Source of the DNA: Oxalobacteraceae bacterium
GTDB lineage: Bacteria; Pseudomonadota; Gammaproteobacteria; Burkholderiales; Burkholderiaceae_D
Assembly: GCA_023259175.1 (NCBI GenBank)
Contig: JAHFQV010000017.1
Coordinates: forward strand, 1 to 36,676
DNA length: 36,676 bases
Reading direction: 5' to 3'
Below, one piece after another: positions 1-36,676 of this stretch. How positions within the stretch are numbered: the first letter of the stretch is position 1; each line of letters opens with the position of its first letter. The notes beneath the pieces are model-generated. The model saw nothing but the letters and a program-made list of their open reading frames with translations, was not told the origin of the DNA and ran no database searches. The position numbers and the translations under genes are program-made.

Positions 1-461
<461 letters not shown>

Positions 462-468
462 ATCAGAA

Positions 469-873
469 ATGAATAAGGTCAAGCTACTTCACCGCAGCGC
501 AGCAGCCAGTTTAATCGGGCTCATTATTTTAGGATTGGCGTGGGAAATTATTTTAGTTCCTTACAAGCCAGGCAGTTTTATTTTTGCGCTCAAAGTGTTA
601 CCTTTACTCTTCCCTTTGCGCGGTGTGCTAGCTAAAAATATCTATACATTGCAATGGGCGGCGATGTTTATACTGATTTATTTTACCGAAGGTGTTGTGC
701 GTGCGATGGGGGATTCGGAACTACTTTCACGTCGTTTAGCGCTACTAGAAATTGGCCTCAGCCTAGTCTTTTTTTTCGCCGCAATTTTATTTGTACGCCC
801 TTACAAAAAACAAGCACGTGCCGAGAAAAAACTATTAGAAGCCAAAGAAAACGACGCCACCTCCACCGACTAA
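469..873 (+). CDS. DUF2069 family small inner-membrane protein
   Basis: A 134-residue protein with about four hydrophobic segments (roughly residues 12-30, 38-55, 60-80, 90-110) and a basic, charged C-terminal tail rich in Lys and Glu. The pattern of PYKPGSFIFALKVLPLLFPLRG early and a VRPYKKQ motif at the end of the last helix matches the DUF2069 family. In betaproteobacteria this family is typically encoded directly after wrbA, as here. No biochemical role is established. It starts 7 bp after wrbA and ends 22 bp before the next gene, which suggests one operon. Its function cannot be inferred beyond membrane location. Confidence 0.85.
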   Translation: MNKVKLLHRSAAASLIGLIILGLAWEIILVPYKPGSFIFALKVLPLLFPLRGVLAKNIYTLQWAAMFILIYFTEGVVRAMGDSELLSRRLALLEIGLSLVFFFAAILFVRPYKKQARAEKKLLEAKENDATSTD

Positions 874-895
874 GGCAAGATCGACTGGGACACGA

Positions 896-2356
896 ATGGA
901 TCATTTTCTAAAGCAATGCGAAGCAGCGATAGGCGAGGAAAATGTACTGACCCAGGTACAAGATCAAGCGCCATTTCTACAAGATAGACGTGGCCGTAGT
1001 CAGGGAAGTGCGCTCGCTGTTTTACGTCCCCATTGCACTGAACAAGTCGCGCAACTGGTACGCCTCTGTCTTCAATATCGAGTCGCAATCACCCCGCAGG
1101 GCGGAAACACAGGTTTGGTATTGGGTAGTATTCCTAACTGTGAAAAAAATGTCGGTAGTGCGGACAGTGCTGTGCCTGCCGTAGTTACTTCGCATGCGGT
1201 CATCCTCTCGCTCAAACGCCTCAACCAAATCCGCGCAATTGATGTTCACAACCACAGCATCACGGTCGAGGCTGGATGTCTGCTACAACAAGTACAGCAA
1301 GCCGCACTCGAAGCCGATACATTTTTTCCACTCTCGCTAGCCTCCGAAGGAAGTTGCACGCTGGGTGGAAATTTATCGACTAACGCTGGCGGTACCGCCG
1401 TGCTCCGTTACGGCAACGCGCGTGAGCTGTGTTTAGGCTTGGAAGTGGTGACACCACAAGGCGATATCTGGAATGGCTTACGCGGACTACGCAAGGATAA
1501 TACAGGCTACGATTTAAAAAATTTAATGATTGGTGCGGAAGGCACATTAGGCATTATCACCGCGGCGGTTCTTAAACTTTTTCCGAAAGTACACTCCCAA
1601 GCCTGCGCTTGGGTGGTGTTAGACGATGTCGCATCAGCGCTTCAACTATTTAGCTTGGCGAGAGAAAATTATTTCAGCAGCCTCAGCGCTTTTGAGATTA
1701 TGAACGCCCTCAGCGTCGATTTAGTGCATCGACATTTCCCTCAGTATCAAAGAGTATTTAAAGAAGGTGCGCCCTACTTCGCTTTGCTTGAATTTTCTTC
1801 GCACGAGGCAGCAAGCCAAGCGCAATTGCAATGCGACAAGTTGATACATTCAGCCTACGAGCTGGGCATAATTCGTGACGCAGTAATCGCATCTTCAAAT
1901 GGGCAAGCTCAACAATTTTGGGCAATACGCGAAGCCATATCCGAGGCACAAGCGAAAGCAGGTGGCAACATCAAGCACGATATCGGTTTGCCGATTTCTC
2001 AAATTCCCGATTTTGTCGCCTGCGCCGAAAAAGCACTCGCACTTGAATTTCCAAACTGCCGCTTAGTCAATTTCGGGCATATGGGGGACGGCAATTTGCA
2101 TTTCAATGTGTCGGCACCACTAGGCCAGGATGCCACCGCATTTTTCCTCCATCAATCGCGCATCAATCAAATCGTACACGACATCACCCACAGCTACGGC
2201 GGAACATTTTCAGCGGAACACGGTATTGGATGCTTAAAAAAAGAAGAACTCAGGCGTTACAAGTCCGCAACGGAAATACAAATGATGCGCTCAATCAAAC
2301 GGGCGCTCGACCCACACAACATGATGAATCCCGGAAAAATTTTTACGGAAGACTGA
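896..2356 (+). CDS. FAD-binding oxidoreductase, GlcD / D-2-hydroxyacid dehydrogenase type
   Basis: A 486-residue flavoenzyme of the VAO/PCMH superfamily with a FAD_binding_4 domain (about 35-240) and a FAD-oxidase C domain (about 245-485). The FAD-binding region shows ITPQGGNTGLV and later GCTLGGNLSTNAGG-like elements. The C-terminal HMGDGNLHFNV (around residue 394) and EHGIGCLKKEE (around 440) are hallmarks of the D-lactate, glycolate and D-2-hydroxyglutarate dehydrogenase branch. The likely reaction is oxidation of a D-2-hydroxy acid with electrons passed to the respiratory chain or ETF. Which acid is used cannot be read from sequence. The ATG has only a weak GGGA upstream. It is the third gene of the wrbA-DUF2069 run, and the next gene starts one base after its stop. 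Confidence 0.88.
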   Translation: MDHFLKQCEAAIGEENVLTQVQDQAPFLQDRRGRSQGSALAVLRPHCTEQVAQLVRLCLQYRVAITPQGGNTGLVLGSIPNCEKNVGSADSAVPAVVTSHAVILSLKRLNQIRAIDVHNHSITVEAGCLLQQVQQAALEADTFFPLSLASEGSCTLGGNLSTNAGGTAVLRYGNARELCLGLEVVTPQGDIWNGLRGLRKDNTGYDLKNLMIGAEGTLGIITAAVLKLFPKVHSQACAWVVLDDVASALQLFSLARENYFSSLSAFEIMNALSVDLVHRHFPQYQRVFKEGAPYFALLEFSSHEAASQAQLQCDKLIHSAYELGIIRDAVIASSNGQAQQFWAIREAISEAQAKAGGNIKHDIGLPISQIPDFVACAEKALALEFPNCRLVNFGHMGDGNLHFNVSAPLGQDATAFFLHQSRINQIVHDITHSYGGTFSAEHGIGCLKKEELRRYKSATEIQMMRSIKRALDPHNMMNPGKIFTED

Positions 2357-2357
2357 A

Positions 2358-2816
2358 ATGAGATTATGCCGCTTGCCCATCCTTATTTTTTTCGCGTTCA
2401 CTTGCACTGCCCCAATCGGCGCAGAAGAAACCCTAGCCTATCCCTGCAAGCTACAGGGCAAGACGGTCTATAGTCAAACCGCGTGTGCAGACCCGTCGAT
2501 TAAGCCAATCAAGATCAAGGCATCACATCCATCAGCTGAACAAGTTGAACTCAGTCAAAAAGAAAATGCAAAGCGCGCCAAAGAAACTGGAAAATTACTA
2601 GCGATACGTCACCGTGCTGAAGCCAAAGACGAAGCCAAGCGACTATCGGCTGCGAAGCATTATGCAGCGCGCAAACACCAATGTGACTCGCAAAAGCTAC
2701 GTTTAAAATGGGCAAAAGAAGATGCGGGCAGCACTTCGCCGCGCAGCCAAGCAAAGGCCAATAACAAGCAAAGACGCGCGCAAGAAAAAACCGATTTTTA
2801 TTGCAAGAGCTTGTAA
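2358..2816 (+). CDS. Small exported protein with DUF4124-like N-terminus
   Basis: A 152-residue protein with a clear signal peptide (about residues 1-22, hydrophobic core ILIFFAFTC, cleavage near GAEE). A short segment YPCKLQGKTVYSQTACAD follows, resembling the two-cysteine DUF4124 fold seen in many betaproteobacterial periplasmic proteins. The rest (about 55-150) is strongly charged, rich in Lys, Ala and Glu, probably helical, with further cysteines near 109 and the C-terminus. The start codon lies one base after the FAD oxidase stop, so it is translationally linked to it. No function is known. The coding assignment is supported by the signal peptide and spacing; the domain call is tentative. 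Confidence 0.72.
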   Translation: MRLCRLPILIFFAFTCTAPIGAEETLAYPCKLQGKTVYSQTACADPSIKPIKIKASHPSAEQVELSQKENAKRAKETGKLLAIRHRAEAKDEAKRLSAAKHYAARKHQCDSQKLRLKWAKEDAGSTSPRSQAKANNKQRRAQEKTDFYCKSL

Positions 2817-2853
2817 AGAGAATTTATAACAAGCCGATGAAGGCGGTGGGGAT

Positions 2854-2930
<77 letters not shown>

Positions 2931-3091
2931 AAATGCTGAAAAATAAAAAATAACACCAAAAATCAGCAGGCTGAATGTTACAGGGTATCCCTCTGAACTT
3001 CAAGCCACTTCAATTCAATATAGGCCAAATCACGCTAGATTTTCTCTTAGATTATTTGATGAAATCGAACGCTCTTTCGAGCATATTGAAA

Positions 3092-4426
3092 TTAAATGCA
3101 ATCAGCCAAACGCCGCGCTAAAGTTTGTGCCAGTGTCGCGTCCGAAGTTTCAAGCATCACGCGTATTAATGGCTCGGTTCCAGAAGCACGAATCAAGACC
3201 CGTCCCTGTCCCGCCAGCTCAGCTTCCACCTGCTTTTTCTCTTCCATCAAACGGGTATTGGCCTGCCAATCGTAGCCCGCTTTAACCCTTACATTGATGA
3301 GTACTTGTGGAAATAATTCTAGGTCGTCAAAACATTGGTCTAAGTTTTTCCCTTGTCGTTTGAGTGCGGATAAAACCTGCAAAGCCGAAACGATGCCATC
3401 GCCCGTCGTATGCTTATCCAAGCACAACAAATGCCCCGATCCTTCGCCCCCCAAAACCCAGCCGTTTTGCTGCATCAATTCCAGCACATAACGGTCACCC
3501 ACTTTAGCGCGCGCAAATGCAATGCCCTTTTTTTGCAAGGCCAATTCAACAGCCATATTCGTCATTAAGGTGCCGACTACGCCCGCCACCGGAGCTTGAC
3601 TTAGGCGATCTAATACCATGAGATAGAGGAGCTGATCGCCATCGATGACTTTGCCATTTTTGTCGACCATGATCAGTCGATCAGCATCACCATCCAAGGC
3701 GATACCTAGGTCCGCATGATTGGCACGTACTGCCAAAGTTAAAGCATCAGGCGCAGTCGCCCCGACTTTATCATTGATGTTAAAGCCATTCGGTTGATTT
3801 GCAATCGCAATGACCTCCGCTCCTAGCTCATGAAAAACATGGGGGGCGATGTCATAGGCCGCACCGTTCGCGCAATCGACGACAATTTTTAGGCCGCGTA
3901 AATCAAGTTCATTGGGATAGGTGCTTTTGCAAAATTCGATATAGCGCCCATGAGCGTCACTGAGTCGTTTCGCCTTTCCTAATTTATCTGAACTCACGCA
4001 CTGCATTTCGCGTTCAAGTTCAGCCTCAATGGCCAATTCAACTTCGTCCCCCAATTTGCTCCCTTGCGAGGAGAAAAACTTAATCCCATTGTCGTCGTAA
4101 GGATTATGCGAAGCCGAAATAACGACGCCAGCAGACAAGCGCAAAGCGCGCGTCAAATAGGCGATTGCTGGCGTAGGCATAGGGCCGGAAAGCATCACAT
4201 CCACACCCGCCGCCGCAAAACCTGCTTCCATAGCGGCCTCTAACATATAGCCTGAAATACGGGTGTCTTTACCAATTAAAACCGTCGGTTTATTCGTGCT
4301 ACCGAGTTCTGATTTCGCCAAAACCTTCCCCGCCGCGTAACCCAAGCGCATCACAAAATCGGGCGTGATTGGGCTAACACCTACTTTGCCACGGATACCA
4401 TCGGTTCCAAAATATTTTCGTGCCAT
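3092..4426 (-). CDS. glmM: Phosphoglucosamine mutase
   Basis: Converts glucosamine-6-phosphate to glucosamine-1-phosphate, feeding UDP-GlcNAc synthesis for peptidoglycan and LPS. The 444-residue length is the family norm. The N-terminal [13 protein letters not shown] is diagnostic. The phosphoserine loop [13 protein letters not shown] lies at about 102-114 (active Ser about 106), the metal-binding DGDADR at 245-250 and the sugar-phosphate loop [11 protein letters not shown] near 420. The ATG follows an AAGGAAAGC ribosome site. It lies 53 bp downstream of folP on the same strand, the common proteobacterial order ftsH-folP-glmM. A tRNA-Arg follows. Confidence 0.98.
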
Positions 4427-4479
4427 TCTGCTTTCCTTGTTTTTTCTTTGTTTTTATTAGCCACCTTACCTAACAGCGT

Positions 4480-5358
4480 CTAAACATTTTTGTCTGTATC
4501 GCAATCACTCAATGTCTGCCACACCTTAAGCGCATCAAGTGTTTCAGCCACATCATGCACCCGCACGATACGTGCGCCCTGTGTGGCGGCATACAGCGCC
4601 GCGGCGAGGCTGCCTGCCATTCTGTGCTCCACAGTCTTTCCCGTCAATTGTCCTATCATGGATTTTCGCGATACACCTATCAGTATAGGCAGTCCAATTT
4701 GCTGTTCTAATGCGGCAATGGAACGCATGAGCTGACAATTATGCTCATAGTTTTTTCCAAATCCAAATCCAGGATCGATACAAATGCGTTCTGCATCAAG
4801 GCCTGCTGCCATCAATTGCGCACTGCGCTCACGTAAAAAAAGACTCACCTCGTCGACTACATTTTCGTAGTGCGGTTCACGCTGCATATCCATCGGAGAA
4901 TTTTGCATATGCATAATGCAGCAAGCGACATCCGAATCAGCCACAATAGTGCGCGCTTCTTGCGTGGCAAAGCCGTGTATATCGTTAATCATATCGGCGC
5001 CGGCCAAGATCGCTTCACGCATCACTTGCGGCTTATAGGTATCGACTGAAATAGCGCGACCGCAATCCCTTAGCGCATAGACCAAGGGAATCACTCTTTG
5101 CAACTCTTCTTCCAAAGACAAAGGGGTCGCACCTGGGCGACTCGACTCACCGCCGATATCAATAATATCGACCCCTTCTTCTATCATTTGCTCGGCGCGC
5201 GAGAGCGCAGCATCCAGCGCCGAAAACTGCCCGCCATCAGAAAAAGAATCGGGTGTGACGTTTAAAATACCCATCACTAGGGGCCGTGCACGCGTATTTT
5301 TTCCGTGGATCAAAGTTGGAAACCGATATCGTCCACAATCAAAAAATTTCGGTATCAT
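4480..5358 (-). CDS. folP: Dihydropteroate synthase
   Basis: Condenses 6-hydroxymethyl-dihydropterin pyrophosphate with p-aminobenzoate to give dihydropteroate, the sulfonamide-sensitive step of folate synthesis. The protein is 292 residues, slightly longer than usual at the N-terminus. Signature 1, LVMGILNVTPDSFSDGG, lies at about 27-43 and signature 2, DIGGESSRPGA, at about 67-77. A conserved GVSRKS near the C-terminal third carries the substrate-contacting Lys. The gene is cytosolic and sits between ftsH and glmM. A hairpin terminator upstream (5393-5412) suggests it also has its own promoter or is reached by partial read-through from ftsH. Confidence 0.97.
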   Translation of the reverse strand: MIPKFFDCGRYRFPTLIHGKNTRARPLVMGILNVTPDSFSDGGQFSALDAALSRAEQMIEEGVDIIDIGGESSRPGATPLSLEEELQRVIPLVYALRDCGRAISVDTYKPQVMREAILAGADMINDIHGFATQEARTIVADSDVACCIMHMQNSPMDMQREPHYENVVDEVSLFLRERSAQLMAAGLDAERICIDPGFGFGKNYEHNCQLMRSIAALEQQIGLPILIGVSRKSMIGQLTGKTVEHRMAGSLAAALYAATQGARIVRVHDVAETLDALKVWQTLSDCDTDKNV

Positions 5359-5387
5359 TTCTGTGCCGTAAAATTTTATTTGTAAAA

Positions 5388-5412
5388 AATAAGGGTGAGA
5401 AAAATCTCACCC
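5388..5412 (-). terminator. Rho-independent terminator after ftsH
   Basis: A perfect 7-bp stem GGGTGAG (5393-5399) and CTCACCC (5406-5412) encloses a 6-nt loop. Read on the minus strand it is followed by TTATTTTTT. It lies 40 bp past the ftsH stop and before the folP start, so it would end or attenuate ftsH transcription ahead of folP. Confidence 0.85.
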
Positions 5413-5451
5413 TCAATTAGTTCATGCAAATCTCAAGTGATTCCTAAACCA

Positions 5452-7341
5452 TCAAGCAGGCGCGGTGGCGTTAGGTGAAATTCCGCCCGAACTCGCATCA
5501 TTCGGTTTGCGTGTTGCGGTCATCGATTTAGGCGGTTTAGGTTCTTCACCATTCATGATGTCGTTAATCTGATCCGCATCTATCGTTTCCCATTCCAACA
5601 GAGCTTTAGTCATCGCTTCCACTTTATCGCGGTTTTGCTCTAAAAGCTGACGTGCCAAAGTGTATTGTTGATCTAAGATATTACGAATTTCCGCATCGAC
5701 TTTTTGCTGTGTGGCTTCCGAAATGGTTTTCGAAGCCATCCCAAAATAACCCTCTTGCTGACTATCTTCATACACCATCACGCCCATGCTATCGGACATA
5801 CCAAAACGGGTGACCATCGATCGCGCCAATTTCGTTGCGCGTGAAAAATCGTTGGAGGCACCGGTAGACATTTGACCGACAAAGATTTCTTCAGCAATAC
5901 GACCGCCAAAAAGTATCGCGATTTCTTCCAACATCTTATCTTTGTATCCGCTCAAATGATCATGCTCAGGCAATTGCCAAGTCACGCCCAAAGCCCAGCC
6001 ACGCGGCATGATCGTTACTTTGTGAACAGGATCCGCCTTAGGCAATAGTTTCGCAACGACCGCATGGCCTGACTCGTGGTAGGCAGTATTTTTACGCTCG
6101 TCTTCACGCATGACCATGGATTTACGCTCAGGTCCCATGTAAATTTTATCTTTAGCGTCTTCAAAGTCCTGCATTTCAACCAAACGCTTATTGCGACGCG
6201 CTGCAAACAATGCAGACTCATTGACCAGATTGGCCAAGTCCGCACCCGAAAAACCAGGCGTGCCGCGTGCTAACAAATCAGCACGCACATCCGGTGCGAT
6301 GGGCACCTTACGCATATGCACATTCAGAATTTGCTCACGACCGCGAATGTCCGGCAAACTCACAGTCACTTGACGATCAAAACGACCTGGGCGCAATAAG
6401 GCTTTATCAAGCACATCCGCACGGTTAGTCGCGGCAACCACGATCACGCCAGAATTCGGCTCAAATCCATCCATCTCAACGAGCATTTGGTTCAAAGTTT
6501 GTTCGCGTTCGTCATTGCCGCCGCCCATACCTGCGCCGCGATGACGACCCACCGCATCGATCTCGTCGATAAAAATAATACAGGGCGAATGCTTTTTCGC
6601 ATTGTCGAACATATCGCGAACCCGCGAAGCGCCAACACCGACAAACATTTCTACGAAATCGGAACCGGAAATCGTGAAAAATGGCACTTTGGCCTCGCCG
6701 GCAATGGCACGCGCCAATAAGGTTTTACCGGTACCTGGTGGGCCGACCATGAGCACGCCGCGAGGAATGCGGCCGCCCAACTTTTGAAATTTGCTCGGGT
6801 CACGTAAAAAGTCAACGATCTCGCTCACTTCTTCTTTGGCTTCATCGCAGCCTGCCACATCAGCAAAAGTGACATGGTTATTGGTATCGTCAAGCATACG
6901 TGCTTTTGATTTCCCAAAGGAGAAAGCGCCGCCTTTACCACCACCCTGCATTTGACGCATAAAGAAAATCCACACCCCTAACAACAACAACATCGGACCC
7001 CAAGACATCAAAATCTGTCCGAGTACTGATGGCTCTTCAGCAGGCTTACTATCAAATTTCACACCGTTATCGACTAAATCGCGCACTAAGCCGCGATCAA
7101 GCAAAGTCCCTTGAACTTTAATTTTCTTATCATCGACCGTCGTTGCGACGATAGTGCGGGTGCTGTCATCGAGCAAAGCCTCTTTGATGCGCTTGGCTTT
7201 GACCTCGTCAAGAAATTGTGAATAGGTCATTTTCCCGACTTCACTGCCTAAACTCTTGGCATCAAACTTATTAAAAAGCACGATGACGACCAAGAACACA
7301 GCGGCCCACATAGCTACTTTGGTTAACATTGAATTATTCAC
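5452..7341 (-). CDS. ftsH: ATP-dependent zinc metalloprotease FtsH
   Basis: Membrane-anchored AAA+ protease that degrades misassembled membrane proteins and regulatory proteins. The protein has 629 residues. Membrane helices are at about 8-24 and 107-127, flanking a periplasmic domain. The AAA domain has Walker A GPPGTGKT (200-207), Walker [10 protein letters not shown] (about 255-263) and the arginine-finger region [10 protein letters not shown]. The zinc site HESGH is at 422-426. The C-terminal tail is Pro/Ser/Thr-rich. The start is GTG at 7341, chosen because AAGGAG precedes it by 5 nt; an ATG five codons in is less well placed. rlmE lies upstream on the same strand, the usual rlmE-ftsH-folP-glmM order. 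No clear sigma-32 promoter was recognised. Confidence 0.98.
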
Positions 7342-7570
7342 AAAAACTCCTTAGGTGCAATCACTGCACAAAAAGTCACAACCAAAAATAAGCTGCGATA
7401 AACTTTGCATTGACGGCTCAAAACGACATCAGCATGCATTGTACGGCATCAAAAAGAAATACGGCAGATTGGAACAGAGCGAAGACTCAGTCTACCCTGC
7501 GATATGCTGCCTGCATTGACAATAATCAAGGGCAAAATTGAATCAATTTTACGATTTAACATTTTTTCGA

Positions 7571-7595
7571 TGTATTTCGGTGTATTTCGGTGTAT
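7571..7595. repeat. Short 10-bp tandem repeat
   Basis: TGTATTTCGG occurs twice in tandem (7571-7580, 7581-7590) followed by a third partial copy TGTAT. It directly abuts the rlmE stop codon. It is non-coding and small; a function is not evident. Confidence 0.7.
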
Positions 7596-8236
7596 CAGTC
7601 CAATTTAAGCGACTTCCCGAGTAGAAAAATCTCACTCGATTTATCCTTGCTCGCCTTAGGTTTCTTGTTGGCGACTGTCTTAAATTCCGATTTGAATAAT
7701 TCGACTAAATGTTGATAGCCAGGACCATGAAAACATTTCACCAGCAAAGCGCCGTTGGGTTTAAGGTGAGATTTGGCAAAATCCACCGCCAATTCTATGA
7801 TGTACTCCACCCTAGCTGCATCTACGGTTGAATTTCCCGAAAGATTAGGCGCCATGTCGGATAAAACAAGATCGACTTTTTTTCCCTGCAAATGCAACTC
7901 GAGCTGCGACAAAACTTCCTGCTCACGAAAATCGCCTTGAATAAATTGAACATCGGCGATTGGTGCCATCGGCAATAAGTCTAAGGCATAGATTTCGCCT
8001 AGTATGCCCCCGCCTTCTTTTCCAGATAACTTATTGCGGGCGTATTGAGACCAGCCGCCCGGTGTGGCACCTAAATCAACAATAATCTGTCCAGACTTGA
8101 TGAGCTTTTCAGTTTCATCAATCTCTTTTAATTTATAAACTGCACGGGAACGATAGCCCTCTTTCTGTGCTAATTTCACATAAGGATCATTAATATGATC
8201 GTGAACCCAATTTTGATTGAATTTATTCTTGGCCAT
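7595..8236 (-). CDS. rlmE: 23S rRNA 2'-O-ribose U2552 methyltransferase
   Basis: SAM-dependent methylation of U2552 in the A loop of 23S rRNA during late 50S assembly (older names FtsJ/RrmJ). The length of 213 residues fits. The N-terminal [13 protein letters not shown] carries the first catalytic Lys (about 35). The SAM loop [12 protein letters not shown] is at 53-64. [12 protein letters not shown] holds the catalytic Asp, and [11 protein letters not shown] the second Lys. It is upstream of ftsH as in E. coli, but with a 253-bp gap, so ftsH probably has its own promoter. It is divergent from yhbY with only 32 bp between the start codons. Confidence 0.97.
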
Positions 8237-8268
8237 TGGCGTAAAATACTGCTTTTAAAGGAATTACT

Positions 8269-8763
8269 ATGTCAAACGTCGCGACCAAACCAAAATCTAA
8301 ACTCACACCGGCCGAACGCAGTGAGTTACGTGCAGAGGCACATGGCCTCAAGCCTATCGTCATTATCGGTGAAGCGGGACTTACACCCTCAGTCATCAAA
8401 GAAATTGACGCTAGCCTTAATTCTCACGGGCTGATCAAAGTGCGCGTATTTGGCGATGATCGCGAAGTGCGCATCGGCCTATACGAAACAATCTGTACCC
8501 AATTAAGTGCGGAACCAGTACAACACATAGGCAAATTACTGGTCATCTACCGTCCTAAACTCGACGGCGTACAAGAAACGAAATTTGTGAAACGCGGAAA
8601 AGGTCTGCGTGAAGTTACTATCGTTAAGCCTAGTGCAAGCGGCACAAAAAAACCAACTGTTTCTAAGGTTTTAGTCAAAGGCAATGAACGCGTCACCCAA
8701 GGTGGCAACATCAAACGCGCAAAACCGCGACAATCCAGCGTTAAGAAAACCAGCAAAACCTAA
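8269..8763 (+). CDS. yhbY: CRS1/YhbY-domain RNA-binding protein with basic tail
   Basis: Ribosome-associated RNA-binding protein of the YhbY family, linked to 50S assembly. The CRS1-YhbY domain spans about residues 12-98 (LTPAERSELRAEAHGLKPIV, then the GEAGLTPSVIKEI and VRVFGDDR elements). A basic, Lys/Thr/Ser-rich extension of about 65 residues follows, absent from the roughly 97-residue E. coli protein but common in betaproteobacteria. The ATG is preceded by AAAGGA. A TAAAAT at 8242-8247 could be its -10 box, placing the promoter within the first codons of rlmE. The pairing with rlmE joins two 50S-maturation factors on a shared control region. Confidence 0.93.
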   Translation: MSNVATKPKSKLTPAERSELRAEAHGLKPIVIIGEAGLTPSVIKEIDASLNSHGLIKVRVFGDDREVRIGLYETICTQLSAEPVQHIGKLLVIYRPKLDGVQETKFVKRGKGLREVTIVKPSASGTKKPTVSKVLVKGNERVTQGGNIKRAKPRQSSVKKTSKT

Positions 8764-8772
8764 GTTTTGAAT

Positions 8773-8806
8773 CCAAGTCATTCCTGACACTTCAGAAATG
8801 ACTTGG
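8773..8806. terminator. Hairpin between convergent yhbY and greA
   Basis: Perfect 10-bp inverted repeat CCAAGTCATT (8773-8782) and AATGACTTGG (8797-8806), with an inner CTGA/TCAG stem. It sits between two convergent genes and probably works for both strands. Neither side has a real T-run, so Rho-independent action is uncertain. Confidence 0.6.
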
Positions 8807-8816
8807 CTAACTACAG

Positions 8817-9293
8817 TCAAACGTAGAGCACGTCTAAAATCTCATACTCGCGAACGCCCGCTGGTGCTTGCACACCCACGACATCCCCGGCATATTTACC
8901 AATCAAGGCACGTGCAATCGGCGAAGTAATTGAAACCTTACTCAACTTCAAATCTGCCTCATCTTCACCGACGATTTGATAGGTGACTTTCTGCCCATTT
9001 TCCAAGTCTTCCAATTGCACCGTTGACGCAAAAACGACTCGGCCTTCTGCATCTAACTCGGTTGGGTCAATGATCTGCGCCGCACTCATCTTACCTTCGA
9101 GCTCAGCAATACGGCCCTCAATAAAACTCTGACGCTCTTTGGCTGCATCGTATTCCGCATTTTCCGACAAATCGCCTTGCGCACGGGCTTCCGCGATCGC
9201 GTTAATGACATCGGGGCGGTCTTTTGTTTTTAAACGGTGCAATTCTTGTTTAAGTAATTCTGCACCGAACTTAGTGAGGGGGACTGTACTCAT
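8817..9293 (-). CDS. greA: Transcription elongation factor GreA
   Basis: Rescues backtracked RNA polymerase by stimulating transcript cleavage through its secondary channel. The N-terminal coiled coil (about 1-75) contains ARAQGDLSENAEYDAAKE, whose acidic tip (Asp and Glu) coordinates catalytic Mg. The C-terminal FKBP-like domain ends in ISITSPIARALIGK-like sequence and YEILDVLYV. Start chosen at ATG 9293, giving the standard 158 residues; a TTG three codons upstream would add only MSL. It is downstream of carB on the same strand, a common proteobacterial order. A strong hairpin with T-run lies only about 20-40 nt before the start. Confidence 0.97.
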   Translation of the reverse strand: MSTVPLTKFGAELLKQELHRLKTKDRPDVINAIAEARAQGDLSENAEYDAAKERQSFIEGRIAELEGKMSAAQIIDPTELDAEGRVVFASTVQLEDLENGQKVTYQIVGEDEADLKLSKVSITSPIARALIGKYAGDVVGVQAPAGVREYEILDVLYV

Positions 9294-9312
9294 AAGGCTC
9301 AATCAATTTAAC

Positions 9313-9392
9313 AAATAAAAATAAAAAAACGAAGCGCAGAAGTACAGCTTAATACAGATTCAAACCACCTGTATTTTTCCTGTACCTCTGCG
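9313..9392 (-). terminator. Long hairpin plus T-run between carB and greA (terminator or greA leader attenuator)
   Basis: Outer arms CGCAGAAGTACAG (9335-9347) and CTGTACCTCTGCG (9380-9392) pair over 13 positions with one wobble or mismatch. Inner arms AATACAG (9351-9357) and CTGTATT (9369-9375) extend the stem, with an 11-nt loop. Read on the minus strand it is followed by CGTTTTTTTATTTTTATTT. This is a textbook intrinsic terminator for carB. The greA ATG follows the T-run so closely that greA mRNA may have to include part of it. Confidence 0.82.
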
Positions 9393-9446
9393 GCGAGGCT
9401 AGCATACGCTTAGCTATGCTGAATAATGTTGAAGGACAAGTCGGGC

Positions 9447-12400
9447 TTAGTGTAAAGACTTATGCAAACCCTGTAAATCATAGACATGTAATTCATCTAA
9501 ATGGCGCATTCCTTCGACGGCCGCTTCAGCACCTGCAATGGTGGTATAAGTCGTCGCACCGGACGCCAAAGCCGCCACCCGTATCATACGTGAATCGGTA
9601 ATGGCATTGCGTTTTTCTTCGACCGTATTAATCACCAAGACCACTTCACGATTTTTAAGCATATCGACGACGTGTGGGCGACCTTCAGCGACCTTATTTA
9701 CCGAAGCACAAGGAATACCGGCAGCGTTGATCGCTGCAGAAGTACCTTTGGTGGCGACCAAGTTAAAGCCCATTTTAATCAAATCTTTTGCGATATTGAT
9801 GGCGCGTGGCTTGTCGGCATTTTTCACCGTTAGGAAAATTTTACCCGACTTAGGCAAACGAATACCGGCCCCCATTTGCGACTTGACGAAAGCTTCGCCA
9901 AAGGTCTTGCCGACCCCCATCACCTCGCCTGTCGACTTCATTTCAGGTCCCAAAATGGTATCCACGCCAGGGAATTTAACAAAGGGGAAAACCGCTTCTT
10001 TGACACTAAAATAATGCGGCACAACTTCTTTGTAAATTCCTTGCGAATCGAGCGATTGGCCCACCATGCAGCGCGCCGCGATTTTCGCCAACTGTAGTCC
10101 AGTAACCTTAGAAACGTAAGGTACCGTGCGTGATGCGCGGGGATTTACTTCCAGAACATAGACGACATCTTCGCCATCTTTTTGTTGAATCGCAAACTGC
10201 ACATTCATCAAACCAACCACATTCAAACCTTTGGCCATTAAGCTGGTCTGACGTTTTAATTCATCAATCGTCGCTTGTTTTAAAGAGTAAGGCGGCAAAG
10301 AGCAAGCGGAATCACCTGAGTGTACACCGGCTTGTTCAATATGCTCCATCACACCACCGATGAAGGTGCGAGCCCCATCCGATAAGCAATCAACATCGAC
10401 TTCAATCGCATCGTTCAAAAAGCGATCTAATAACACGGGGGAATCATGCGACACCTTCACCGCTTCACGCATATAGCGCTCCAAATCACGCTGTTCGTGC
10501 ACAATTTCCATCGCACGACCGCCTAGAACATAGGACGGCCGCACCACCAAGGGATAACCGATTTCCTGCGCTAAAGCCAGCGCTTCCACTTCAGTACGCG
10601 CAGTGCGGTTAGGCGGTTGGCGCAGACCCAATTCATAGAGCATTTTCTGGAAACGTTCACGATCTTCTGCGGCATCGATCATGTCGGGCGAAGTACCAAT
10701 GATAGGCACACCATTGGCTTCCAATTCCAAAGCCAATTTCAAAGGCGTTTGCCCACCATATTGCACAATCACGCCTACCGGTTTTTCAAGGTCGACAATT
10801 TCCAATACATCTTCCAGCGTCAATGGTTCGAAATACAAACGGTCTGATGTATCGTAATCGGTGGACACGGTTTCTGGATTACAGTTAACCATAATGGTTT
10901 CGTAGCCGTCTTCTCGCATCGCGAAAGCCGCATGTACGCAACAGTAATCGAATTCTATCCCCTGACCGATGCGATTAGGGCCACCGCCCAACACGATAAT
11001 TTTCTTCTTGTCAGTTGGCGCTGATTCACACTCATCTTCATAGGTGGAATACATATAAGCCGTCTTCGTCGCAAATTCGCCCGCACAGGTATCCACCCGT
11101 TTGTAGACAGGGCGAATATTGAGTGCCTTACGTTTTTCACGCACCGCGGTATCAGTCGTTTTCAACAACTTAGCCAAGCGTCGATCGGCAAACCCCTTTT
11201 TCTTCAAACGCAACAAAATCTCTTGATTGATTTGAGCGAGCGACTGGGTTTCTAACCAAAGCTCAATGTCAATGAGGTCTTTGATTTGCGCGAGAAACCA
11301 AGGGTCGATATGGGTATGTTGATGGACTTCTTCTAGACTAAATCCTTGGGCAAAGGCATCCCCTACGTACCAAATACGATCCGGCCCTGGCGCGCCCAAT
11401 TCTTTTTCTAGAATCTCACGGTCCGTGGTTTTTTCGTTCATACCGTCCACGCCCACTTCCAAGCCACGCAAGGCTTTTTGGAAGGATTCTTGGAAAGTGC
11501 GACCAATGGCCATCACTTCGCCCACTGATTTCATTTGCGTCGTTAAACGATTATCGGCTTGCGGGAATTTTTCAAATGCAAAACGCGGGATTTTGGTAAC
11601 GACATAATCAATGGAGGGCTCGAAAGAAGCAGGTGTCGCGCCGCCCGTAATCTCATTGCGCAACTCATCTAAAGTAAATCCAACGGCCAATTTGGCCGCG
11701 ATTTTTGCAATCGGAAATCCAGTGGCTTTAGAGGCCAAGGCCGATGAGCGCGAGACACGCGGATTCATTTCAATCACAATCATCCGACCGTCGGCAGGAT
11801 TGACAGAAAACTGCACGTTTGAACCACCGGTATCAACACCAATTTCACGCAGCACCGCCAATGAGGCATTACGCATGATTTGATATTCTTTGTCCGTCAA
11901 AGTTTGCGCCGGTGCGACCGTAATTGAGTCGCCAGTATGGACGCCCATCGGGTCTAAATTCTCGATGGAACAGACGATAATGCAGTTATCTGCTTTATCG
12001 CGAACCACTTCCATTTCGTATTCTTTCCAACCGATCAAAGATTCTTCGATCAATAATTCACTGGTCGGCGAAGCTTCCAAGCCGCGTTTGCAAATCGTTT
12101 CGAATTCTTCTTCGTTATAAGCGATACCGCCACCGGTTCCGCCCATGGTAAATGAGGGGCGAATGATGACTGGGAAACCGAGATTCTTTTGAACTTCCCA
12201 TGACTCATCCATGGTGTGCGCTACGCCAGAACGTGCCGAGCCCAAACCAATTTTGGTCATCGCTTCTTTAAATTTAGAACGATCTTCCGCCTTATCAATC
12301 GCTTCAGGCGAAGCACCAATCAATTCGCATTTGTATTTTTCAAGCACGCCATGATGATGCAAATCAAGCGCGCAATTTAAGGCGGTTTGCCCACCCATGG

Positions 12401-12665
12401 TCGGCAAAATTGCATCAGGGCGTTCTTTGTCGATAATACGTTCCAGCACCTGCCAAGTAATCGGCTCGATATAAGTCACGTCCGCCATTTCTGGGTCGGT
12501 CATGATGGTCGCTGGATTGCTATTGACCAAAATAACTTTATAGCCCTCTTCACGCAAGGCCTTACAGGCTTGCGCGCCGGAGTAATCGAACTCGCAGGCC
12601 TGACCAATCACAATCGGACCTGCGCCGATAATCAAAATACTTTTTATGTCATTACGCTTAGGCAT
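9447..12665 (-). CDS. carB: Carbamoyl-phosphate synthase large subunit
   Basis: Makes carbamoyl phosphate from bicarbonate, two ATP and ammonia delivered by CarA, for arginine and pyrimidine synthesis. The 1072-residue length is normal. Two homologous synthetase halves begin with [19 protein letters not shown] (about 12) and [18 protein letters not shown] (about 563). Each half has ATP-grasp elements such as [22 protein letters not shown] and ending [16 protein letters not shown] or [13 protein letters not shown]. The C-terminal MGS-like allosteric domain (about 935-1072) holds the usual UMP/ornithine site. It starts 2 bp after the carA stop, so the two subunits are translationally coupled. 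Confidence 0.99.
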
Positions 12666-12667
12666 TC

Positions 12668-13846
12668 TTACTGTTCTCCACGTTTTTTCGCCAACTGAGC
12701 CGTCGTCATCAACTGCACAAATCGATCAAAGAGATAAGCAATATCGTTAGGACCCGGAGACGCCTCTGGGTGACCTTGGAAGCAGAACGCGGGTTGATCG
12801 GTACGCGCAAAACCCTGCAGGGAACCGTCGAACAGCGAAACATGCGTCACACGACAATTGGCTGGCAAAGACTGCGCATCCACCGCAAAACCGTGATTTT
12901 GTGAAGTAATCAAAACCTGCTTACTGTCTAAATCCTGCACAGGATGATTCGCACCATGATGGCCGAACTTCATCTTCAAGGTTTTAGCACCCGATGCCAA
13001 GGCCATAATTTGATGTCCTAAGCAGATACCAAAAGTTGGAATACCTTTTTCGATCAATTCCTTAGCTGCTGCAATCGCGTAATCGCAAGGCTCAGGATCC
13101 CCTGGGCCATTCGACAAAAACACGCCATCTGGATTTAAAGCCAGCACCTCAGCCGCACTTGATTGCGCAGGCAAGACAGTGACCTTACAAGCACGCGCAC
13201 TGAGCATGCGCAAAATATTGCGCTTGACACCAAAATCAAACGCCACCACATGAAACTGCGGCGCTTGCAATTGACCGTAACCTGAACCTAAAGCCCACTC
13301 GGACTCGGTCCATTCATAAGGCGCAGAAACCGAAACGACTTTGGCCAAGTCCATACCGGACAAGCCGGGAAAAGAACGCGCCAACGCTAGCGCTTTTGCA
13401 GCATCCTGCCCGACCAAAATTGCGCCGCCTTGCGCACCTTTTTCACGCAAAATACGGGTCAATTTGCGCGTATCAATGCCAGCGATGGCGACAATATTTT
13501 GCGACTTTAAATAATCCGCCAAACTTTGCTCTGAACGGAAATTTGACACCATCAGCGGCAAGTCTTTGATGATTAAGCCTGCAGCATGAATTTGCGTGGA
13601 TTCCACATCTTCAGCATTGATGCCGGTGTTGCCGATATGCGGATAAGTTAAAGTAACGATTTGGGAGCGATAACTAGGATCAGTCAAAATCTCCTGGTAA
13701 CCGGTCATGGAGGTATTAAAAACGACTTCGCCAATAGTGTGACCAGAGGCACCAATCGACACGCCAGTAAAAATCGTGCCGTCAGCGAGGGCAAGAATAG
13801 CGATGGATTCGGGATTGGGATTTAAGGACTGCGGAATGGGCAGCAA
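12668..13846 (-). CDS. carA: Carbamoyl-phosphate synthase small (glutaminase) subunit
   Basis: Hydrolyses glutamine and channels ammonia to CarB. The N-terminal CPSase domain has [17 protein letters not shown] and [12 protein letters not shown]. The C-terminal class-I glutamine amidotransferase domain has nucleophile FGICLGHQ and the catalytic His/Glu in [11 protein letters not shown]. No ATG lies near the N-terminus. I chose TTG at 13846 (392 residues) because AGGAG lies 6 nt upstream; a TTG at 13882 would give 404 residues but has no ribosome site. The rare start codon may keep CarA synthesis low. A near-consensus promoter at 14008-14036 implies a leader of about 155 nt. Confidence 0.96.
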
Positions 13847-14007
13847 GGGCAACTCCTGTATGTTACCGTCGCTACGCGCCAAAATTTTGATTCGTCGTGT
13901 GCCCTAGGACTGGTCGAAACGCCATCCTTGGAACACGAAACAATCAAAATATAGAAGGATTTTTTGGATATGCGCTACGACGAAATTTGAATAAGCTAAA
14001 CCCTAGA

Positions 14008-14036
14008 ATTATAGCGCAATTGGCGTTCTCTCGCAA
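14008..14036 (-). promoter_or_regulatory. Predicted sigma-70 promoter for carAB
   Basis: On the minus strand TTGCGA (14036-14031) is separated by exactly 17 bp from a perfect TATAAT (14013-14008). Transcription would start near 14001, about 155 nt before the carA start. The -35 box overlaps one arm of the hairpin at 14033-14075. Confidence 0.75.
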
Positions 14037-14075
14037 TCCGAGAGGCAAATACTTTGGAATTACCCCTCGGATCGC
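14033..14075 (-). terminator. Hairpin after the copper operon, upstream of carA
   Basis: Arms 14033-14045 (GCAATCCGAGAGG) and 14063-14075 (CCCCTCGGATCGC) enclose a 17-nt loop. In plus-strand RNA two positions mismatch. In minus-strand RNA both become G-U pairs and all 13 pair, so it probably acts in the minus transcript leaving the copper operon. No T-run follows. Confidence 0.55.
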
Positions 14076-14081
14076 ATTGGC

Positions 14082-14516
14082 TTATTTCATTTTTCGTGAT
14101 GACCAATGAATATGCGTGATCAGCCAAGTGTCCTTGACGCGTTTGAATAAGACAGTTTCGGTAGCCAAAGAGCGAAAAACGCCCATTTTGGTATTACTGG
14201 TCGTTTCGATTTCTCCCCAGATCGAGGCCAAGTTCGCATCCATTTGCACGCTTTGCTGCAAAAGCTTACGGGTACTTGTTTTCGCAAAAGCGATGTCCTC
14301 GCCCAGATGGTGACTTGCATATTCATCCTTAGAGCGTTCGACATAGCCTGACTCGTAAATAACTGCATCGGGGGCTAATTGAGCAAGTACGCCCGCTTGA
14401 TCACCTGAACGCATTGCAGCGTGAAATGCGGCAAGCGCATCCTTGGGTTCGGTCGCGAATGCCAAGTTACTCAAAACAGCAAAGACAAATGCCAGTAGTA
14501 GTTGATAATTTTTCAC
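14082..14516 (-). CDS. Periplasmic NTF2-like (SnoaL/DUF4440-type) protein
   Basis: A 144-residue protein with a signal peptide (about 1-21, cleavage near AFA-TE) and one NTF2-like cone domain. DALAAFHAAMRSGDQAGVLAQLAPDAVIYESG is the typical first helix and strand, and the end TWLITHIHWSSRK is the typical final strand. Such domains bind small ligands or act as enzymes, and no catalytic residues can be assigned here. The start is GTG at 14516, preceded by GAGAGGA at good spacing. It is the last gene of the minus-strand copper cluster, 40 bp after the CusF-like gene, so a role in copper stress or its oxidative damage is inferred from context only. Confidence 0.8.
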   Translation of the reverse strand: MKNYQLLLAFVFAVLSNLAFATEPKDALAAFHAAMRSGDQAGVLAQLAPDAVIYESGYVERSKDEYASHHLGEDIAFAKTSTRKLLQQSVQMDANLASIWGEIETTSNTKMGVFRSLATETVLFKRVKDTWLITHIHWSSRKMK

Positions 14517-14556
14517 AAAATTCCTCTCAAAATATAAGGTAAATACCTACAAAATT

Positions 14557-14916
14557 TCACTTGCTTTTCTGAATCATCGTTACGAGCATTTTCCCGTTTT
14601 CACGTATGACTTTGAACTTAATTTTTTCACCCGCTTGCACCTGATCGAGCAAAGTTTTGTCATTGACGTAAAACACCATGGTCATGCTTGGCATACCCAA
14701 ACTCTTAATTTCCCCGTGCTTGAGCGTGATTTTACCGAGCTCCTTGTCGATTTTCTTGACCTCCGCGTCGCTCATTTCGTCAACTGGCGCATCACCAGTC
14801 TTGTCGGCACCTTGGACGGCGATGTCCTTGTTCGTTGACTGCGCAGCGCCAACGCTACTTAAACCCCAAGCTAGCCATGCGCCCATCACTAGCGCCGTAT
14901 AAAATTTATTTCTCAT
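14557..14916 (-). CDS. CusF-like periplasmic copper-binding protein
   Basis: A 119-residue protein with a signal peptide (about 1-25), a variable acidic linker and a CusF-type OB-fold domain (about 58-117). In E. coli CusF, Cu(I)/Ag(I) is bound by His36, Met47 and Met49 and capped by Trp44. Aligned by spacing, this protein has His67, Met78 and Met80, all conserved, but Met75 in place of the Trp. The site may therefore bind Cu(I) with a third sulfur and no cation-pi cap. An ideal AAGGAGGT ribosome site precedes the ATG. It lies 30 bp after the cupredoxin gene in the same operon. No CusCBA pump is seen to receive its metal. Confidence 0.9.
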   Translation of the reverse strand: MRNKFYTALVMGAWLAWGLSSVGAAQSTNKDIAVQGADKTGDAPVDEMSDAEVKKIDKELGKITLKHGEIKSLGMPSMTMVFYVNDKTLLDQVQAGEKIKFKVIRENGKMLVTMIQKSK

Positions 14917-14946
14917 GATTACCTCCTTAGACCCTAAAAAAAACGC

Positions 14947-15501
14947 TTAATGTTGATGACTAGCGTGCTCATCGGGTGTCTGCACTGCTGCTTTCGCCTT
15001 TTCGGCTTTTTTGCCCTTGGCGACGTTCACCATACCCTTCATTCCTGCATCATAATGGCCCGGCTGTAGGCAAGCGAAGGCGATTTCTCCGGCCTGTGTA
15101 AATTGCCAAATCACCTCACCTGCCTGCCCTGACGCGACCGTGACCATATTTGGATCAGAGTGCTCCATCTCAGGGAATTTCTTCATCAACTCGTAATGCT
15201 CCTTCAGCTCTTTGGCACCACCCAATACAAATTCATGTTTCAATTTCCCCGAATTCTTTACAACAAAGCGTATCGTCTCACCCTGTTTCACTAACACGGA
15301 CGCTGGGGTGAAACGCATCGCGTCACTCATATCCACATCCACGGTCCGTGAGACCCTGGCAGCAAGCCCCGCGACCCCGATTTTCTGCGCATCGGCATGA
15401 GCGCCATGTCCCTTATCGTGAGCAAATGCAGATGCGCTTGCCAATGCCAAGGCACACAACAATAAAACGGAGCTAGATTTAAAAATAATTTTCGATTTCA
15501 T
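14947..15501 (-). CDS. Periplasmic type-1 copper cupredoxin, CopI-like
   Basis: A 184-residue exported blue-copper protein. The signal peptide is about 1-27, followed by a His-rich start of the mature protein (HDKGHGAHAD). The plastocyanin/azurin-like domain spans about 52-162. The four type-1 ligands are visible and correctly spaced: His89 (KHEF), Cys144 (FACLQPGH), His149 and Met154. A Lys/Ala-rich tail ends in HASHQH. The His-rich N-terminus and copper-operon setting resemble CopI, a periplasmic cupredoxin needed for copper tolerance in some betaproteobacteria. I infer the same role rather than electron transfer in respiration. It lies 33 bp after the multicopper oxidase gene. Confidence 0.9.
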   Translation of the reverse strand: MKSKIIFKSSSVLLLCALALASASAFAHDKGHGAHADAQKIGVAGLAARVSRTVDVDMSDAMRFTPASVLVKQGETIRFVVKNSGKLKHEFVLGGAKELKEHYELMKKFPEMEHSDPNMVTVASGQAGEVIWQFTQAGEIAFACLQPGHYDAGMKGMVNVAKGKKAEKAKAAVQTPDEHASHQH

Positions 15502-15534
15502 GACTTTCCTTCTAGGTAAAATATTGGAGACGAT

Positions 15535-16947
15535 TCAATGAATGTGTTTCATAGGCTTACGAACTTGAAGTTCAATCGACGGCGTTTTCTGCGTTTTCTG
15601 GGCTTCGGCTTGAGCCGCTTTCTCATTCCCCATCGGTGCACGAACGGGTTCTGTGAGCGCCCCACCATATTCAAAAGCAGTCGTATGGGGCGGATGTTTA
15701 AACCAGCCCGGGTCTTTATAGTCGCCCGGCTTTTGGTTTTTCCTCACCTTTAGCACACTAAACATGCCGCCCATTTCGATACCGCCAAACGGCCCCTGGC
15801 CGGTCATCATCGGTATTGTGTTATCCGGCAAAGGCATTTCCATCTCACCCATTTCCGCCATCCCACGTTCGCCCATAGCCATATAATCCGGCACCAAATT
15901 GTTAATTTTCTCAAGAATACCTTGGTGATCAACCCCCAACATCGTTGGCACATCATGTCCCATCGCATTCATGGTGTGATGACTCTTATGGCAGTGAAAT
16001 GCCCAATCACCTTCTTCATCCGCAACAAACTCAATTTGCCGCATTTGACCTACCGCGACGTCAGTCGTCACTTCTGGCCAACGAGCGCTTTTCGGAATCG
16101 GCCCACCATCGGTGCCGGTTACGGAAAATTCGTGACCATGCAGATGAATCGGATGATTTGTCATCGTCAAATTTCCAATGCGGATGCGTACCTTGTCGTG
16201 TTGACGCACGTTGAGGGTATCAATGCCCGGAAAAATGCGGCTATTCCAACTCCACAGATTAAAGTCCAACATCGTCATTATCTTAGGCGTATAACTACCC
16301 GGGTCAACGTCGTAGGCATTGAGCAGAAAACAAAAATCACGATTAACCTCATCGATCAAGGGATGCTTTGCCTTGGGATGCGTTACCCAAAAACCCATCA
16401 TGCCCATGGCCATCTGCGTCATTTCGTCGGCATGAGGATGATACATAAAACTGCCAGCTCGGCGCGCCACAAACTCGTAGACAAAGGTTTTTCCAGGCTG
16501 GATCGATTTTTGGGTCAAACCAGATACGCCATCCATACCATTCGGCAAGCGCTGCCCATGCCAATGCACGCTGGTGTGCTCAGGTAGACGATTGGTCACA
16601 AAAATGCGCACACGATCGCCCTCAACGACCTCTATCGTCGGCCCCGGACTCTGTCCGTTATAGCCCCACAAATGGGCTTTCATCCCCGGTGCCATTTCGC
16701 GCACCACCGGTTCAGCCACCAAGTGAAACTCTTTAACCCCTTTGTTCATGCGCCAAGGCAGTGTCCAACCATTGAGCGTGACGACCGGGTTATAGGGACG
16801 GCCGGAATTGGGTATTAAGGGCTGCATGGTATCGGGCGAGATTTGACTCACAATTTCAGGCAAAGCCGCCATCGCCACTTTACTTACCGATGTCGCCGCC
16901 ACTGCGGCGGTGCCTGCACCCAACAAAAAATTTCTTCTTGAATTCAT
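15535..16947 (-). CDS. Tat-exported multicopper oxidase with Met-rich segment
   Basis: Probable periplasmic cuprous oxidase, detoxifying Cu(I) with O2. The 470-residue protein starts with a twin-arginine signal (NSRRNFLLG). Copper motifs are HWHG (128-131), YHPHADE (169-175), HPIHLHGH (265-272) and HCHKSHHTMNAM (318-329), which supply the type 2/3 cluster and the type 1 site. There seem to be two cupredoxin domains (about 55-190 and 205-345) rather than the three of CueO or CopA. A Met-rich stretch (about 357-395, around ten Met) follows the type-1 motif and may capture Cu(I). The last 70 residues look disordered. It is the second gene of the operon, 22 bp after the TolC-family gene. Confidence 0.92.
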   Translation of the reverse strand: MNSRRNFLLGAGTAAVAATSVSKVAMAALPEIVSQISPDTMQPLIPNSGRPYNPVVTLNGWTLPWRMNKGVKEFHLVAEPVVREMAPGMKAHLWGYNGQSPGPTIEVVEGDRVRIFVTNRLPEHTSVHWHGQRLPNGMDGVSGLTQKSIQPGKTFVYEFVARRAGSFMYHPHADEMTQMAMGMMGFWVTHPKAKHPLIDEVNRDFCFLLNAYDVDPGSYTPKIMTMLDFNLWSWNSRIFPGIDTLNVRQHDKVRIRIGNLTMTNHPIHLHGHEFSVTGTDGGPIPKSARWPEVTTDVAVGQMRQIEFVADEEGDWAFHCHKSHHTMNAMGHDVPTMLGVDHQGILEKINNLVPDYMAMGERGMAEMGEMEMPLPDNTIPMMTGQGPFGGIEMGGMFSVLKVRKNQKPGDYKDPGWFKHPPHTTAFEYGGALTEPVRAPMGNEKAAQAEAQKTQKTPSIELQVRKPMKHIH

Positions 16948-16969
16948 GATTTAATTCTCTCTCTAGGCT

Positions 16970-18421
16970 TCAATCGCTATCCGTTACAGGCATGCCACGC
17001 TTGGTGCTCGCCAAGTTGGGCTTCCCTATCATCGCCATTTCCAAATCGGCTTGCGCAATCCAAAAATCACGTAAGGCTTCGATTGCGCTATTGACACTCA
17101 CAATTTGTGTACGTGCATCGGCTAACAACTCAAATACACCAATGAACATACCGTTATAGCGCAACAAATTTTCTTCGCTAATACGCTTTTTGAGCGGCAC
17201 AATTTCGTCGCGATAATGCCGTGCAATCTCAAAGCTGGAGCGATAGGCCTGATACGCTTCGTTGACTTCACTACGGGCATTAATAGCCGTCTGCGCTGTG
17301 ATATTTAAGGACTGCATGTAGCGTGCCTCAGCTTTTGCGACCTTAGCACTACCCCAATCAAACAAGGGCAATTCCAGGGACACTTCATAGCCATTCTGAA
17401 ATGCGGCATCCGATGCACCTTCGCGGCTTCGTGTAAGACCCATCTCTAAGACATTGATAAAACGAGTCGCCTTGCTAAGACCCAGATTTTTCGACAAAGC
17501 TTCTGTTTGCAAGCGCGCCATTTTTACATCGATGCGCTCGTTGAGCGCCATTTGCTCAAGCTTGTTTAAGGCGATGACCGCTTCTGGTAAGTCGGGCAAG
17601 CGCTCGGGCAATTCAAATTTAATCTGGTCACCGGACAGGCCGAGTAAGCGCGTTAAGTGCTCACGATGCGCCAATGAACTTTGTTCGGCACGCAGCACAC
17701 CTAACATCGCTTCGGCGTAAAAAGCTTGCTCACGGGCTTGCTGTAACTTATTAAAATTCCCCACTTGCTGCATACGACGCGCCAACTCCGCGCCAGCCTC
17801 AGCAGCAGAACGAATCTGATTGGCATAACGCAGCGATTCTTCGGCTGCGACTGCATTGAAATAAGCCTTGCGCGTTTCGGCAGCCAAGCGCAACATCGCA
17901 AGACTGACCCGCGCTTGTGTCTGCTCAAACTGACGGCGCTCTATGCTCATCCTTTGCGGCATGGTCACCAGCGAGAAAATATTCAGACTAATCGCTTGCT
18001 CAATTTTATAGTCACTCCCCAAATTTCCATTTTGCTTGGCTCGCATCAGGCGAAAGCTAGGATTTGTGATGCGACCTGCTTGCACTAAGTCGGATTCACT
18101 AATCGCCAACTCAGCAAAATCCGCCTGCAAACCGCGGTTATTGAGCAAAGCGATTTGCACACTATCGTCAACGCTAAGTGGTTTGCGCAATAGCTCACTC
18201 ACCCGTGCTGCTATCGTATTTTGATCTGTCTCCGATTTGGACCAAATCAGCTCTTTGCCGATACGCTCACGCGCAAGCTTAGAAACAGGATCGAATCCGC
18301 CGTCTGGACTAAACGAAGTACAGCCGACCAATAAAGTGACGATTATGGTGGAAATTAAGGTGGAAACTAAGGTGGCGATTACACCTAACAGTGCCAAACC
18401 CACTGGCGCGTTTTTTTTCAT
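16970..18421 (-). CDS. TolC-family outer-membrane efflux lipoprotein
   Basis: Outer-membrane channel protein of the OEP/TolC superfamily, 483 residues from ATG 18421. I preferred this start to one 19 codons upstream because it gives a direct lipoprotein signal: basic MKKNAPVG, a hydrophobic stretch and lipobox LVGC with Cys34. Long helical repeats containing SVDDSVQIALLNNRGLQADFAELAISE (about residue 80 onward) and a second half with DVKMARLQTEALSKNLGLSKA are typical of the family. It opens the copper operon, suggesting export of periplasmic copper. No membrane-fusion protein or RND pump is adjacent. The ribosome site is weak (GGGA). Confidence 0.88.
   Translation of the reverse strand: MKKNAPVGLALLGVIATLVSTLISTIIVTLLVGCTSFSPDGGFDPVSKLARERIGKELIWSKSETDQNTIAARVSELLRKPLSVDDSVQIALLNNRGLQADFAELAISESDLVQAGRITNPSFRLMRAKQNGNLGSDYKIEQAISLNIFSLVTMPQRMSIERRQFEQTQARVSLAMLRLAAETRKAYFNAVAAEESLRYANQIRSAAEAGAELARRMQQVGNFNKLQQAREQAFYAEAMLGVLRAEQSSLAHREHLTRLLGLSGDQIKFELPERLPDLPEAVIALNKLEQMALNERIDVKMARLQTEALSKNLGLSKATRFINVLEMGLTRSREGASDAAFQNGYEVSLELPLFDWGSAKVAKAEARYMQSLNITAQTAINARSEVNEAYQAYRSSFEIARHYRDEIVPLKKRISEENLLRYNGMFIGVFELLADARTQIVSVNSAIEALRDFWIAQADLEMAMIGKPNLASTKRGMPVTDSD
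18341..18380. repeat. Imperfect 12-bp tandem repeat inside the TolC-family signal peptide
   Basis: About three imperfect copies of GGTGGAAATTAA-like units lie in the gene start. On the coding strand they encode the LVSTLIST-IIVTL stretch of the hydrophobic signal segment, so a copy change would lengthen the segment by four residues without a frameshift. Confidence 0.6.
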
Positions 18422-18626
18422 ACAATTTTTCCCATAAAAATTGAGATGGTACTTTTCGAGGCAGCTCGATGTGAGCATCTAAATGAGATTTTCCTATCGC
18501 AGCATAGTCGCAGAAGAACGCGCACTATGACCCCTATACACGGTCGGCACTCAAACAACGCAATGACAAACCACAAAGGAAAGACCCAAGTTAACACAGA
18601 CTCGAAAAAACAGCAGCACGTAACTT

Positions 18627-18643
18627 TAGACTAGCCTAGTCTA
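18627..18643. promoter_or_regulatory. CTAG-rich palindrome near the copper operon
   Basis: TAGACTAG-C-CTAGTCTA, a perfect 8-bp inverted repeat with a single central base. It lies 14 bp after the stop of the His-rich gene and about 205 bp upstream of the TolC-family start. It could be a regulator operator or a weak terminator; no T-run follows on the minus strand. Confidence 0.45.
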
Positions 18644-18657
18644 GGAAGCGGCTGATC

Positions 18658-19104
18658 TTATACGAAAGAAAAGCGAGGAGGACGGTCGAGGCGACTCGGT
18701 GTAATTGAGTCTTCGGCCCAAGCCACAGCAGGAAAATCCTGTGCCATGACTGTTGGAAGAATTAATGCGACAGGCTGCGAAAATATCGCCGTTCCAGTAC
18801 AGCACGGAGAACAGTGATTACACTTGTCGTCGAGATGAGGAAGCGTCTGAGCGCTCCCCGGGGAGAGTTGGGCGACACCCTCGTTTGAATGATGATCAGC
18901 ATCGTGACCATCGTGACCATGATATGTACCTTCGGCACCTTCGGCATGTTCGACATGTTCGACATGAATATTTTGTTCGACCGCTCCCGCGTGTCCAAGA
19001 TGTCCTGGATCACAAACGATCCTACTCGCCTGCGCAAAGCCTTGAAAGGGCAATGCGATCAGCAAGAGAATTATCAACAGAAAGCGCCGAGTCAAATAGG
19101 TCAA
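18658..19104 (-). CDS. Exported His- and Cys-rich protein, DUF2946-like
   Basis: A 148-residue protein with an N-terminal signal (about 1-25). A His-rich region (about 35-75, repeated HVEH, HGHDGHD and DADHH) follows, then a Cys cluster CNHCSPCC (95-102), a hydrophobic stretch (about 105-120) and the ending PSRLDRPPR. The CxxCxxCC-then-hydrophobic-then-RPPR layout resembles the DUF2946 family, which often accompanies copper or cobalamin transport genes. A metal-binding role is inferred from composition and from the copper operon directly downstream on the same strand. Locally repetitive DNA in the His-rich part suggests recent expansion. The 5' half overlaps an open frame on the opposite strand that leads into rsxB. 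Confidence 0.72.
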   Translation of the reverse strand: MTYLTRRFLLIILLLIALPFQGFAQASRIVCDPGHLGHAGAVEQNIHVEHVEHAEGAEGTYHGHDGHDADHHSNEGVAQLSPGSAQTLPHLDDKCNHCSPCCTGTAIFSQPVALILPTVMAQDFPAVAWAEDSITPSRLDRPPRFSFV

Positions 19105-19311
19105 AGTAAGCTCAAATGTATCAATATCGCCAAAGTATCTTCGATACCGCGCATGACTGTCAAGCGCAACATGGTGCCAAAGAGATCGCGTAAAAAACCC
19201 GGCACAGGCAAACCAAATTGTGGAATGAAAGAAAATTTGTCGGTCGTCACAATTGCGGGGATAATTCCGAACTTACACTCAAAAGTTCAATTTACCAGCT
19301 CCCATTTCCCC

Positions 19312-19977
19312 GTGCCGTCCACCCTCGCCGATCAAATTAATCTCCTTTTGCCGCAAACGCAATGCACCAAATGCGGCTATCCCTCATGTCGCGACTACGC
19401 ACAAGCCATCGCGACCGAACAAGCCCCGCACAACCAATGTCCGCCAGGTGGGCAAGAAGGGGTAAGGCGACTCGCTCTTCTTTTAAATCGCGAAGAAATT
19501 CCACTCAATACGGATCATGGACGCGAACGTCGTCGCCCGCTTGCCCTGATAGACGCAGCACGCTGCATCGGCTGCACCTTATGCATACAAGCCTGTCCGG
19601 TCGATGCCATTATGGGTATGGCGAAAAAAATGCATACGGTCATTCCCGACCTGTGCACAGGATGCGATCTATGCCTCGCACCCTGCCCGGTTGATTGCAT
19701 AGCCATGATAGAAACGGGACAAGAAACAACGGGTTGGGCGGCATGGTCAGGCGATCAAGCGCAGGCGGCACGCAGTCGTTACGAAACCCGCGAAAAACGC
19801 TTACTTCGAGAAAAAAATGAAAACGATGCACGCCTACTTGCCAAAGCCGAAGAAAAACTCAAGCTCTTAAACGCCGAAACAAGGGCAGCCTTAGACTCTG
19901 CGCAAGTACAAGAACAAACACGCAAGCGAATGATCATCGCCGAAGCGATTGCACGCGCCCAAAATAAAGCAAAATAA
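19312..19977 (+). CDS. rsxB: RnfB/RsxB-type ferredoxin-like electron-transfer protein
   Basis: Iron-sulfur protein of the RnfB family, 221 residues from GTG 19312. The first cluster motif is C18, C21, C26 and C43 (QCTKCGYPSC, then NQCPPGG). Two classical 4Fe-4S ferredoxin motifs follow at C85-C88-C91-C95 and C115-C118-C121-C125. The last 80 residues are a charged helix. The N-terminal membrane anchor of E. coli RsxB is absent, the usual form in betaproteobacteria. The frame stays open upstream to 18889, but that sequence lacks family character and runs antisense to the His-rich gene, so I start at VPSTLADQINLLLPQTQC. No other rnf gene is nearby. nth follows 24 bp downstream. Confidence 0.88.
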   Translation: MPSTLADQINLLLPQTQCTKCGYPSCRDYAQAIATEQAPHNQCPPGGQEGVRRLALLLNREEIPLNTDHGRERRRPLALIDAARCIGCTLCIQACPVDAIMGMAKKMHTVIPDLCTGCDLCLAPCPVDCIAMIETGQETTGWAAWSGDQAQAARSRYETREKRLLREKNENDARLLAKAEEKLKLLNAETRAALDSAQVQEQTRKRMIIAEAIARAQNKAK

Positions 19978-20001
19978 AACCTCATTTCCCTAACGGCACC
20001 C

Positions 20002-20649
20002 ATGAACAAAGAAAAACGTCAGGAAATTTTTGTACGCTTGCGCAAACAAAACCCTCACCCCACGACTGAACTACGCTATACCAGCCCATTCGAATTACTG
20101 ATCGCGGTCTTGCTGTCCGCACAGGCGACCGACATCTCCGTGAACAAAGCGACACTCGGGCTTTACGCAATTGCGAATACGCCCGAGACCATTTTTGCGC
20201 TCGGTGTAGAGGGCCTAATTCCCTATATTCAAACCATAGGCCTGTACCGCACGAAGGCCAAAAACACGATAGCGACTTGTCAAATTTTGATCGAACAACA
20301 TGGCGGACAAGTCCCCCACAACCGAGAGGCACTCGAAGCCCTTCCCGGAGTTGGCCGCAAAACTGCAAATGTGGTTCTCAATACGGCCTTTGGCGAACCC
20401 ACCATTGCGGTCGACACTCATATCTTTCGCGTGTCAAACCGCACCGGATTGGCGCCGGGTAAAAACGTAGAGCTAGTCGAGCAAAAATTACTGAAAGTCG
20501 TCCCCAATGAATTCAAACTCGATGCCCATCATTGGTTAATACTACATGGTCGCTACACCTGCATCGCACGCAAACCGCAATGCTGGAACTGTATGATCGC
20601 CGACCTATGCGAATTCAAAACAAAAACTCCGCCTCCGGCAAATGCCTAG
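20002..20649 (+). CDS. nth: Endonuclease III (DNA glycosylase/AP lyase)
   Basis: Removes oxidised pyrimidines from DNA and cleaves the abasic site. The 215-residue protein matches E. coli Nth residue for residue at the key positions. The helix-hairpin-helix LPGVGRKTA contains catalytic Lys120, and AVDTHIFRV contains Asp138. The 4Fe-4S cluster is held by Cys187, Cys194, Cys197 and Cys203 (C-x6-C-x2-C-x5-C). It follows rsxB by 24 bp, the pair found in many proteobacteria, and is probably co-transcribed with it. Confidence 0.98.
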   Translation: MNKEKRQEIFVRLRKQNPHPTTELRYTSPFELLIAVLLSAQATDISVNKATLGLYAIANTPETIFALGVEGLIPYIQTIGLYRTKAKNTIATCQILIEQHGGQVPHNREALEALPGVGRKTANVVLNTAFGEPTIAVDTHIFRVSNRTGLAPGKNVELVEQKLLKVVPNEFKLDAHHWLILHGRYTCIARKPQCWNCMIADLCEFKTKTPPPANA

Positions 20650-21040
20650 GCAGCTGTTGTCTATGCTAGAAACGGCGATAGAACGGACATGGGTGGGATT
20701 TTTTTTGGCTTTCTGGTTAGGCATAAATATCTTTAGTGCTGGCGAATCACGCATTACAAGAGTTGTCCTTTATCTTAGCAAACAGCCTGCCAATCGAATT
20801 ACCAATACTATATCAAGCAAACTCATTGAAATAAGGTCACGCTAACCAGGCCAGCGAATTTTCAGGCGAATAGCATCCACATTGATAACATTTGCGTTCA
20901 CTCATTTGATCTAGCAACTTCTACTTTGACAGCTAATGTTTTTGTTTGAATGCTTATACTGCATCTTTAATCTGGATAAATGGAAGTAAGTTCTATCCAA
21001 TCCCGTCTATTCATAACGGTTTTATTCGTTTTAAATCAAA
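20650..21040. other. Gene-poor region after nth
   Basis: About 390 bp without a convincing gene. A 67-codon open frame (20642-20845) starts inside the nth stop and has one hydrophobic stretch, but it has no ribosome site and no recognisable domain. The remainder is AT-rich and leads into the promoter at 21041. No terminator hairpin with a T-run was seen after nth. Confidence 0.5.
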
Positions 21041-21069
21041 TTGACTTTCTTACGACTGTTGGTTATATT
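21041..21069 (+). promoter_or_regulatory. Strong predicted sigma-70 promoter
   Basis: TTGACT (21041-21046), a 17-bp spacer, then TATATT (21064-21069). One mismatch in each box makes this one of the best promoters in the window. The predicted start, near 21076, is about 30 nt before the small membrane-protein gene. Confidence 0.8.
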
Positions 21070-21106
21070 TTCTTTTCGAAAGTTAAATCACATGAGGGTT
21101 CCGATT

Positions 21107-21376
21107 ATGCGTTGGCTCGTATCTCATATGGGTGCAATCTTCCTAACTGGCTTCTTTGCCCTCATCGTCGGTGCCTTCGTCTTATGGGTTGTTATTCCCG
21201 CCTCAAATGTAGGAAATTCTGGCGAAGGCGGTGTCGGCTTGATTTTATTCGCGCTGCCCTGGCTGAACAACTCAGGCTATAGTTTTTTTTACGGCATCGC
21301 CATAAATGCGGGCATTTTCTATCTTGTCGGACGCGGCGTTGGCGCTATCTTGAAGAAAGTGTTTTTCAAGGATTAA
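21107..21376 (+). CDS. Small two-helix membrane protein, unknown function
   Basis: An 89-residue protein with hydrophobic segments at about 10-31 and 58-80, a glycine-rich link (NVGNSGEGGVG) and a basic tail (KKVFFKD). I chose ATG 21107 because GAGGG lies 8 nt upstream. The frame can be read from 21041, but that codon is part of the -35 box, so the longer versions cannot be made from this promoter. An ATG at 21092 is possible. I do not recognise the family. It is a single-gene unit with its own strong promoter, which suggests real and possibly abundant expression. Confidence 0.65.
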   Translation: MRWLVSHMGAIFLTGFFALIVGAFVLWVVIPASNVGNSGEGGVGLILFALPWLNNSGYSFFYGIAINAGIFYLVGRGVGAILKKVFFKD

Positions 21377-21397
21377 ATTGATCGCTCTGACTGCGCT

Positions 21398-21419
21398 GCA
21401 GTCTACTTCATAAGACTGC
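21398..21419. terminator. Inverted repeat after the small membrane-protein gene
   Basis: GCAGTCT (21398-21404) and AGACTGC (21413-21419) form a 7-bp stem with an 8-nt loop, 22 bp after the stop codon. There is no T-run, so termination is uncertain. Confidence 0.4.
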
Positions 21420-21551
21420 GATTCGGACTTAGCGCATTACTACAGTGGTGACAGAAGTTGGAAATTCTGGGACATGGTCGCATCGGGTACATTTTTTTGC
21501 ACAGGTCGATGTCCATGTTCCCAGGAAAAATCTTGCTGGAGAATCGTCAAA

Positions 21552-22136
21552 TCACAAAATTTGACAAGCCTCATCAAATGATAAACGTGGTGAACGTGGG
21601 AATAATTTCGTGGCATCGCCGTAGCCTAGGTTGCAGATAAAATTCACCTTCACTTGCGTGCCTGCGAAGAAATTTGCATTTACTTTATCCGCGTCAAAAC
21701 CCGACATGGGACCGCAATCCAAACCGTGAGCGCGAGCCGCCAGCATCAAATAGGCGCCTTGCAAACTTGAATTTCTAAACGTGGTCGCATCAACGACACT
21801 TTGATTGCCTTCAAACCAGCTACGTGCATCGGGTGCATGGGGAAAGAGTTGCGCCAATTTTTCATAGAATGCGAAATCCATACCAATGATGACGGTCACG
21901 GGTGCCGTCTTGGTTTTTTCAACATTGCCCGGTGACATACATTGCAATAATTTTTCTTTAGCCTCGGGTGTGCGGACAAACACCATGCGCGCTGGCGAAC
22001 AATTGGCCGAGGTTGCACCCCATTTCATGCTGTCATAAATTGACTGCAATTGCGCGTCCGTTACGGGACGGTCTAACCATTCATTATGGGTACGTGCCTG
22101 ACTAAAAAGCAGGTCGAGCTGGTCTTGATTTAGCAT
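21552..22136 (-). CDS. RutE-like nitroreductase (malonic semialdehyde reductase family)
   Basis: A 194-residue flavoprotein of the nitroreductase fold. Sequence such as [42 protein letters not shown] and [19 protein letters not shown] matches the RutE/HadB-RutE family, which uses FMN and NADH. In E. coli RutE reduces malonic semialdehyde to 3-hydroxypropionate in uracil degradation. No other rut gene is present, so this stand-alone copy may have a general detoxifying role. The length matches the family (196 in E. coli). It is transcribed alone on the minus strand. Confidence 0.9.
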
Positions 22137-22409
22137 GATTTTAAAATGACGATATAGAAACCAGCATGATAACTGAATTCCAAAGCAAAGACCTCAACAC
22201 CTGCGCGACACGTAGGGTGATTGCATGAATAGAAAAACCATAAACCGCTCAACACAGGTAAGCAGCATCCTGTCTGGCTATCTTGAGCGCTTTTTTTGCT
22301 TCGATCTGATGTCAAACCATGGGCATGGCGAATTTCAGAATTCTCCCTTAGAAAGACGAAAAGCACAGTAAAATGCAGGTCTTTCGTGCTACACCCAACG
22401 CAAATTTTT

Positions 22410-22841
22410 ATGTTTAACCCCAGCCAACAAGATGTGCGCCGTTTTTTTTGCGAAACCTTTCGCAAATATCAGGCTAAAGAATTACTCACGCCTTTAGAAA
22501 CAATCGCCGCTGATTGGATTTCTCAACATCCCGAATACGCTGAGGATTTAAGCGACGTGGAAAGAGCCTTAGTCGCCGATTACCGAGTTGATGCGGGCAA
22601 GACCAATCCTTTTTTGCATCTCTCTATGCATTTAACGATTGCCGAACAAATCACGATCAATCAACCAATCGGCGTGCGTGTCGCCTACGAAGCCTTGGCT
22701 CATCAAAAAAATTCGATTCATGAAGCACATCACGCGATGATGGAGTGTTTGGGCGAGATGATTTGGAATTCACAAAGATCAAACATGCCACCTGATGGGC
22801 AAGCTTACATTGAGGCGCTCAATCGGCGTGCACGAAAATAA
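22410..22841 (+). CDS. DUF1841 family protein
   Basis: A 143-residue protein from ATG 22410, where the family pattern begins (MFNPSQQDVRRFFCETFRKY). The conserved body includes NPFLHLSMHLTIAEQITINQP and the His-rich HEAHHAMMECLGEMIW. This is the DUF1841 family of beta- and gammaproteobacteria, with no assigned function. The conserved HxxxH-like histidines could bind metal. The frame extends upstream to 22296 but without family similarity. A strong bidirectional terminator follows directly. Confidence 0.88.
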   Translation: MFNPSQQDVRRFFCETFRKYQAKELLTPLETIAADWISQHPEYAEDLSDVERALVADYRVDAGKTNPFLHLSMHLTIAEQITINQPIGVRVAYEALAHQKNSIHEAHHAMMECLGEMIWNSQRSNMPPDGQAYIEALNRRARK

Positions 22842-22869
22842 AAAAACCACGTCTAGGCGTGGTTTTTTT
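22841..22869. terminator. Bidirectional Rho-independent terminator
   Basis: CCACG (22847-22851) and CGTGG (22858-22862) enclose a 6-nt loop, flanked by A6 on the left and T7 on the right, so it works on both strands. It ends DUF1841 on the plus strand and the cytochrome pair on the minus strand. Confidence 0.93.
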
Positions 22870-22907
22870 ATTTCTAGGCATTCCAAACAAAACGACTTAA
22901 AAATTGC

Positions 22908-23273
22908 TTATTTTTTCACGACCAAAGTGGTCGGTAAGCTATTCAAATAAGTAGCGATGGCTTCAATTTGCTCATTGCTCAAGTCCTGAACTTGCCCAGC
23001 CATAATCGCATTATTACGACCCGCAGTTCCCTTCACGCCACGTTGATACGCTTTGAGCGCTTGTATCAAATAATCTTTGTGCTGACCTGCGAGCTTAGGA
23101 TAGCTTGAATCTAAGGTTTCATTGAAATTCGCGCCGTGACAAGCAACGCATTTCTCTACCGCTGCTTTTCCAATTTCAACTTTGTTGTTATTCGCCGACG
23201 CACCGGCGGCCGTCAAAGTCAGCAACACGGCGAGTAAAGTATTTTTATTCATCATATTCATCATATTCATCAT
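22908..23273 (-). CDS. Small periplasmic cytochrome c (class I)
   Basis: A 121-residue c-type cytochrome with a signal peptide and one haem motif, CVACH (about 42-46). Fold-typical YPKLAGQHKDYLIQALKAYQ and a later methionine (NAIMAGQVQDL, probable axial ligand) follow. The ending IEAIATYLNSLP is the usual final helix. It resembles one half of a cytochrome c4 or a c553-type electron carrier. The N-terminus MMNMMNMMNK is encoded by three exact 9-bp repeats. The first ATG at 23273 is favoured by an AAGGCGG site upstream. It begins 9 bp after a second cytochrome gene, so the two may work as a pair, probably passing electrons to a terminal oxidase. Confidence 0.9.
   Translation of the reverse strand: MMNMMNMMNKNTLLAVLLTLTAAGASANNNKVEIGKAAVEKCVACHGANFNETLDSSYPKLAGQHKDYLIQALKAYQRGVKGTAGRNNAIMAGQVQDLSNEQIEAIATYLNSLPTTLVVKK
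23247..23273 (-). repeat. Triple 9-bp repeat at a start codon
   Basis: ATGATGAAT occurs three times in tandem on the minus strand, giving six in-frame ATG codons at the beginning of the cytochrome c gene. Slippage would change the signal-peptide n-region by three residues per unit without a frameshift. Confidence 0.9.
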
Positions 23274-23282
23274 TTATCCGCC

Positions 23283-23615
23283 TTATTTTTGCGCTGGCGT
23301 TTGCTTGGAATAGTACGCTGCCAAGTCTGCAATATCTTGATCACTCAAGCTACCTGCAATCCCGCGCATAGACGGATTGGCGCGATCACCTTTACGATAA
23401 GCCTTCAATGCGTCTTCAAGGTATTTCGCATTTTGACCGCCTATCATCGGCACCGAATACACCATAGGGTAGGTCGCTTTATAACCAGGAATGGCGTGAC
23501 AGCCTATGCACATGGCGACTTTGTGTTTCGCATTGTCAGCGTTGCCAACGACTTCTGCCGACACAGCAAGCTGCGCGACGCTCGCCAAAGCGAGTAAAGC
23601 AAATAATTTTTTCAT
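23283..23615 (-). CDS. Small periplasmic cytochrome c (class I)
   Basis: A 110-residue c-type cytochrome from ATG 23615, chosen because it starts a clear signal peptide (MKKLFALLALASVAQLAVSA); upstream in-frame codons do not resemble a signal. The haem site is CIGCH (about 37-41). PMIGGQNAKYLEDALKAYRKGDRANPSMRGIAGSLSDQDI contains the likely axial methionine. It precedes the other small cytochrome by 9 bp and is clearly related to it, so the pair probably arose by duplication and may act like the two halves of cytochrome c4. The partner oxidase is not shown; cbb3 genes lie at the right end of the window. Confidence 0.9.
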   Translation of the reverse strand: MKKLFALLALASVAQLAVSAEVVGNADNAKHKVAMCIGCHAIPGYKATYPMVYSVPMIGGQNAKYLEDALKAYRKGDRANPSMRGIAGSLSDQDIADLAAYYSKQTPAQK

Positions 23616-24088
23616 ATTAGCTAAGAGAATAAACAAGGAAGGCTTGCGTAAAACCACGCTCGTTTCGCATCCGACATACCTCACTATCAAGTCGCGAAAC
23701 CAATTCAAACTTCGACGATTTTACCAGCATCCCCGCATCAAGACTCAATGAGCCAAGAATAGCCGGGAGCGAACTAGCATTTTAGCCGATAAACCTTTTT
23801 TTTGCGCAATTTTCCTGCACATCCGGATAAGATAATGGTGTGAACACCGCACTTTCCCATTTTTTTACTTATAGGACTTACGCAAAACAGACGCTGGCGT
23901 TGTTACGTTCGCCTTGCCAGCGCAATTTTGAGTAAGTCCTAACTTATTTTAATTTGCTTTCATACCGGGCTAGCACCACAGCGTCAGCACCGCGAAGGCG
24001 ACCCATTAAGCGCGAAACAAAGCGGAGGTTTTTTGTTTATACTCACGATCAAACCTTTCCAACTCAGCTTATCTCATTAAATCGATCA
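23616..24088. other. Intergenic region with MITE-like element
   Basis: A 473-bp gap between the divergent cytochrome pair and the MoxR ATPase gene. It holds the inverted-repeat element at 23867-23946 and a run of T residues near 23861. No convincing gene was seen. The in-frame extension of the ATPase back to 23954 lacks domain similarity. Confidence 0.6.
23867..23946. mobile_element. 70-bp MITE-like inverted-repeat element with 5-bp flanking repeats
   Basis: Terminal inverted repeats TAGGACTTACGCAAAA (23872-23887) and TTTTGAGTAAGTCCTA (23926-23941) match at 15 of 16 positions. The element is flanked on both sides by ACTTA (23867-23871 and 23942-23946), a possible target duplication. An inner inverted repeat CGCTGGC (23892-23898)/GCCAGCG (23916-23922) lets the whole element fold. 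It has no coding capacity, so a transposase would be needed in trans. ACTTA is also part of the terminal repeat, so the duplication could be coincidental. Confidence 0.65.
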
Positions 24089-24961
24089 ATGACCACGAAT
24101 CCAAGCAAGCACCCAGCCCAACGTTTTAATGGCGCAGAAAATTATGTCGCCACGGACGATCTCAAACTCGCCGTCAACGCCGCTTTGCAATTACAACGCC
24201 CCTTACTCATCAAGGGCGAACCCGGCACAGGCAAAACGATGCTGGCCGAAGAAGTAGCAACGGCACTCAATCGCCCACTGCTGCAATGGCACATCAAATC
24301 CACCACCAAAGCGCAACAAGGTTTGTACGAATACGATGCCGTTTCGCGCTTGCGCGATTCCCAACTGGGTGATGAGCGAGTTAAGGATATTCACAACTAC
24401 ATCGTCAAAGGCGTGTTGTGGCAAGCATTTACGGCTGATCAACAAGTCGTGCTTTTAATCGACGAAATCGATAAAGCGGATATTGAATTCCCCAATGATC
24501 TTTTGCGTGAATTGGATCGCATGGAATTTTATGTGTATGAAACACGGGAGTTAGTCAAAGCGATTCACCGTCCTTTGGTCATCATCACATCCAACAATGA
24601 AAAAGAACTGCCCGACGCTTTTTTACGCCGCTGCTTCTTTCATTACATCAAATTCCCCGACAAAGAAACGATGCAAGCGATTGTGAATGTACACTTTCCA
24701 CACTTAAAGGAGGAGCTGCTTAACCATGCGATGCAAGTTTTTTTCCGACTGCGCGACATCAACGGTCTCAAAAAGAAACCGTCTACCTCCGAATTGATCG
24801 ACTGGCTCAAACTGCTACTGGCAGAAGATATTCCGGCAGACGCTTTGCACAGCACTGATCATCAAATGTCGCTCCCTCCCTTACATGGTGCATTACTCAA
24901 AAACGAACAAGATGTACACCTGTTTGAACGCCTCATGAGCATGGCGCGCACTCATCGGTAG
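24089..24961 (+). CDS. MoxR-type AAA+ ATPase
   Basis: A 290-residue ATPase from ATG 24089. Walker A GEPGTGKT lies at 43-50 and Walker B VLLIDEIDKAD at about 121-131. Sensor sequence VIITSNNEKELPDAFLRRCFFHYIKFP precedes a C-terminal lid (about 215-290). MoxR ATPases are chaperone-like and usually work with a VWA-domain protein encoded next door (CoxE type) to insert metals or mature enzymes. Here the following gene is on the opposite strand and is unrelated, so the partner is missing locally. Only a five-codon start-stop (ATGAACACCATTTGA, 24968) follows. The MoxR family assignment is firm; the client is unknown. Confidence 0.9.
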   Translation: MTTNPSKHPAQRFNGAENYVATDDLKLAVNAALQLQRPLLIKGEPGTGKTMLAEEVATALNRPLLQWHIKSTTKAQQGLYEYDAVSRLRDSQLGDERVKDIHNYIVKGVLWQAFTADQQVVLLIDEIDKADIEFPNDLLRELDRMEFYVYETRELVKAIHRPLVIITSNNEKELPDAFLRRCFFHYIKFPDKETMQAIVNVHFPHLKEELLNHAMQVFFRLRDINGLKKKPSTSELIDWLKLLLAEDIPADALHSTDHQMSLPPLHGALLKNEQDVHLFERLMSMARTHR

Positions 24962-24988
24962 GACGCCATGAACACCATTTGACAGCAA

Positions 24989-25681
24989 CTAATTTCCGCG
25001 CAATTGCGCGCCGAATTTAGATCGAAAAAAGCTGGAAAATTGTGGCCAGCACCGTACAAGATCTGCGCAAAGCCAGACAAAAACTGTGCTGAACACAATG
25101 AAGCCGGTCGCACCACCCCAAACCTGATTGACGGGTAGGTGCAGCACATCAATGAGTAGGCGACTCAACACAAAACTCGCTGTCAAAGCGTAGCTGCGCA
25201 TGATCCAAGCGCGGTGCGCAGCAAATTGCGCACGGATTGCAGTTAGCACCGCAGCCAAGGTCGTCGCAAACCATAAGACAGCCTGAATGCAGGCTGCGCC
25301 GCGCTCTCCGGGCGACATATAGAAGTAGGCAATCCAAAAGGCCAAAGGTGCAGCGATGCCAATTGCAAGTGCATAAACACGACCAATCAGGCGATGCAAA
25401 CGCGGACGTAAATCCCGCAAGGGCAGAAGAAACTGTATCGGTGCCACCAAGAGTGCGATACTACCGGCCACCGCATGCACATGCAAAATCATCCGATAGG
25501 GGTCAATCTTATTTTCCCACAGCGGATTCCAACCCATGAGCAAGGGCAATTCGACCGAGAACATCACCCAAGCTGTCAAGAGGCCGAAAACGAGAAAAAA
25601 TATGAAAGTAAATTTGCGCTGAAAAAAAACCGAGCGCAGTGATCGGCGTAGAGCTGGTTTAAATAAAGTGTAGGTTTGCAT
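24989..25681 (-). CDS. DUF2306 family membrane protein
   Basis: A 230-residue inner-membrane protein with about six to seven hydrophobic helices. ILHVHAVAGSIALLVAPIQFLLPLRDLRPRLHRLIGRVYALAI is the typical DUF2306 core, with conserved histidines in the second and third helices that may bind haem or metal. AHRAWIMRSYALT is another family marker. I start at ATG 25681, since TGGAG lies 5 nt upstream; a GTG two codons earlier is less well spaced. It converges with the MoxR gene, leaving only 27 bp between them. No function is established for the family. Confidence 0.85.
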   Translation of the reverse strand: MQTYTLFKPALRRSLRSVFFQRKFTFIFFLVFGLLTAWVMFSVELPLLMGWNPLWENKIDPYRMILHVHAVAGSIALLVAPIQFLLPLRDLRPRLHRLIGRVYALAIGIAAPLAFWIAYFYMSPGERGAACIQAVLWFATTLAAVLTAIRAQFAAHRAWIMRSYALTASFVLSRLLIDVLHLPVNQVWGGATGFIVFSTVFVWLCADLVRCWPQFSSFFRSKFGAQLRGN

Positions 25682-25917
25682 GATCACTCCACGAGAACTT
25701 CAATGTGAGTGATTAAACGCGACTTGATTAAAACGAGCAGTTCGATTTAGTAATAAATGTGAGCAAGTGTAAGTGGGCCAGCGCTAGAGAAGATTGAGGA
25801 AATTCGCACGATGGAAAATAAAAAAATCGGACGCTCACCTGCAAAAACACGTACAAATTTTTTACAGTCGCTTACATTCAACCGAGATTGACCGCTGATT
25901 GACGACTAGCTCACCGG

Positions 25918-26130
25918 CTATGAGCAACACCCCTTCTGCTGTTGAATCGGCGGGCACTTTACCGAGCCAAAGGAACAAAATACACAACAGTCGCCAGGCT
26001 TAGGGCGCAATAGCGCTTTGCAATGAGTACATTCGTAATAAAACTGGCAGGCATCGGTCAGCATGGCTTCCTGTTTGGACAAGCCGCACTGAGGGCAAGT
26101 TATCACGGATTCGAGGATCACAGTACTCAT
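25918..26130 (-). CDS. GDCCVxC-domain small cysteine-rich protein
   Basis: A 70-residue protein with eleven cysteines: CPQC (12-15), Cys28, CTHC (34-37), the signature GDCCVFC (46-52), KCPPIQ and a final GCCS. This matches the GDCCVxC family, in which one signature position can be selenocysteine in some bacteria; here it is ordinary Cys and no in-frame TGA is present. The two CxxC pairs suggest a zinc ribbon, and the signature suggests thiol redox or metal binding, but no role is proven. I chose ATG 26130. A GTG at 26142 lies inside the adjacent tandem repeat. The gene stands alone, and its leader is the 12-bp repeat array. Confidence 0.83.
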   Translation of the reverse strand: MSTVILESVITCPQCGLSKQEAMLTDACQFYYECTHCKALLRPKPGDCCVFCSFGSVKCPPIQQQKGCCS

Positions 26131-26133
26131 TAT

Positions 26134-26257
26134 GGTATTCACTTAGGTATTCACTTAGGTATTCACTTAGGTATTCACTTAGGTATTCACTTAGGTATTC
26201 ACTTAGGTATTCACTTAGGTATTCACTTAGGTATTCACTTAGGTATTCGCTTAGGTA
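26134..26257. repeat. 12-bp tandem repeat array, ten copies
   Basis: Unit GGTATTCACTTA repeats ten times from 26134 to 26253, followed by a partial GGTA. All copies are identical except the last, which has G for A. The array ends 3 bp from the ATG of the GDCCVxC gene, so it forms that gene's leader and ribosome-binding region. On that strand each unit reads GTG AAT ACC TAA in the gene's frame. On the plus strand it is open and would encode repeated Gly-Ile-His-Leu, which I regard as a by-product. There are no spacers, so this is not a CRISPR array. Confidence 0.97.
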
Positions 26258-26519
26258 AAATGAAGTTCACTCAAACTAGCGTGTTCGCTTGGGCATGAAG
26301 GCAAGGCTCGCTCAACACGAGCTTACTGCATACTGGCACAAAAATGCGCGCCCATGGCGAAAAAGTCGCGGTTTCATCATGCCAATCGTTGTCAGGAAAC
26401 AGGCCTAAGTAGAGCGCCAAGAAAATGCACATTCATGTCCCTTCAATCGTTTCTAGGTTAAACTTCCACATTTGCTGGCTCAAGGCAACGAAACAATCAT
26501 TTTTTTAGATAAACCCCCC
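26258..26519. other. Spacer between repeat array and dbpA
   Basis: With the array this makes a 389-bp gap without a gene. The 262 bp to the right of the repeats show no convincing open frame, terminator or operator. They must hold the dbpA promoter and probably the promoter of the GDCCVxC gene, but no good consensus was seen. Confidence 0.5.
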
Positions 26520-27908
26520 ATGCCTTCTGCTTCTCCACTGCCCTTTTCCGCCTTAGCCTTAGATTCTGCCCTGTTGAGCAATCTCGATAGCCTAGGCTAT
26601 CAGTTCATGACACCTATCCAGGAAGTCAGTATTCCACTCATGCTCGAACAACGTGATTTAATTGCACAAGCTAAAACAGGCAGTGGAAAAACGGCAGCCT
26701 TTGGCTTAGGCATCTTAAGTCAAATCAAGGCCAGCTATTTTGCCACGCAAGGCTTGGTGATCTGCCCAACCCGCGAACTAGCCGATCAAGTGGCGAACGA
26801 ATTACGCCGCCTTGCACGCGCCATTCCGAATATCAAAATTCTTTCACTCTGCGGTGGCAATCCTATGCGCCCACAAATCGCCTCGCTCGAACGCGGTGCG
26901 CATATTGTCGTGGGGACGCCGGGACGAATACTTGACCATATCGGACGCGCCAGCATTGATCTTTCCACACTCAAAGTCTTGGTGCTGGATGAAGCCGATC
27001 GCATGATAGACATGGGTTTTTATGAAGACATGCTTGGCATAGTCGCCGCCTGTTCGCCGCGTCGCCAAACTTGGTTGTTTTCCGCGACTTACGCCAATGA
27101 TGTGCGACAGGCCAGTGAACGCTTTTTACGCGATCCCGTTGAGATTAAAGTGGATAGCAATCCTCAGAGTCTCGCGATTGAACAATTCTTTTTTGAGGTC
27201 GCGCCAGAGAACCGGAATACGGCCGTAAGCACCCTCTTATTTCATTATCGTCCCGCCTCCTGCATCGCCTTTTGCAATACCAAAATTCATTGCGATGAAT
27301 TGGCCGCCGAGCTACAACAAAAAGGCATCACCGCCTTGGCATTGCACGGCGACTTAGAGCAAAGAGATCGCGATGAAATTCTCGTGCTCTTTGCAAATCA
27401 AAGCTGTTTAGTTTTAGTCGCCACCGATGTCGCCGCACGCGGTATCGATATTCCGGCTTTAGGTGCGGTGATCAACGTTGATGTTTCTCGTGACCCTGAA
27501 GTACACGTTCACCGAATTGGGCGTTGCGGTCGTGCTGGTCAATCGGGGCTCGCCTTAAACTTAATCGCGCCGAACGAAAAAAAATATCTGCGCAACATCG
27601 AAGAATATCAAGCCCAACTCGGCTTATGGCAAGAGCTCAGTACTTTGACCGTGGAATCTGAAACGCTGACCACGCCCATGATTACGCTGTGTATCGCAGG
27701 CGGCAAAAAAGACAAGCTCAGGCCAGGCGATTTACTAGGCGCACTAACAGGCGATGTCGGTCTTAAGAAAGAGCAAGTGGGCAAAATCAATGTCTTTGAA
27801 TTTCAAACCTATGTCGCGCTCGACCATCGTATTGCACACATCGCTTTAGAACAATTAAGTCGCTGCTCAATTAAGGGGCGGCAGTTTAAAATTCGTGAAA
27901 TCAGCTAA
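26520..27908 (+). CDS. dbpA: ATP-dependent RNA helicase DbpA
   Basis: DEAD-box helicase that acts in 50S subunit assembly, recruited to helix 92 of 23S rRNA. The 462-residue protein begins at ATG 26520; an in-frame TTG at 26472 would add 16 residues without similarity. The Q-motif and TPIQ lie around residue 30. AKTGSGKT is at 51-58, followed by PTRELA, VGTPGR, VLDEADRM, SAT and HRIGRCGRAG. The last 75 residues (MITLCIAGGKKDKLRPGDLLGAL-like) form the DbpA-specific RNA-binding domain, which sets it apart from RhlE or DeaD. The response regulator gene follows after 16 bp and could be read through from dbpA. Confidence 0.95.
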   Translation: MPSASPLPFSALALDSALLSNLDSLGYQFMTPIQEVSIPLMLEQRDLIAQAKTGSGKTAAFGLGILSQIKASYFATQGLVICPTRELADQVANELRRLARAIPNIKILSLCGGNPMRPQIASLERGAHIVVGTPGRILDHIGRASIDLSTLKVLVLDEADRMIDMGFYEDMLGIVAACSPRRQTWLFSATYANDVRQASERFLRDPVEIKVDSNPQSLAIEQFFFEVAPENRNTAVSTLLFHYRPASCIAFCNTKIHCDELAAELQQKGITALALHGDLEQRDRDEILVLFANQSCLVLVATDVAARGIDIPALGAVINVDVSRDPEVHVHRIGRCGRAGQSGLALNLIAPNEKKYLRNIEEYQAQLGLWQELSTLTVESETLTTPMITLCIAGGKKDKLRPGDLLGALTGDVGLKKEQVGKINVFEFQTYVALDHRIAHIALEQLSRCSIKGRQFKIREIS

Positions 27909-27924
27909 GGCCAGCACAGATAAA

Positions 27925-28560
27925 ATGATACGTATCCTGATCGCAGACGACCACACTATTTTACGTGAAGGTTTAAAACGCATTCTCGATGGTGTCGAGG
28001 ATATTTGCGTGGTTGCAGAGGCCGTCGATGGGCATGACACCTTAAACAAAGTCCGCACTGAAAAATTCGACGTGCTCTTGTTAGACTTATCCATGCCGGG
28101 ACGTAGCGGGGTCGATTTGATTCATCAAATCAAGGCCGAATTTCCAAAACTCCCCATACTTATTCTGACTATGCATGAGGAAGAACAGTATGCGGTGCGG
28201 GCCATTCGCGCTGGCGCAAGCGGCTACCTCACCAAAGAAAGCGCAGGCACGCAATTAGTCAGCGCACTGAGACGCATCGCCTCTGGTCGCCCCTATATCA
28301 GCAATGCGGTGGCGGAACAATTGGCTCTTTCGGCGATGCCTAAGCAGCAGCAAGCTCAAGCCCAGCACAGCAACTTATCAGATCGAGAATTCGAAGTTTT
28401 TCTACATCTAGCCAAAGGCAAGAGTATCACCGAGATCGGCGAATTGCTGCACCTGAGCGTCAAGACCGTCAGTACCCATAAGACGCGCATCATGCTCAAA
28501 ATGGGGCTCAATTCACTGGCTGATCTGATTCAATACGCCATTACCCATCACCTACTTTAG
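27925..28560 (+). CDS. NarL/FixJ-family response regulator with LuxR HTH
   Basis: A 211-residue two-component regulator from ATG 27925. The receiver domain (about 1-120) has the acidic pair ADDH, phospho-acceptor Asp54 (LLLDLSMPG), Thr82 and Lys104 (LTKESAG). The LuxR-type DNA-binding domain lies at about 145-208 (LSDREFEVFLHLAKGKSITEIGELLHLS, KTVSTHKTRI). The likely kinase partner is the PAS histidine kinase at 30910, since that kinase subfamily (HisKA_3) pairs with LuxR-type regulators and no other is near. It is close behind dbpA, but a biological link to it is doubtful. Probable targets are the neighbouring stress and respiratory genes. Confidence 0.93.
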   Translation: MIRILIADDHTILREGLKRILDGVEDICVVAEAVDGHDTLNKVRTEKFDVLLLDLSMPGRSGVDLIHQIKAEFPKLPILILTMHEEEQYAVRAIRAGASGYLTKESAGTQLVSALRRIASGRPYISNAVAEQLALSAMPKQQQAQAQHSNLSDREFEVFLHLAKGKSITEIGELLHLSVKTVSTHKTRIMLKMGLNSLADLIQYAITHHLL

Positions 28561-28621
28561 GCTCTAGCTCGCCCGCTGATCTACTTCGTCTGGGAGCGAT
28601 GTTTGTGGGCAGCTGTCTTTG

Positions 28622-28635
28622 TAGGAAAATTCCTA
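28622..28635. promoter_or_regulatory. Palindrome TAGGAA-AA-TTCCTA
   Basis: Perfect 6-bp inverted repeat with a 2-bp centre, about 100 bp upstream of the stand-alone receiver gene. The size and symmetry suit a LuxR-type dimer. An imperfect copy TAGGAA-GCG-TTCCAT (28721-28735) overlaps that gene's ribosome site and may be chance. Confidence 0.45.
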
Positions 28636-28664
28636 GTCCACCCTCCCAAATTCTCACACTTCAA

Positions 28665-28680
28665 ATCAGCAAACGCTGAT
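28665..28680. promoter_or_regulatory. Palindrome ATCAGC-AAAC-GCTGAT
   Basis: Perfect 6-bp inverted repeat with a 4-bp spacer in the same 173-bp intergenic region between the two response-regulator genes. It may be an operator, or a weak terminator for the upstream gene. It does not match the FNR box TTGAT-N4-ATCAA. Confidence 0.4.
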
Positions 28681-28733
28681 GGGCAGCATCCGACTTAAAT
28701 ACGATACTGAACGCATCTCTTAGGAAGCGTTCC

Positions 28734-29105
28734 ATGAACTTATTTATCGTCGAAGACTCAGCCGTCATACAAAACCGCCTCACGCGCATGCTAGAGGAAA
28801 TTGACGATGTCAATTTAGTCGGCATCGCCGCAGGCTTAAATGATACTTACCAAACTATTCTAGCCCATCGCACCGAGGCCTTAATTCTAGATTTGCAACT
28901 GAGTGATGGCAATGGCCTGAGCTTACTCAAGAAAATAAAAGCCAGTCATCCACACATTCGCGTTGTCGTTTTAAGCAATCACGCCAGCGAAGCCAATCGC
29001 CTACTTGCCAAGCGCGCAGGTGCAGATCGCTTTCTCGATAAATCCACCGATTTTCAGCAAATCCCAGAGGTACTTGAGCAGTGGCATAAATTGTTGTCGC
29101 ACTAA
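28734..29105 (+). CDS. Stand-alone receiver-domain response regulator
   Basis: A 123-residue single-domain receiver of CheY type. The acidic pocket is EDS (7-9), the phospho-acceptor is Asp53 (LILDLQLSDGNG), the switch residue is Ser81 and the conserved Lys is 103 (FLDKS). There is no output domain, so it would act by protein contact or as a phosphate sink. It lies between a full LuxR-type regulator and an FNR-type regulator, and an independent control region precedes it. It could compete with the LuxR regulator for phosphate from the nearby kinase. Receiver identity is firm; its role is inferred. Confidence 0.92.
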   Translation: MNLFIVEDSAVIQNRLTRMLEEIDDVNLVGIAAGLNDTYQTILAHRTEALILDLQLSDGNGLSLLKKIKASHPHIRVVVLSNHASEANRLLAKRAGADRFLDKSTDFQQIPEVLEQWHKLLSH

Positions 29106-29184
29106 TTTTGACTCATTTTTTTAATGCAGAAATTCCGCCTCATCCCGTATTCATTTATCGAGCAATTTTTTCGGAAAGACTATC

Positions 29185-30045
29185 ATGTCAAACTTAGCGA
29201 TACTCCCTACACTTGAAGTTTCAAAAAGCGAAACGCCAATGTCCGCAACGATTACGAGGCAAAACATCAGCCTCTGGTCCAATTTAAGACAGGTATGCGA
29301 ATTACTATTGATCGAGGTTCCCGCGCGGGCCGACCAAGATACCCATCGCTTTCAACACCTACGCATCAAGGCCGGACAAAGTCTATATCGCACCGGACAA
29401 GATTTTGATACGCTTTTTTTAATCAATTCGGGCTTTGTCAAAACGGTTCATATCGATGAGCATGGTACGGAACATGTATTGAGTTTTCCCATGAAAGGCG
29501 ATGTCCTAGGTACCGATGGGATACACACACTCCACTATGCCTCCGATGCCATCGCCCTGTGTGATTGCGACATCATTCTCCTGCCGTACAAAACCCTCGC
29601 TAAGCTAACCCATACTTACCTGGAATTAGAGACGGCTTTATACAGCTTAATGAGCCGAGAAATCGTGCGGGAACAAGCGCTCATCAGTATGCTCAGTGCA
29701 TTAAGTGCCGAGGCCAAGGTGGCGCGCTTTCTTGTCAAACTAGGGGAACGTTTTATGCAATTGGGCTACTCAAGTCGCCAATTCAATTTGCGCATGACCC
29801 GTCAGGAAATTGGCAGCTATCTAGGCTTAACCCTAGAAACGGTGAGCCGCACCCTTTCTGCTTTACATGAACAGGGATTGATACGGGTTGAGCAAAGAGA
29901 GATACAATTATGTGATATTCCTGCTTTAAAAAAACTCAGGCGTTTTGCTCCTAATAAAGCCAAACAAAAAGTCGCTGATACGGTTAGCACACTCGTCAAT
30001 AACACCTTACGCGCGCACTGGAATTCGGAATTAGCGAGCGCTTAA
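29185..30045 (+). CDS. Crp/Fnr-family regulator of FixK type (no FeS cysteines)
   Basis: A 286-residue regulator with a cyclic-nucleotide-like beta-roll (about 55-145), a dimer helix (about 148-175) and a C-terminal winged HTH (about 190-250). The recognition helix TRQEIGSYLGLTLETVSRTLSAL contains the E-x-x-S-R signature of FNR, so an FNR-type box TTGAT-N4-ATCAA is the predicted site. Of the four FNR cluster ligands only the equivalent of Cys29 (Cys38) remains; the others are replaced. It therefore probably does not sense O2 itself and acts like FixK. The tail beyond about 260 is an unusual basic extension. The usp gene follows after 24 bp. Confidence 0.9.
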   Translation: MSNLAILPTLEVSKSETPMSATITRQNISLWSNLRQVCELLLIEVPARADQDTHRFQHLRIKAGQSLYRTGQDFDTLFLINSGFVKTVHIDEHGTEHVLSFPMKGDVLGTDGIHTLHYASDAIALCDCDIILLPYKTLAKLTHTYLELETALYSLMSREIVREQALISMLSALSAEAKVARFLVKLGERFMQLGYSSRQFNLRMTRQEIGSYLGLTLETVSRTLSALHEQGLIRVEQREIQLCDIPALKKLRRFAPNKAKQKVADTVSTLVNNTLRAHWNSELASA

Positions 30046-30069
30046 TTTTCGATTTAAGGAGGGCATCTC

Positions 30070-30909
30070 ATGAATTACAAGACTATTTTGGTTCACATTG
30101 ATGATGATAAAGAGCTCGACCAGCGCGCCAATATCGCCGCACAAATCACACAAAGCCATCACGCGCATTTAATCGGATTAGCGGTCACGGGGGTTTCACG
30201 TTATTTTTTTAGTGGCGACGACCCTAGCATTGTTGCACCTTACTACGCACAATACGCAGACGCATTACAAACGCGTGCGCAACTTGCCATCGCGCGTTTT
30301 GAAAAAAATATGGTCGGACAAACTGAGCTGAGCTACGAAATACAGTTCGCGCAAGATGAAATCTGTGGTGGCATGGGTTTACGGGCGCGTTATGCCGACC
30401 TGATCATTATTGGACAAACAAATCCCAACCTAGCCTCACTGGCGACCGCCAGCGATTTTCCTGAATCCATTATTCTACAAAGTGGTCGTCCTGTTTTATT
30501 GATCCCACACTCTAGGTCCGTCACCCGATTCGGAAAAAATGCGGTAGTCGCTTGGGATGGCAGTCGCGAAGCAGCGCGCGCCGCGCTCGATGCTTTACCG
30601 CTCTTGAAAAAATGTACTACCGTCCATCTCTTGATCATCAATCCAAATGAGCAAGCAGAGACCCACGGCGAAGAACCCGGCGCCGATTTTGCACTTTTTT
30701 TAGCGCGTCATGACATTAAAGTTGAAATTGAAATTCGTAACACACCAACGATCATCGGCAACGCTATCCTCCAAGCATGTCAGGAATTAAGCGCTGATTT
30801 ATTGGTCATGGGCGCTTATGGGCATAGCCGTTTTAGAGAAATGCTGATGGGCGGCGTCAGTAAAACGATACTCACAAAAATGAATTTACCAGTATTGATG
30901 GCGCATTAA
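30070..30909 (+). CDS. Tandem universal stress protein (UspA family)
   Basis: A 279-residue protein with two Usp domains (about 1-145 and 155-279). The second keeps the ATP-binding pattern G-2x-G-9x-G-(S/T) in GAYGHSRFREMLMGGVSKT near the C-terminus. The first has lost it (IIGQTNPNLASLATAS), so probably only one nucleotide site remains. A strong TTAAGGAGG ribosome site precedes the ATG. The gene is between the FNR/FixK-type regulator and the histidine kinase, whose start codon directly follows its stop. Tandem Usp proteins are often induced by FNR-type regulators under low oxygen, which suits this placement. Confidence 0.94.
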   Translation: MNYKTILVHIDDDKELDQRANIAAQITQSHHAHLIGLAVTGVSRYFFSGDDPSIVAPYYAQYADALQTRAQLAIARFEKNMVGQTELSYEIQFAQDEICGGMGLRARYADLIIIGQTNPNLASLATASDFPESIILQSGRPVLLIPHSRSVTRFGKNAVVAWDGSREAARAALDALPLLKKCTTVHLLIINPNEQAETHGEEPGADFALFLARHDIKVEIEIRNTPTIIGNAILQACQELSADLLVMGAYGHSRFREMLMGGVSKTILTKMNLPVLMAH

Positions 30910-32016
30910 ATGAGCGACCCTATTTATGCGCAAGCACTTGAGCCAGGACTTGAACAACTCAGAAGCGACAAAAAGCGTTTAATCGGCGTAATCGACACTG
31001 CGATGGATGGCATCGTCACCATCGATAGCGAGTTCAAAATCATCCTTGCCAATCCTGCCGCAGCACAGACTTTCGGATATCAAGTAGAACAATTACTCGG
31101 TGCTACGCTCGACCTCATTATCCCGATGCGGCATCGTCACGCCCATAGCGCGCATGTCAAAGAATTTGCCCAAACGGGTGTGAGCAAACGCCGCATGGGT
31201 GGCAACTTTAAGGATTATTACGTCACGGGCTTACATGCCTTGGGTCACGAATTTCCGATTGAAGCGTCGATCTCTAGCCTGAACGAAAATGGGCAAAGTT
31301 TTTATACAGTCATTTTTCGTGACGTTTCAAAACGAAAAGCGTCCGAAGAACAAATGGCGCTTTACCACACACAATTGAGTCAATTATCCAGTGCCCTGCA
31401 AAACATACGCGAAGAAGAACGCAAACACATCGCCAGAGAATTACATGACGATTTAGGGCAATTGCTTGCCGCTTTGCGTATGGATATTTCGCTTATGCAG
31501 AGGGAGCAAGCGCTGAGCAACAAAGGCACATCGACCTTGGCGAGTATGGATCAATTACTCCTCAACGCTATCACGACCTTACGTCGCATTGCCAGTGATC
31601 TAAGGCCACGTTCTTTAGATGAGGGTGGGCTTTATTTCGCACTACAAACCTTGAGCAAAGATTTTATGATGCGCCATCAAATCGCCTGTGATTTGATGGC
31701 CGATGAAGCCGACCTAATACTCGACGATGAAAAAAGCACGGCAATTTTTCGCGTCGTCCAAGAGTCCTTAACGAATGTCGCTCGTCACGCAAAGGCGAGC
31801 CGAGTCGAAATCAATTTAAAACGTAGCGCCGACACCTTATCGCTCACGATACAAGACAACGGACGTGGCATAGAAGAAGGCGCGATGCAAAAACTCCGCT
31901 CCTTTGGTCTGGTCGGTATGCGTGAACGCATCAAGGCATTGCATGGCGATTTTGAGATTCAGAGCAAACTTGGAATCGGCACCGGCCTATACATTCAAAT
32001 TCCTATCTCGGTGTAA
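30910..32016 (+). CDS. Cytoplasmic PAS-domain histidine kinase (HisKA_3, NarX/NreB type)
   Basis: A 368-residue kinase with no membrane helix. A PAS domain (about 20-140) is followed by a coiled linker, the HisKA_3 dimerisation helix with phospho-acceptor His179 (ARELHDDLGQ), and an ATPase domain with N-box ESLTNVARHAKA (285-296), G1 DNGRG (316-320) and G2 FGLVGMRER (332-340). Aligned by eye to FixL, PAS residue His79 falls at the haem-ligand position, while the FixL distal Arg is replaced by Tyr103. Gas or redox sensing is thus possible but unproven. It starts right after the usp stop and overlaps the convergent COG2836 gene by 14 bp. Confidence 0.92.
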   Translation: MSDPIYAQALEPGLEQLRSDKKRLIGVIDTAMDGIVTIDSEFKIILANPAAAQTFGYQVEQLLGATLDLIIPMRHRHAHSAHVKEFAQTGVSKRRMGGNFKDYYVTGLHALGHEFPIEASISSLNENGQSFYTVIFRDVSKRKASEEQMALYHTQLSQLSSALQNIREEERKHIARELHDDLGQLLAALRMDISLMQREQALSNKGTSTLASMDQLLLNAITTLRRIASDLRPRSLDEGGLYFALQTLSKDFMMRHQIACDLMADEADLILDDEKSTAIFRVVQESLTNVARHAKASRVEINLKRSADTLSLTIQDNGRGIEEGAMQKLRSFGLVGMRERIKALHGDFEIQSKLGIGTGLYIQIPISV

Positions 32017-32803
32017 GGCACAGCCAAGCAGGTGCTGATGTCGCGTCGAAATAAAATAAGCCCATCAAACCCATTGCCAACATCAATAAAGCCGAGCCAT
32101 AAGAAATCCAAACACCCACCTTCGTTTGGAAACCGGATGGAGATCGCTGCAACATAAACTGTCCCAATACCAGATGTGGTAAGGCACACAAACCGAACAC
32201 CAACATCAACACTGCACCTGACCAAAATGAACCGGACAGCATCGCAAATGGCGCAACTGCAAACGACAAACCACAAGGCAATGCGCCCCACACGCCCCCG
32301 ACTAGAAATGGAGCTTGGTGAAATTTTCCAGCGATGCCTGACACTTTGGCATACAGGTCTGAATAAAATGTGGATAGAAATCTCACTAGCAAGCTAGGTA
32401 AAAATTTGGGCAGCCCCATACTTTGCCCCAAAATGCGCAGGCTTAAACCACATAATAAAAGGCTACCTATCACATGCCAAACTTGACTAAACAGAGTAAA
32501 ACGACCCGCCAAAAACCACCAACGCAAAGACCCGCCCGCTGCGCCGAAAAATGCCCCGATGATCATATAGGTCGTCAAGCGTCCAGCATGCAAAGCGATT
32601 TGATTGCGGAGCTGATGCGATGGCGTTGACGTGATTTGCGGATGGATGGGAATAAGCACAGCACGCTTAGTCACGGAGTCAACCACAGAATCAGCAACTT
32701 GCGCGCTCAGCAGGGTCGATACGCCGCCACACATCCCAAGGCAATGGATACCGCCCAATAATCCGGCACTCGCGGCTGCGAATAGTAAGGCGAAATTCAG
32801 CAT
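32003..32803 (-). CDS. COG2836 (TauE/SafE-like, DsbD_2) membrane protein
   Basis: A 266-residue membrane protein with about six helices. It starts with FAAASAGLLGGIHCLGMCGG, a signature with two cysteines typical of the COG2836 proteins often annotated as sulfite exporter TauE/SafE family. Later, GALPCGLSFAVAPFAMLSGS carries another conserved Cys. These genes are repeatedly found with cbb3 oxidase and hemN clusters, where a part in copper or redox delivery to the oxidase is suspected but not settled. Its ATG overlaps the hemN stop by one base (TGATG), so translation is coupled. The 3' end overlaps the kinase gene on the other strand. Confidence 0.85.
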   Translation of the reverse strand: MLNFALLFAAASAGLLGGIHCLGMCGGVSTLLSAQVADSVVDSVTKRAVLIPIHPQITSTPSHQLRNQIALHAGRLTTYMIIGAFFGAAGGSLRWWFLAGRFTLFSQVWHVIGSLLLCGLSLRILGQSMGLPKFLPSLLVRFLSTFYSDLYAKVSGIAGKFHQAPFLVGGVWGALPCGLSFAVAPFAMLSGSFWSGAVLMLVFGLCALPHLVLGQFMLQRSPSGFQTKVGVWISYGSALLMLAMGLMGLFYFDATSAPAWLCLTPR

Positions 32804-34188
32804 CAGATGAGTTTCGAATATTGCGCTTCGGTTTTTTGCTGCAAAAATGTGTCGAAAACCATGCTCAAAGCACGCACGAAAAATCGTCCCTTGCGAGTAA
32901 CGACAAGACGGTCTTCCTTCAACTCCACCAAGCCCGCATCGGCATAGCTTGCCATGATGCGCATTTCAAGCGCGAAGTAAGTTTTAAAATCGATCCCATA
33001 GGCCTCTTCAAAATCAGAAAATATTAAGTCTCGTGCGCACATCAATTGCATGATCAATTCGCCCCTAAGCACATCGTCTTTTTGCAAATGATAGCCCTTC
33101 TCCACGGGCAAATTTCCCGCATCCAAAGCACTGTAATAGGCAGGTAAATCACGCGTATTTTGCACATAAGCATCAGCAATTTTTCCGATTGCTGAGACAC
33201 CCAAAGCAATCAAATCGCATTCGGAACGTGTGGTATACCCTTGAAAATTTCTATGCAAACTATGATCCAAACTCGCCTGTGCCAAACTATCATCTGAACG
33301 AGAAAAGTGATCTAAACCGATATACACATAACCCGCCTCTTGCAGACGGCGCAAGGACATTAAAAATATTTGTAGGCGCTGATCGGCGCTCGGCAATTCA
33401 TACGCATCAATTCGTCTTTGCGACTTAAAACGAGTGGGTAAATGCGCATAATTGTAAAGCGCAATACGTGCCGGGGCTAAGGAAATCACTTGCTCTAAAG
33501 TTTTCGCGAAACTGCCCAGATTTTGCTTGGGTAAGCCGTAAATCAAATCAAAATTGACGGACCCCAGTCCCGCTTCGCGGCAGCCATTCATACAATTTTC
33601 AACCATCGCGAAGGACTGTATTCGGTTCACCGCTTTTTGCACATCCGTATCAAAATCCTGCACCCCAAGACTGGCACGGTTAAACCCTAATGCGGCTAAT
33701 TCATGCAAACTATTTTCCTGCACCGTGCGGGGATCAATTTCAATGGAGATTTCAGCATCGTCGGCAAAATCAAAATGGGTGCGCAGATTATTCATCAAGC
33801 CGCGCATTTCTTCTAGACTCAAAAAAGTCGGTGTCCCGCCCCCCAAATGTAGTTGTGATATTTTTTCACGTTGCGGCAAGTTCTGCAAAACCAGTTGCAA
33901 CTCCTTGTCGAGATATTGCAAGTAAGTGGCCGATTGTTCACGATGCTTAGTAATCACTTTATTGCAAGCGCAGTAGTAGCACAGCGACGCACAAAATGGA
34001 ATGTGGATATACAAGGAAAGCGCTGCCTTTTCGCGCTCTTCCAAACCGCTGCCGCGTTGCGCCAGACAGCTGCGATAGTGTGCCTCGGTAAATTGCGGGT
34101 GAAATCGATCGGCAGTCGGATACGAGGTATAACGCGGGCCCGACACATCAAACCGACGAATTAATTCCTCCGAAATATCGAGCTTCAT
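32803..34188 (-). CDS. hemN: Oxygen-independent coproporphyrinogen III oxidase
   Basis: Radical-SAM enzyme that decarboxylates coproporphyrinogen III to protoporphyrinogen IX without oxygen, supplying haem in microaerobic cells. The 4Fe-4S/SAM motif CASLCYYC (Cys66, Cys70, Cys73) follows YIHIPFC. GPRYTSYPTADRF near the start and LHLGGGTPTFL are HemN-specific and set it apart from HemW. I start at ATG 34188, giving 461 residues close to the E. coli length; AGGAG lies only 3 nt upstream. An ATG at 34215 or TTG at 34221 overlapping the previous gene is the alternative. It lies in the cco block and is coupled to the COG2836 gene. Confidence 0.96.
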   Translation of the reverse strand: MKLDISEELIRRFDVSGPRYTSYPTADRFHPQFTEAHYRSCLAQRGSGLEEREKAALSLYIHIPFCASLCYYCACNKVITKHREQSATYLQYLDKELQLVLQNLPQREKISQLHLGGGTPTFLSLEEMRGLMNNLRTHFDFADDAEISIEIDPRTVQENSLHELAALGFNRASLGVQDFDTDVQKAVNRIQSFAMVENCMNGCREAGLGSVNFDLIYGLPKQNLGSFAKTLEQVISLAPARIALYNYAHLPTRFKSQRRIDAYELPSADQRLQIFLMSLRRLQEAGYVYIGLDHFSRSDDSLAQASLDHSLHRNFQGYTTRSECDLIALGVSAIGKIADAYVQNTRDLPAYYSALDAGNLPVEKGYHLQKDDVLRGELIMQLMCARDLIFSDFEEAYGIDFKTYFALEMRIMASYADAGLVELKEDRLVVTRKGRFFVRALSMVFDTFLQQKTEAQYSKLI

Positions 34189-34217
34189 ATTCTCCTGAAC
34201 GCGACAAAGTTCCATAC

Positions 34218-34475
34218 TCAATCTACCTTTTGCAATAACAAGCTGGTCAGTAAGCTAGACATCGCGGCCAACAACCAAAATAATAGAAAACCGATGGTAT
34301 AGGCACCCAAAGCGTGCAACTGCAATCGCTCATCCAAAACAATCATTTCCAAAGGATCAAATAGACTAAAAAAGACGCCCGTCGCTAAGCATGCGACTAA
34401 GAAAGCCGGCCACAAAACAACCATCAAACGGGTTTTGAGTGAAATATTTTCTGGTAAATTTTCTGAATTACTCAA
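34218..34475 (-). CDS. Small two-helix membrane protein between ccoH and hemN
   Basis: An 85-residue protein with two hydrophobic helices (about 17-38 and 50-78) joined by a short acidic loop (LFDPLEMIVLDERLQLH). I do not recognise a named family. Its position, between fixH and hemN with a slight overlap to the longest hemN reading, fits a conserved small gene seen in betaproteobacterial cbb3 clusters. By context it may be a cbb3 assembly or stability factor, but it does not look like CcoS or CcoQ. Coding is supported by its length, helices and tight packing. Confidence 0.72.
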   Translation of the reverse strand: MSNSENLPENISLKTRLMVVLWPAFLVACLATGVFFSLFDPLEMIVLDERLQLHALGAYTIGFLLFWLLAAMSSLLTSLLLQKVD

Positions 34476-34529
34476 ACTAGTATCCCCTCATTTTGCTTCG
34501 CTTATATCGAGACTAGTCCCGAAAAAGCC

Positions 34530-35120
34530 TTATGGTAAATTCAAACGCGCACGATCTTTTGCTTGCCAGTCCTTCGTCAAACGCCATTCATCGGTTTCTA
34601 ATTTGAGGTGCAAGAGTTTGACTTGATTGAGTTTTTCAAATTCAAGCTGCCCCAAACTAGCACTCAAATCCACTTCATAAATGCCGGGTGAACCCTGTTG
34701 CAAAACCAAGCGTCGAACCAGTTCTTCCACCCCACCCGAATCTGCGCCAGAACCAGCTAGGCTTAATCGAACTTGCTGTGGCAAACGCGCATTTGCGCTT
34801 AGTTGGAGGCTGATTTTTGATGAATCTAAGTTCCAGTGCAGCGCGCCTTTCAATTGCATTTGCTGCGCGCGCGCATCTCTTTGCAAATCCGTATTGATCA
34901 TCAAACCCTGGCGATAATAATCCTTTGCCACCACCTGATCCGCGCCATGTATCGCCAAATAGGCCGTCCACAGACATGCGATGACTACCAATGAAGGCCC
35001 CGCAATCACGAACCATACCCATGCCTCTTTGTACCAGATTTCAGTCGACGCATTTTGATTTGGAACAAGTGAATGCCATCCCAATGCCGCGTCCGGCGCG
35101 ACCACGATTTCGTCCTGCAT
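34530..35120 (-). CDS. ccoH: FixH/CcoH family cbb3 oxidase assembly protein
   Basis: A 196-residue single-span membrane protein. The helix is at about 32-54 (AWVWFVIAGPSLVVIACLWTAYLA), followed by the family marker VAKDYYRQGLMIN and a periplasmic beta-rich domain. CcoH/FixH is needed for stable assembly of cbb3-type cytochrome oxidase. The ATG has AGGAG 6 nt upstream. It begins 9 bp after the ccoG stop, the standard ccoG-ccoH order. The N-terminal 25 residues before the helix are longer than in many homologues. Confidence 0.92.
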   Translation of the reverse strand: MQDEIVVAPDAALGWHSLVPNQNASTEIWYKEAWVWFVIAGPSLVVIACLWTAYLAIHGADQVVAKDYYRQGLMINTDLQRDARAQQMQLKGALHWNLDSSKISLQLSANARLPQQVRLSLAGSGADSGGVEELVRRLVLQQGSPGIYEVDLSASLGQLEFEKLNQVKLLHLKLETDEWRLTKDWQAKDRARLNLP

Positions 35121-35129
35121 ATAAAACTC

Positions 35130-36554
35130 CTATCTGGGTACTAAAAAAACGGCCCGTTCGGTCACACTATTTTTTTCTTTCGTCTCATCCTCAACGACAA
35201 ACCGAATTCGATTCGAGCCAGCCGGCGCGGCACCACGGGGTATCCTGACGCGCACCGGAAAACTGGCGTGGCTACTAGCGCGAATTTCGAGCTGGGTCGC
35301 ATTCACAATTTCAGCGCCGACGATCCCCTTCACCTGAACCGTAAATACATGCGCTTTTTCTTGCGTATTCATAATCTGTAGTCGATAGACGTTTTCGATA
35401 TTGCCGTACTCATCGATCTTAGGCATAGTGCGATCTCTTAGCACATCGAGTTTGACAGAAACGCGCGTCACAAGGACGAAGACGGAAAGCAGCGATATCA
35501 CCGTTAGTAGGGCAAGGTAAATTAATACTCTGGGTCGCACCATGCGACGCCGGATCGCCTTGCTATCAAGTTTTAGCGTGAGCGCATTTTCGGTGGTATA
35601 GCGTATCAAGCCGCGCGGATAAGCGAGCTTATCCATCACCTGATCGCAGGCATCTATACATGCACCACAGGCGATGCATTCATACTGCAAGCCTTGACGA
35701 ATATCGATGCCAGTCGGACAGACTTGGACACAAATACTACAGTCTACGCAGGAGCCCAATCCCAAACTCGTAGGATCACTTTTTTTACTACGTGAACCGC
35801 GTGGCTCGCCACGATCCTGATCATAGGTGACGATTAAGGTGTCTCTATCAAACATCGCACTTTGAAAGCGTGCATATGGACACATGCTCTTGCAGACTTG
35901 TTCGCGTAAAAACCCTGCGTTGCCGTATGTGGCCAAGGCATAAAAGATCAACCAAAAACTTTCCCAAGGCCCTAAGGCGTTGCGCAGAATTTCCGTCCCC
36001 AATTGCTGCACCGGGGTAAAGTAAGCGACGAAAGTAAAACCTGTCCAGAACGAAAAAAGTAGCCAGCAGAAGTGTTTAGCAAATTTGAGGAAAAATTTTC
36101 GAAAACTGAGCCCGGCCACATCCAATTTTTTACGCTGCCAAGCATCGCCTTCGATGCGCGCTTCTATCCACATAAAAATTTCGGTATAAACGGTTTGTGG
36201 ACAAGCATAGCCGCAAAATAATCGCCCTGCGATGGCGGTAAATAAAAATAGAGCGAGCGCAGAAACGACCAAAAGAATCGCGAGATAAATAAAATCCTGC
36301 GGCCACAAAGCCAAACCGAAAATGTAAAATTTGCGATTGACCAAGTCAAAAAGGACGGCCTGCCTATCATTCCATCTGCACCACACAGTCAGATAAAACA
36401 GCGCTTGCGTGATCAACACCAAACGCCAACGCCATTGATTAAACCAACCCTTCTGCGCACGCGGATAAATCTTTTTACTTTCCTCAAACAGAGAAATTAC
36501 TATCTCTTCGCCCTCTGCAACTGGGCGAATGGGAATGACAGTCCGATTTTTCAT
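35130..36554 (-). CDS. ccoG: Cytochrome c oxidase accessory protein CcoG (FixG/RdxA)
   Basis: A 474-residue inner-membrane iron-sulfur protein thought to reduce copper for insertion into the cbb3 oxidase. It has about five membrane helices (among them about 48-65, 88-110, 160-180, 198-215 and 340-360). The polyferredoxin section has CGYACPQTVYTE and EQVCKSMCPYARFQSAMFD. Two 4Fe-4S motifs follow: CVDCSICVQVCPTGIDIRQG and CIACGACIDACDQ. The C-terminal periplasmic Ig-like domain (about 370-474) is typical (FixG_C). It lies 38 bp after the gene presumed to be ccoP and directly before ccoH. Confidence 0.97.
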   Translation of the reverse strand: MKNRTVIPIRPVAEGEEIVISLFEESKKIYPRAQKGWFNQWRWRLVLITQALFYLTVWCRWNDRQAVLFDLVNRKFYIFGLALWPQDFIYLAILLVVSALALFLFTAIAGRLFCGYACPQTVYTEIFMWIEARIEGDAWQRKKLDVAGLSFRKFFLKFAKHFCWLLFSFWTGFTFVAYFTPVQQLGTEILRNALGPWESFWLIFYALATYGNAGFLREQVCKSMCPYARFQSAMFDRDTLIVTYDQDRGEPRGSRSKKSDPTSLGLGSCVDCSICVQVCPTGIDIRQGLQYECIACGACIDACDQVMDKLAYPRGLIRYTTENALTLKLDSKAIRRRMVRPRVLIYLALLTVISLLSVFVLVTRVSVKLDVLRDRTMPKIDEYGNIENVYRLQIMNTQEKAHVFTVQVKGIVGAEIVNATQLEIRASSHASFPVRVRIPRGAAPAGSNRIRFVVEDETKEKNSVTERAVFLVPR

Positions 36555-36592
36555 AAACTCTTTTTGTTAATCCTCAGCGCCAACTAAAATGC

Positions 36593-36676
36593 CTACTGCG
36601 CACCTGTAGCTTTAGGCACTGCATTGGCTTGGCTGTCCCAATTCACCTTGTCCCAATTCACCTTGTCCCAATTCAC
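36593..36676 (-). CDS. C-terminal end of an upstream gene, probably ccoP
   Basis: The last 27 codons of a minus-strand gene that continues beyond the window, ending with TAG at 36593-36595. The visible residues are repeats of VNWDK followed by VNWDSQANAVPKATGAQ. No cytochrome motif is visible in this fragment. I infer ccoP only because ccoP normally precedes ccoG on the same strand and the gap is 38 bp. A tail of pentapeptide repeats is not normal for CcoP, so another small gene is possible. Confidence 0.5.
   Translation of the reverse strand: MNWDKVNWDKVNWDSQANAVPKATGAQ
36634..36676. repeat. 15-bp tandem repeat at the window edge
   Basis: TGTCCCAATTCACCT occurs twice in full (36634-36648, 36649-36663) and continues for 13 bases to the window end. 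It encodes the pentapeptide VNWDK on the minus strand, in frame, within the end of the upstream gene. The true copy number cannot be seen. Confidence 0.93.

Follow-up and report, generated by a model that had tools for sequence, protein, structure and literature searches.

The FixL-FixJ-FixK layout of rhizobia and Caulobacter comprises a haem-PAS kinase of the HisKA type, the response regulator FixJ, its target fixK and a box at the cbb3 oxidase operon. DevR-DevS/DosT, which serves the low-oxygen response of Mycobacterium, combines a HisKA_3 kinase, a NarL-type response regulator and an adjoining Usp gene; DevS senses through a GAF haem, and we know of no FNR-type tier in this system. In Staphylococcus, oxygen control is exerted by NreB-NreC, a cytoplasmic PAS-HisKA_3 kinase with a four-cysteine Fe-S cluster in its PAS domain and a NarL-type response regulator, to our knowledge also with no FNR tier.

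FixL-FixJ-FixK is mentioned in the available parts of PMC7888657 and PMC5234846. The available part of the latter describes fixK of the Burkholderia cepacia complex as induced by low oxygen via FixLJ, gives the kinase domains in a figure legend as TM, PAS/PAC, HisKA and HATPase, and assigns fixLJ and fixK distant locus tags (PMC5234846). The accessible portion of PMC3759415 states that sequenced Burkholderia yielded no classical cbb3 oxidase. The text at hand for Herbaspirillum seropedicae places fnr1 near fixNOP, which it activates, includes Usp genes in the Fnr1/Fnr3 regulon under hierarchical FNR control, and reports conserved cluster cysteines in the Fnr proteins; it names no two-component tier, and the word two-component is absent from it (PMC5934665). 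Searches for Undibacterium cbb3, for Oxalobacteraceae with FNR, response regulator or oxygen, and for fixK, fixJ and HisKA_3 found no study of the present system in the portions of literature available, and neither TAGGAATATTCCTA nor MASE3 with histidine kinase gave a literature match.

The window, a 36,676-nucleotide stretch of Oxalobacteraceae DNA, shares with FixL-FixJ-FixK a PAS kinase, a LuxR-type response regulator (RR), a predicted dedicated fnr/fixK target, an FNR-type box at the cbb3 operon and a regulator without the Fe-S ligand motif. Unlike that system, it has a HisKA_3 kinase, a NarL/UvrY-like RR and a regulator of apparent FNR lineage, adds a lone receiver and a Usp, and carries the kinase gene 3' of the target genes. 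It resembles DevR-DevS/DosT in its HisKA_3 kinase, NarL-type RR and nearby Usp gene, but its kinase has a PAS domain and no GAF match; NreB-NreC is similar in the cytoplasmic PAS-HisKA_3 architecture of the kinase and in the NarL type of the RR, but the single cysteine of the window kinase, C260, lies outside the PAS. The proposed control order is that of the Burkholderia cepacia complex as published in the part available, whereas, set against the available account of Herbaspirillum Fnr1/Fnr3, the window regulator has no cluster motif and is adjoined by two-component genes.

We propose a low-oxygen or respiratory-redox cascade in which the PAS-HisKA_3 kinase (30910-32016) would phosphorylate the NarL-type RR (27925-28560). 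The phosphorylated RR would bind TAGGA-N4-TCCTA (28622-28635) and activate a single promoter serving receiver-fnr-usp-kinase, and the FNR-like protein would bind TTGAT-N4-ATCAA before ccoN and turn on the cbb3 operon (ccoNOPGH, hemN). The probability of the whole cascade is put at roughly 0.7; from the observed genes, sites, conservation, near-uniqueness and co-occurrence we infer phosphotransfer, binding, direction of regulation, signal, operon and the receiver's role. In Undibacterium and its kin, a sensor and its partner probably switch on one master regulator, acting at one DNA site dedicated to it; the arrangement resembles the rhizobial oxygen switch but uses different parts.

Layout and conservation of the locus

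Open reading frames and Pfam matches agree with the original prediction of five genes and their domains at 27925-32016, all on the plus strand. These encode a LuxR/NarL-type RR of 211 aa from its ATG (27925-28560; Response_reg and GerE matches, family scores), a lone Response_reg receiver of 123 aa (28734-29105; domain match), an FNR-like regulator without C-x2-C-x5-C (29185-30045; cNMP_binding and HTH_Crp_2 domains, family scores, alignment), a tandem Usp of 279 aa of which Pfam scores the second half only (30070-30909), and a sensor kinase of 368 aa with PAS, HisKA_3 and HATPase_c domains (30910-32016). For the RR gene, the ATG at 27925 is the best start, the listed GTG at 27895 being an extension on the 5' side.

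On the minus strand lie a SafE/DsbD_2-like membrane protein at the end of the cco operon (32003-32803; domain match), the oxygen-independent coproporphyrinogen III oxidase HemN (32803-34221; 586 bits, cut-off 325), CcoH (FixH; 34530-35120; domain match) and CcoG (FixG/RdxA; 35130-36554; family score), with a membrane ORF of 85 aa also among these neighbours. Past the window end, the same contig continues with ccoP, ccoO and ccoN, named by reading the sequences. The regulatory block had been described as abutting ccoG-ccoH-hemN; the two are indeed neighbours, but being convergent on opposite strands, with a 14-bp overlap of their 3' ends, they are no single operon.

The order LuxR-type RR, receiver, FNR, Usp is the same in 23/23 Undibacterium loci, and the kinase with the convergent SafE/cco genes follows in 20 of them (in L047 the kinase occupies two frames); HemN is at the spot in 16 of those 20 and missing in four. 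Two of the other loci (L054 and L057, genomes G270 and G032) have the kinase-cco part elsewhere but still together (L195, L194), and in L049 the contig ends, the kinase and cco of the same genome being found where a different contig ends (L210). Such conservation of gene order points to more than chance. The adjacency to cco, which the original prediction had proposed to look for in related genomes, was observed in Undibacterium alone (20/23 loci); the RR, its putative site and fnr are, across the loci compared, the wider conserved core. A profile search of contigs with an FNR alignment, A1, gave 80 named loci; a search with the kinase as query gave no match.

Subfamily assignment of the regulators

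The prediction that the kinase is HisKA_3 rather than FixL-type HisKA is borne out by a HisKA_3 match of 50 bits and no match to HisKA or GAF in the domain search. Against the FixJ model (NF006900; cut-off 255) the RR reaches 86 bits, compared with 175 for UvrY/GacA and 131 for NarL, and DevR is among its solved-structure matches. The regulator scores 159 bits to Fnr (cut-off 228) versus 85 to FixK, and A1 gives 162 bits for FNR versus 72 for FixK against PDB chains, which suggests an FNR-lineage protein rather than a FixK. Orthology to FixLJ-FixK, whether by transfer or by vertical descent, would explain the similar order of parts and the PAS domain, whose closest solved structure is that of FixL, but it is contradicted by these subfamily scores for all three proteins and is very improbable. 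Since RR and kinase are not of the FixJ and FixL types and the regulator is of FNR lineage, the FixLJ-FixK-like logic looks convergent, and the independent assembly suggested at the outset gains support for kinase, RR and regulator alike.

The receiver Asp-Asp pair and Lys of the RR are kept in 39/39 aligned proteins, and the lone receiver has its phosphoacceptor Asp53 and Lys103 in 24/24. As the first gene product of the induced operon, the lone receiver would probably compete for phosphoryl groups and so damp the response.

A nearly unique palindrome before receiver-fnr

The predicted RR binding site is the palindrome TAGGAAAATTCCTA (28622-28635), centred about 86 bp 5' of the predicted transcription start. 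Its stringent form, TAGGAAWWTTCCTA, allowing at most one mismatch, has a single match in the 4.03 Mb genome, before receiver-fnr. Of 100 distinct intergenic stretches between RR and fnr, 91 contain the core TAGGA-N4-TCCTA with at most one mismatch (76 of them exactly), while the exact core is found 0 times elsewhere in the same loci (1,874,914 bp). These locus counts are restricted to loci whose neighbouring RR reaches 55% identity or more; only identical stretches were removed from the 100, and L081 (receiver start misplaced) and L096 (outside the filter), both with an exact site, were left out. An earlier locus count includes duplicate Undibacterium loci and used simple base shuffles. Among the 30 genus genomes listed in full there are 24 exact stringent sites, at most one per genome, with 22 before receiver-fnr and one (G301) immediately 3' of the RR gene, where the contig ends. 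One-mismatch counting was discarded as a genome-wide measure: 42/43 genus genomes have a match, but per-genome totals are about those of the reversed control, so the palindrome signal consists of exact, positioned sites.

Binding and activation by the RR at this promoter, which we infer from the conserved and nearly unique palindrome, must be weighed against another factor acting on the palindrome, with the RR regulating something else and the gene order inherited without functional link. The tie between RR and site is drawn from sequence, and a good site is missing for some close RRs: L076/L254 (RR identity 68-72%) has no palindrome within two mismatches, and L077, L078, L198, L071 and L105 (68-72%) have one only with two. 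In g41 and g42, however, the RR gene is away from fnr, yet an exact palindrome precedes fnr (L204, L258) or receiver-fnr (L259, L260; four genomes inspected in total). An RR of 69-72% identity is present in 6/7 searched g41/g42 genomes, on another contig than fnr in all four with known fnr position. Palindrome and RR also weaken together in g5, and the palindrome resembles the RcsB-type box, a target of another NarL-family regulator, so that action by another factor appears quite improbable. The seven loci with RRs diverged to 59-63% have no palindrome with at most one mismatch; six of 16 short loci yielded no FNR frame and were left out of this divergence comparison.

The same promoter contains a second dyad, ATCAGC-N4-GCTGAT (28665-28680), centred about 42 bp 5' of the predicted start and kept across genera in the promoter alignment. 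It favours the other-factor alternative to the extent that a further protein may act at the receiver-fnr promoter; as a regulon motif it was rejected, with 13 occurrences genome-wide versus 13 for the reversed pattern. Comparison with genus relatives also identifies an FNR-box remnant, CTGATGGGCAGCAT (28676-28689): 22/23 relatives have CTGAT-N4-ATCAA at this position, and their autoregulatory FNR box is broken in the window. The alignment predicts a -10 element, GATACT (28703-28708, plus strand), with no recognisable -35, and a sigma-70 consensus scan found no promoter 5' of the receiver gene, which fits, weakly, an activator-dependent promoter. The predicted RR site makes the circuit testable by one promoter fusion.

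A cluster-less FNR relative and the box before ccoN

The regulator had been called cysteine-poor, which is right for the C-x2-C-x5-C motif, absent in 40/40 aligned subfamily members with a single Cys (C38) at its third position, though four cysteines remain in the window protein. Because the Fe-S ligand motif is missing, the activity of the protein would be set mainly by its amount. Alternatively, the FNR-like protein could itself be the sensor, through C38/C128 or another cofactor, with the two-component genes setting its level or acting elsewhere. The invariance of C38 and C128 in the 40 aligned proteins favours such self-sensing, but the alignment shows no equivalent for three of the four cluster ligands of FNR, as two N-terminal ones are absent and C128 is out of register with the distal ligand, and C38 is Gly or Ala in the g42 regulators (L259, L260). 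Self-sensing is accordingly rated improbable, and control by amount is preferred.

DNA recognition by E. coli FNR uses E-xx-S-R, and the equivalent E218, S221 and R222 are present in 40/40 aligned proteins. A perfect FNR box, TTGATACAAATCAA, lies 5' of ccoN at contig positions 40111-40124, and a box is found there in 18/18 countable genus loci, window included (exact in 17), leaving out L042 and L043 (short upstream), L047 (cut gene), L049, L054 and L057 (without cco) and the kinase-cco loci L194, L195 and L210. The 15 exact FNR boxes of the genome were not accepted as a regulon map, as the reversed control (1) is an unfair background and eight lie within ORFs, so the regulon is not delimited past ccoN. 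No four-Cys FNR was found in a search of the same genome.

The sensor kinase and its input

The best solved-structure match of the kinase PAS is the haem domain of FixL, and the His equivalent to its proximal haem ligand is present in 20/20 genus kinases and both g42 kinases (L047, a split gene, L065 and L077 were left out of the residue counts). The distal Arg of FixL is replaced by Tyr or Phe, with Tyr in the window. In g4, g6, g12, g19 and g40 (Massilia type) the closest kinase relatives have 46-53% identity (18 loci), and 17 of these 18 are without the proximal His, the last having a His only in an unlike, shortened stretch. Haem binding is doubtful because of the replaced Arg and the Massilia-type kinases without His, and haem sensing was not adopted as settled fact.

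The kinase was also predicted to be cytoplasmic, which is true of the window protein but not as a rule: 31/36 genus genomes have a kinase frame of 602-738 aa, with an N-terminal membrane region in those read, and a cytoplasmic location was dropped as a defining trait. Judged from the sequences, the window and G302 lack the membrane region and G304 has a reduced one, with PAS and kinase retained.

These features bear on whether the RR-palindrome-fnr wiring is real but responds to a respiratory cue other than oxygen, such as quinone redox, nitrate/NO or a membrane signal via the N-terminal region, as in NarX-type kinases. Among family models, those of MctS, UhpB and NarX give the kinase core its highest scores, and the altered PAS residues and the membrane region of most genus kinases point the same way. 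Against a non-oxygen input stand the FixL match of the PAS, the missing or reduced membrane region in the three genomes above, the target operon, which encodes a low-oxygen enzyme, and the Fe-S-motif FNR that takes the place of the system in two genomes. A non-oxygen input is thus possible but unlikely.

Related kinases lie directly 5' of RR-fnr in six loci of five other genera. The Massilia-type kinases adjoin neither the RR nor cco and have a different regulator nearby, so that the kinase-RR pairing is supported by the linkage seen in Undibacterium and g28 and, with fnr only, in g42.

Proposed alternative controllers within one genus

The FixL-FixJ-FixK-like control order first proposed gains support from the cis-element, the genus-wide conservation of the block and an all-or-none co-occurrence. 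In Undibacterium, low-oxygen respiration is likely to be controlled at the predicted RR site, as is the FNR-like regulator in Massilia, Duganella, Janthinobacterium and their relatives. We give an even chance to the broader proposal that Oxalobacteraceae hold an independent FixLJ-FixK logic (HisKA_3 kinase, NarL-type RR, an FNR whose Fe-S ligands were lost) with about one RR site per genome, and that within one genus the relay and an oxygen-sensing FNR of the classical kind replace one another in controlling cbb3. This would constitute a natural experiment in oxygen-control rewiring, in which the same type of oxidase operon and DNA box have two alternative controllers, a single Fe-S-type protein or a two-component relay feeding its cluster-less relative. 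Among 35 good genus genomes, 31 have the RR, the kinase and the Cys-less FNR and four have none, a split that, counted without a species tree, may reflect one or two events. In two of those four genomes, cco is adjoined by an FNR that has C-x2-C-x5-C, and an FNR box again lies 5' of ccoN.

Organization of the locus

The draft genome behind the window totals 4.03 Mb, and its nearest named relatives are mostly Undibacterium species; the contig that holds the window measures 51,103 bp. Five genes lie in series on the forward strand. The first encodes a response regulator (RR) of the LuxR/NarL type (27925-28560), the second a lone receiver (28734-29105), and the third a CRP/FNR protein (29185-30045); the last two encode a Usp protein of 279 amino acids (30070-30909) and a PAS-HisKA_3-HATPase kinase (30910-32016). 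Since the gaps along this series are 173, 79, 24, and 0 bp, the receiver, fnr, usp, and kinase genes can form a single transcript, as judged from their spacing. The reverse strand carries genes for a SafE/DsbD_2-like protein, hemN, an 85-aa membrane ORF, ccoH, and ccoG, with ccoP, ccoO, and ccoN past the window end. These cco/hemN genes are convergent with the block, with a 14-bp overlap with the kinase gene. The original prediction of such a block beside cco and hemN was right, as all five genes and their neighbors are present. A 12-base tandem repeat, GGTATTCACTTA, is found at 26134-26257 in ten near-perfect copies within a 91-aa ORF, where it encodes GIHL repeats; a 15-base tandem repeat that includes a stretch of N lies between ccoG and ccoP (36634-36676 and beyond), and the window end falls inside it.

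Conservation and co-occurrence

Loci from the genus (Undibacterium and kin) were fetched around the nearest FNR relatives. The order RR, receiver, FNR, Usp is present in 23/23 of these loci, and the kinase and convergent SafE/cco genes are next in line in 20. One named strain that carries the block is U. amnicola KCTC 52442 (L080). At L054 and L057 the kinase is relocated, yet still convergent with SafE/cco (at L195 and L194, respectively), while L049 is cut off by a contig end before the kinase and cco.

Among 43 genus genomes, 36 have the RR and 36 the kinase; 38 have an FNR-type protein, which in two of them is of a different kind. The 35 good-quality genomes divide into 31 with the RR, the kinase, and the Cys-less FNR-like protein together and four with none of the three (G085, G154, G303, and G309), a split in raw genome counts that may stem from few evolutionary events. 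Absence of the Fe-S ligand motif C-x2-C-x5-C from the FNR-like protein was verified by sequence in all 31 genomes holding the full set. Some Undibacterium genomes harbor a further FNR-like paralogue elsewhere (L208, L211, L212, and L213) that, by reading, is also without this motif.

A conserved palindrome as the predicted RR site

The strongest new point is a nearly unique, conserved palindrome with a co-inherited RR. The palindrome, TAGGAAAATTCCTA, lies upstream of the receiver gene at 28622-28635, and a search with TAGGAAWWTTCCTA allowing one mismatch or none finds this single match in the whole genome. At the same tolerance 42 of the 43 genus genomes are matched, but the per-genome totals are similar to those of a reversed control; the signal resides in exact and positioned sites. 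Exact sites were counted in 30 genus genomes with matches listed in full, which contain 24 such palindromes, with a maximum of one per genome. Receiver-fnr is preceded by 22 of the 24; the site in G301 immediately follows the RR gene at the end of a contig, whereas that in G032 lies elsewhere, with a one-mismatch site at its receiver promoter.

Across genera, the common core is TAGGA-N4-TCCTA. With at most one mismatch, it is present in 91 of 100 distinct stretches between the RR and the next gene (exact in 76), and exact copies number 0 in the remaining 1,874,914 bp of the same loci. With duplicates counted, the palindrome is present in 113 of 124 loci versus 0.95 in base shuffles. Named genera with sites include Undibacterium, Massilia, Duganella, Janthinobacterium, Rugamonas, and Pseudoduganella; the site at L149 was matched under a looser definition of the core. 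Loci examined from genera other than Undibacterium and g42 have no intervening receiver gene, and the palindrome directly precedes fnr.

Sequence comparison suggests that the palindrome and the RR, on the whole, travel and weaken together. The RR gene and fnr are separated in genera g41 and g42, yet an exact palindrome is kept beside fnr, preceding fnr itself in L204 and L258 and receiver-fnr in L259 and L260. Of seven g41/g42 genomes searched, six have an RR of 69-72% identity, and the seventh (G107) has no more than a relative at 56%; in the four with a known fnr position, the RR sits on another contig. At seven loci with an RR only 59-63% identical, the best palindrome match has two or three mismatches. 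Seven loci with a close RR (L071, L077, L078, L105, L110, L113, and L198) have a palindrome with two mismatches, and L076/L254 have a close RR, but no good palindrome was found there. L259 and L260 of g42 keep the receiver-fnr-usp-kinase order behind the palindrome with neither the RR gene nor cco adjoining, so linkage of this operon to cco is not obligatory.

Promoter anatomy

An alignment of 25 promoters reveals four conserved elements: the palindrome, a TCCTAC-like half-site ∼21 bp farther along, the dyad TCAGC-N4-(G)CTGA, and a -10 element with the variants CATACT and GATAAT, which is GATACT in the window (28703-28708). With the start placed from this predicted -10 element, the palindrome is centered near -86 and the dyad near -42. 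No good -35 element was found before the receiver gene, which fits an activator-dependent promoter. The second dyad of the window, ATCAGC-N4-GCTGAT (28665-28680), is centered ∼42 bp before the predicted start and is conserved across the aligned genera; genome-wide enrichment of this dyad was not found. In 22 of 23 Undibacterium relatives, CTGAT-N4-ATCAA lies 54-55 bp past the palindrome, overlapping the dyad, and may provide feedback by the FNR-like protein. Only its first half is left in the window (28676-28689), where this possible feedback box is lost.

The FNR-like protein and its counterpart

Alignment of the FNR-like protein reveals that two of FNR's three N-terminal ligands are missing and that its second conserved cysteine falls elsewhere than the distal ligand of FNR. 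All 40 aligned proteins carry C38 and C128. As C38 is lost in g42 proteins, thiol sensing is a possibility but not a likely one. The DNA-reading residues are those of FNR. Of 18 countable genus loci, 17 have a perfect FNR box (TTGAT-N4-ATCAA) before ccoN and one has a box with a single mismatch; on the contig of the window the box lies at 40111-40124. In other genera, a gene for a 155-aa Usp stands ahead of the RR gene, and at L063 and L070 (genus g6) a perfect FNR box lies ∼95 bp upstream of this Usp gene.

The block is missing from G154 and G309, where the FNR contains C-x2-C-x5-C and scores 254 and 259 bits, above the curated Fnr cut-off of 228, compared with 159 for the window protein. The gene for this four-cysteine FNR (L196 and L197) adjoins, and is convergent with, ccoNOPGH and a small membrane ORF, and a perfect FNR box precedes ccoN in both genomes. 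These two genomes, set against the window, indicate that one genus has two kinds of regulator serving the same kind of oxidase operon through the same box. G085 and G303 have neither the block nor the four-cysteine FNR. A CRP/FNR census of the window's own genome (95.8% complete) found no four-cysteine FNR; besides the window protein, it shows a CRP-like protein, an Lrp-type match, and a regulator encoded next to a NarL-type gene.

The kinase and the lone receiver

The weakest point of the model, in which the kinase would act through the RR and fnr on ccoN, is the signal. The closest solved structure to the PAS domain of the window kinase is the FixL haem domain (53 bits), and those closest to the kinase core are DesK/VraS-type kinases. 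H79 aligns with the proximal histidine of FixL and is kept in 20/20 genus kinases; the position of FixL's distal arginine is occupied by tyrosine or phenylalanine. The window kinase is without a membrane part. In 31 of 36 genus genomes the kinase frame is 602-738 aa, and those printed in full begin with a membrane region, which a weak NCBIfam match of the window kinase itself, together with reading, suggests to be MASE3-like. This region is missing in the window and G302 and reduced in G304. The retention of PAS-HisKA_3-HATPase while the membrane region varies points to the PAS domain as the input. In L232 and L233 (G288 and G296), the kinase gene is split, with one frame for the membrane-PAS half and a second for the kinase half.

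Counting against PAS as the input are 18 Massilia-type relatives of the kinase (46-53% identical) that lie away from this RR and cco, 17 of which lack the proximal histidine. One of these loci, L274, has a LytTR-type regulator alongside and a LytS-like kinase before that regulator, and a motif of this kind is present in 8/18. Five other genera have a different, related kinase directly upstream of RR-fnr (L076, L077, L201, L202, L203, and L205). Thus, the RR, the palindrome, and fnr form the stable core, with a sensor that seems exchangeable.

The lone receiver retains the phosphoacceptor aspartate and the lysine in 24/24 cases. Its gene comes first after the promoter, a placement suited to a role as a phosphate sink, and the receiver might damp the relay in a manner analogous to FixT, which damps FixL.

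Comparison with known systems

The original prediction proposed the logic of FixL-FixJ-FixK. This stands in part: a similar way of working is now better founded, but the system is not a member of that family: subfamily tests exclude the kinase and the RR, and the regulator is closer to FNR. The closest described relay found in the wider family is FixLJ-fixK of Burkholderia, for which a domain figure legend lists HisKA (PMC5234846), and PMC3759415 reports that sequenced Burkholderia yielded no classical cbb3 oxidase; here, in contrast, a HisKA_3 kinase accompanies a cbb3 operon. In Herbaspirillum, fnr1 lies near fixNOP and Fnr1 activates fixNOP (PMC5934665), an arrangement that G154 and G309 resemble. 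A second CRP/FNR gene in the window's own genome (G000:C233; L160 and L003) has a NarL-type regulator as its neighbor and a HisKA_3-like kinase nearby, in what looks like an ordinary nitrate-type neighborhood.
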